A stretch of DNA of 34,732 nt from Arcicella sp. (GTDB taxonomy: Bacteria; Bacteroidota; Bacteroidia; Cytophagales; Spirosomataceae). Positions within the stretch are counted from its first letter, which is position 1. Each line of letters begins with the position of its first letter. The stretch is taken from positions 1-34,732 of the forward strand of contig JANXML010000100.1 of assembly GCA_025354645.1 (NCBI GenBank). Direction: 5' to 3'. The notes beneath the pieces were generated by a model that saw nothing but the letters and a program-made list of their open reading frames with translations, was not told where the DNA came from and ran no database searches. The position numbers and the translations under genes are program-made. Below are positions 1 through 34,732 of the stretch, one piece after another.

Positions 1-2609
1 GAAATATCAACTGATTTTCCTTTTTTAAATTTTAATAATCCTCGAAGCGTCAAAGCTCTTTCAGCTTGATCGTCAATGAGTTTTGAATATTTTTTATACA
101 GAGAATAATTGTTCGTTCTCGTTGATTGTTGCAACAAATGAATCGACTCTGGATTAAATAAATGGGCTTCTCCCCGTTGTTTCCACTGATAAATTCCGCC
201 AACTTCTAATTTAGGATTGGCAACTGGCAATTCTGGATAACCGTTTTTATGTTTAATCATGGCTTCCTTGGCAATTCCTTCCAAGTCAATTCCGCCAATT
301 CTCGAAATAGCTCCGTTGAAATAGATATCAACAACTTCTTTACTTAATCCAACGATTTCAAAAATCTGAGCACCTTGGTATGATTGAAGCGTTGAAATTC
401 CCATTTTAGAGAAAATCTTTAACAATTCGCCATCAACAGCTTTGATATAATTAGCTTGCAGTTTTTCATAAGAATAATCAACCTGTAAAATACCTTTTTC
501 CTTCATGCCATTAATCGTCTCGAAAGCCATGTACGGATTCACCGCCGAAGCTCCAAAACCAATCAAAGTCGCAAACTGATGCGTTTCCCAAACGTCCCCA
601 GCCTCCACAATCAAACCCACTTGGGCTCTTTTCCCTTGACGAATCAAGTGATGGTGAACCGCTGAAACTGCTAATAATGAAGGAATTGGGGCGTGAGATG
701 AATCTACGCCTCTATCAGTCAATAAAATAATTGCATAACCATCATCAACTGCATCTTCCGAATATTGACAAATTCTATCCAACGCTCTTTTCAACTCACC
801 TACCTTGTTATTTGCACGGAAAGTGGTGTGAATTGATTTGGTTTGAAAGTTTTTGTGATCAATCCAACGAATTTTCTCTATTTCTTCATTTGTTAAAACG
901 GGCTGACGAATTTCAATCTGACGACAATGTTCGGGTGATTCTTGCAATAAATTTTTCAAACCACCAATATCCGAAAGCAATGACATTACTGTACGCTCAC
1001 GAATAGAATCAATCGGCGGATTGGTTACTTGGGCAAAAAGTTGCTTGAAATAATACGACAAATGCTGTGCTTGATCAGAAAGAATTGCCAATGGCGTATC
1101 AACCCCCATCGAACCGAGGGCTTCTTTGCCCGTTTCAACCATTTGAGCCAATAAAACTCGTAAATCTTCCGTAGTAAATCCAAAAACTTGTTGACGTAAT
1201 AATAACTCACGTTCAAACGGCGTACGATATTCAGCACCCGCTTTTGGCAGATTTTCAACTTTGATTTTATTGGTTTTCAACCATTCACCGTAAGGTTGTT
1301 GCTGACAGATTTTTTCTTTTAATTCTCCATCAGGAATGATTCTGCCCGCTTCCATATCCACCACAAACATTTTTCCAGGTTGAAGGCGACCTTTTGAAAT
1401 AATTTTTGCTGGATCAATATCCAGAACACCCGCTTCAGAAGCCATGATTACGAAGTCATCATCGGTAACCCAATATCTTGACGGACGTAAACCGTTTCTG
1501 TCCAAAGTTGCCCCGATGATTTTTCCGTCCGTAAATGAAATGGAAGCTGGACCATCCCAAGGCTCCATCATGGCAGCGTGATATTCGTAGAAATCCTTTT
1601 TGTATTGTTCCATTTGCTCGTTTCCGTCCCAAGCCTCGGGAATCAACATCATCATGGTGTGCGGCAATGAACGCCCCGACAAATACAATAATTCAATAGC
1701 ATTATCCAGCACGGCAGAATCTGATTGTCCCAATTGTGCTACTGGCAAAATCATTTCCATTTCCTCTTTCGTGAAAAACTCAGATTCAAACAAAGCTGAT
1801 TGTGCTTGCATCCACGCAGAATTTCCTTTCACGGTGTTAATTTCTCCGTTGTGTCCAATAAAACGAAAAGGTTGAGCCAAACGCCATTCTGGAAAGGTAT
1901 TCGTCGAGAAACGAGAGTGAACAATTGCTAAGGCAGAAGTAAATTCCTCACGCTTCAAATCATCAAAGTAGCCTGGCACTTGCATCGTCGTGAGCATACC
2001 TTTATAGATGATGGTACGAGCCGACAATGAACCAAAATAGAATTTATTTTCAACGGCTTTCACCGTTTCATTAATTACCCGAGCAGAAACCTGACGGAAA
2101 ACGTAGAGTTTACGCTCAAAATTTAATTCATCCGTAATATTTGCTGGACGTTTAATAAATAGCTGTTCCGTTTGTGGTTCAGTATTTCCAGATTCAGCAC
2201 CTTGAATTTCTAAATTATTGCAAGGCACAATTCTGTAACCCAATATTTCTAAACCTAATTTCTTAGCTTTCCGAGTCAATATATCTTTACATTCGTTACG
2301 AGTTGCTTCATCTTTTGAAAAGAAAACAACGCCAACACCATATTCACCCGTTTTTGGTAAATCTATTCCTTGTTTAGTACATTCTTCTAAAAAGAATTCA
2401 TGAGGAATTTGGAGAAGAATACCCGCTCCATCACCCGAATTAGGATCGCAACCGCAAGCCCCACGGTGATCCATACGGATAAGCATTTGAATGGCATCCG
2501 CTACAACTTTGTGTGATTTACGTCCTTTCATGTTCGCAACGAAACCGATTCCGCACGCATCATGCTCAAATTCTTTGCGATACAACCCTCTATTTTCTAT
2601 ATTAATCAT
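1..2609 (-). CDS. gltB: Glutamate synthase (NADPH/ferredoxin-type) large subunit, 3' part missing
   Basis: Makes two glutamates from glutamine and 2-oxoglutarate in ammonia assimilation; cytoplasmic, usually partnered by GltD. The frame is open from an ATG at 2609 to the window edge (about 869 codons of the family's roughly 1500). The protein begins MINIENRGLYRKEFEHDAC, so a short propeptide precedes Cys19, the expected N-terminal nucleophile of the class II glutamine amidotransferase domain. The next segment (CGIGFVANMKG, then MDHRGACG and SGDGAG) is typical of GltB. The last visible residues (ALTLRGLLKFKKGKS) match the stretch between the amidotransferase and synthase domains. The FMN/Fe-S synthase half and any gltD lie outside the window. 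The family call is secure; the cofactor preference cannot be told from this part. Confidence 0.96.
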   Translation of the reverse strand, partial: MINIENRGLYRKEFEHDACGIGFVANMKGRKSHKVVADAIQMLIRMDHRGACGCDPNSGDGAGILLQIPHEFFLEECTKQGIDLPKTGEYGVGVVFFSKDEATRNECKDILTRKAKKLGLEILGYRIVPCNNLEIQGAESGNTEPQTEQLFIKRPANITDELNFERKLYVFRQVSARVINETVKAVENKFYFGSLSARTIIYKGMLTTMQVPGYFDDLKREEFTSALAIVHSRFSTNTFPEWRLAQPFRFIGHNGEINTVKGNSAWMQAQSALFESEFFTKEEMEMILPVAQLGQSDSAVLDNAIELLYLSGRSLPHTMMMLIPEAWDGNEQMEQYKKDFYEYHAAMMEPWDGPASISFTDGKIIGATLDRNGLRPSRYWVTDDDFVIMASEAGVLDIDPAKIISKGRLQPGKMFVVDMEAGRIIPDGELKEKICQQQPYGEWLKTNKIKVENLPKAGAEYRTPFERELLLRQQVFGFTTEDLRVLLAQMVETGKEALGSMGVDTPLAILSDQAQHLSYYFKQLFAQVTNPPIDSIRERTVMSLLSDIGGLKNLLQESPEHCRQIEIRQPVLTNEEIEKIRWIDHKNFQTKSIHTTFRANNKVGELKRALDRICQYSEDAVDDGYAIILLTDRGVDSSHAPIPSLLAVSAVHHHLIRQGKRAQVGLIVEAGDVWETHQFATLIGFGASAVNPYMAFETINGMKEKGILQVDYSYEKLQANYIKAVDGELLKIFSKMGISTLQSYQGAQIFEIVGLSKEVVDIYFNGAISRIGGIDLEGIAKEAMIKHKNGYPELPVANPKLEVGGIYQWKQRGEAHLFNPESIHLLQQSTRTNNYSLYKKYSKLIDDQAERALTLRGLLKFKKGKSVDI

Positions 2610-3336
2610 GGTATTAGTGTTTTGCTTTTATGACGAAATAATCAGTAGGTTTTCCGTTAACAGAACATTCTACTTCATGTTGGTTGTAAATGTTTCAATT
2701 TTATAACTAATTTAATAAACGACCTAATAATATGGAGGTTTATAATCATAAAACAGAATTTAATATATTGCGATAATAACAATCGTGTACTTTCTATTTT
2801 GTTGTTACAAATATATACAATAATTTCTTTGGATAAAATAGCATTTCACCAAATAATCATTGGTCTTATACAATTTCAAGATTTTGTAAAATTTATTCTT
2901 GGTTAGATGCAATTTTTTATTTTATCCTCTGTAAACCTACTTTTATTATTTTAGCAAAATATAACTTTAAAAACCAATAAATCTTAATTAAAAATATACA
3001 TTATTTTAAAAAAAATCTGATTTTTTCGCCTATTTCAATCCTGTATTTGATGTTTTTTGTAATTTTTTGAAACGAATAAAAAAAATTCAAAAAGTTTAAA
3101 TATTTATCAGTTTAGCAGTAAAACAATAATTAATTAAAACCATAAACCAAAATTTTGTAAATTGACTTTACAATTAAAATTTCCTAAAAATGAACTCAAA
3201 CCCAAAATTTTGGAATGCTGATAAAATAGTTTCTTTTCAGCCATTTTGATAAGTTTAACGACAATAGAAATGTAAGCTTCAATAAAATAGAAGACTGACA
3301 CAACCATTTTCATAAACATTCCGTCTTTAACAAACC
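2610..3336. other. AT-rich gap between divergent gltB and the surface-protein gene
   Basis: This 727-bp stretch lies between two divergently read genes and is very AT-rich with many A/T runs. Apart from the candidate gltB -7 box I find no RNA gene, repeat array or convincing reading frame. A short minus frame at 3134-3358 overlaps the start of the surface-protein gene and has no recognisable content. The promoter of the plus gene is presumably here but shows no exact TAnnTTTG box. Confidence 0.6.
2808..2815 (-). promoter_or_regulatory. Candidate -7 box for gltB
   Basis: On the minus strand this reads TATATTTG, an exact match to the Bacteroidota -7 consensus TAnnTTTG. It lies about 200 bp upstream of the gltB start. 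I see no well-spaced TTG -33 element, so the call rests on one box and would imply a leader of about 190 nt. Confidence 0.35.
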
Positions 3337-5556
3337 ATGAAACACTTTTCCTTAACAATATTTTTATTGATTTTTACTTTTACTCCCACTTTTGCAACGC
3401 ATATTGTAGGTGGTGAAATTGAACTGGCTGCCGTGAAAGGTCAAAGTGGAATTACACATAAAGTAAGTTTAAATCTTTATTTTGATGACATAAATGGGCA
3501 AATTGGAGCGGTTGACCAAACCTTAAATTTAGGAATTTTTAGGAAAAAAGATAATTTTTTAATGGGTTACGCAACGCTTCCTTTTGTGAGTAATAACTTG
3601 ATTTCCTACACAAATCCTGCCTGTGTACAAAGTAATGCTGTCAGGACAAGGCTGTTGCAATATAGCGTTTTGATTAATTTATTGCCAGATGATTTTAATG
3701 ATGCAGGTGGATATTACATTGCCTGGGAACGTTGTTGTCGAAATAATATCATTTCAAATATCCAAAATCCTGCTGGGGCTGCATCCGTTTTTTATTTAGC
3801 TTTTCCTGCCCAGAAGCAGAATGGAACATTATTTTCTAATTCTTCTCCAACATTCAAAACTCTAACGGGTGATTATATTTGCTTAAATCGTCCTTTTACT
3901 TTCGAGTTTGGGGCAACTGATACAGACGGTGATAGTTTAGTGTATAGTTTACAAACTCCTTACAATGGATTTAGTACTTCCACCAATCCTAAACCTGATT
4001 TACCACAGGGTAGTTCTAACTATCCACCCGTTCAATGGGGAACAAGTTATAATTTAAAAAGCGTCATGTCAGGACTTGACCCTTTAAAAGTGAATTCCAA
4101 AACTGGGCAACTAACTGTTACAGTGGATAAAGAGGGCTTATACGTTTTTTGCGTTCTTACAGAAGAATATAGAAAAGGAATTAAAATAGGGGAAGTTAGA
4201 CGAGATTTTCAATTAAAAGCGATTGATTGTCCTTTAAATAATGCTCCGAAGGCACTATTTAAAGAAAAAGGAAAATCGGAATTTTATAATCCTTCAACCG
4301 TTTTAAACATCAAAGCGGGGGATAAAAGATGTTTGACAATTTTGGAAACGGATTCAGACATTAATCAATTCATCAGCATGAAAATTATACCAATAAATTT
4401 CAAAAATGTCCCTACAATTACGCCCTCAACTATACTAATTTCTTCCACAAAAGATACTTTAAAATCGGAAGTTTGCTTTGATGAATGCTCGGAATCTTTT
4501 GATGGAAAACCTTTAATTTTTGATGTAGTAGCAACGGATAATGGTTGTCCTCAACCACTGACGACGACCTTAAGAATGCAAGTATTTATTGAACCACGAC
4601 CAAACGTTGCCCCAATTGTGAATACTGATTTACTAAATCAAAAAGGAGAATCACCGCTTGGTAAGCCTTTGAAATTTAATGTTTTAGGATTAGACAAAGA
4701 TAATGATAACATAACTCTAACAGCACGTGGACGTGGATTTGACTTGGCGAAGGCAGGTATGAGTTTTGCAGGGGGGGAGGCAATTGGTAAGTTAACTTCC
4801 CCTTTTACTTGGACACCAATTTGCGATTTGAATCAAAAGGGAGATTACATTATTGATTTCATTTTAACGGATACTCGTTGCGGACGAAATTTAAAGGATA
4901 GTATTTCAGTAACCTTGAAACCAATTATTCCGTTGAGTGACCCGCCAGAAGTAAAAACCTCTCTTATAAAAAATGAAATTGAGGTAATTTTAGACGGAAC
5001 AGAACCTCAGCCTATCAATTTTGATGTTATTTCTACCGACATAAATTTAGATCCATTGAAACTTTATGCACAACCAAAAGGATTTGATTTGAAGTCGGTG
5101 GGCATGATTTGGGTTGATAAGGAGGGGGTAGCGAAAATTATAAATCCCTTTGCCTGGAAACCAGATTGCAGTTTTTTAAAAGGAAAAGACCAAGCTGAAT
5201 TTAAGATTGATTTTATTACCGAAGATAACTCGTGCAGTCCAAACAGGTTTGATACAACTTCGGTAAAAATTACTTTGAAAAATAAAATTGCCAACTATGA
5301 TTTATTTAAACCCACAAATGTTTTCTCGCCAAATGGAGACGGCAAAAATGATTACTTTGCTTTAGATTTACCCGAAAACAACTGTTCAGAAAAATTTGAA
5401 TTTATTGAAATATTTAACCGTTGGGGAAGTTCAGTTTATAAATCGGAAGACCGAAATTTCAAATGGACTGGTGGAGAATTCGCATCTTCTGACTATTACT
5501 ATTTTCTAAAATTTACGGTTAAAACGTTTAAAGGCTGGGTGAGTTTGATTCGTTAA
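3337..5556 (+). CDS. T9SS-exported surface protein with gliding-motility type B C-terminal sorting domain
   Basis: The 739-residue protein starts with a Sec signal peptide (MKHFSLTIFLLIFTFTPTFA, then THIVGGEIEL). The middle has beta-rich Ig/cadherin-like segments, including two clearly related repeats (roughly residues 430-530 and 535-650) sharing GFDL..GM and a PF.W.P.C core. Acidic loops such as DTDGDSLVY could bind calcium. The C-terminus from about residue 655 (NVFSPNGDGKNDYF at 661, then EIFNRWG and WTG) is the type B sorting domain that sends proteins through the type IX secretion system to the cell surface. Even pairs of Cys suggest disulfides. No enzymatic domain is seen; adhesion or a structural role is inference. 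The gene stands alone and its stop overlaps the convergent Uma2 gene at TTAA. Confidence 0.92.
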   Translation: MKHFSLTIFLLIFTFTPTFATHIVGGEIELAAVKGQSGITHKVSLNLYFDDINGQIGAVDQTLNLGIFRKKDNFLMGYATLPFVSNNLISYTNPACVQSNAVRTRLLQYSVLINLLPDDFNDAGGYYIAWERCCRNNIISNIQNPAGAASVFYLAFPAQKQNGTLFSNSSPTFKTLTGDYICLNRPFTFEFGATDTDGDSLVYSLQTPYNGFSTSTNPKPDLPQGSSNYPPVQWGTSYNLKSVMSGLDPLKVNSKTGQLTVTVDKEGLYVFCVLTEEYRKGIKIGEVRRDFQLKAIDCPLNNAPKALFKEKGKSEFYNPSTVLNIKAGDKRCLTILETDSDINQFISMKIIPINFKNVPTITPSTILISSTKDTLKSEVCFDECSESFDGKPLIFDVVATDNGCPQPLTTTLRMQVFIEPRPNVAPIVNTDLLNQKGESPLGKPLKFNVLGLDKDNDNITLTARGRGFDLAKAGMSFAGGEAIGKLTSPFTWTPICDLNQKGDYIIDFILTDTRCGRNLKDSISVTLKPIIPLSDPPEVKTSLIKNEIEVILDGTEPQPINFDVISTDINLDPLKLYAQPKGFDLKSVGMIWVDKEGVAKIINPFAWKPDCSFLKGKDQAEFKIDFITEDNSCSPNRFDTTSVKITLKNKIANYDLFKPTNVFSPNGDGKNDYFALDLPENNCSEKFEFIEIFNRWGSSVYKSEDRNFKWTGGEFASSDYYYFLKFTVKTFKGWVSLIR

Positions 5557-6161
5557 GTGGTTGATTTTAAGAAACTTAAATCGAATTCTAAGTCTGGTAA
5601 GATTTTTTCTCCTGATAAAATATTATCGAATCCTATAATTAAATCAACCGTTCCATTGGCTCTGAAAATTCTAACTTCTTCTTCTTTTGGGAAAATTAAC
5701 CAAGCAAGTTGACAACCATTATCAATCCATTTATACATTTTTTCTACCGCATATTTCAAATCATCCGAATTAGACATTAATTCAATCACAAATTCAGGGC
5801 AAAGTGGAGGAAATTTTGTTTGTTGTTCTAATGTTAAACTATTCCACCGTTCGTTAGAAATCCAGGCAGCATCAGGAGAACGCACCGCAGAACTTGGTAA
5901 CCTGAAAGCGGTTGATGAATCGAATAATTGCCCAAGTTTATTTTTACGGTTCCAGATCCCTAAATCTATAATTAAGTCACTATTCTTGATTCCTGTAATT
6001 CCCCCAGTATTTGGCATCAATAATATATTTCCAAAACAATCTCTCTCGAATTTTATTTGGTCATTCAATAAACAAAACTCATAAAATTCATCGTCATTCA
6101 TCCGATGATTTTCTAATTGTTTAAGTGAATAAATGCTCTCATATTCTGAGGTTATTACCAT
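5553..6161 (-). CDS. Uma2 family protein (DUF820, PD-(D/E)XK nuclease-like)
   Basis: A member of the Uma2 family, common in Bacteroidota and cyanobacteria, with a restriction-endonuclease-like fold and no established cellular role. Visible family signatures are the SPDAAWIS strand, the PEFVIELMSNSD strand (Glu of the nuclease core) and K..W...G..LAWLI near the C-terminus. I place the start at the ATG at 6161 (about 202 residues). The longer frame would start with TTG at 6191, but that codon lies inside a TATATTTG promoter box. The gene stands alone between convergent and tandem neighbours and has its own promoter. A paralogue lies at 21395-21946. Nuclease activity is inferred from the fold only. 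Confidence 0.88.
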   Translation of the reverse strand: MVITSEYESIYSLKQLENHRMNDDEFYEFCLLNDQIKFERDCFGNILLMPNTGGITGIKNSDLIIDLGIWNRKNKLGQLFDSSTAFRLPSSAVRSPDAAWISNERWNSLTLEQQTKFPPLCPEFVIELMSNSDDLKYAVEKMYKWIDNGCQLAWLIFPKEEEVRIFRANGTVDLIIGFDNILSGEKILPDLEFDLSFLKSTT

Positions 6162-6188
6162 TTCAATTGGATTTATATTTGGTTTAGT

Positions 6189-6196
6189 CAAATATA
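6189..6196 (-). promoter_or_regulatory. -7 promoter box of the Uma2 gene
   Basis: The minus strand reads TATATTTG, an exact TAnnTTTG match. Transcription would start near 6182, giving a leader of about 20 nt to the ATG at 6161. This decides against the upstream TTG at 6191. No clear TTG -33 element is seen at the usual spacing. Confidence 0.5.
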
Positions 6197-6227
6197 CACT
6201 TTTATTTTATTGAGATATTACTTACAC

Positions 6228-6272
6228 AAAAAAATCCGTTGATTTGTCCTCTTTCGAGATAACCAACGGATT
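6228..6272 (-). terminator. Intrinsic terminator after the AEC permease gene
   Basis: Arms AATCCGTTG (6233-6241) and CAACGGATT (6264-6272) pair perfectly. On the minus strand the hairpin is followed at once by a run of T. It begins 46 bp beyond the permease stop codon. Confidence 0.8.
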
Positions 6273-6318
6273 CATAAATTTAGTTTTGATTTAGTTTTAC
6301 TCAGTAAATGTCAGAATT

Positions 6319-7413
6319 TTATGCTTTTGAAAACTTGATAATTGGTTTTTTAACTAATTGAGGAGCAAGCCCTAAACCTGTCAACATCAAACCAAAAATT
6401 AGTAAAGTTGAAGTATGTTCAAAGAATTCACCCGATGCTAAAATTCCCATCACCAAAATGGTTGAAAGGGGTAAAGAAAATGCCAAAATTAATACCGCCA
6501 AATTCATATCAAAAGTCCTTCTTTCTCGACTTAATTCTTTATTTTCTTCCTTCAAATTGATTCCAGAAATATGGGCAAAGGGCCAAAAACTACAAGAACT
6601 CAAAGGAACTACTACCGCTAAAAGCACCATTTTAGGCTCCGAAATATTAAAAATAGTAATGATTAAGGTACTGAACAGTAATGTTACGCCAGCTCTAAAA
6701 AGCAAAATCGAACTCACCAATTTTATTTTCCCTTCCTTCAGTTGTACCGCCATTCCGATGTAAATCAAGACTAAAGGGGTCATTAAACTACTTGCACGGG
6801 TGAATAATTCAGCAATAACCGTTGGTAGCGAAGCCATGTTTAATCCAAATGACAAAAAGATAATTGCCAAAATCATAATAATATTTATCGGTTCTTTGAC
6901 CAAACTCAAAAGCAAACTTTTCACCTTACCTTTTTCATCAGAAGCATCAGTATGGTTATTTTTCAAATACATACCCATAGCAACAAAATATAGAAAATTT
7001 AAGGCAAAAAACTTATTTCCAACGTCTCCCATTGCCGCCAATGCTAATGAGTCGTCTCCCAAAAATTCATTAATAAAAGGAAAACTCGATAAACCAGGTG
7101 CCAAAGAAGGCAAAAGCATCGTCAGTGTTCTACCAGATGAACTATTTTTTTCGATGCCAAAAATGGGCAAAATTTTGGGAGTTAATAAGAAGATAAAAAA
7201 GTTGAAAACTAATATTAAGACTGGATAAATAAGGAGCGAAAAACTCATTTTTATGCCCATTAATGCAATGAAAACGGTTGCAGGAAGTGCAATGGAAAGT
7301 ATGATTTCTTTAATTCCAGAAATCTCTGTTTTGTTTTTAATTTTAGATCTTAGAGCCAATCCTAAACCAATTAAAAGCAAAAGAATCAGTGTCTTTTGTA
7401 ATGCCTCTATCAT
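6319..7413 (-). CDS. AEC-family (auxin efflux carrier-like) permease
   Basis: A 364-residue inner-membrane protein with about ten hydrophobic helices in two halves separated by a charged loop (KNNHTDASDEKGKVKS). The first half carries the LPATVF stretch typical of the family (helices 1-5). The second half begins with EPINIIMILA and contains TPLVLIYIGMAV, like the membrane transport protein family PF03547. AEC members export small organic acids or similar compounds; the substrate here is unknown. The gene follows a Tat-type aminotransferase on the same strand with a 120-bp gap that contains a hairpin, so co-transcription is possible but not certain. ATG start at 7413; a terminator follows. Confidence 0.82.
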   Translation of the reverse strand: MIEALQKTLILLLLIGLGLALRSKIKNKTEISGIKEIILSIALPATVFIALMGIKMSFSLLIYPVLILVFNFFIFLLTPKILPIFGIEKNSSSGRTLTMLLPSLAPGLSSFPFINEFLGDDSLALAAMGDVGNKFFALNFLYFVAMGMYLKNNHTDASDEKGKVKSLLLSLVKEPINIIMILAIIFLSFGLNMASLPTVIAELFTRASSLMTPLVLIYIGMAVQLKEGKIKLVSSILLFRAGVTLLFSTLIITIFNISEPKMVLLAVVVPLSSCSFWPFAHISGINLKEENKELSRERRTFDMNLAVLILAFSLPLSTILVMGILASGEFFEHTSTLLIFGLMLTGLGLAPQLVKKPIIKFSKA

Positions 7414-7467
7414 GATTATTAAACTATTTATGAAGATGAAATGTAAAAATTAATCTGTCAAGTATTT

Positions 7468-7511
7468 ATGGCATGAATCCGAGCATTACCCATCTTCATG
7501 CCATTTTTTTT
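7468..7511 (+). terminator. Perfect hairpin with T run on the plus strand, between two minus-strand genes
   Basis: Arms ATGGCATGAA (7468-7477) and TTCATGCCAT (7495-7504) pair perfectly and are followed on the plus strand by eight T. Both flanking genes are on the minus strand, where the T tract would be on the 5' side. As a minus-strand element it would be a 3'-end hairpin 30 bp after the aminotransferase stop, without a strong U tract. The stem-loop is clear; its direction of action is not. Confidence 0.5.
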
Positions 7512-7533
7512 GTTTAGAATAGAAAGTAATTTG

Positions 7534-8721
7534 TCAAGAAACCTCTCCCAGAGCCTTGATAAACATTTTCATCTCGTCCATCGTACCCATGCTCACACGA
7601 CACCACGATTTGTTTTGAATATCAAATGCCCTTACCATGATGCCTTTTGCGGTCATTTTAGTTAAGAAATCTTTACCGTTCATTGCAATTGGGAAAATGA
7701 TAAAATTGGTGTAAGAAGGAATATATTTATAATTCATTTTTGTTAAATTATCATATACATATTGCTTGCATTCCGTATTCATTTTCTTGGTATTTGCTTG
7801 AAATTCTGTGTCTTCAAAACTGGCAATTGCTCCCAAAACTGAGGTGTGAGATATTCCCATGCCTCCACGAGTAATTTTCTGAATTTTGTCTAAGAATTTA
7901 GGTTGAGCAACTGCATATCCAACTCGCAAACCTGCCATACCCATAATTTTTGAGAATGTTCGAGCAATAATTACATTTTTATTTTTTGACAATAACGAAA
8001 CCATACTCTCCGTTCCTTTTCCTTCGGCTAATTCCAAATATGCTTCATCCACAAAAATTGGCACTTTTTCAGAAACTCTCGAACAAAAATCTAACAAATC
8101 TTTACCAGCCGTAATGCTTCCCACGGGATTGTTTGGATTGCAGATGTAAACCATTTTAGTGTCTTTATCAATCGCTTTTTCCATTTCAACCAAGTCGTGC
8201 GACCAGTCAGATTTGCAAGGAATAGCCTTCCAGGTTGCCCCAACGGCTTCTGCAACCCGAATTAGTGACATATACGTTGGGTCTGCTGAAACTACATTAC
8301 CACCTTTCATAAACAAAACTAAGGCAACTTTTTCCAACAAATCAGAAGAACCAGGTCCCATCATAATGTGTTCGGGTGAAACGCCTTCTTTCTTAGCAAT
8401 TTTATCAACCAATGTTGCCAACTCTTTCCATGAATACCTATTTCCACCTGAAACTGCATCCATCACTGCCTTTTTCGTACTCTCGGGTGGACCATACGGA
8501 TTCTCATTAGCATTCAATCTTGCCATCATAGTTGACACATTCGGACGTTCATCTAAAAAATGTTCTCTCAACAGTGGACTATAATAAAGGCGATTTCTTG
8601 AATCAACCGTAAATGAAGAGCCAGCGAATGCTCCCATTGAAATGTGCGGTGCTAATGCCAATCCACTGATAGTCATTAAACTCGACTTTAAAAGGCTACG
8701 TCTATTAATAAAGTTTTTCAT
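7534..8721 (-). CDS. HisC-like PLP aminotransferase with twin-arginine signal
   Basis: A fold-type I aminotransferase related to histidinol-phosphate aminotransferase (395 residues). Seen directly: ARLNANENPYGPP near residue 68, the NPNNPVG motif at 195-201, FVDEAY near 223-228 and the PLP lysine K258 in FSKIMGMAGLRVGYA. The N-terminus MKNFINRRSLLKSSLMTISG has paired arginines followed by a hydrophobic stretch, i.e. a Tat signal, so the enzyme is probably exported folded with its cofactor. The substrate is unknown; a histidine-pathway role is unlikely because there are no his genes nearby and the protein is exported. The AEC permease lies downstream on the same strand. ATG start; the 5' region is a long AT-rich gap. 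Confidence 0.9.
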   Translation of the reverse strand: MKNFINRRSLLKSSLMTISGLALAPHISMGAFAGSSFTVDSRNRLYYSPLLREHFLDERPNVSTMMARLNANENPYGPPESTKKAVMDAVSGGNRYSWKELATLVDKIAKKEGVSPEHIMMGPGSSDLLEKVALVLFMKGGNVVSADPTYMSLIRVAEAVGATWKAIPCKSDWSHDLVEMEKAIDKDTKMVYICNPNNPVGSITAGKDLLDFCSRVSEKVPIFVDEAYLELAEGKGTESMVSLLSKNKNVIIARTFSKIMGMAGLRVGYAVAQPKFLDKIQKITRGGMGISHTSVLGAIASFEDTEFQANTKKMNTECKQYVYDNLTKMNYKYIPSYTNFIIFPIAMNGKDFLTKMTAKGIMVRAFDIQNKSWCRVSMGTMDEMKMFIKALGEVS

Positions 8722-9200
8722 GGAAATATTAAGTTTTTATTGTTTGTTATAAAATTTAATTTCTAAATAAATGAAAAATTTGAGGTTACACAGTCTTTTT
8801 AAAATAGAGAAATGATATTCCTTAAAAAGTACTATATATTGTACTTATTCAAGAATTGATATTTAAAAGTAATTGGTATAATCAATAATTAAAAGAAATA
8901 ATAGGGAATATTGTAAAAAAGCATTAAAATAGTTTATATTATATTATAATTTATTAATAAAATGCAATTTTTTTTATTAATTATGAAGTTATTTATCCAA
9001 ATTAAACTCATTTTACCTAAATCATTCAGTTAAATAAATGTCTATTTTTTATATATTTCTGCAAAAACGGTAAAATTAAGTTTATTTATTAATCAAAAAT
9101 ACTCATTTTTGTGAAAATTTCTTATTTTTTAGTTTTATTTATTAGTAAAATAAATTGTAATATTTCAATATTTAAGTATTTATACTTGCATGCCAATGCG
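8722..9200. other. Very AT-rich intergenic stretch
   Basis: About 480 bp between the aminotransferase start and the rnz terminator, dominated by A/T runs. There is no usable reading frame or RNA gene. A box reading TATTTTTG on the minus strand (9094-9101) matches TAnnTTTG but lies about 375 bp from the gene and has no -33 partner, so I give it little weight. Confidence 0.55.
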
Positions 9201-9265
9201 TAAATTTTAGGCATAAAAAAAAGAGAATCATCTTTGATTTCTCTTTTTTTTATGCCTAAAATTTA
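9201..9265. terminator. Bidirectional terminator with 27-bp perfect arms
   Basis: The two arms (9201-9227 and about 9239-9265) are perfect inverse complements over 27 bp, with A8 on one side and T8 on the other and a short loop between. A core GAGAA stem flanked by A8/T8 is a good intrinsic terminator in both directions. It starts 6 bp after the rnz stop codon on the minus strand. Confidence 0.85.
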
Positions 9266-9271
9266 AGTGAA

Positions 9272-10183
9272 TTATATTTCAAAAAACATACCTTCCTCCG
9301 CTAATTCTGAATTCATAAATTCACTTCTGACTTCTTCTAAGAGTGGACTCAAATCTTTATACCTTGAAGAAAAATGTCCAATCAATAACTTTCCAACATT
9401 TGCTTTTCTGGCAATTTGACCAGCCTGTTTTGCCGTTGAATGATTAGTTTGAAAAGCTCTTGATTCCAAATCATTCAAAAATGTGGCTTCATGGTAAAGA
9501 AAATTTACATTTTTTATAATGTCAATAATCGGTTCATGGTATAAAGTATCTGAACAAAAAGCATAGCTCTTACTTTTTGAAGAAGGAGTTGTATAAATTC
9601 GATAATCATACTTAATTGAACCATCTTCATTTAAAATGTTTTTGCCATCTTTCAACAACTTGATTTGCTCAATCGTTAAATCATTTGGCATTGTTTCTTT
9701 TATAATCTTGTGTTTATGAGGCTTTTCTCTGAATAAAAATCCACAACATTCAACTCGGTGAATTAAAGGAATTGTTGTCACCGTAATATGTTCATTTTCA
9801 AACAATTGATAAGAATTTTTGGTATCCGTTTCAATAAAATGCAATTTAAAGTTCAACCACGCACCAGAATATTTAAGTTGAATGGTAATTATTTCCGCCA
9901 ATCCTTTGGGACCAAATATCCATAAATCATCAACTCTTCGGTGCATATTTAAAGTTGAAATCAATCCAATTAATCCAAAATAATGATCGCCGTGTAGATG
10001 TGTAATGAAGATGTATTTCAGCCGAGTTGGACGAAGTTTATAGCGAAGTAACTGATTTTGAGTTCCTTCCCCACAATCAATTAAATAGCCATCTTGCTCA
10101 ATTTGAAGAAAATGAGCCGTAGGATTTCGTGTGAGAACAGGCGTTGCTGAACCAGTACCTAAGATTGTTAAATTAAAACTCAA
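9272..10183 (-). CDS. rnz: Ribonuclease Z
   Basis: The tRNA 3'-processing endonuclease, which cleaves after the discriminator base of tRNA precursors that lack an encoded CCA (as the three tRNAs in this window do). The 303-residue length is usual for the short form. The metallo-beta-lactamase signature HLHGDH is at residues 62-67 after MSFNLTILGTGSATP and DCGEGTQ. Further metal ligands are seen in FCSDT and the C-terminal IGHFSSRY. The start codon is TTG at 10183 (the minus strand reads ACA TTG AGT); no in-frame ATG precedes it and the residues that follow are the family's normal N-terminus. A heptamer array lies 11-45 bp upstream and a candidate promoter beyond it; a strong terminator follows. 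Confidence 0.95.
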   Translation of the reverse strand: MSFNLTILGTGSATPVLTRNPTAHFLQIEQDGYLIDCGEGTQNQLLRYKLRPTRLKYIFITHLHGDHYFGLIGLISTLNMHRRVDDLWIFGPKGLAEIITIQLKYSGAWLNFKLHFIETDTKNSYQLFENEHITVTTIPLIHRVECCGFLFREKPHKHKIIKETMPNDLTIEQIKLLKDGKNILNEDGSIKYDYRIYTTPSSKSKSYAFCSDTLYHEPIIDIIKNVNFLYHEATFLNDLESRAFQTNHSTAKQAGQIARKANVGKLLIGHFSSRYKDLSPLLEEVRSEFMNSELAEEGMFFEI

Positions 10184-10193
10184 TGTATTTGGG

Positions 10194-10228
10194 ATTAATA
10201 GTTAATGGTTAACAGTTGCTGGTTATTG
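10194..10228. repeat. Heptamer array upstream of rnz
   Basis: Five consecutive 7-nt units on the plus strand: ATTAATA, GTTAATG, GTTAACA, GTTGCTG, GTTATTG. They lie 11 bp upstream of the TTG start of rnz, probably in its leader. They belong to the same GTTANYN class as the larger array at 23291-23388. Confidence 0.7.
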
Positions 10229-10262
10229 AAATGTTATCAAACTCTTAAAAGTAATAATAAGA

Positions 10263-10298
10263 CAAAAATTATACCTTGAATCCTTGTCATACAAAAAA
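10263..10298 (-). promoter_or_regulatory. Candidate promoter of rnz
   Basis: On the minus strand TTTTTTG is followed 18 bp later by TATAATTTTTG, a near match to the Bacteroidota TTG-N19-TAnnTTTG pattern. Transcription would start about 70 bp before the rnz start, placing the heptamer array inside the leader. Confidence 0.4.
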
Positions 10299-10328
10299 CT
10301 AATAATTTTTTACTTACAACCAATAACC

Positions 10329-10369
10329 AAAAAAACCTCATCAAACTAACGTTAGACGAGGCTTTTTTG
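10329..10369. terminator. Intrinsic terminator after the STAS gene
   Basis: Arms CCTCATC (10336-10342) and GACGAGG (10355-10361) pair, with one G-T pair, around an inner TAACGTTA palindrome. A and T runs flank both sides, so it can work in both directions. It begins 20 bp beyond the STAS stop and separates that gene from rnz. Confidence 0.8.
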
Positions 10370-10388
10370 TTTATAAAATGCTTTCAAA

Positions 10389-10826
10389 TCAATAATCTGA
10401 CTCTTTTTCGCCTCCTCCTCCACTGTCACCATATTCACCGTGGTCGTATTCATCGTCTTCATCTGACTGAAAATCATTTTCTAATTCGTTCAAATAAACC
10501 GCATCAATCGCTTCCTGAGTGGTCGGCATAACCGTTAAGTCCTCAATTTTTGCGGCGTCTAATTGGTCAATAATTTCCTCATTTTTTGTAACGATGATTA
10601 AAAGACCTAATTCATTCAAGCAAATTTTGTTGGCTTTTCTAATCAATGAGATTCCGAAGCCATCCAATTCAACGATGGAATTAAATTCCATAATCATATT
10701 GCCGTACCCTTCTCGAAATAATTTTCTAACCAAAAGTTCAAGTTCTGGCGAGTTCTCTTGATTTAAAGAAGTTTCTTTAAGTTCGATTAGAGCGAATTGT
10801 TCGTTTTTTTCTACCTTAAATTCCAT
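10389..10826 (-). CDS. STAS-domain protein (anti-sigma factor antagonist-like)
   Basis: Residues 1 to about 105 look like a STAS domain, the fold of SpoIIAA-type anti-anti-sigma factors: alternating short strands and helices, with MIMEFNSIVELDGFGISLIRKA where the regulatory loop and helix would be. The usual phosphorylatable Ser/Thr of the D-S-[ST]-G loop is replaced (ELDGFGIS), so phosphorylation control is doubtful. The C-terminal 35 residues form an acidic and glycine-rich tail (QSDEDDEYDHGEYGDSGG). The gene follows purC by 30 bp on the same strand. Its partner is unknown. Confidence 0.78.
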   Translation of the reverse strand: MEFKVEKNEQFALIELKETSLNQENSPELELLVRKLFREGYGNMIMEFNSIVELDGFGISLIRKANKICLNELGLLIIVTKNEEIIDQLDAAKIEDLTVMPTTQEAIDAVYLNELENDFQSDEDDEYDHGEYGDSGGGGEKESDY

Positions 10827-10856
10827 AAAATTTTATTCTAATGTTTTAATGTATAA

Positions 10857-11801
10857 TTACTGGTTTAACGCCAAGTAATTATTAATATTTGTTTCAACCC
10901 TTTTTAAAACATCTACTGATGTGTCTTTCTCAAATTTCTTACCACTTACTTTTTCAAAAAGTTCAATATATCGTTCAGAAATTTGGTTAATCCATTCATC
11001 CGACATTTCTGGGACAGATTGCCCTTCCTTTCCTTGAAAACCATTAGCAATCAACCATTCTCTAACAAACTCTTTCGATAATTGTTTTTGAGGTTCTCCT
11101 TTTCCTTGACGTTCGGAATATCCTTCTATATAAAAATATCGTGACGAATCGGGTGTATGAATTTCATCAATCAATGTAATTTGACCGTCTTTATTTCCAA
11201 ATTCATATTTTGTGTCCACCAAAATTAATCCTTGTTGAGCCGCCATTTCAGTTCCTTTCGCAAAAAGTGTCAAAGTAAATTTTTCAAGTTGACAATATTC
11301 TTCTTCTGAAATTAAACCATGTGAAAGGATTTCCTCTCTTGAAATATCTTCATCGTGTCCTTCATGTACTTTGGTTGTTGGCGTAATGATTGGTGTTGGT
11401 AATTTATCGTTTTCTTTTAATCCTTCTGGTAAAATTACCCCGCACAACGTTCTCAATCCTGATTTATAAGTTCGCCAAGCATGACCTGCCAAATATCCTC
11501 GAACAACCATTTCAACGGGATAAGTTTCACACTTCAAACCCACACTTACATTAGGGTCAGGTGTGGCAACGAGCCAATTTGGAACAACATCACGAGTGGC
11601 ATTCAAAAAATATTCTGCAATTTGATTTAATACTTGTCCTTTAAATGGAATTGCTTTGGGAAGCACCACATCAAAGGCGGATATTCTATCGGATGCCACC
11701 ATAACTAACAGATTTTCAAAGGAATAGACATCACGAACTTTACCTTTGTAGAAACCAGTTTGATGAGGAAAATTAAAATTTGTTGTATCTAATGTGTTCA
11801 T
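10857..11801 (-). CDS. purC: Phosphoribosylaminoimidazole-succinocarboxamide synthase (SAICAR synthase)
   Basis: Joins aspartate to CAIR using ATP, in de novo purine synthesis. The 314-residue protein has the family's strands in order: [12 protein letters not shown] (nucleotide site), [44 protein letters not shown] and [15 protein letters not shown] place the start at the ATG at 11801 ([20 protein letters not shown]). The frame is open back to 11876, but that extension is simply the CGATTTT heptamer array read as [13 protein letters not shown]. The thiolase gene is upstream and the STAS gene downstream, both on the same strand. Confidence 0.96.
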
Positions 11802-11802
11802 T

Positions 11803-11881
11803 ATTTCGATTTTCGATTTTCGATTTTCGATTTTCGATTTCAAACACTTCATCCGAAATCGAAAATCTGAAATCAAAAATC
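11803..11881. repeat. CGATTTT heptamer array with inverted arm, upstream of purC
   Basis: Five 7-nt units CGATTTT run from 11807 to 11841, ending 5 bp from the purC ATG. After a 12-bp spacer come four units of the opposite orientation (CCGAAAT, CGAAAAT, CTGAAAT, CAAAAAT; 11853-11880). The two halves can pair as a long imperfect hairpin between the thiolase stop and the purC start. Confidence 0.8.
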
Positions 11882-11884
11882 TTT

Positions 11885-13066
11885 TTACATTCTCTCAATC
11901 ACGATTGCCGTAGCTCCACCGCCTCCATTACATATACCCATTGCACCATACCGACCTTTGGTTTGTCTTAAAACGGAAATCAATGTCGTCAAAATTCTGG
12001 CTCCCGACGCTCCAAGTGGGTGTCCTAATGAAACTGCACCCCCAAATATATTAACCTTTTTGTGAGGAATCTCTAACATTTTTTCAAACGCCAAAGGTAC
12101 TACTGAAAACGCCTCATTAATCTCAAAATAATCAATTTCTTCTTTAATTAAATTTGCCATTTTGATTGCTTTTGGCACTGCAACCGTTGGTGAAGTTGTA
12201 AATAATGCTGGCTCTTGCTCAGAATCTGCAAAGCCAATTATCTTCGCCAAAGGCAATAAACCTAATCTTTCAGCTTTCTTTCTTGACATTAAAACCAATG
12301 CACAAGCTCCATCATTTAAGGTTGAGGCATTTGCGGCAGTAACCGTTCCTCTTTTTTCAAAAGCAGATTTTAGGTTCGGAATTTTATTGAAATCAACTTT
12401 TTTAAATTCTTCATCCTCCGAAACTGTAACAATTCCTTTCTTGGTCTGAATTTCTACTGGAACAATTTCATCATCAAAAAAACCGTTCTCAGTTGCTTCT
12501 GCCGCTCTTTTATATGAATCAATGGCATAAGCATCTTGTGCTTCACGACTAAAACCATATTTACGTGCCGTTTGGTCAGCAAAGAATCCCATTGGAATTT
12601 GGTCATATACGTCCATTAATCCATCTTTTTCTAAACCATCAACTAACGTATTTGAACCATACTTATAACCAAAACGAGCATTTGGAACATAGAAAGGGGC
12701 ATTCGACATGCTTTCCATCCCACCCGCAACAGCCACTTCTGTTAAACCTAACATAATGCTTTGTGCGGCATAAATAATGGCTTTTGCACCCGATGCACAT
12801 ACTTTATTCACGGTTGTGCATCGTACTTGGGCAGGTAATCCAGCACCTAAAGCAGCCTGACGAGCGGGTGCTTGTCCGAGATTGGCGGATACTACATTTC
12901 CCATGATTACTTCTTCAACTAATTCTGGTTTGATTCCAGCTTTTTCGACGGCAGCTTTTATAACAATGCTGCCTAATTGAGTGGCTGAAAGGCTTGATAA
13001 AACCCCTCCAAAACTTCCAATCGGCGTTCTCACAGCCGAGACAATATATACTTCTTGAGTACTCAT
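11885..13066 (-). CDS. Acetyl-CoA C-acetyltransferase (thiolase II)
   Basis: Condenses two acetyl-CoA, or cleaves acetoacetyl-CoA, in the cytoplasm. The 393-residue length is typical. Catalytic residues are visible: nucleophile Cys90 in [10 protein letters not shown], the histidine in [10 protein letters not shown] and the second cysteine in CNGGGGA near the C-terminus. It lies 9 bp downstream of the TPR gene and just upstream of purC, so it may be read as part of the same minus-strand run. No other butanoate or beta-oxidation genes are nearby. Biosynthetic thiolase (atoB/phaA type) fits better than FadA, by length and sequence. Confidence 0.94.
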
Positions 13067-13075
13067 AAATTTATT

Positions 13076-13618
13076 TTACCAATTTTTAGTGATATGTGAG
13101 TCCTTACTTTTTACTAAATTCTGTTTTTGTTGAATATATTGAATTTCACTATTTTTCATACCATCCAAGATAGTTTTTGCCTTTTCAGGTGTTAATCCAT
13201 AGTTTTTCAACGTTTTTAACAATTCTTTTTGTGAATTATCATTAGCAATTTCCTTTTTCTCTTCCATCGTTTGTTGTTGAGGAATTTGCTGATTTTTTTT
13301 CGGGTTTAAAGTGTTCTGAGTCTTATTTTGTATTGGATGATATTGCCGCTTTAATAATTCATAATTAAAGCGTGCAATTTCATTATCTGGTTTTAGAATT
13401 AGTGCCTCTCTGAACAATGCCAATGCCTTTGCTGAATCTTTTTCAGTACATAAAATTATTCCCAATTGAGAGTAAGTAGTTGATGCCAAAATTGGCTCTT
13501 GTAAACTAATTAATTGAGCATATTTTCGACGAGCAGCAAGAATATCATTCTCTTCAAAAAGGGAATTTGCTAAATTTAAAGTTACTTCTGGTGGCGTGAA
13601 AAAAGACTGTTTCGCCAA
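13076..13618 (-). CDS. TPR protein, BatC-like; true start uncertain
   Basis: At least two tetratricopeptide repeats are visible: PEVTLNLANSLFEENDILAARRKYAQLI and TTYSQLGIILCTEKDSAKALALFREALILKPDN. A charged Gln/Lys-rich tail follows. The start shown is a TTG that would cut into the first repeat. The frame is open upstream to a stop at 13778-13780 and encodes a hydrophobic segment (IINSIVFYIFLWILD) and a TPR helix (KDAQKAYLQGNFNEASLQYQ), so the real protein is probably anchored and about 50 residues longer. That part has no ATG, GTG or TTG before it; the start is either non-canonical (ATC/ATT/CTG) or lost by mutation. It follows a BatB-like VWA gene, the usual place of batC. Confidence 0.7.
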   Translation of the reverse strand: MAKQSFFTPPEVTLNLANSLFEENDILAARRKYAQLISLQEPILASTTYSQLGIILCTEKDSAKALALFREALILKPDNEIARFNYELLKRQYHPIQNKTQNTLNPKKNQQIPQQQTMEEKKEIANDNSQKELLKTLKNYGLTPEKAKTILDGMKNSEIQYIQQKQNLVKSKDSHITKNW

Positions 13619-13886
13619 AAGTTGATATTGTAATGAAGCCTCATTAAAATTTCCTTGTAAATACGCTTTTTGGGCATCCTTGGTTGCCTTATTACGAATA
13701 TTTACTTTCGTAAAAGAGCTATTGTCCAGAATCCACAGAAATATGTAAAAAACGATTGAGTTGATGATTACAAATTTTTAAGTATCAGTTAACTTTTAAT
13801 AAAGTTAAATCATTCTCCTGTGACAACGACTTAACGCAATTAATTAAAAAAAGAAGATGCAGATGGGTTAAAATTAGAGAAGAATT

Positions 13887-14846
13887 TTATAATTGAAACG
13901 TCCTTACCGTAAAGAATACGTCAATCCCAAGCAAAAATAATGCAATGATTAGAAAATAAAAATATTTATTTGAAATAACATCAACTTGACGGTCATCAAA
14001 TACGTTTGCAGTTATTTCAGAAAGTTGTCTGATTAATTCATTAAAACTACCAGATACTGTATTGATTTCCAAGTATTTACCTCCTGTTAGGGATGCCATT
14101 TTTTGTAAAGAAGCTGATTCTAATTTGGTAACCACAATATCTCCATTTTCATCTTTTTTATAATTACTTCCTTGCCTCAAAGTGATTCCATTATTTGTGC
14201 CTACGCCAATGCAGAAGAAATCTATTCCTTTTTTTCTTATTTCTGATAAAATTGACTTGTTATCTGCCCCAAAATTTTCACCATCACTAATCAGAACAAT
14301 CACTTTGGCTTGGGTTTTTGACTTTGTTTTAGTCAATTTATCTAACGCTAATTGTAGAGCAGGGCTAAAATCTGTGCCTCCTTCTGGCAATAAACTTGTG
14401 TTAATTCTTGGAACAAATAGATTGATGGCATTCCTATCAAAAGTTAGCGGAGAAAGCATTAGAGCATCTTGCGAAAAGACAATTAGCCCAACTCGATCAT
14501 TTGCAAATTGATTAACTAATCGATTAATTTCAAATTTAGCTTTTTCAATTCTACTTGGCTGAATATCAGTGGCATCCATTGATTTTGAAATATCGATTAA
14601 CAAAAAAACATCTTTGCCATCCGCTTTAACTGTACCTTTCAAATCTCCAAAAGACGGATTTAACAATGCCAAAAGCATCATTATGAAGTAAATACTACGC
14701 AAAATAAATTTCAGAATACTCGATCTTGCGGATGTTTCTAAACGACGAGCAATCCAGAATATACGTCCAAGATATATAAGATATAAAATGAAAAATATTA
14801 CCAGAAACCATTGTTCAGCACTATTAAATTCGGACGTTAAATTCAT
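13887..14846 (-). CDS. VWA-domain membrane protein, BatB/BatA-like
   Basis: A 319-residue membrane protein: two helices near the N-terminus (residues about 12-35 and 45-63), a von Willebrand A domain at about 78-285 and a C-terminal helix (YFYFLIIALFLLGIDVFF). The metal-ion-dependent adhesion site is intact: D85-x-S87-x-S89 in LIDISKSMDATD, the threonine in PEGGTDFSPAL and the aspartate in VLISDGENFG. This architecture is that of Bat (Bacteroides aerotolerance) proteins BatA and BatB. Only a TPR partner follows, so the full batABCDE set and the MoxR ATPase are not here. Its promoter lies about 30 bp upstream. Confidence 0.88.
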   Translation of the reverse strand: MNLTSEFNSAEQWFLVIFFILYLIYLGRIFWIARRLETSARSSILKFILRSIYFIMMLLALLNPSFGDLKGTVKADGKDVFLLIDISKSMDATDIQPSRIEKAKFEINRLVNQFANDRVGLIVFSQDALMLSPLTFDRNAINLFVPRINTSLLPEGGTDFSPALQLALDKLTKTKSKTQAKVIVLISDGENFGADNKSILSEIRKKGIDFFCIGVGTNNGITLRQGSNYKKDENGDIVVTKLESASLQKMASLTGGKYLEINTVSGSFNELIRQLSEITANVFDDRQVDVISNKYFYFLIIALFLLGIDVFFTVRTFQL

Positions 14847-14879
14847 ACTGCCCTTTATTGGGATTTTTCAATATTAATG

Positions 14880-14909
14880 CGAAAATAACAAAATCCGATT
14901 ATATAACAA
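14880..14909 (-). promoter_or_regulatory. Promoter of the BatB-like gene
   Basis: On the minus strand TTG is followed after 19 bp by TATTTTCG, one base from the Bacteroidota TTG-N19-TAnnTTTG pattern. Transcription would start near 14873, about 27 bp before the ATG at 14846. Confidence 0.5.
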
Positions 14910-14964
14910 GTTTTGAATTACCGAAAACAGGTTTTTGCCAATAATTTTCCACTTAAATTTTCCT

Positions 14965-14972
14965 TACCTTTG
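14965..14972 (+). promoter_or_regulatory. -7 box of the RluA-family gene
   Basis: TACCTTTG is an exact TAnnTTTG box 20 bp before the ATG at 14993, so the leader is only about 15 nt. No clear TTG at -33. Confidence 0.65.
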
Positions 14973-14992
14973 TACTCGAAAAAATAAAAATA

Positions 14993-15910
14993 ATGAAAGA
15001 ATCTGGTAGAATAGAGGTTGTACAAAAACCAAAAGAGATTAAAAAAACAAAACCACAATTTGTTGTTACAGAACAAGTTGAATTATTGACCTTTTTGTTG
15101 GCGAGTATGCCCAATAAGAGCCGCCATAACGTAAAATCTTTTCTTCGTGATAAGCAAGTTTTGGTTAATAATAAAGCCGTAACGCAATTTAACCACCTAT
15201 TAAAACCAAATCAAGTTGTTGAAATTAAGGATGGGAAAGCTCCCGAGGAACAAAAGTATAAGGGACTAACCATCATTTTTGAAGACCAACATCTTATCGT
15301 AATTGAAAAACAGGAAGGCACTTTATCCATTGCTACCGATAAGCAAAAGTTACATAATGCGTACAGTATTTTAAGTGATCATATCAAAAAAGAAGATCCA
15401 AGAAATCGTATTTTCGTGATTCACCGTCTCGACCGAGAAACTTCGGGATTAATGATGTTTGCGAAAAGTGAAAAAGTACAAAAACTCATGCAAGAATCCT
15501 GGAATGCAACAATTCGAGAACGTACCTATTTGGCAGTTACGGAAGGATTTGTGAAAGACACAGAAGGTGTTATTGAATCTTATTTAGTTGAAAATAAGGC
15601 TCTTACGGTTTATTCAACCAATAATTCAGATGTAGGAAAGCACGCCATTACGCATTACGAGACTTTAAAAGCAACGGAAAATAATTCATTATTGAAAGTA
15701 AATTTAGAAACGGGTAGGAAAAATCAAATAAGAGTTCACATGAAAGATATTGGTTATCCGATTGTGGGTGATGAAAAATACGGAGCTAAAACTGACCCCA
15801 TTAGCAGATTGGGTCTTCATGCGTGGGTGCTTTCATTTATCCATCCAATTACAGGCGAAGAAATGTTTTTTGAAACTAAAATCCCAAAGAAATTTTTGTG
15901 GTTGTTTTAA
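14993..15910 (+). CDS. RluA/RluD-family pseudouridine synthase
   Basis: Converts specific uridines of rRNA (or tRNA) to pseudouridine. The N-terminal S4 RNA-binding domain covers about residues 28-85 (LLTFLLASMPNKSRHNVKSF). The catalytic domain follows, with the family motif HRLDRETSG at 144-152 and catalytic Asp147. GRKNQIRVHM and VGDEKYGA near the C-terminus are also family hallmarks. At 305 residues it is of normal length. The target position cannot be told from sequence. Its 3' end faces the TrmH-family gene with only 9 bp between stop codons. Confidence 0.93.
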   Translation: MKESGRIEVVQKPKEIKKTKPQFVVTEQVELLTFLLASMPNKSRHNVKSFLRDKQVLVNNKAVTQFNHLLKPNQVVEIKDGKAPEEQKYKGLTIIFEDQHLIVIEKQEGTLSIATDKQKLHNAYSILSDHIKKEDPRNRIFVIHRLDRETSGLMMFAKSEKVQKLMQESWNATIRERTYLAVTEGFVKDTEGVIESYLVENKALTVYSTNNSDVGKHAITHYETLKATENNSLLKVNLETGRKNQIRVHMKDIGYPIVGDEKYGAKTDPISRLGLHAWVLSFIHPITGEEMFFETKIPKKFLWLF

Positions 15911-15919
15911 ATCTGTGAG

Positions 15920-16666
15920 CTAACAATTTCGTCGGAAAACGTTGTCAAGAACGACTGCTGTGGCAATTCCCGCATTCAATGATTCTGCCCCTCCAAATTT
16001 GGGAATTGTAATTTTATGAGTAATTAATTTTGTTATTTCTTCGGAAATTCCGTTTGCTTCATTTCCAATCACAATATAGCCAGACTCTGCAAATTTCGTT
16101 TGGTGAATATTCTCGCCATCTAATAAGGTTCCATAAATATTTACCTTTTTATTTTTAATAAATATCTCTAAATCAGTGTAATACAAAGAAATTCTCGTAA
16201 ATGAACCCATTGTTGAATTGATGACTTTTGGATTATAAATGTCCACAGTTGAAGTTGAACAAATTATCTTTGTAATCCCATACCAATCAGCAATTCTAAT
16301 GATAGTTCCTAAATTTCCTGGGTCACGAATATCATCTAAAATTAAGGCAAATTCTTTATCTTTAACCAATAATTCAACGTTTTCTTTCGTTTTGACAACA
16401 CCAAGAGCTGCATTATTGGAGGTGAAAGAACCCACTTTTTCAAGTTCATTTGCGTAAACTAATTCTGGCTGAACTAAAAGATTTTTCAAAAGTGATTCAT
16501 TTTCTTCAAAAAATAATTTAGTTACAAATAGCAATTCAATCTCAAAATCAGATTTCAATAATTCAACTACACTTTTCGCCCCTTCCACAACAAAAGATTG
16601 ATGTTCTAAACGAAATTTCTTTTGTTGTAGAGAATTAATGTATTTAATTTGATTTCTGGTTATCAT
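15920..16666 (-). CDS. TrmH (SpoU)-family RNA 2'-O-methyltransferase
   Basis: A 248-residue SAM-dependent methyltransferase of the knotted SPOUT class acting on rRNA or tRNA. The three SpoU motifs are present: LDDIRDPGNLGTIIRIADW (motif 1, with the conserved N and R), IVIGNEANGIS (motif 2) and TIPKFGGAESLNAGIATAVVL (motif 3, with the SLN that closes the knot). The N-terminal substrate-binding part (QKKFRLEHQSFVVEGAKSV) resembles RlmB/TsnR-type members. ATG start at 16666. A heptamer array abuts the start codon and is presumably its leader. Confidence 0.93.
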   Translation of the reverse strand: MITRNQIKYINSLQQKKFRLEHQSFVVEGAKSVVELLKSDFEIELLFVTKLFFEENESLLKNLLVQPELVYANELEKVGSFTSNNAALGVVKTKENVELLVKDKEFALILDDIRDPGNLGTIIRIADWYGITKIICSTSTVDIYNPKVINSTMGSFTRISLYYTDLEIFIKNKKVNIYGTLLDGENIHQTKFAESGYIVIGNEANGISEEITKLITHKITIPKFGGAESLNAGIATAVVLDNVFRRNC

Positions 16667-16721
16667 GGGTTTTGTGATTGGTTACTGGAAATTAGTTATT
16701 GGTTACTTGTGATTGGAATTT
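16666..16721. repeat. Heptamer array abutting the TrmH-family start codon
   Basis: Eight units in strict 7-nt phase on the plus strand: TGGGTTT, TGTGATT, GGTTACT, GGAAATT, AGTTATT, GGTTACT, TGTGATT, GGAATTT. Two of the units occur twice. The first overlaps the last base of the start codon, so the array is the immediate 5' leader of the minus-strand gene. Confidence 0.75.
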
Positions 16722-16835
16722 TCAATCAAAAATAGAATAAATCATTATTGAATTATTTTAAAAATCTGCTCAAATCTGCAACGCAATGTAACTAAATTCC
16801 ATTGTGGGCTTATCAGCTTACCTTAACCTTATCTC

Positions 16836-19319
16836 TTGAAAAAATTATTTCTTTACATATCATTGTTCCTTTCTATACTCTTCGTTTCGAGTTGTTCACC
16901 TAAAAGTGTTTTGACTGAGCCACTTTTATCATCTCAAACATTCAAAGGTAACAAAATCCTTCCCAAAGAAAGATTAGAAGCACTTTTACCCCAAAAACCA
17001 AACAAGAGACTTCCTATCATTCCATTAACCCCTGGGCTATATTTTTACCGCCTTTTTTCAGCAAAAATTCCCCCATTTACATACAAATCTTATCAAGAAA
17101 AAAAGATTATTTGGCAGAGAGAATTAACGAAGGTAAATGAAGATTTTGACCAAGTAAAAGGAATGGATATTAATTCTCCTGAATATTTAAAATTATTCAA
17201 AAAGAAGGATAAAGTTGTTCAAAAACTTACTCAAAAGATAAATGAAGGCAATTGGGCAATGCGGACTTTTGGTGAACAACCTTCTTATTTCTATGAAGAC
17301 GATGCCATTAAAAATGTAGAGAAAGTGAAGACTTATCTCAAAAATCATGGGTTTTTCGGATATATGGTTTCATATAAAAAGGATTCAACTTTTTTTAATC
17401 GAAAAGGAATTGATGTAACTTATTTAGTGAATGAAGGCATTGCTTACCCTTTCAAGTCAGTGGATTCGGTTGTGGTGGGAGATAGAACTATAAAAGAAAT
17501 TTTAAGAGCAAATCAACAAAAAAGTTTTTTAAAATTGGGGGAAAGATTAGAAGTGGAAAAATTGAACGAAGAAAAAAATCGCATCGAACAATTATTAAAG
17601 AATAGTGGCTATTATAATTTCAACAAAGAAAATATTACCATTCGAATAAACGATATTGATACGGCTAATATTGGTGGCATCGAGGCAATCACTTTCATTC
17701 CTAATCCTTCAAGACCACCTCAAAATCCAAATTATAATCGAGCATATCCCATCAATAAAGTAACTTTTATCTCGGATGCAACTTCCGCATTTATAAAAAA
17801 CCCAAATGTCGATACAATTTATTATAAAGATATTCAATACATTTTTGTTAATAAACGGTTCTCTACCAAACTCTTGGACTCAAAAATTGATATTCGCCCG
17901 AATGATTTGTACCGATTGAAAAACCGTTTACAAACAGAAAAAAACCTTTACGGACTCGACCAATTTCAATTCAATCGAATAAGTTTTGATACAACTCGTG
18001 GACTTTTAAATGCAACTATTTACTCAAAACCATTAGATAAATATCAATTCACAGCAGAAACAGGAGGCAGTCTTTTTCAATCAGTTTTGGGACCCTTTTT
18101 TACAACTTCTTTGAAAATTCGGAACATTGGAGGCAGTGCAAGCTCTTTGGAGAATAATATAAGATTCGGATATGAAGCACAAACTGGATTTTTTAATACA
18201 GGCTCAGTTAGTAGAAATTTAGAATTAGCCTTGAATAGTTCCTTAATAATTCCTAAAATTTTAGCTCCAAATTTCATTGCACAACGATTAAACGCATTAA
18301 CGCCCCAGACCCGAATAGGCGTTGGAGTACAATATACCGACCGACAAGAATATAGTAGGTTAAACTTTAAAATTAATGGAGCCTATCTTTGGCGACCCAA
18401 TCCAAAGCAATTTTGGCAAGTATCTTTGGTTGATTTAAACCTAATTTTTACAAATAATCAAACTAAGGAATTCATAGGTTACCTTGAAGATTTGCGGAAA
18501 AAAGGGAACAATTTAGGGCAAAGTTTTAATAAATCTTTCGTCTCGACCATTAATGCTTCCTACACCTATACGGATGATCCATACGGACAAATTACAAGAG
18601 GAAGATATTTAAGAATATTAGTAGAATCTGGGGGAACAACATTAAATTTCTTTCCAAAAGGGCGAATTGGCTTCATTTCGAGCCTTTATGATAGTTTACA
18701 ATTTTTTAAATTTGCAAGAGTGAATCTCGATTTTAGGCAATATATTGGAGTAGGGCTAAGGAAAAAATCAAGTTTCGCCTACAAAATCAACGCTGGATTT
18801 GCCTATTCGTATGGAAGCGAACGAAATTTGCCTTATGAAAAAAACTTCTTTATAGGAGGACCCAGTAGCATCCGTGCATGGCGACCAAGAACTCTTGGAC
18901 CTGGTTCAGATTCAACTTCTCAACTTTTAGATAAACCTGGAAGTATTATCTTAGAAACCAGTGCAGAATATCGTTTTAAGATACTAAGATTTTCGGGAGA
19001 TTACAATTTGAATGGTGCATTTTTCGTGGATGCGGGTAATGTGTGGCGTTTTCAAGGGCAGAATACGGAAGGAACAATTGGAAGTGATTTCCAGTTTAAT
19101 CGTTTTTATAAAGAAATTGCCGTAGGAACAGGCTTTGGCGTAAGAATAGATCTATCTTTTTTTGTAATACGTTTTGATGGAGCAGTAAAAGTGATAGACC
19201 CGTCACAGGTTGAGGGGAATCGTTGGGTGTTGTTTAAAGATAACGAAAATTTTAGGGGAAACATTAAAAATAATGGAAATCCGTTGGTTTTCAATTTTGG
19301 GATTGGCTATCCATTTTAA
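16836..19319 (+). CDS. tamL: BamA/TamA-family outer-membrane lipoprotein, TamL-like
   Basis: An 827-residue outer-membrane protein of the Omp85 superfamily. The start is TTG at 16836, giving KKLFLYISLFLSILFVSSCSPKS: a lipoprotein signal peptide with the acylated cysteine in VSSC. Lipid anchoring marks the Bacteroidota TamL subtype. POTRA-like modules follow (about residues 140-400; HGFFGYMVSY, GYYNFNKENITIRI). The C-terminal barrel from about 410 has SIRAWRPRTLGPG in the place of the VRG[FY] lid-loop motif and ends in aromatic YPF, as expected for an Omp85 barrel. It is thought to work with an inner-membrane TamB-like protein in envelope assembly; no tamB is in the window. The phosphatase gene follows after 13 bp. 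Confidence 0.9.
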   Translation: MKKLFLYISLFLSILFVSSCSPKSVLTEPLLSSQTFKGNKILPKERLEALLPQKPNKRLPIIPLTPGLYFYRLFSAKIPPFTYKSYQEKKIIWQRELTKVNEDFDQVKGMDINSPEYLKLFKKKDKVVQKLTQKINEGNWAMRTFGEQPSYFYEDDAIKNVEKVKTYLKNHGFFGYMVSYKKDSTFFNRKGIDVTYLVNEGIAYPFKSVDSVVVGDRTIKEILRANQQKSFLKLGERLEVEKLNEEKNRIEQLLKNSGYYNFNKENITIRINDIDTANIGGIEAITFIPNPSRPPQNPNYNRAYPINKVTFISDATSAFIKNPNVDTIYYKDIQYIFVNKRFSTKLLDSKIDIRPNDLYRLKNRLQTEKNLYGLDQFQFNRISFDTTRGLLNATIYSKPLDKYQFTAETGGSLFQSVLGPFFTTSLKIRNIGGSASSLENNIRFGYEAQTGFFNTGSVSRNLELALNSSLIIPKILAPNFIAQRLNALTPQTRIGVGVQYTDRQEYSRLNFKINGAYLWRPNPKQFWQVSLVDLNLIFTNNQTKEFIGYLEDLRKKGNNLGQSFNKSFVSTINASYTYTDDPYGQITRGRYLRILVESGGTTLNFFPKGRIGFISSLYDSLQFFKFARVNLDFRQYIGVGLRKKSSFAYKINAGFAYSYGSERNLPYEKNFFIGGPSSIRAWRPRTLGPGSDSTSQLLDKPGSIILETSAEYRFKILRFSGDYNLNGAFFVDAGNVWRFQGQNTEGTIGSDFQFNRFYKEIAVGTGFGVRIDLSFFVIRFDGAVKVIDPSQVEGNRWVLFKDNENFRGNIKNNGNPLVFNFGIGYPF

Positions 19320-19332
19320 ATTAATTTTAACA

Positions 19333-19881
19333 ATGAAAAAGGTAATATTTTTTCTTATTGTTATTGCTTTTAGCTTTCGGATACAAGCTCAAAAGCCAAC
19401 CATAATATATTTGGTTCGTCATGCTGAAAAAGTGACAACCGACCCAAATGATAAAGACCCTTTACTCACAGAAAAAGGTCAAAAAAGAGCGTTGGATTTG
19501 GCAAAAAAATTAAAGAGACAAAAAATTTCTGCTATTTATTGCACTGATTATCAACGTATTAAATTAACGGTTCAACCTATTGCGGATAAGCAAAATATTG
19601 CAATCATAATTTATGAACCTAAGAATTTAAAAGGGTTTGCTGAGAAAGTTTTGCAGGATAATAAAAGCAAAAAGGTATTAATTATTGGACATTCAAACAC
19701 GGTCTTAGAAACGATTGAAGCGTTGGGCGGTAAAAGACCAGTTGCCTCTTTATCTGATAATGAATACAATTATTTTTTTACAGTGAAAATTTCTGAGGAA
19801 GGGTTGGTTGAAGTTGAATCTATGCGTTATGGTGAAGGAAATAGTGAAAATAATAACTTTGATACAATGAAGGGGAAATAA
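19333..19881 (+). CDS. Secreted histidine phosphatase (SixA/PGAM-like)
   Basis: A histidine-phosphatase-superfamily protein of 182 residues. I place the start at ATG 19333, which gives a clean signal peptide (MKKVIFFLIVIAFSFRIQAQ). The longer frame back to 19210 overlaps tamL in another frame. The catalytic RHAEK motif is at residues 29-33 and the second histidine is in IIGHSNT. Short members of this kind act on phosphoproteins or small phosphate esters. An exported location argues against a SixA-type phosphorelay role. The tight 13-bp spacing suggests co-transcription with tamL. Substrate unknown. Confidence 0.88.
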   Translation: MKKVIFFLIVIAFSFRIQAQKPTIIYLVRHAEKVTTDPNDKDPLLTEKGQKRALDLAKKLKRQKISAIYCTDYQRIKLTVQPIADKQNIAIIIYEPKNLKGFAEKVLQDNKSKKVLIIGHSNTVLETIEALGGKRPVASLSDNEYNYFFTVKISEEGLVEVESMRYGEGNSENNNFDTMKGK

Positions 19882-19925
19882 ATTTGAAAACTAAAATAAA
19901 TCTGCCATTCTGTCATATTTTTTCG

Positions 19926-19933
19926 TAAATTTG
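19926..19933 (+). promoter_or_regulatory. -7 box of miaB
   Basis: TAAATTTG is an exact TAnnTTTG match 28 bp upstream of the miaB ATG. A CTG about 20 bp further upstream may serve as a weak -33 element. Confidence 0.6.
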
Positions 19934-19961
19934 CCTTATAATTCACGACGCTTACAAAATC

Positions 19962-21383
19962 ATGAGAGACTTAGAAATACTTACAGAAACGGATAAAGAA
20001 TCCTTAGAATTGCCCCGCACGTCGTTAGAAGAGAATAATGTAACAGGCAAAAGAAAATTATACATTGAAAGTTATGGATGTCAGATGAATTTCTCTGATT
20101 CTGAAATAGTTACCTCAATTCTACAAGAAGGTGGATATTCCACAACTGCTAATTTTGAAAACGCTGATGTTATTCTTTTGAACACTTGTGCGATTCGTGA
20201 AAACGCTGAACAAAAGGTTAGAAATCGCTTGAATAATTTTGGTTATTTAAAGAAAAAACGCCCTGATTTGGTCGTGGGCGTGTTGGGCTGCATGGCTGAA
20301 CGTTTAAAAACGAAATTTTTGGAGGAAGAAAAAATCGTGGATATTGTCGCTGGACCAGATTCTTACCGAGACCTTCCAAACCTCCTTAGTGAAGCCGAAG
20401 ATGGACATAAAGCCATCAATGTTTTTCTCTCAAAAGAAGAAACTTATGCCGATATTTCCCCCGTTCGTTTAAATTCCAATGGCGTAACCGCCTTTGTTTC
20501 CATCATGCGTGGCTGTGACAATATGTGTTCGTTCTGCGTTGTGCCATACACCCGTGGTCGTGAACGTTCTCGTGATGTTTACTCAATTATTAAAGAATGT
20601 CAGGATTTATTGGATAATGGTTACAAGGAAGTAACGCTTTTAGGGCAGAATGTAGATTCTTACAAATGGACTTCAGAAGACGGCTTGGAGAAAGTGAATT
20701 TCGCACAACTTCTTGAAAGAGTGGCACTTATCAGTCCTGACTTGCGAGTTCGTTTTTCAACTTCACATCCAAAAGACATTACCGATGAAGTGCTTTATAC
20801 CATCAAAAAGTATGAAAACATTTGTAAATATATTCATCTACCTGCCCAAAGTGGAAGTAGTCGTATTTTGAAAATGATGAACCGCACTTACGACCGTGAA
20901 TGGTATATAAATAGGATTGATTCCATCAGAAATATTTTGGGCGAAGATTGTGGGATTTCGCAAGATATGATTGTTGGATTTTGTACTGAAACTGAGGAAG
21001 ATCATCAGCAAACACTTTCGTTGATTGAGTACGTAAAATATGATTATGGTTATATGTTTTCTTATTCAGAACGTCCTGGAACGCCTGCCGCCAAGAAATA
21101 CGTGGATGATATTCCTGCCAAAGTAAAGCAAAAACGCTTGGCAGAAGTGATTGATTTACAATTAAAATTGTCCTTGGAAAGAAATAATAGAGCCATCGGA
21201 CAAGTGCAAAAAGTATTAGTAGAGGGCTTTTCAAAGCGTTCAGAAGATTTTTTACAAGGACGAAACGACCAAAATAAAAAGGTGATTTTTCCGAAAGAAG
21301 TACATAAAAAAGGAGATTATGTGATGGTGAAAATTACGTCTTGTTCATCAGCTACCTTAAAAGGGGAACCCGAAAATTCTTAA
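19962..21383 (+). CDS. miaB: tRNA-2-methylthio-N6-dimethylallyladenosine synthase
   Basis: A radical-SAM methylthiotransferase that adds the 2-methylthio group to i6A37 of tRNAs reading UNN codons. The 473-residue protein has an N-terminal MTTase domain ([35 protein letters not shown], whose cysteines bind the second Fe-S cluster). The radical-SAM CxxxCxxC is at residues 185-192 ([16 protein letters not shown]). A TRAM domain lies at the C-terminus ([19 protein letters not shown]). It has its own promoter box. A Uma2 gene starts 11 bp after the stop. Confidence 0.96.
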
Positions 21384-21394
21384 ATTTAAAGACA

Positions 21395-21946
21395 ATGCAA
21401 AGATTCCAGGTACAACAAACGGATTTACCGTATTACACATATCAAGACTATAAAACATGGGAAAATCAGTGGGAACTCATTGGAGGTTTACCTTTTTCCA
21501 TGTTCCCATTACCGACAGTCAGGCATCAACGATTAAATAAATTAATTGTTAGAATCTTAGATAATGAATTAGAACGTAATGGTTGCGGTGATTGTGAAGC
21601 AATGATGCCAATCGACTGGAAAATTGATGAAAATACTATCGTTCAGCCAGATGCTTCCATTATTTGTTCAGAATTAGATGCAAAATATATCACGAATACC
21701 CCAAAACTCGTTTTTGAAATCTTATCTCCTTCCACTCGTAAGAAAGATTTGACAATAAAATTTGAATTGTATCAATTAGAAAGAGTTAAATATTATTGTA
21801 TAGTTGATCCTGAAAACACAGTTGCTACTATCTATCAGTTAATTGATGGAAGGTATCGCCAAGTATTTGAATCTCAGAATGATACCTATATTTTTATAAT
21901 TGAAGATTGCGAAGTAGTATTTGATTTTAGTAAAATTTGGAAGTAA
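21395..21946 (+). CDS. Uma2 family protein (second copy)
   Basis: A second Uma2/DUF820 member of 183 residues. I choose ATG 21395 (MQRFQVQQTDLPYYTYQDY), 11 bp after miaB, over the extended frame that overlaps miaB. Family features: QPDASIIC strand, KLVFEILSPSTRKKD (nuclease-core Glu and Lys) and KYYCIVDPENTVATIY near the C-terminus. Identity to the copy at 5553-6161 looks low, so it is not a recent duplicate. It is wedged between miaB and the sigma54 activator and is probably co-transcribed with both. Function unknown. Confidence 0.88.
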   Translation: MQRFQVQQTDLPYYTYQDYKTWENQWELIGGLPFSMFPLPTVRHQRLNKLIVRILDNELERNGCGDCEAMMPIDWKIDENTIVQPDASIICSELDAKYITNTPKLVFEILSPSTRKKDLTIKFELYQLERVKYYCIVDPENTVATIYQLIDGRYRQVFESQNDTYIFIIEDCEVVFDFSKIWK

Positions 21947-21951
21947 AACCT

Positions 21952-23286
21952 ATGCAAATTCAAGAATTACAATCCATAAAAGCTCGTTTCGGTATCATTG
22001 GAAATTCTCCCAATTTGAATCATGCCATTGAAGTAGCTGGACAAGTTGCCCCAACTGACATGACAGTTTTAATCACGGGTGAAAGTGGTTCTGGAAAAGA
22101 GTCTTTTTCTAAAATAATTCACAACCTTTCTGCTCGCAAACACGGTCAATTTATTGCCGTTAACTGTGGAGCAATCCCCGAAGGAACCATTGATTCTGAA
22201 TTATTCGGGCATGAAAAAGGAGCGTTTACAGGAGCAATTGATGCAAGAAAAGGCTATTTTGAAGTAACAGATGGCGGAACAATTTTCTTGGATGAAATTG
22301 CAGAAATGCCTCTTGGAACGCAAGCACGCCTATTACGAGTCCTTGAAAATGGAGAATTCATCCGTGTAGGTTCATCAAAAGTTCAAAAAACGAATGTGCG
22401 GGTAGTGGCGGCAACAAATATCAATTTGATGACTGCTGTTGAACGTGGAAAATTCAGAGAAGATTTATATTATCGATTAAATACTGTACCAATTTTCGTG
22501 CCTCCGCTTCGTGATAGAGGGATGGATATTGAGTTGTTATTTAGGAAATTCACTACTGATTTTGCGGAGAGATATCGTATCAAACCGATTCAATTAACAC
22601 CCGATGCTCAGCAAATTTTATTGTCACAAAGATTTCCAGGCAACATTCGTCAATTAAAAAATTTGGCAGAACAAATTTCAATTTTAGAGGTAGATGAGAG
22701 AATTATTGATGCTAATAAATTGACACATTATTTACAAATGAATAATGGACAGTCAATTAGTAATAGTCTGATTCGCAGGAATTTAGAAGACAAACAATCG
22801 GATAATTTTTCAGAAAGAGAGTTACTTTACAAAATTCTCTTTGATATGCGAAAGGACGTGACCGAATTGAAAAAGATGTTTTTAGAGGTATTAAAAAATG
22901 GGGAAATTAGTCCTGAAATATTGAAGGGAAATGAAGGTTTATTCCAGAATTTAGAACCTGAAAGAACATTTCAATATCAGCCGAATTTGAATCAGCTCGA
23001 AACAAATCCTACCCGAATTTTAAATGGACATAATAATTATCAACCTAATCCTGAATTAACAATTATTAACTACAACGGTGAAAATCAGGAAAATAAAAAT
23101 GGTTTTATAGACGTTACTCACGAAGCCGAAGAAGTATCTTTCTCACTCGAAAAGCAAGAGAAAGATATGATTATCAGGGCTTTACAGAAAAATAAAAACA
23201 AAAGGAAATATGCTGCACAAGACTTGGGAATCTCAGAAAGAACCCTTTACAGAAAAATTAAACAGTATGATATTGAGGAAGATTGA
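21952..23286 (+). CDS. Sigma54-dependent transcriptional activator without receiver domain
   Basis: A bacterial enhancer-binding protein of 444 residues. The AAA+ domain fills about residues 15-245: Walker A GESGSGKE at 43-50, the sigma54-contacting GAFTGA loop at 90-95, Walker B GGTIFLDE from 108 and FREDLYYRLN. A linker rich in Asn/Gln follows, and a Fis-type helix-turn-helix closes the protein (KRKYAAQDLGISERTLYRKIKQY). No response-regulator or other sensory domain precedes the ATPase, so its signal input is unknown. ATG 21952, 5 bp after the Uma2 stop, is preferred to a TTG at 21937 that overlaps that gene. A heptamer array begins 4 bp beyond the stop. Confidence 0.93.
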   Translation: MQIQELQSIKARFGIIGNSPNLNHAIEVAGQVAPTDMTVLITGESGSGKESFSKIIHNLSARKHGQFIAVNCGAIPEGTIDSELFGHEKGAFTGAIDARKGYFEVTDGGTIFLDEIAEMPLGTQARLLRVLENGEFIRVGSSKVQKTNVRVVAATNINLMTAVERGKFREDLYYRLNTVPIFVPPLRDRGMDIELLFRKFTTDFAERYRIKPIQLTPDAQQILLSQRFPGNIRQLKNLAEQISILEVDERIIDANKLTHYLQMNNGQSISNSLIRRNLEDKQSDNFSERELLYKILFDMRKDVTELKKMFLEVLKNGEISPEILKGNEGLFQNLEPERTFQYQPNLNQLETNPTRILNGHNNYQPNPELTIINYNGENQENKNGFIDVTHEAEEVSFSLEKQEKDMIIRALQKNKNKRKYAAQDLGISERTLYRKIKQYDIEED

Positions 23287-23290
23287 GTCA

Positions 23291-23388
23291 GTTATCAGTT
23301 ATCGGTTATCGGTTATCAGTTGTCGGTTATCAGTTATCAGTAAACAGTTATCAACAAACAGTTATCAGGCTTATGTAAACGGTTATCT
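23291..23388 (+). repeat. Heptamer array (GTTATCA class) between the sigma54 activator and lptE
   Basis: Fourteen consecutive units in unbroken 7-nt phase. GTTATCA occurs six times; variants include GTTATCG, GTTGTCG, GTAAACA, ACAAACA, GTAAACG and GTTATCT. The unit CAGTTAT/GTTATCA is like the heptamers called STRR in filamentous cyanobacteria (from memory). The array fills most of the gap before lptE. Confidence 0.9.
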
Positions 23389-23431
23389 GTCAGTTTTAAA
23401 TAAAGTCAAAAAACTATTCTTTAAATTCAAA

Positions 23432-23929
23432 ATGTTTACCGTTTACTGTTTACTGTTTACTGTTACCAGTTCACTGTTTACGAGTTGTTACACCTTCCGA
23501 GGGGCGAGTCTTGACCCAAATTTGAAGACAATTCAAATTCAAAATTTCCAATTTCAAACGGCAGGTGGACCTCCAAATTTGAGTTTGCAGTTTAATGAGA
23601 AGTTAAAAGAATATTTTCAGAGAAATACGTCCTTAAAAACTGCTAACGTTAATCCTGATTTGATGTTTGAAGGTGCAATCACAGGCTTTACAGTCGAACC
23701 AAAAGCAGCTTCTTCTGATGATAAAGGTGGTTTGAATCGCTTGACAATCACTATTTCAGTAAAATTTACTAATGCCAAAAACGACGAAAAAAGTTACGAT
23801 CAAGAATTTTCTTTTTACCAAGATTTTGCTCAAACTCAAACCATCACAGCCGTACAAGGTGAATTAGTACCCAAAATTTTAGACCAAATTGTTTTAGATA
23901 TTTTCAATAAAACCGCTGGGGAATGGTAA
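23432..23929 (+). CDS. lptE: LptE-family LPS assembly lipoprotein
   Basis: An outer-membrane lipoprotein that partners LptD in delivering LPS to the cell surface. The 165-residue protein has a lipobox cysteine at residue 19 (SSLFTSC), then YTFRGASLDPNLKTIQIQNF, characteristic of Bacteroidota LptE. I choose the ATG at 23432; the frame is open further upstream but only through the heptamer array. The signal peptide MFTVYCLLFTVTSSLFTSC is itself encoded by a heptamer array and shows a 7-residue period (FTVYCLL, FTVTSSL, FTSC). It lacks the usual N-terminal lysines, so a longer, non-AUG-initiated form (the preceding residues are KKLFFKFK) cannot be ruled out. The position between the sigma54 activator and the TPR/secG genes is the normal one in Bacteroidota. 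Confidence 0.88.
   Translation: MFTVYCLLFTVTSSLFTSCYTFRGASLDPNLKTIQIQNFQFQTAGGPPNLSLQFNEKLKEYFQRNTSLKTANVNPDLMFEGAITGFTVEPKAASSDDKGGLNRLTITISVKFTNAKNDEKSYDQEFSFYQDFAQTQTITAVQGELVPKILDQIVLDIFNKTAGEW
23434..23482 (+). repeat. Heptamer array (GTTTACT class) inside the lptE signal-peptide codons
   Basis: Seven 7-nt units in phase: GTTTACC, GTTTACT three times, GTTACCA, GTTCACT, GTTTACG. They start on the G of the lptE ATG and cover codons 1-17. Three heptamers equal seven codons, which explains the 7-residue repeat in the signal peptide. The unit is the inverse complement of the GTAAACA variant in the preceding array. Confidence 0.9.
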
Positions 23930-24010
23930 TTTTCGATGCGTCCGACGCTTCGGTTTGAAGTTCGTTTTTCGATACTTGGAAAATTATTCGTTATCTCACA
24001 AACCGAACTC

Positions 24011-24052
24011 AGAACCGAAAATCAAACATCAAAATCCGAACATTAAAATAAA
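24011..24052 (+). repeat. Heptamer array abutting the TPR gene start
   Basis: Six units in phase (AGAACCG, AAAATCA, AACATCA, AAATCCG, AACATTA, AAATAAA) end exactly at the base before the ATG at 24053. Further upstream, inverse-complement segments (CGGTTTG at 23951-23957 against CAAACCG at 23998-24004) could pair to give a hairpin. Confidence 0.65.
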
Positions 24053-24760
24053 ATGAATAAAGACGTATTTTCATATCTCGTTGCTCACCCCGTTAATCTT
24101 TCGATCTCGGATGTAAAAACGATGGAGGCGATTACTAAACAATATCCATACTGTCAATTAGGGCATACTTTATTGGCAAAAGGATTTCATACGCATTATG
24201 CAGAGGAATTGGCTTTCGAGAAAATTCGTCATGCTTCTGCCCATGCACTTAGTCGTAATGCACTACGCAAACTGATAAATGGTAGTTTTCGGAACGAAAT
24301 TAGTTCTACCTTACACCCGAAATTCGATTCAGAATATTTACGGAAGTTTACGGAAGTGCCTGCAAATCAAACCAGCAATTCTTCCGAAGATGACATAATT
24401 GAGCAAACAGAATTGATTTCTAATATTGATTTGTTAACTAACTCATCTGCTGTTGAAGATTTATTATTAGACGATATTGTGCAAAGAAAGCAATTACAAA
24501 ATTCTATTATTGATAGTTTCTTAATGAAAGATCCTGGACTTATTAGAACAACTAAAAGTCAATTGGAAGCAATGGGGAAACAGGAAGATTTATCAATTGG
24601 AAGTGCCAAATTAGAAAAAGGGATTGTGACTGAAAGTTATGCCAAAATTCTGACCATGCAAGGGCGTAGAGATAAGGCAATAGAGGTCTATGAGAAATTA
24701 ATTTTGAAATTTCCAGAAAAAAAGGCGTACTTTGTAATCAAAATTCAAGAATTGGCATAG
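24053..24760 (+). CDS. Hypothetical protein with C-terminal TPR, between lptE and secG
   Basis: A 235-residue cytoplasmic protein without signal peptide or membrane helix. The N-terminal part (VAHPVNLSISDVKTMEAITK, YPYCQLGHTLLAKGFH) recurs in Bacteroidota proteins at this locus but has no assigned function. The middle is acidic and low in structure (NSSEDDIIEQTEL). The C-terminal 40 residues are a good TPR unit (ESYAKILTMQGRRDKAIEVYEKLI, LKFPEKKAYF). Its place between lptE and secG hints at an envelope or export role, but this is inference from position only. Confidence 0.82.
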   Translation: MNKDVFSYLVAHPVNLSISDVKTMEAITKQYPYCQLGHTLLAKGFHTHYAEELAFEKIRHASAHALSRNALRKLINGSFRNEISSTLHPKFDSEYLRKFTEVPANQTSNSSEDDIIEQTELISNIDLLTNSSAVEDLLLDDIVQRKQLQNSIIDSFLMKDPGLIRTTKSQLEAMGKQEDLSIGSAKLEKGIVTESYAKILTMQGRRDKAIEVYEKLILKFPEKKAYFVIKIQELA

Positions 24761-24768
24761 GTTATGTT

Positions 24769-24857
24769 AGTTAAATAGTTAAAAAAGTTTTTCGGTTAAA
24801 AAGTTAAACTTTCAGAATTTTAACTTTCTAACTGTCAAACTTTGTAACTTTTAAACA
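24769..24857 (+). repeat. 8-nt-period array with inverted halves upstream of secG
   Basis: Octamers in phase: AGTTAAAT, AGTTAAAA, AAGTTTTT, CGGTTAAA, AAGTTAAA (24769-24808), then the inverse orientation TTTTAACT, TTCTAACT, GTCAAACT, TTGTAACT, TTTAAACA (24818-24857). The halves pair as a hairpin, best between about 24795-24808 and 24818-24832, with a short loop. The array lies 36 bp before the secG ATG. It is the only one here with an 8-nt rather than a 7-nt period. Confidence 0.75.
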
Positions 24858-24893
24858 TAATGAAATCCTTAAATTAATTAAAAAATAAACAAA

Positions 24894-25268
24894 ATGTTCG
24901 GAGCAGTTATCGTAGTTATTTGCATCATTGCAGTCTTATTAGTTTTTGTAGTATTAATTCAAAACCCAAAAGGCGGTGGTCTTTCTGGTGAATTTGGAAC
25001 GGCAGGTGCAAGCCAAATGTTTGGCGTACAACGCACAGGTGACCTTTTAGAGCAAATTACTTGGGGAGGAGCAATTACTATTGCGTTGTTAGTTTTAGCA
25101 ACAAAATTTATCACTCCTACTGAAACAGGTAGTGGTATTGAATCACAAAACGTAGAAGCTGCGAAGAGCAAAGCAGGTATTACTGCTCCAACAACGCCAG
25201 CACCAAACCCTACGGCACCAGCAACAAATCCAACAGCACCTGCAACACCTGCACCTGCGAAGAAATAA
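24894..25268 (+). CDS. secG: Preprotein translocase subunit SecG
   Basis: A small membrane subunit of the SecYEG export channel. The first helix is at residues about 2-22 (IVVICIIAVLLVFVVLIQ), then the cytoplasmic loop with the conserved NPKGGGLSGEFG and SQMFGVQR, and the second helix at about 58-72 (AITIALLVLATKF). A 50-residue C-terminal tail rich in Ala, Pro and Thr with repeats of NPTAPAT extends beyond the core. A strong terminator follows, closing the lptE-TPR-secG run. Confidence 0.95.
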   Translation: MFGAVIVVICIIAVLLVFVVLIQNPKGGGLSGEFGTAGASQMFGVQRTGDLLEQITWGGAITIALLVLATKFITPTETGSGIESQNVEAAKSKAGITAPTTPAPNPTAPATNPTAPATPAPAKK

Positions 25269-25286
25269 CTTTTAGTATTTAGTGAG

Positions 25287-25317
25287 AAAGGAGTGCTTTA
25301 ATCGGCACTCCTTTTTT
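25287..25317 (+). terminator. Intrinsic terminator after secG
   Basis: Arms AAAGGAGTGC and GCACTCCTTT pair perfectly around a short loop and are followed by T6. It begins 19 bp after the secG stop. Confidence 0.9.
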
Positions 25318-25343
25318 GTTGACATAATCTATTTAATGAGTAT

Positions 25344-25399
25344 GTCAAATCGTGTTTTGACTTAGGATTCAAATCATGATTTGTCAGAAAAACTGACAA
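25344..25399. promoter_or_regulatory. Cluster of three palindromes upstream of groES
   Basis: Three inverted repeats lie side by side: GTCAAA-N6-TTTGAC (25344-25361), the perfect 14-mer CAAATCATGATTTG (25370-25383) and TTGTCAG-N5-CTGACAA (25381-25399), the last two sharing three bases. The GTCA/TGAC half-sites recur. This is the expected place for a chaperone-operon operator. CIRCE (TTAGCACTC-N9-GAGTGCTAA) is absent. A TGGCAT at 25420 could be half of a sigma54 -24 element, but the -12 part does not match. Confidence 0.45.
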
Positions 25400-25457
25400 T
25401 TTTGCAGAATTTTAGGCAATGGCATAAAATATGACGAAATTTGTGTTATTACGTGAA

Positions 25458-25536
25458 AGGTTTTGGGTGTTAGATTTTAGTAATTGCATTTTTCTTTTGC
25501 TGAAACCTAACACCCAAAACCTAAAACCTAATAAAA
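25458..25536. repeat. Hairpin with 16-bp arms built of heptamers, upstream of groES
   Basis: Arms AGGTTTTGGGTGTTAG (25458-25473) and its exact inverse complement (25507-25522), loop 33 bp. The right arm continues as a heptamer array (GAAACCT, AACACCC, AAAACCT, AAAACCT, AATAAAA; 25502-25536) ending 37 bp before the groES ATG. Confidence 0.8.
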
Positions 25537-25573
25537 AACCTAAAAAAATAATTTAAAAATAAATATCAAATCA

Positions 25574-25852
25574 ATGTCAACAGTTAGTATTAAGCCTTTG
25601 GCTGACAGAGTTCTGGTTGAACCAGCAGCCGCAGAAGAAAAAACATCATTCGGAATTTATATTCCTGATAATGCCAAAGAAAAACCTCAAAGAGGAATTG
25701 TGATTGCGGTAGGTGCTGGCAAAAAAGATGAGCCAATGACCGTTGCAGTTGGAGACACTGTATTATACGGTAAATATTCTGGAACTGAAATCGCAGTTGA
25801 AGGAAAAGATTACTTAATCATGCGTGAGAGCGATATTTTCGCAATTCTTTAA
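25574..25852 (+). CDS. groES: Co-chaperonin GroES (10 kDa)
   Basis: The heptameric lid of the GroEL folding chamber. At 92 residues it is of normal size, with [12 protein letters not shown]-type N-terminus ([18 protein letters not shown]), the mobile loop ([21 protein letters not shown]), [16 protein letters not shown] and the C-terminal [13 protein letters not shown]. groEL follows after a 143-bp gap that has its own candidate promoter box and heptamer array, so the two genes may not be strictly one transcript. Confidence 0.97.
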
Positions 25853-25924
25853 TTTTATTCGTGAGTGGTGTTTTTTGAGTTGTGATTATCCATATTCACC
25901 ACATTTTAATAGTTAATAATAAAT

Positions 25925-25932
25925 TAGTTTTG
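25925..25932 (+). promoter_or_regulatory. Candidate internal -7 box before groEL
   Basis: TAGTTTTG is an exact TAnnTTTG match 63 bp before the groEL ATG and would put the groEL heptamer array in the leader. No TTG at -33. A loose GTGGTG/CACCAC inverted repeat (25865-25870, 25897-25902) lies between it and groES. Confidence 0.35.
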
Positions 25933-25958
25933 AAATTTCAGATTAGTGTTGGCTGGTT

Positions 25959-27624
<1,666 letters not shown>

Positions 27625-27643
27625 TTCTGATTGGTTTTAAGTA

Positions 27644-27685
27644 ACAAAAACTCCCCTTGAATTTTAATTCTTGGGGAGTTTTTGT
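27644..27685. terminator. Bidirectional terminator between groEL and the transporter gene
   Basis: Arms ACAAAAACTCCCC and GGGGAGTTTTTGT are perfect inverse complements with A and T runs on the outer sides, so the hairpin serves both converging transcripts. Both stop codons lie within 25 bp. Confidence 0.9.
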
Positions 27686-27700
27686 TTGATATATTTCTAC

Positions 27701-28444
27701 TTAAATTTCTTCCCCCAAATATTTATCAATCCAATAATGAGCTAAATAAATAACAGGCGTAAGCAAAATTGCAGTCGTAAATTTATACAAATAACTATTT
27801 AGAGATGTCGAAACCCATTGTGCAATTGTCCAATTACCGAATAAAACGAAGGCAATTCCAATAACTACAAAACTGTCAATCAATTGAGACACTAAGGTTG
27901 AACCAGTGGCACGAAGCCAAATCTTTTTGCCATTTGTTTTACCTCTGATATAATGAAATACCGAAGCATCCAATAATTGACTAATTAAAAAAGCTGTGAG
28001 TGAACCCGTGATAATTCCCAAACCTTGTCGGAAAATTTTACTAAAAGCAGTATTGATATTAAAATTATCTGTTCCTTTATTTACCTCAATCCAAAAGTCT
28101 GCGGGACTCAATAAGGTTGCTCCGTAGATGATTATAAAGCAGTAAGCAATAAATCCAGCCGTCAAGTAGGAAACTCGCTGAACGCCTTTTTTGCCAAAAT
28201 ATTCATTAATAATATCGGAAGTAATGAACACAAAGGGCCAGTTTAAAGCACCAGCTGGTTGATTCAAATCCCAAGTGCCTAAGAAGGAATGCAAATGAAG
28301 TGGTTGAAATCCAAAAGTGCCTTCAACGGAAAAAATTTTAACGCCAATTATCTCAGCAACAATTGCATTTGAAAGAAAAATTCCGAAAAGAACGATAAAG
28401 AGTTTGGTTTTTTTTGAGTTGAATAGTGAAGTGTCAATAGTCAT
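27701..28444 (-). CDS. Queuosine precursor transporter (YhhQ/VUT family)
   Basis: An inner-membrane importer, known in the family for taking up preQ0/preQ1 used to make queuosine in tRNA. The 247-residue protein has about six helices and family features: FLSNAIVAEIIGVKIF at the first helix, WPFVFITSDIINEYFGKKGVQRVSY, and helices near the end with DSFVVIGIAF. I choose ATG 28444 (MTIDTSLFNSKKTK); the longer frame to 28516 overlaps the candidate promoter box. No queuosine synthesis genes are in the window, so the exact substrate is inferred from the family. Confidence 0.9.
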   Translation of the reverse strand: MTIDTSLFNSKKTKLFIVLFGIFLSNAIVAEIIGVKIFSVEGTFGFQPLHLHSFLGTWDLNQPAGALNWPFVFITSDIINEYFGKKGVQRVSYLTAGFIAYCFIIIYGATLLSPADFWIEVNKGTDNFNINTAFSKIFRQGLGIITGSLTAFLISQLLDASVFHYIRGKTNGKKIWLRATGSTLVSQLIDSFVVIGIAFVLFGNWTIAQWVSTSLNSYLYKFTTAILLTPVIYLAHYWIDKYLGEEI

Positions 28445-28509
28445 TACAGTCTTTTTTAAGCAATTAATGAGCATAAAATTATAAGAGGTATCTATGCGTG
28501 CAATAACCT

Positions 28510-28517
28510 CAAACATA
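28510..28517 (-). promoter_or_regulatory. Candidate -7 box of the transporter gene
   Basis: The minus strand reads TATGTTTG, an exact TAnnTTTG match, giving a leader of about 60 nt to the ATG at 28444. No -33 TTG at the usual spacing. Confidence 0.4.
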
Positions 28518-28587
28518 AATAACTACAATTTCTTAGGTTTTGTTTTGTTATGATTATTGGATTTAAACAGTAATTTACAGAAATGAT

Positions 28588-29805
28588 CTATAACTTTTTA
28601 CGGTTATTTTCAAAGTGCAATCCGATTTTATCCATTGCGATTCCTAATTGTTCCAGGTGCGGAAGAAAAACAATTCTAAAATGGTCTGGCTCCATATAGT
28701 TAAATCCTTTTCCTCCAACCACTAAAATTCGCTGGTCTTCTAACAAACTTAACACAAAATCACCATCATTTTTAAAATTAAATCGCTTCAAATCAATCTT
28801 TGGGAAAAGGTACATGGCTCCTTTTGGACGGACGCAAGTAATTCCTGGAATATCAACCAACTTTTGGTGTGATAGCTCCATTTGTTTATATAATCGTCCA
28901 GAAGATATTATTAAATCGTTGATGGATTGATAACCACCCAAGGCGGTCTGTATTCCGTATTGCGTGATAACATTGGAACAAAGACGCATAGAAGCCATGA
29001 AAGAAAGTCCTTCAATGTAAGATTTTGCTTTATGTTTTGCTCCCGTAAGAATCATCCAACCACCCCTAAAACCAGCAGCACGATAATTTTTTGACATTCC
29101 CCCCATTGTAATTATTAAAGTATCTTCAGACATACCCGCAGTTGAATGATGAATGGCTCCGTCGTAAAGAATTTTATCATAAATCTCATCAGCAAAAACA
29201 ATCAATTTGTGTTTTTCAGCTAAACGTACAATTCCTTCAACAATCTCTTTTTCATAAACCGCACCCGTTGGATTATTGGGATTTATCAACACAATTCCAC
29301 GAGTTTTATTTGTAATTTTTGATTCAATATCTTTCAAATCTGGGTTCCAATCTGATTCTTCGTCACACACATAATGAACGGGCGTACCACCTGCGAGGCT
29401 CACTGAGGTTGTCCAAAGAGGATAATCAGGTGAAGGAATAAGGATTTCATCATTTGGATTAAGTAAAGCAGTCATCACCAAAGCAATTAATTCACTTACG
29501 CCGTTACCGATAAAAACATCATCAATTTCAATATTTTTCACTCCTTGACTTTGGTAATATTGCATTACGGCTTTGCGGGCAGAAAACAATCCTCGAGAAT
29601 CTGCATATCCTTGTGCATTGCGGATATTCATAATAATATCGTGAATAATTTCATCGGGTGTTTCAAAACCAAATGCTGCGGGATTTCCGATGTTTAAAGA
29701 AGTGATTTTATAGCCCTCACGTTGTAATTGAAGGGATTTTTCATAAACAGGACCTCTAATATCATACCGAAGAGAATCAAGTCGGGAGCTTTTTAATATA
29801 TCCAT
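28588..29805 (-). CDS. alaA: PLP aminotransferase, AlaA-like alanine transaminase
   Basis: A cytoplasmic class I aminotransferase of 405 residues that in the AlaA group transfers amino groups between glutamate and pyruvate. Motifs: NIGNPAAFGFETP near residue 38, YADSRGLFSARKA, NPNNPTGAVY at 175-184, FADEIYDKI at 204 and PLP lysine K239 in MSKNYRAAGFRGGW. The last motif and the overall length fit AlaA (YfbQ) better than AspC. The substrate is inferred from family resemblance. A heptamer array abuts the ATG. Confidence 0.9.
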   Translation of the reverse strand: MDILKSSRLDSLRYDIRGPVYEKSLQLQREGYKITSLNIGNPAAFGFETPDEIIHDIIMNIRNAQGYADSRGLFSARKAVMQYYQSQGVKNIEIDDVFIGNGVSELIALVMTALLNPNDEILIPSPDYPLWTTSVSLAGGTPVHYVCDEESDWNPDLKDIESKITNKTRGIVLINPNNPTGAVYEKEIVEGIVRLAEKHKLIVFADEIYDKILYDGAIHHSTAGMSEDTLIITMGGMSKNYRAAGFRGGWMILTGAKHKAKSYIEGLSFMASMRLCSNVITQYGIQTALGGYQSINDLIISSGRLYKQMELSHQKLVDIPGITCVRPKGAMYLFPKIDLKRFNFKNDGDFVLSLLEDQRILVVGGKGFNYMEPDHFRIVFLPHLEQLGIAMDKIGLHFENNRKKL

Positions 29806-29847
29806 TTTATCACAGGTATCAGTTACCAGTTATCAATTATCAGAATT
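29806..29847. repeat. Heptamer array abutting the alaA start
   Basis: Six units in phase on the plus strand: TTTATCA, CAGGTAT, CAGTTAC, CAGTTAT, CAATTAT, CAGAATT. They begin at the base next to the start codon. CAGTTAT is the same unit as in the array at 23291-23388. Confidence 0.75.
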
Positions 29848-29930
29848 TCCTAAAAATTAATAATTAAAATTATATTTAGGGGATTTGCAAAGGTCTTAAA
29901 AAATTGGAAAACTTTAATACAATAAAATAG

Positions 29931-29965
29931 AAATGGGTAAGAAATGTTTAGTTCCTTACCCATTT
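29931..29965 (-). terminator. Terminator-like hairpin after the lipoprotein gene
   Basis: Arms AAATGGGTAAG and CTTACCCATTT pair perfectly. The hairpin lies about 40 bp beyond the lipoprotein stop, but the T tract on the minus strand is broken (CTATTTTATT). Confidence 0.6.
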
Positions 29966-30003
29966 ATTAAAATAAATTATTTTGTATAGGATTTCAAGTA
30001 ATG

Positions 30004-30765
30004 TTATCGCCTTTTTTCAAACCATTGTTCAAACAGAAAATTAATTGGTTCATTGTCTGTTTTATAAGAAATTTGAACAAATTTTGCTCTTGGATTTGCT
30101 TCCAAAAATACACCTCCACGCATGGATTGACCTGGTTGAAGCGTTGAGGTTCTAAAATTATCTTGCGACCAAACTTGACCTTCCCGATTTAATTGATCCA
30201 TTTTTGAGTAATAATTCGTGTGGTCAATAATTCTTTTAACTTGGGCAACTTGTACGACCGTCTCCGCTACTTGTGCGGTTCGCCAAGCACTTTCTGAATG
30301 TCTTCCTGAACTGGCAATTACAGCAACAATACCTCCCACAAACAAAAAGGTATTTACAATTCTTGCCCGTTTTATTTTCGCTTCTTGATTTGCTATTTCT
30401 TGTTGAACATAATTTATTTGTTGCTGAGGTTCAATTCCTTGATATGAATAAAGATACTTTCCATCTGCTGAAACCAAATTTTGCTTATTTTCATCAAGCG
30501 GTATGAAAGTAAAATCTTTGGGCGAAATTGTCATTGGTTGATTTGTATTATTGAAAACTTCAACATCAAAAACCATGTATTTTTCAAAAAAACCATCGTA
30601 AGAGGCTACAATCTTAATCCCATCTTTTTCTTGTTTTACAATTTGTTTTCCACCGTCAAAAACACTTTCTTGTTCAACTGGACGTAATCTCATCACACTC
30701 GTTGTAGAACACGAAAACATCGAACCTAAAAAAAACATATATAATGATGATTTAAACCATTTCAT
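30004..30765 (-). CDS. Lipoprotein of unknown function
   Basis: A 253-residue predicted lipoprotein: signal peptide MKWFKSSLYMFFLGSMFSC with the acylated cysteine at residue 19. The start at ATG 30765 is supported by a promoter box about 50 bp upstream, which rules out the longer frame to 30837. The first half looks beta-rich (KIVASYDGFFEKYMVFDVEVFNNTNQPMTI, like a domain seen in other Bacteroidota lipoproteins). A central helix carries a hydrophobic segment (NTFLFVGGIVAVIAS) after a charged stretch (QEIANQEAKIKRAR). The C-terminal part is again strand-like and ends in basic residues. I recognise no family; an envelope location is the only supported statement. Confidence 0.8.
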   Translation of the reverse strand: MKWFKSSLYMFFLGSMFSCSTTSVMRLRPVEQESVFDGGKQIVKQEKDGIKIVASYDGFFEKYMVFDVEVFNNTNQPMTISPKDFTFIPLDENKQNLVSADGKYLYSYQGIEPQQQINYVQQEIANQEAKIKRARIVNTFLFVGGIVAVIASSGRHSESAWRTAQVAETVVQVAQVKRIIDHTNYYSKMDQLNREGQVWSQDNFRTSTLQPGQSMRGGVFLEANPRAKFVQISYKTDNEPINFLFEQWFEKRR

Positions 30766-30812
30766 GATTTTATTTTTTAAAATTAATACACTGAAATCAT
30801 ACAAAAGACATT

Positions 30813-30820
30813 CAAATTTA
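30813..30820 (-). promoter_or_regulatory. -7 box of the lipoprotein gene
   Basis: The minus strand reads TAAATTTG, an exact TAnnTTTG match, with a leader of about 40 nt to the ATG at 30765. Confidence 0.5.
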
Positions 30821-30959
30821 AGGAAACCCCTATTCATAAAATAGAAATATTTTAAAAATAATTAGGAGTTAAACGTATATTAACTCACTGTTTTTCAAAT
30901 TAATACAGCATTATTGATAAAAAATACATAAAATAATTCAAGTTTTTTCTCTAAACGAC

Positions 30960-30991
30960 TTGCATTTTTATTCAAAAAAGACGTACCTTTG
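30960..30991 (+). promoter_or_regulatory. Promoter of the tRNA cluster
   Basis: TTG at 30960-30962 and TACCTTTG at 30984-30991, spaced 21 bp, fit the Bacteroidota sigma-A pattern with an exact -7 box. Transcription would start about 43 bp before tRNA-Ser. Confidence 0.7.
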
Positions 30992-31040
30992 CAAAACCTA
31001 AACACAACGAGAGTATCGAAAGAGAGACTAAATGTGTTGA

Positions 31041-31128
31041 GGAGAGTTGCCTGAGAGGCCGAAAGGAGCCGTTTGCTAAACTGCCGTACCTCACAAGGGT
31101 ACCGAGGGTTCGAATCCCTCACTCTCCG
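31041..31128 (+). tRNA. tRNA-Ser(GCU)
   Basis: Acceptor arms GGAGAGT and ACTCTCC pair, G is the discriminator, and the T arm is GAGGGTTCGAATCCCTC. The anticodon loop TTGCTAA carries GCT at 31075-31077. A long variable arm (GTACC...GGGTAC) marks it as a class II tRNA. CCA is not encoded, so RNase Z processing applies. Confidence 0.95.
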
Positions 31129-31183
31129 CAAAATTGATAGAAGTAAGATCATTTTTTTCGATTTTGTAATAGGTTATTATTTT

Positions 31184-31257
31184 CGGGGTGTAGCGTAGCC
31201 CGGTATCGCGCCTGCTTTGGGAGCAGGAGGCCGTAGGTTCGAATCCTGCCACCCCGA
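31184..31257 (+). tRNA. tRNA-Pro(UGG)
   Basis: Acceptor CGGGGTG pairs with CACCCCG; discriminator A. Anticodon stem CCTGC/GCAGG holds the loop TTTGGGA with anticodon TGG at 31218-31220. T arm TAGGTTCGAATCCTG. CCA is not encoded. Confidence 0.95.
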
Positions 31258-31259
31258 CT

Positions 31260-31289
31260 AAAATAGTTATCATTTATGGTAACTATTTT
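31260..31289 (+). other. Hairpin between tRNA-Pro and tRNA-Arg
   Basis: AAAATAGTTA and TAACTATTTT pair perfectly with a 10-nt loop and are followed by ATTTT. It may be a weak terminator or a spacer stem that helps separate the tRNAs during processing. Confidence 0.5.
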
Positions 31290-31298
31290 ATTTTAAAA

Positions 31299-31372
31299 GG
31301 TTCCGTAGCTCAGTTGGATAGAGCAACAGATTTCTAATCTGTGGGTCACAGGTTCGAATCCTGTCGGGATCA
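31299..31372 (+). tRNA. tRNA-Arg(UCU)
   Basis: Acceptor GGTTCCG pairs with CGGGATC (two G-T pairs); discriminator A. Anticodon stem ACAGA/TCTGT holds the loop TTTCTAA with anticodon TCT at 31333-31335. D arm AGCTCAGTTGGATAGAGC and T arm ACAGGTTCGAATCCTGT are standard. CCA is not encoded. Confidence 0.95.
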
Positions 31373-31374
31373 CT

Positions 31375-31411
31375 AAAAACCTCTCATACACACTGTATGA
31401 GAGGTTTTTTT
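31375..31411 (+). terminator. Terminator of the tRNA cluster
   Basis: Arms of 16 bp (31375-31390 and 31394-31409; core CCTCTCATACA) pair perfectly with a 3-nt loop and end in a T run, two bases after tRNA-Arg. Confidence 0.95.
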
Positions 31412-31412
31412 G

Positions 31413-31742
31413 TTTTTTGGATAGTTTATGGGATAGTAGAAAATAATTTAAAAAAGTTGAAATATTTTCACTTCTCCCTTAACAATATACAAAAATCAAT
31501 TAAGTCTTATCTTAATAACTAAAATAATTACATTTGCTATACAAACCTCTTTCTATCCATAACGGAATCACTTTGCTTAGGTAACTCGCCCGTATAGATT
31601 GAGGTTTTATCTTTAAGAATGATATTTTTATTTGTATTAGTGTATCATCTTTGTATTCAAACAAAAAATAAATCATAACAAGAAAACTAATTAACGACAT
31701 ATAAATTTTTAGCGTTTAGCTTAAAAATCCTGCCTAATCAAA
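31413..31742. other. Gene-poor stretch between the tRNA cluster and the R-M locus
   Basis: About 330 bp with no supported gene. A minus frame of 62 codons (31512-31700) has no recognisable content or promoter. There is no integrase fragment and I found no second copy of the tRNA-Arg 3' end here, so an attachment site is not shown. Confidence 0.55.
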
Positions 31743-31838
31743 ACCTGAGAAATTTTGTAGCACAGCGGGAAACGAAGCAAGAAACGTCATGCGGCATGCG
31801 TGGCGTTACTTCGTTTTGCTGTGCAGGTCTTCTCAGGT
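31743..31838. repeat. Large imperfect inverted repeat (cruciform-like) upstream of mod
   Basis: Nested complementary arms share one centre: ACCTGAGAA with TTCTCAGGT (31743-31751, 31830-31838), GCACAGC with GCTGTGC (31760-31766, 31818-31824), AAACGAAG with CTTCGTTT (31770-31777, 31809-31816) and AACG with CGTT (31783-31786, 31804-31807). The centre holds CATGCGGCATG. It is more GC-rich than its surroundings and lies 57 bp before the mod ATG. Confidence 0.8.
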
Positions 31839-31895
31839 ACCTTGATGGGCAAACGAGTAACGTTTCACGCTATTTTTATGTCCATACGCAACCGC

Positions 31896-33740
31896 ATGGA
31901 ACTCAAACAACTCCTCGAAAATACACTCAAAAAAGAACCGAATTTTCTGACCGACAAAGGTGAAATTAAAAAATGGGTTGTGATAAACAAAGCTCAAAAT
32001 TTTGACGAAACCTTGATTGGATTACTTTTGAGTAAACCTCAATTAAAAGCTGAATTCTTTAAGGAAATTAAAGGTATTTTTGTTTTTAACATCAATATTT
32101 TTACTGATTTTATTGAGCAGAAAGAATTTTTGGACGATAGTTACACCAAATTTGCGAATAAAATTGGAATAACAATCGGTGGAAAATTTTTACGCCAACG
32201 AAATGAAGTCTCTTTAGTGTGGCCTTATAAAGATTGCATATTGGAAGGAGGACAAAGCCGTGAAGAAGATTCTCGCAAAGAGATTTTTTTTAACGAATTA
32301 CTGTCCCAAGATGAAATAACGCAACTTTTAGAGCCAAAGGTTGTAACTAATGTAAAGTATTTTGGTGATACTCAAGAACTTATCCCTACTTCTAATTTAC
32401 TCATCAAAGGCAATAATCTATTAGCCTTACACAGCCTCAAAAAGAAGTTTACAGGAAAAGTAAAACTAATTTATATTGACCCTCCATATAATACTGGAAA
32501 TGATGGTTTCCGCTATAATGATTCATTTAACCATTCTTCATGGCTGACTTTTATGAAGAATAGGTTAGAAATAGCAAAGACATTATTGAGTGATGATGGA
32601 AGTATATGGATGAACGTAGATGATAGAGAAGCCCATTATTTAAAGGTGCTTGGAGATGGTATTTTTGGAAGAGATAACTTTATTGCAAATGTTATTTGGC
32701 AAAAGAAGTTTGCTCCTCAAAATGATGCAAAGTTTTTTTCTGACAACCATGACCATATTTTAGTTTTTAGTAAAAATATCAAGACTTTTAAGATGAACTT
32801 ACTTCCTCGAACAGAGGAAATGGATAATAGGTATAAAAATCCTGATAAAGACTATCGAGGAATATGGACTTCTGATAATTTATTAGTAAAAACATACTCG
32901 GCTTCTTACGACTATCCAATTACGAATCCAGTTGGTAGAGTCATTAACCCTCCAAATGGGAGTTGCTGGCGTGTTTCAAAAGAAAAATTTGAGCAACTTA
33001 AAGTAGATAATAGAATTTGGTTTGGAGAAGATGGAAGCAATGTACCACGCTTAAAACGATTTCTAACAGAAGTAAAACAAGGTATGACTCCTGTTACGAT
33101 ATGGAGCTATTCAGATGCGGGTCATAATCAAGATGCAAGAAGAGAATTGTTTGAATTAGGAGATAATTTATTTAAAACACCTAAACCCGAAAAGCTCTTA
33201 CAAAAAATCATATTAATCGGTTCAAATGAATCAGATATAGTATTAGATTTTTTCTCAGGAAGTGGTACAACAGCAGCAGTTGCCCACAAAATGAAAAGAC
33301 AATATATTGGGGTTGAGCAAATGGATTATATTGAAACAGTAACGGCAGAAAGACTTAATAAAGTGATTAAAGGTGAGCAGGGAGGAGTTTCAAAAGCCGT
33401 CAATTGGCAAGGAGGTGGCAGTTTCGTCTATTTAGAACTCAAAAAGCATAATGAAAATTTTGTAGAAAAAATTAGAGATGCAGAGAATTCCGAAGCGTTA
33501 TTAAAGATTTGGGAGGATATGAAAGAAAAGTCTTTTCTGAATTACAATGTTGATATAAAAAAGCAAGATGCGAATATTGAGGATTTTAAAACATTTACCC
33601 TCGAAATTCAGAAACAGCATTTGGTGACATTATTAGACAAAAATCAGTTGTACGTTTCTATGTCAAATATGAATGACACTGATTGTGGGGTTACAGAGGA
33701 AGAGAGGACTTTAACTAAAACGTTTTACCAAAATGACTAA
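31896..33740 (+). CDS. mod: Type III restriction-modification system, Mod DNA methyltransferase
   Basis: The methylation and recognition subunit of a type III R-M system, an N6-adenine methyltransferase. The 614-residue protein has the beta-class motif order: catalytic DPPY at 195-198 (KLIYIDPPYNTGNDGF) first and the SAM-binding DFFSGSGTT at about residue 450 later, with the variable target-recognition region between. I choose ATG 31896 (MELKQLLENTLKKEPNFL), a typical Mod N-terminus. The frame open to 31800 reads through the large inverted repeat. Its end overlaps res by 8 bp, implying translational coupling. The recognised sequence cannot be read from the protein. Confidence 0.93.
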   Translation: MELKQLLENTLKKEPNFLTDKGEIKKWVVINKAQNFDETLIGLLLSKPQLKAEFFKEIKGIFVFNINIFTDFIEQKEFLDDSYTKFANKIGITIGGKFLRQRNEVSLVWPYKDCILEGGQSREEDSRKEIFFNELLSQDEITQLLEPKVVTNVKYFGDTQELIPTSNLLIKGNNLLALHSLKKKFTGKVKLIYIDPPYNTGNDGFRYNDSFNHSSWLTFMKNRLEIAKTLLSDDGSIWMNVDDREAHYLKVLGDGIFGRDNFIANVIWQKKFAPQNDAKFFSDNHDHILVFSKNIKTFKMNLLPRTEEMDNRYKNPDKDYRGIWTSDNLLVKTYSASYDYPITNPVGRVINPPNGSCWRVSKEKFEQLKVDNRIWFGEDGSNVPRLKRFLTEVKQGMTPVTIWSYSDAGHNQDARRELFELGDNLFKTPKPEKLLQKIILIGSNESDIVLDFFSGSGTTAAVAHKMKRQYIGVEQMDYIETVTAERLNKVIKGEQGGVSKAVNWQGGGSFVYLELKKHNENFVEKIRDAENSEALLKIWEDMKEKSFLNYNVDIKKQDANIEDFKTFTLEIQKQHLVTLLDKNQLYVSMSNMNDTDCGVTEEERTLTKTFYQND

Positions 33741-34732
33741 TAAAGATAAACCATTTTTATACGATACACTTGCAACAGAAGTTGGTAAAAACAACATTAA
33801 ACGTATTAGTTTACCAATTGCTCTTACCGATAATTTAAACCCCAATTTTGGAATACGCCCTTACCAAAAGGAAGCATTTCAACGTTTTATAGCATTTGAA
33901 AAGGAAGATTTTGAAGGAAAGCCTTCCATACCTTACCATCTACTTTTCAATATGGCAACTGGAAGCGGCAAAACCTTGATTATGGCGGGATTGATATTGT
34001 ATTTGTACGAAAAAGGACACCGTAATTTCTTGTTTTTTGTTCATAGCAATACGATTATTCAAAAGACAAAAGATAATTTCTTGAATAGTTTATCAAGCAA
34101 ATATTTGTTCAATAATAAAATCATTTTCGACAATAAAGAAGTTGTACTAAAAGAGGTTCTTAATTTTGAAGATGCTGATAATGAGAATATTAATATTTGT
34201 TTTACTTCAATTCAACAACTACATTCTAATCTTAATAATGCAAAAGAAGGAAGTTTAACGTATGAAGATTTTAAGGATAAAAAGATAGTTTTGATTGCCG
34301 ATGAAGCCGATCATTTTAATGTTTCAACGCAAAGTAAATTGAATTTTGATGGGAATTGGGAAGAAACAATCTTGAAAATATTTAAACAGAATCTTGATAA
34401 TTATCTCTTAGAATTTACGGCTACTTTGGATTATGAAGATAAAAAAATCTTAGAAAAATATACGGATAAAGTTATTTTCAAATATGACTTGTATCAGTTT
34501 AGAAAGGATAAATATTCCAAAGAAATTGACTTGATACGTTCTTATTTTGATGAAAAAGAGCGGATGTTGCAAGCGGTTTTATTGAATCAATATCGTCAAG
34601 AATTAGCCTCGAAACATGGTATAAATCTAAAACCTGTGATACTTTTTAAGGCTAAACGAACGGTAGCGGAATCGGAACTTAACAAAGTGAAATTTCATAA
34701 GTTAGTGGCTTTGTTGCAACGAGCCTATATTT
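33733..34732 (+). CDS. res: Type III restriction enzyme Res subunit (helicase/nuclease), 3' part missing
   Basis: The restriction subunit that translocates on DNA and cuts when two unmodified sites face each other. ATG 33733 overlaps the mod stop. The visible 333 residues are the first RecA-like domain of an SF2 helicase: a Q-tip-like RPYQKEAFQRF near residue 42, Walker A ATGSGKT at 75-81, DEAD box at 190-193 (LIADEADHF) and motif III FTATL. The second helicase domain and the C-terminal PD-(D/E)XK nuclease lie beyond the window. No frameshift is seen in the visible part. Confidence 0.93.
   Translation, partial: MTNKDKPFLYDTLATEVGKNNIKRISLPIALTDNLNPNFGIRPYQKEAFQRFIAFEKEDFEGKPSIPYHLLFNMATGSGKTLIMAGLILYLYEKGHRNFLFFVHSNTIIQKTKDNFLNSLSSKYLFNNKIIFDNKEVVLKEVLNFEDADNENINICFTSIQQLHSNLNNAKEGSLTYEDFKDKKIVLIADEADHFNVSTQSKLNFDGNWEETILKIFKQNLDNYLLEFTATLDYEDKKILEKYTDKVIFKYDLYQFRKDKYSKEIDLIRSYFDEKERMLQAVLLNQYRQELASKHGINLKPVILFKAKRTVAESELNKVKFHKLVALLQRAYI

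Follow-up and report, generated by a model that had tools for sequence, protein, structure and literature searches.

The lptE locus and its paired heptad arrays

The window, by which we mean the whole 34,732-nucleotide stretch of Arcicella sp. DNA that was analysed (contig JANXML010000100.1), carries the genes for a sigma-54 activator, LptE, a TPR-like protein, SecG, GroES and GroEL, in an order that is present in 8/8 compared genomes. The last codons of the sigma-54-dependent activator gene (21937-23286, + strand; PF00158, PF25601 and PF02954) overlap the inferred start of lptE. The lptE ORF was identified by its match to PF04390 (61.2 bits, cut-off 23, for the 165-aa version), while the 220-aa version gave no NCBIfam match. 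From the frame lock described below and PF04390, the revised coding sequence would run from 23267 to 23929 on the + strand and encode 220 aa, with a 73-aa leader and the lipobox residue at Cys 74. Elsewhere in the window, three consecutive tRNA genes are found at 31041-31372, and an Rfam scan of the window at gathering thresholds returned three tRNAs and nothing else. A perfect 27-nt inverted repeat with an 11-nt loop (9201-9265) lies just beyond the end of the minus-strand ORF at 9272-10183.

An earlier note on this DNA had described seven GTTTACT-class heptamers beginning on the G of an lptE ATG, and these are confirmed. They stand in an unbroken row at 23434-23482 (+ strand), their first letter being the G of ATG 23432, in the order GTTTACC, GTTTACT three times, GTTACCA, GTTCACT and GTTTACG (7.0 copies and 78% matches by TRF). 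In translation they form most of the hydrophobic core that precedes the lipobox cysteine codon at 23486-23488 (+ strand; LFTS-C), and all 70 lptE loci read have a Cys codon within 4 codons of the equivalent position. The lag-7 identity of the array is 33/42, against a mean of 12.8 and a maximum of 26 in dinucleotide shuffles, and none of 20,000 shuffles reached the observed value. Against synonymous recodings, 34 of 47 lag-7 matches were observed where the mean was 21.1, and 1 recoding in 20,000 reached 34; an excess over synonymous recodings was likewise seen in 21 loci (mean z 3.0, minimum 1.7). Since the periodicity exceeds that of both shuffles and recodings, it is a property of the DNA and more than a peptide repeat. 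The further claim, that the LptE signal peptide owes its hydrophobic core to repeat DNA, also holds, and heptads are absent from relatives that include G001 (Arcicella rosea) and the five loci of group g2. The contrary case, the same residues without heptad DNA, was looked for and not seen in the 70 loci; relatives with different heptads have different signal-peptide residues. Of the groups named here, g1 includes Arcicella aurantiaca and A. rosea, g2 is mostly Flectobacillus, and g5 is Spirosoma.

The picture of a single array is contradicted by a second one that the earlier note had missed. This array, (TCAGTTA)n, lies directly after the upstream stop codon at 23288-23368 (+ strand; 11.6 copies by TRF; lag-7 56/74, reached by 0 of 20,000 shuffles) and is inverted relative to the GTTTACT heptamers, which are thus one arm of a palindrome. 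The inverted repeat of the two arms occupies 23326-23474, with 23326-23367 facing 23433-23474 (71% complementary; z 3.4, 0/60 shuffles). Between the arms, the loop (23369-23433, + strand) encodes the Lys-rich segment NKVKKLFFKFK ahead of the hydrophobic core, and a single ORF stays open across both arrays. A Cys, a hydrophobic core and a Lys-rich stretch are all present in what would be an exported and lipidated LptE. That a hydrophobic peptide and T-rich codons merely imitate a heptad repeat by chance is almost certainly wrong: hydrophobic residues are encoded by T-rich DNA, and non-heptad relatives are T-rich too (0.40 versus 0.45), but this idea is already contradicted by the synonymous-recoding test, and moreover the left arm is paired and the words match elsewhere in the genome.

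The arithmetic of heptads suits them to coding. As 7 is 1 mod 3, a pure heptad array gives one cyclic heptapeptide in all frames; a stop-free unit is therefore open in every frame, and only the total length need be a multiple of three. By the same arithmetic GTTTACT gives VYCLLFT and TCAGTTA gives SVISYQL. T-rich units encode hydrophobic residues. Heptad-coded cores roughly match the others in hydropathy (2.04 in 23 heptad loci versus 2.17 in 34 others), and the net charge ahead of the core is the same (3.09 versus 3.18).

Reading frame and start of lptE

From 196 lptE matches, 70 loci were read, with several genera, g54 included, lying outside the sample. Although the upstream stop and the lipobox Cys lie anywhere between 40 and 208 nt apart, their distance is 1 mod 3 in 67 of the 70 (window included), and the three exceptions (L019, L024 and L030) have no array. 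Across the 70 loci the lptE frame contains 1 stop, and the other frames 208 and 129. Of the lptE junctions of at least 75 nt, 54/55 are open in the lptE frame, compared with 1 and 8 in the other frames; in a non-coding control 4 of 87 frames were open at 29 junctions (Fisher p 3.5e-33 versus lptE), and 38 non-coding junction lengths from 7 junctions were spread 16/11/11 mod 3. This control drew on 7 of the 9 viewed junctions and excluded overlaps and lengths of 400 nt or more. A second sample of 49 loci included 24 already present in the first set and 5 that lacked a usable Cys or upstream gene; of the 20 further loci that were counted, 17 were at 1 mod 3 and the 3 exceptions had no heptad signal.

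An in-frame ATG precedes the last base of the upstream stop codon by 11-23 nt in 66/70 loci, including the window, where it lies at 23267-23269 (+ strand) in the terminal part of the sigma-54 activator gene. It is absent in L019, L024, L030 and G006; in G006 an ACG takes its place, and this gene must therefore start elsewhere. Because the stop-to-Cys distance is frame-locked in 67/70 loci, the simplest reading is that translation likely begins at the overlapping ATG 23267 and continues through both arms to give the 73-residue leader. Array-free relatives (G001, the five g2 loci and others) have an ordinary short signal peptide in the same frame from the overlapping ATG. A leader of 73 aa is long for a lipoprotein, and this counts against the 23267 start. 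Nearer in-frame ATGs exist in seven of eight Arcicella loci, at 54 (G000), 51 (G006), 57 (G003), 69 (G005), 90 (G007), 90 (G004) and 18 nt (G001) before the Cys, with none in G002, and some of these could serve and give leaders of ordinary length. Their positions vary between loci and leave the frame lock unexplained; the frame lock speaks for a role of the upstream start, and nearer starts may be used as well.

The earlier note had started lptE at ATG 23432 and proposed that one array, invading or expanding there, supplies the hydrophobic segment of the signal peptide, with steps of three units that could tune export. The ATG does stand exactly on the edge of the array in the window, and in three other Arcicella loci an in-frame ATG precedes the Cys by 51-69 nt, but its position varies, and no ATG lies in that range in G007, G004 or G002. 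A start at 23432 is probably wrong, as it would leave no Lys or Arg ahead of the core, and so no positive n-region, and does not account for the fixed mod 3 distance to the upstream stop, for a left arm that is open in the same frame or for the pairing of the arms. The expected steps of 21 nt do not hold either: Arcicella leaders are longer than that of the array-free G001 by 51, 57, 84, 84, 96, 99 and 150 nt, and all seven differences are multiples of 3, but only 2/7 are multiples of 21. Taken together, this makes growth of a lone array from ATG 23432 very improbable.

Change of words and lengths between species

Array totals vary with the criterion chosen. Over the 70 loci, an inverted-repeat (IR) z of at least 4 was found in 28, a lag-7 value of at least 0.5 in 23, both in 18 and either in 33, and the remaining 37/70 showed neither. 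Inverted repeats were also used because a strict lag-7 scan overlooks weaker arrays such as that at lptE in G005. One genome per species entered the comparison, and between these species the 33 loci with arrays by either criterion all keep the frame (33/33). In a quick tree of the 70 rows, in which many branches were weakly supported and 13 rows of unclear state were excluded, the presence of arrays switches 11 times (23 rows with, 34 rows without).

The words themselves differ within a genus. Among Arcicella genomes lptE carries GTTTACT in G000, G007 and G004, CTGCCTA in G005 and TTATTGT in G006, with others in G003 and G002. Differences at 4-fold sites were 0.28-0.72 in the compared pairs, near saturation in most. 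G006 and G003, with a 4-fold difference of 0.28, have right arms that are 47% identical and lengths 39 nt apart, and G007 and G004, with a difference of 0.47, have right arms 96% and leaders 93% identical. In two pairs, G007/G004 and G167/G182, leaders are more conserved than 4-fold sites. Change in the leader thus looks episodic from these alignments. Turnover that is generally faster than neutral was considered and rejected, as two conserved pairs contradict it, and it is not claimed here because neutral sites are near saturation in most pairs; faster-than-neutral turnover is suggested in a few pairs only (G006/G003).

The two arms change together within a genome. When left arms were paired with their own or with other species' right arms, the sum of own pairings was reached by 22 (g1, n=7), 0 (g5, n=19) and 73 (g53, n=11) of 20,000 permutations, and the own right arm was the single best partner in 5/7, 7/19 and 2/11 loci, respectively; pairing in g53 is weak (own mean 16.7 versus 13.1 across species). 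Several Spirosoma loci contain near-perfect palindromes in which variant heptamers follow the same order on both arms. Stop avoidance among arm mismatches, expected if the left arm is bound to stay open, was at most suggestive (14/102 versus 17/204 for other bases, Fisher p 0.16; 27 loci with a pairing score of at least 20).

Dispersal of heptad words and palindromes

Words found at lptE recur elsewhere in the same genomes. Three tandem copies of GTTTACT gave 26 matches in G000 and three of CAGTTAT gave 89 (up to 2 mismatches, overlapping), and the reversed controls gave 0 in both cases. In the other genomes GTTTACT x3 had 87 matches in G007, 44 in G004, 24 in G002, 1 in G006 and 0 in G001, G003 and G005, counts in which matches overlap within arrays. 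CTGCCTA x3 had 10 matches in G005 and at most 1 in other genomes, and G002 has another word at lptE despite its GTTTACT arrays elsewhere.

These counts bear on the idea that the arrays arise purely by local microsatellite slippage within each lptE, without dispersal or import. Consistent with this, the G006 word has three matches, all at its own lptE (its reversed control also matches), and the similarity of the G007 and G004 leaders would be expected of it. Against it, the right arm of lptE and the insert in nspC have a 23-mer in common in G176, which matches 9 sites of that genome when up to 1 mismatch is allowed, among them 1 at lptE and 2 in nspC, and none in 35 congeners. The word ATCATTCTTAATTCATCATTC has more copies outside lptE in the 6 Spirosoma genomes that carry it there than in the remaining 30 (Mann-Whitney p 0.0015, kinship uncorrected), and slippage alone does not yield an inverted partner whose variant units keep the same order. 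We regard purely local slippage as unlikely.

Two Uma2 genes occur in the window, at 5553-6191 (-) and 21341-21946 (+). Uma2 matches per genome numbered 22 in G000, 15 in G007, 4 in G001, 23 in G005, 16 in G004, 1 in G003, 5 in G006 and 27 in G002. Across these eight genomes, G001, G003 and G006 have few Uma2 matches and few copies of the tested heptad words, and G005 has many Uma2 matches and few copies of those words.

Palindromes are more frequent than expected in the stretches sampled from three genomes, with inverted repeats numbering 43 against 5 after one shuffle in G000 (127 kb), 67 against 6 in G005 (238 kb) and 36 against 0 in G176 (200 kb); these counts cover other palindrome types too, and the control is one shuffle per genome. 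When longer-loop arms were scored at lags 3-12, lag 7 was highest in G000, G005 and G007, narrowly so in G001 and G176, and not in G008. At the strict threshold period 7 leads in G000 (8 arrays, against 3 for the next most frequent period) but not in G005 (6 of period 7 versus 8 of period 8), and its lead in G176 is slight (6 versus 5). Other junction palindromes in G176 (L101-L110 joined) look period-8 (GATTGAAT; for example at offsets 69803, 118861 and 193256) or longer-period (AGGATTAGCC...; for example at offsets 72354, 73265 and 161179).

Many of these palindromes lie between genes. Nine junctions were compared by eye in up to eight genomes, and many hold an inverted pair whose words differ by species. 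In the window, inverted TTTCGAT-type heptad arms, non-coding, fill the thiolase-purC junction (11804-11882, - strand; repeat and inverted-repeat scans), and inverted AAACCTA-type arms, also non-coding, lie at the secG-groES junction (25446-25534, + strand; inverted-repeat scan). No inverted pair was present at the junction upstream of thiolase (9-16 nt), and a purC-STAS pair was seen in G005 only. Heptad-like arrays occur at window junctions 11804-11882, 24015-24054, 24784-24851, 25446-25534 and 25960-25995, several being inverted arms. Among Arcicella species the junction arrays around lptE retain their position and change in sequence. At the lptE-TPR junction G001 (Arcicella rosea; L075) has 479 nt of longer tandem repeats, compared with 18-123 nt in seven others.

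Heptad arrays also encode parts of other proteins. In gldD (TIGR03512) the lag-7 value of the signal peptide is 0.57-0.70 in G000, G004, G006 and G007 and lower in G003 (0.45), G005 (0.36) and G001 (0.27), seven Arcicella loci in all, L149 having been dropped as mis-anchored and G002 having had no match; no gldD locus read outside Arcicella reached 0.5. In the window genome (L141:1387-2043, + strand, contig C43) GTTTACT-class heptamers encode the GldD lipoprotein signal peptide, and a partial left arm is visible upstream by eye. An array-coded signal peptide was likewise found in TamL of G176 (NF052279, 541 bits, cut-off 400), and in two unnamed ORFs, one of 439 aa in G005 and one of 227 aa in G000 (L118).

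The most telling case beyond lptE is nspC (TIGR01047, carboxynorspermidine decarboxylase). The gene was matched in 36 genomes and read at 30 Spirosoma loci, and in 2 of these 30, G176 (L109:5392-6663, - strand) and G212 (L222), an in-frame heptad palindrome is inserted in the middle of the enzyme (IR z 21.6 and 8.6, respectively). The other 28 nspC loci have 10-27 residues there and no apparent palindrome, and two of the longer ones gave IR z values of 1.1 and -0.9.

A possible RNA hairpin or a probable captured leader

A serious rival to a coding role, which could coexist with it, is that an mRNA hairpin at gene junctions, acting as a brake, attenuator or stability element, is what is chiefly maintained, with signal-peptide coding a by-product of the gene overlap. 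Leader RNA folds beyond shuffles, with a mean z of -2.40 and 32/55 long leaders below -2, compared with a mean of -0.14 and 2/55 for the upstream control, and the covariation of the arms and the return of palindromes with altered sequence at the same junctions (by eye) also speak for it. The excess is modest in the window leader (z -1.9) and in G007 (z -1.2), and arm pairing from whatever cause would bring it about. In addition, heptad palindromes occur between convergent and divergent ORFs (by eye, from crude ORF calls) and one sits inside the nspC enzyme gene, and therefore an operon function is not implied; the 37 lptE loci without an array by either criterion also speak against a maintained hairpin. 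Translational coupling as a general role was considered separately and is unsupported, as palindromes also occur at convergent and divergent junctions (by eye, crude ORF calls). We consider that a hairpin is not the likely main explanation, although it is one to be taken seriously.

It is probable, in our view, that the GTTTACT array is the right arm of a dispersed and largely genome-specific heptad palindrome, lying in frame between the lptE start and the lipobox. Such palindromes are dispersed in these genomes and lie at many gene junctions, with words largely private to a genome or to a few close relatives. Because the genes overlap at this junction, an insert placed right after the upstream stop codon becomes lptE coding sequence, and its translation would start at the overlapping ATG 23267. 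In the resulting leader an N-terminal extension that can be dispensed with would come from the left arm, the Lys-rich segment from the loop and the hydrophobic core from the T-rich right arm, and the lipoprotein export pathway should take off all three. An insert at such a junction would survive only if it is in frame, open and provided with a hydrophobic right arm.

Once in place, the words may change by copying from elsewhere in the genome, by slippage and by exchange between arms, while selection would retain the frame, openness, charge, hydrophobicity and the Cys. Possible routes of copying, each an established mechanism, include template switching between arms, ectopic conversion and transposition. 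Our best reading is that palindromes are tolerated where any hydrophobic sequence works. The arrays, their pairing, the frame lock, the open frame, the joint change of the arms, the dispersal of the tested words and the occurrence in other genes are observations, and it is from these that we infer the lptE start, export, leader removal and the copying and turnover of the DNA. A wider proposal can be put forward only tentatively, and we hold it slightly more doubtful than even: that heptad palindromes are a self-dispersing, word-changing class of DNA in this bacterial family, which has repeatedly entered overlapping junctions and been domesticated there as signal peptides. The export signals of core envelope proteins (lptE, gldD and tamL) would then evolve through wholesale replacement by genome-private repeat words under frame selection, and not through point mutation.

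On the favoured reading of lptE, the family offers a natural experiment on the minimal needs of a signal peptide, with one outer-membrane assembly protein carrying unrelated, repeat-coded export signals in many species. The locus would also illustrate how repeat DNA can become an in-frame segment of a conserved protein, with the frame constraint directly visible, and it points to dispersed heptad palindromes as a poorly described class.

Comparison with known systems

REP/RAYT elements are GTAG/CGTC-tagged palindromes with an associated transposase. In a phase-variable simple-sequence contingency locus, expression is switched when the number of units changes within a species; here, with one genome compared per species, the frame is kept at all 33 array loci. 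In searches of an open-access collection, beyond which most subscription papers lie, we found no report of heptad palindromes serving as signal peptides, nor of recurring, frame-locked and word-changing capture of export signals. Heptamer arrays, inverted pairs, in-frame palindromes and one predicted repeat-derived signal peptide are already known, as far as the accessible portions of the sources go.

The closest match in sequence is the TAACTGA heptamer, which forms direct repeats in Beggiatoaceae, Cyanobacteria and some Bacteroidetes (MacGregor 2015, PMC4679880). Since TCAGTTA is the reverse complement of TAACTGA, the left array of the window is the same heptamer on the other strand, with the same 7-nt period, and it consists of direct repeats as those sets do. 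TAACTGA sets occur near gene starts and some lie inside ORFs, where they read LSVISYQ, and strains differ by 7-nt indels; in the main genome studied most sets are forward and directly precede start codons, and related heptamers seldom occur as repeats (PMC4679880). The array here is reverse-oriented and, by the frame test, inside lptE, and neither inverted partner arrays of such a kind nor an in-frame signal peptide is described in the accessible part of that paper.

Inverted pairs are common among the G-rich GGGAATC repeats of Xanthomonas and Nostoc, with 70 and 75 in two genomes (PMC4692102). These are likewise heptameric arrays, often in inverted pairs, but they have a fixed G-rich word of quadruplex type, and no coding capture is described in what is available of that report. 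Rickettsia palindromic elements are dispersed, lie in frame in unrelated genes and are translated (MITE review PMC10969869). They resemble the present palindromes in their in-frame insertion into unrelated genes, here 33/33 array loci of lptE and 2/30 loci of nspC, and differ, compared by description, in forming defined families of about 150 bp where the words here are 7 nt long and vary by genome.

Both arms of an inverted repeat are also translated in the coding palindromes of Nematomorpha mitochondria (PMC6649704); those arms encode conserved parts of proteins, whereas the arms at lptE encode a leader that is predicted to be removed. The nearest precedent for the export signal is an enterobacterial gene in which a dispersed 168-bp repeat element is predicted to supply part of the signal peptide, the signal sequences of its relatives being unrelated (PMC2759123). 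On the available text, that case concerns one fixed element in a single gene, while the replacement described here is recurring and frame-locked across a family.
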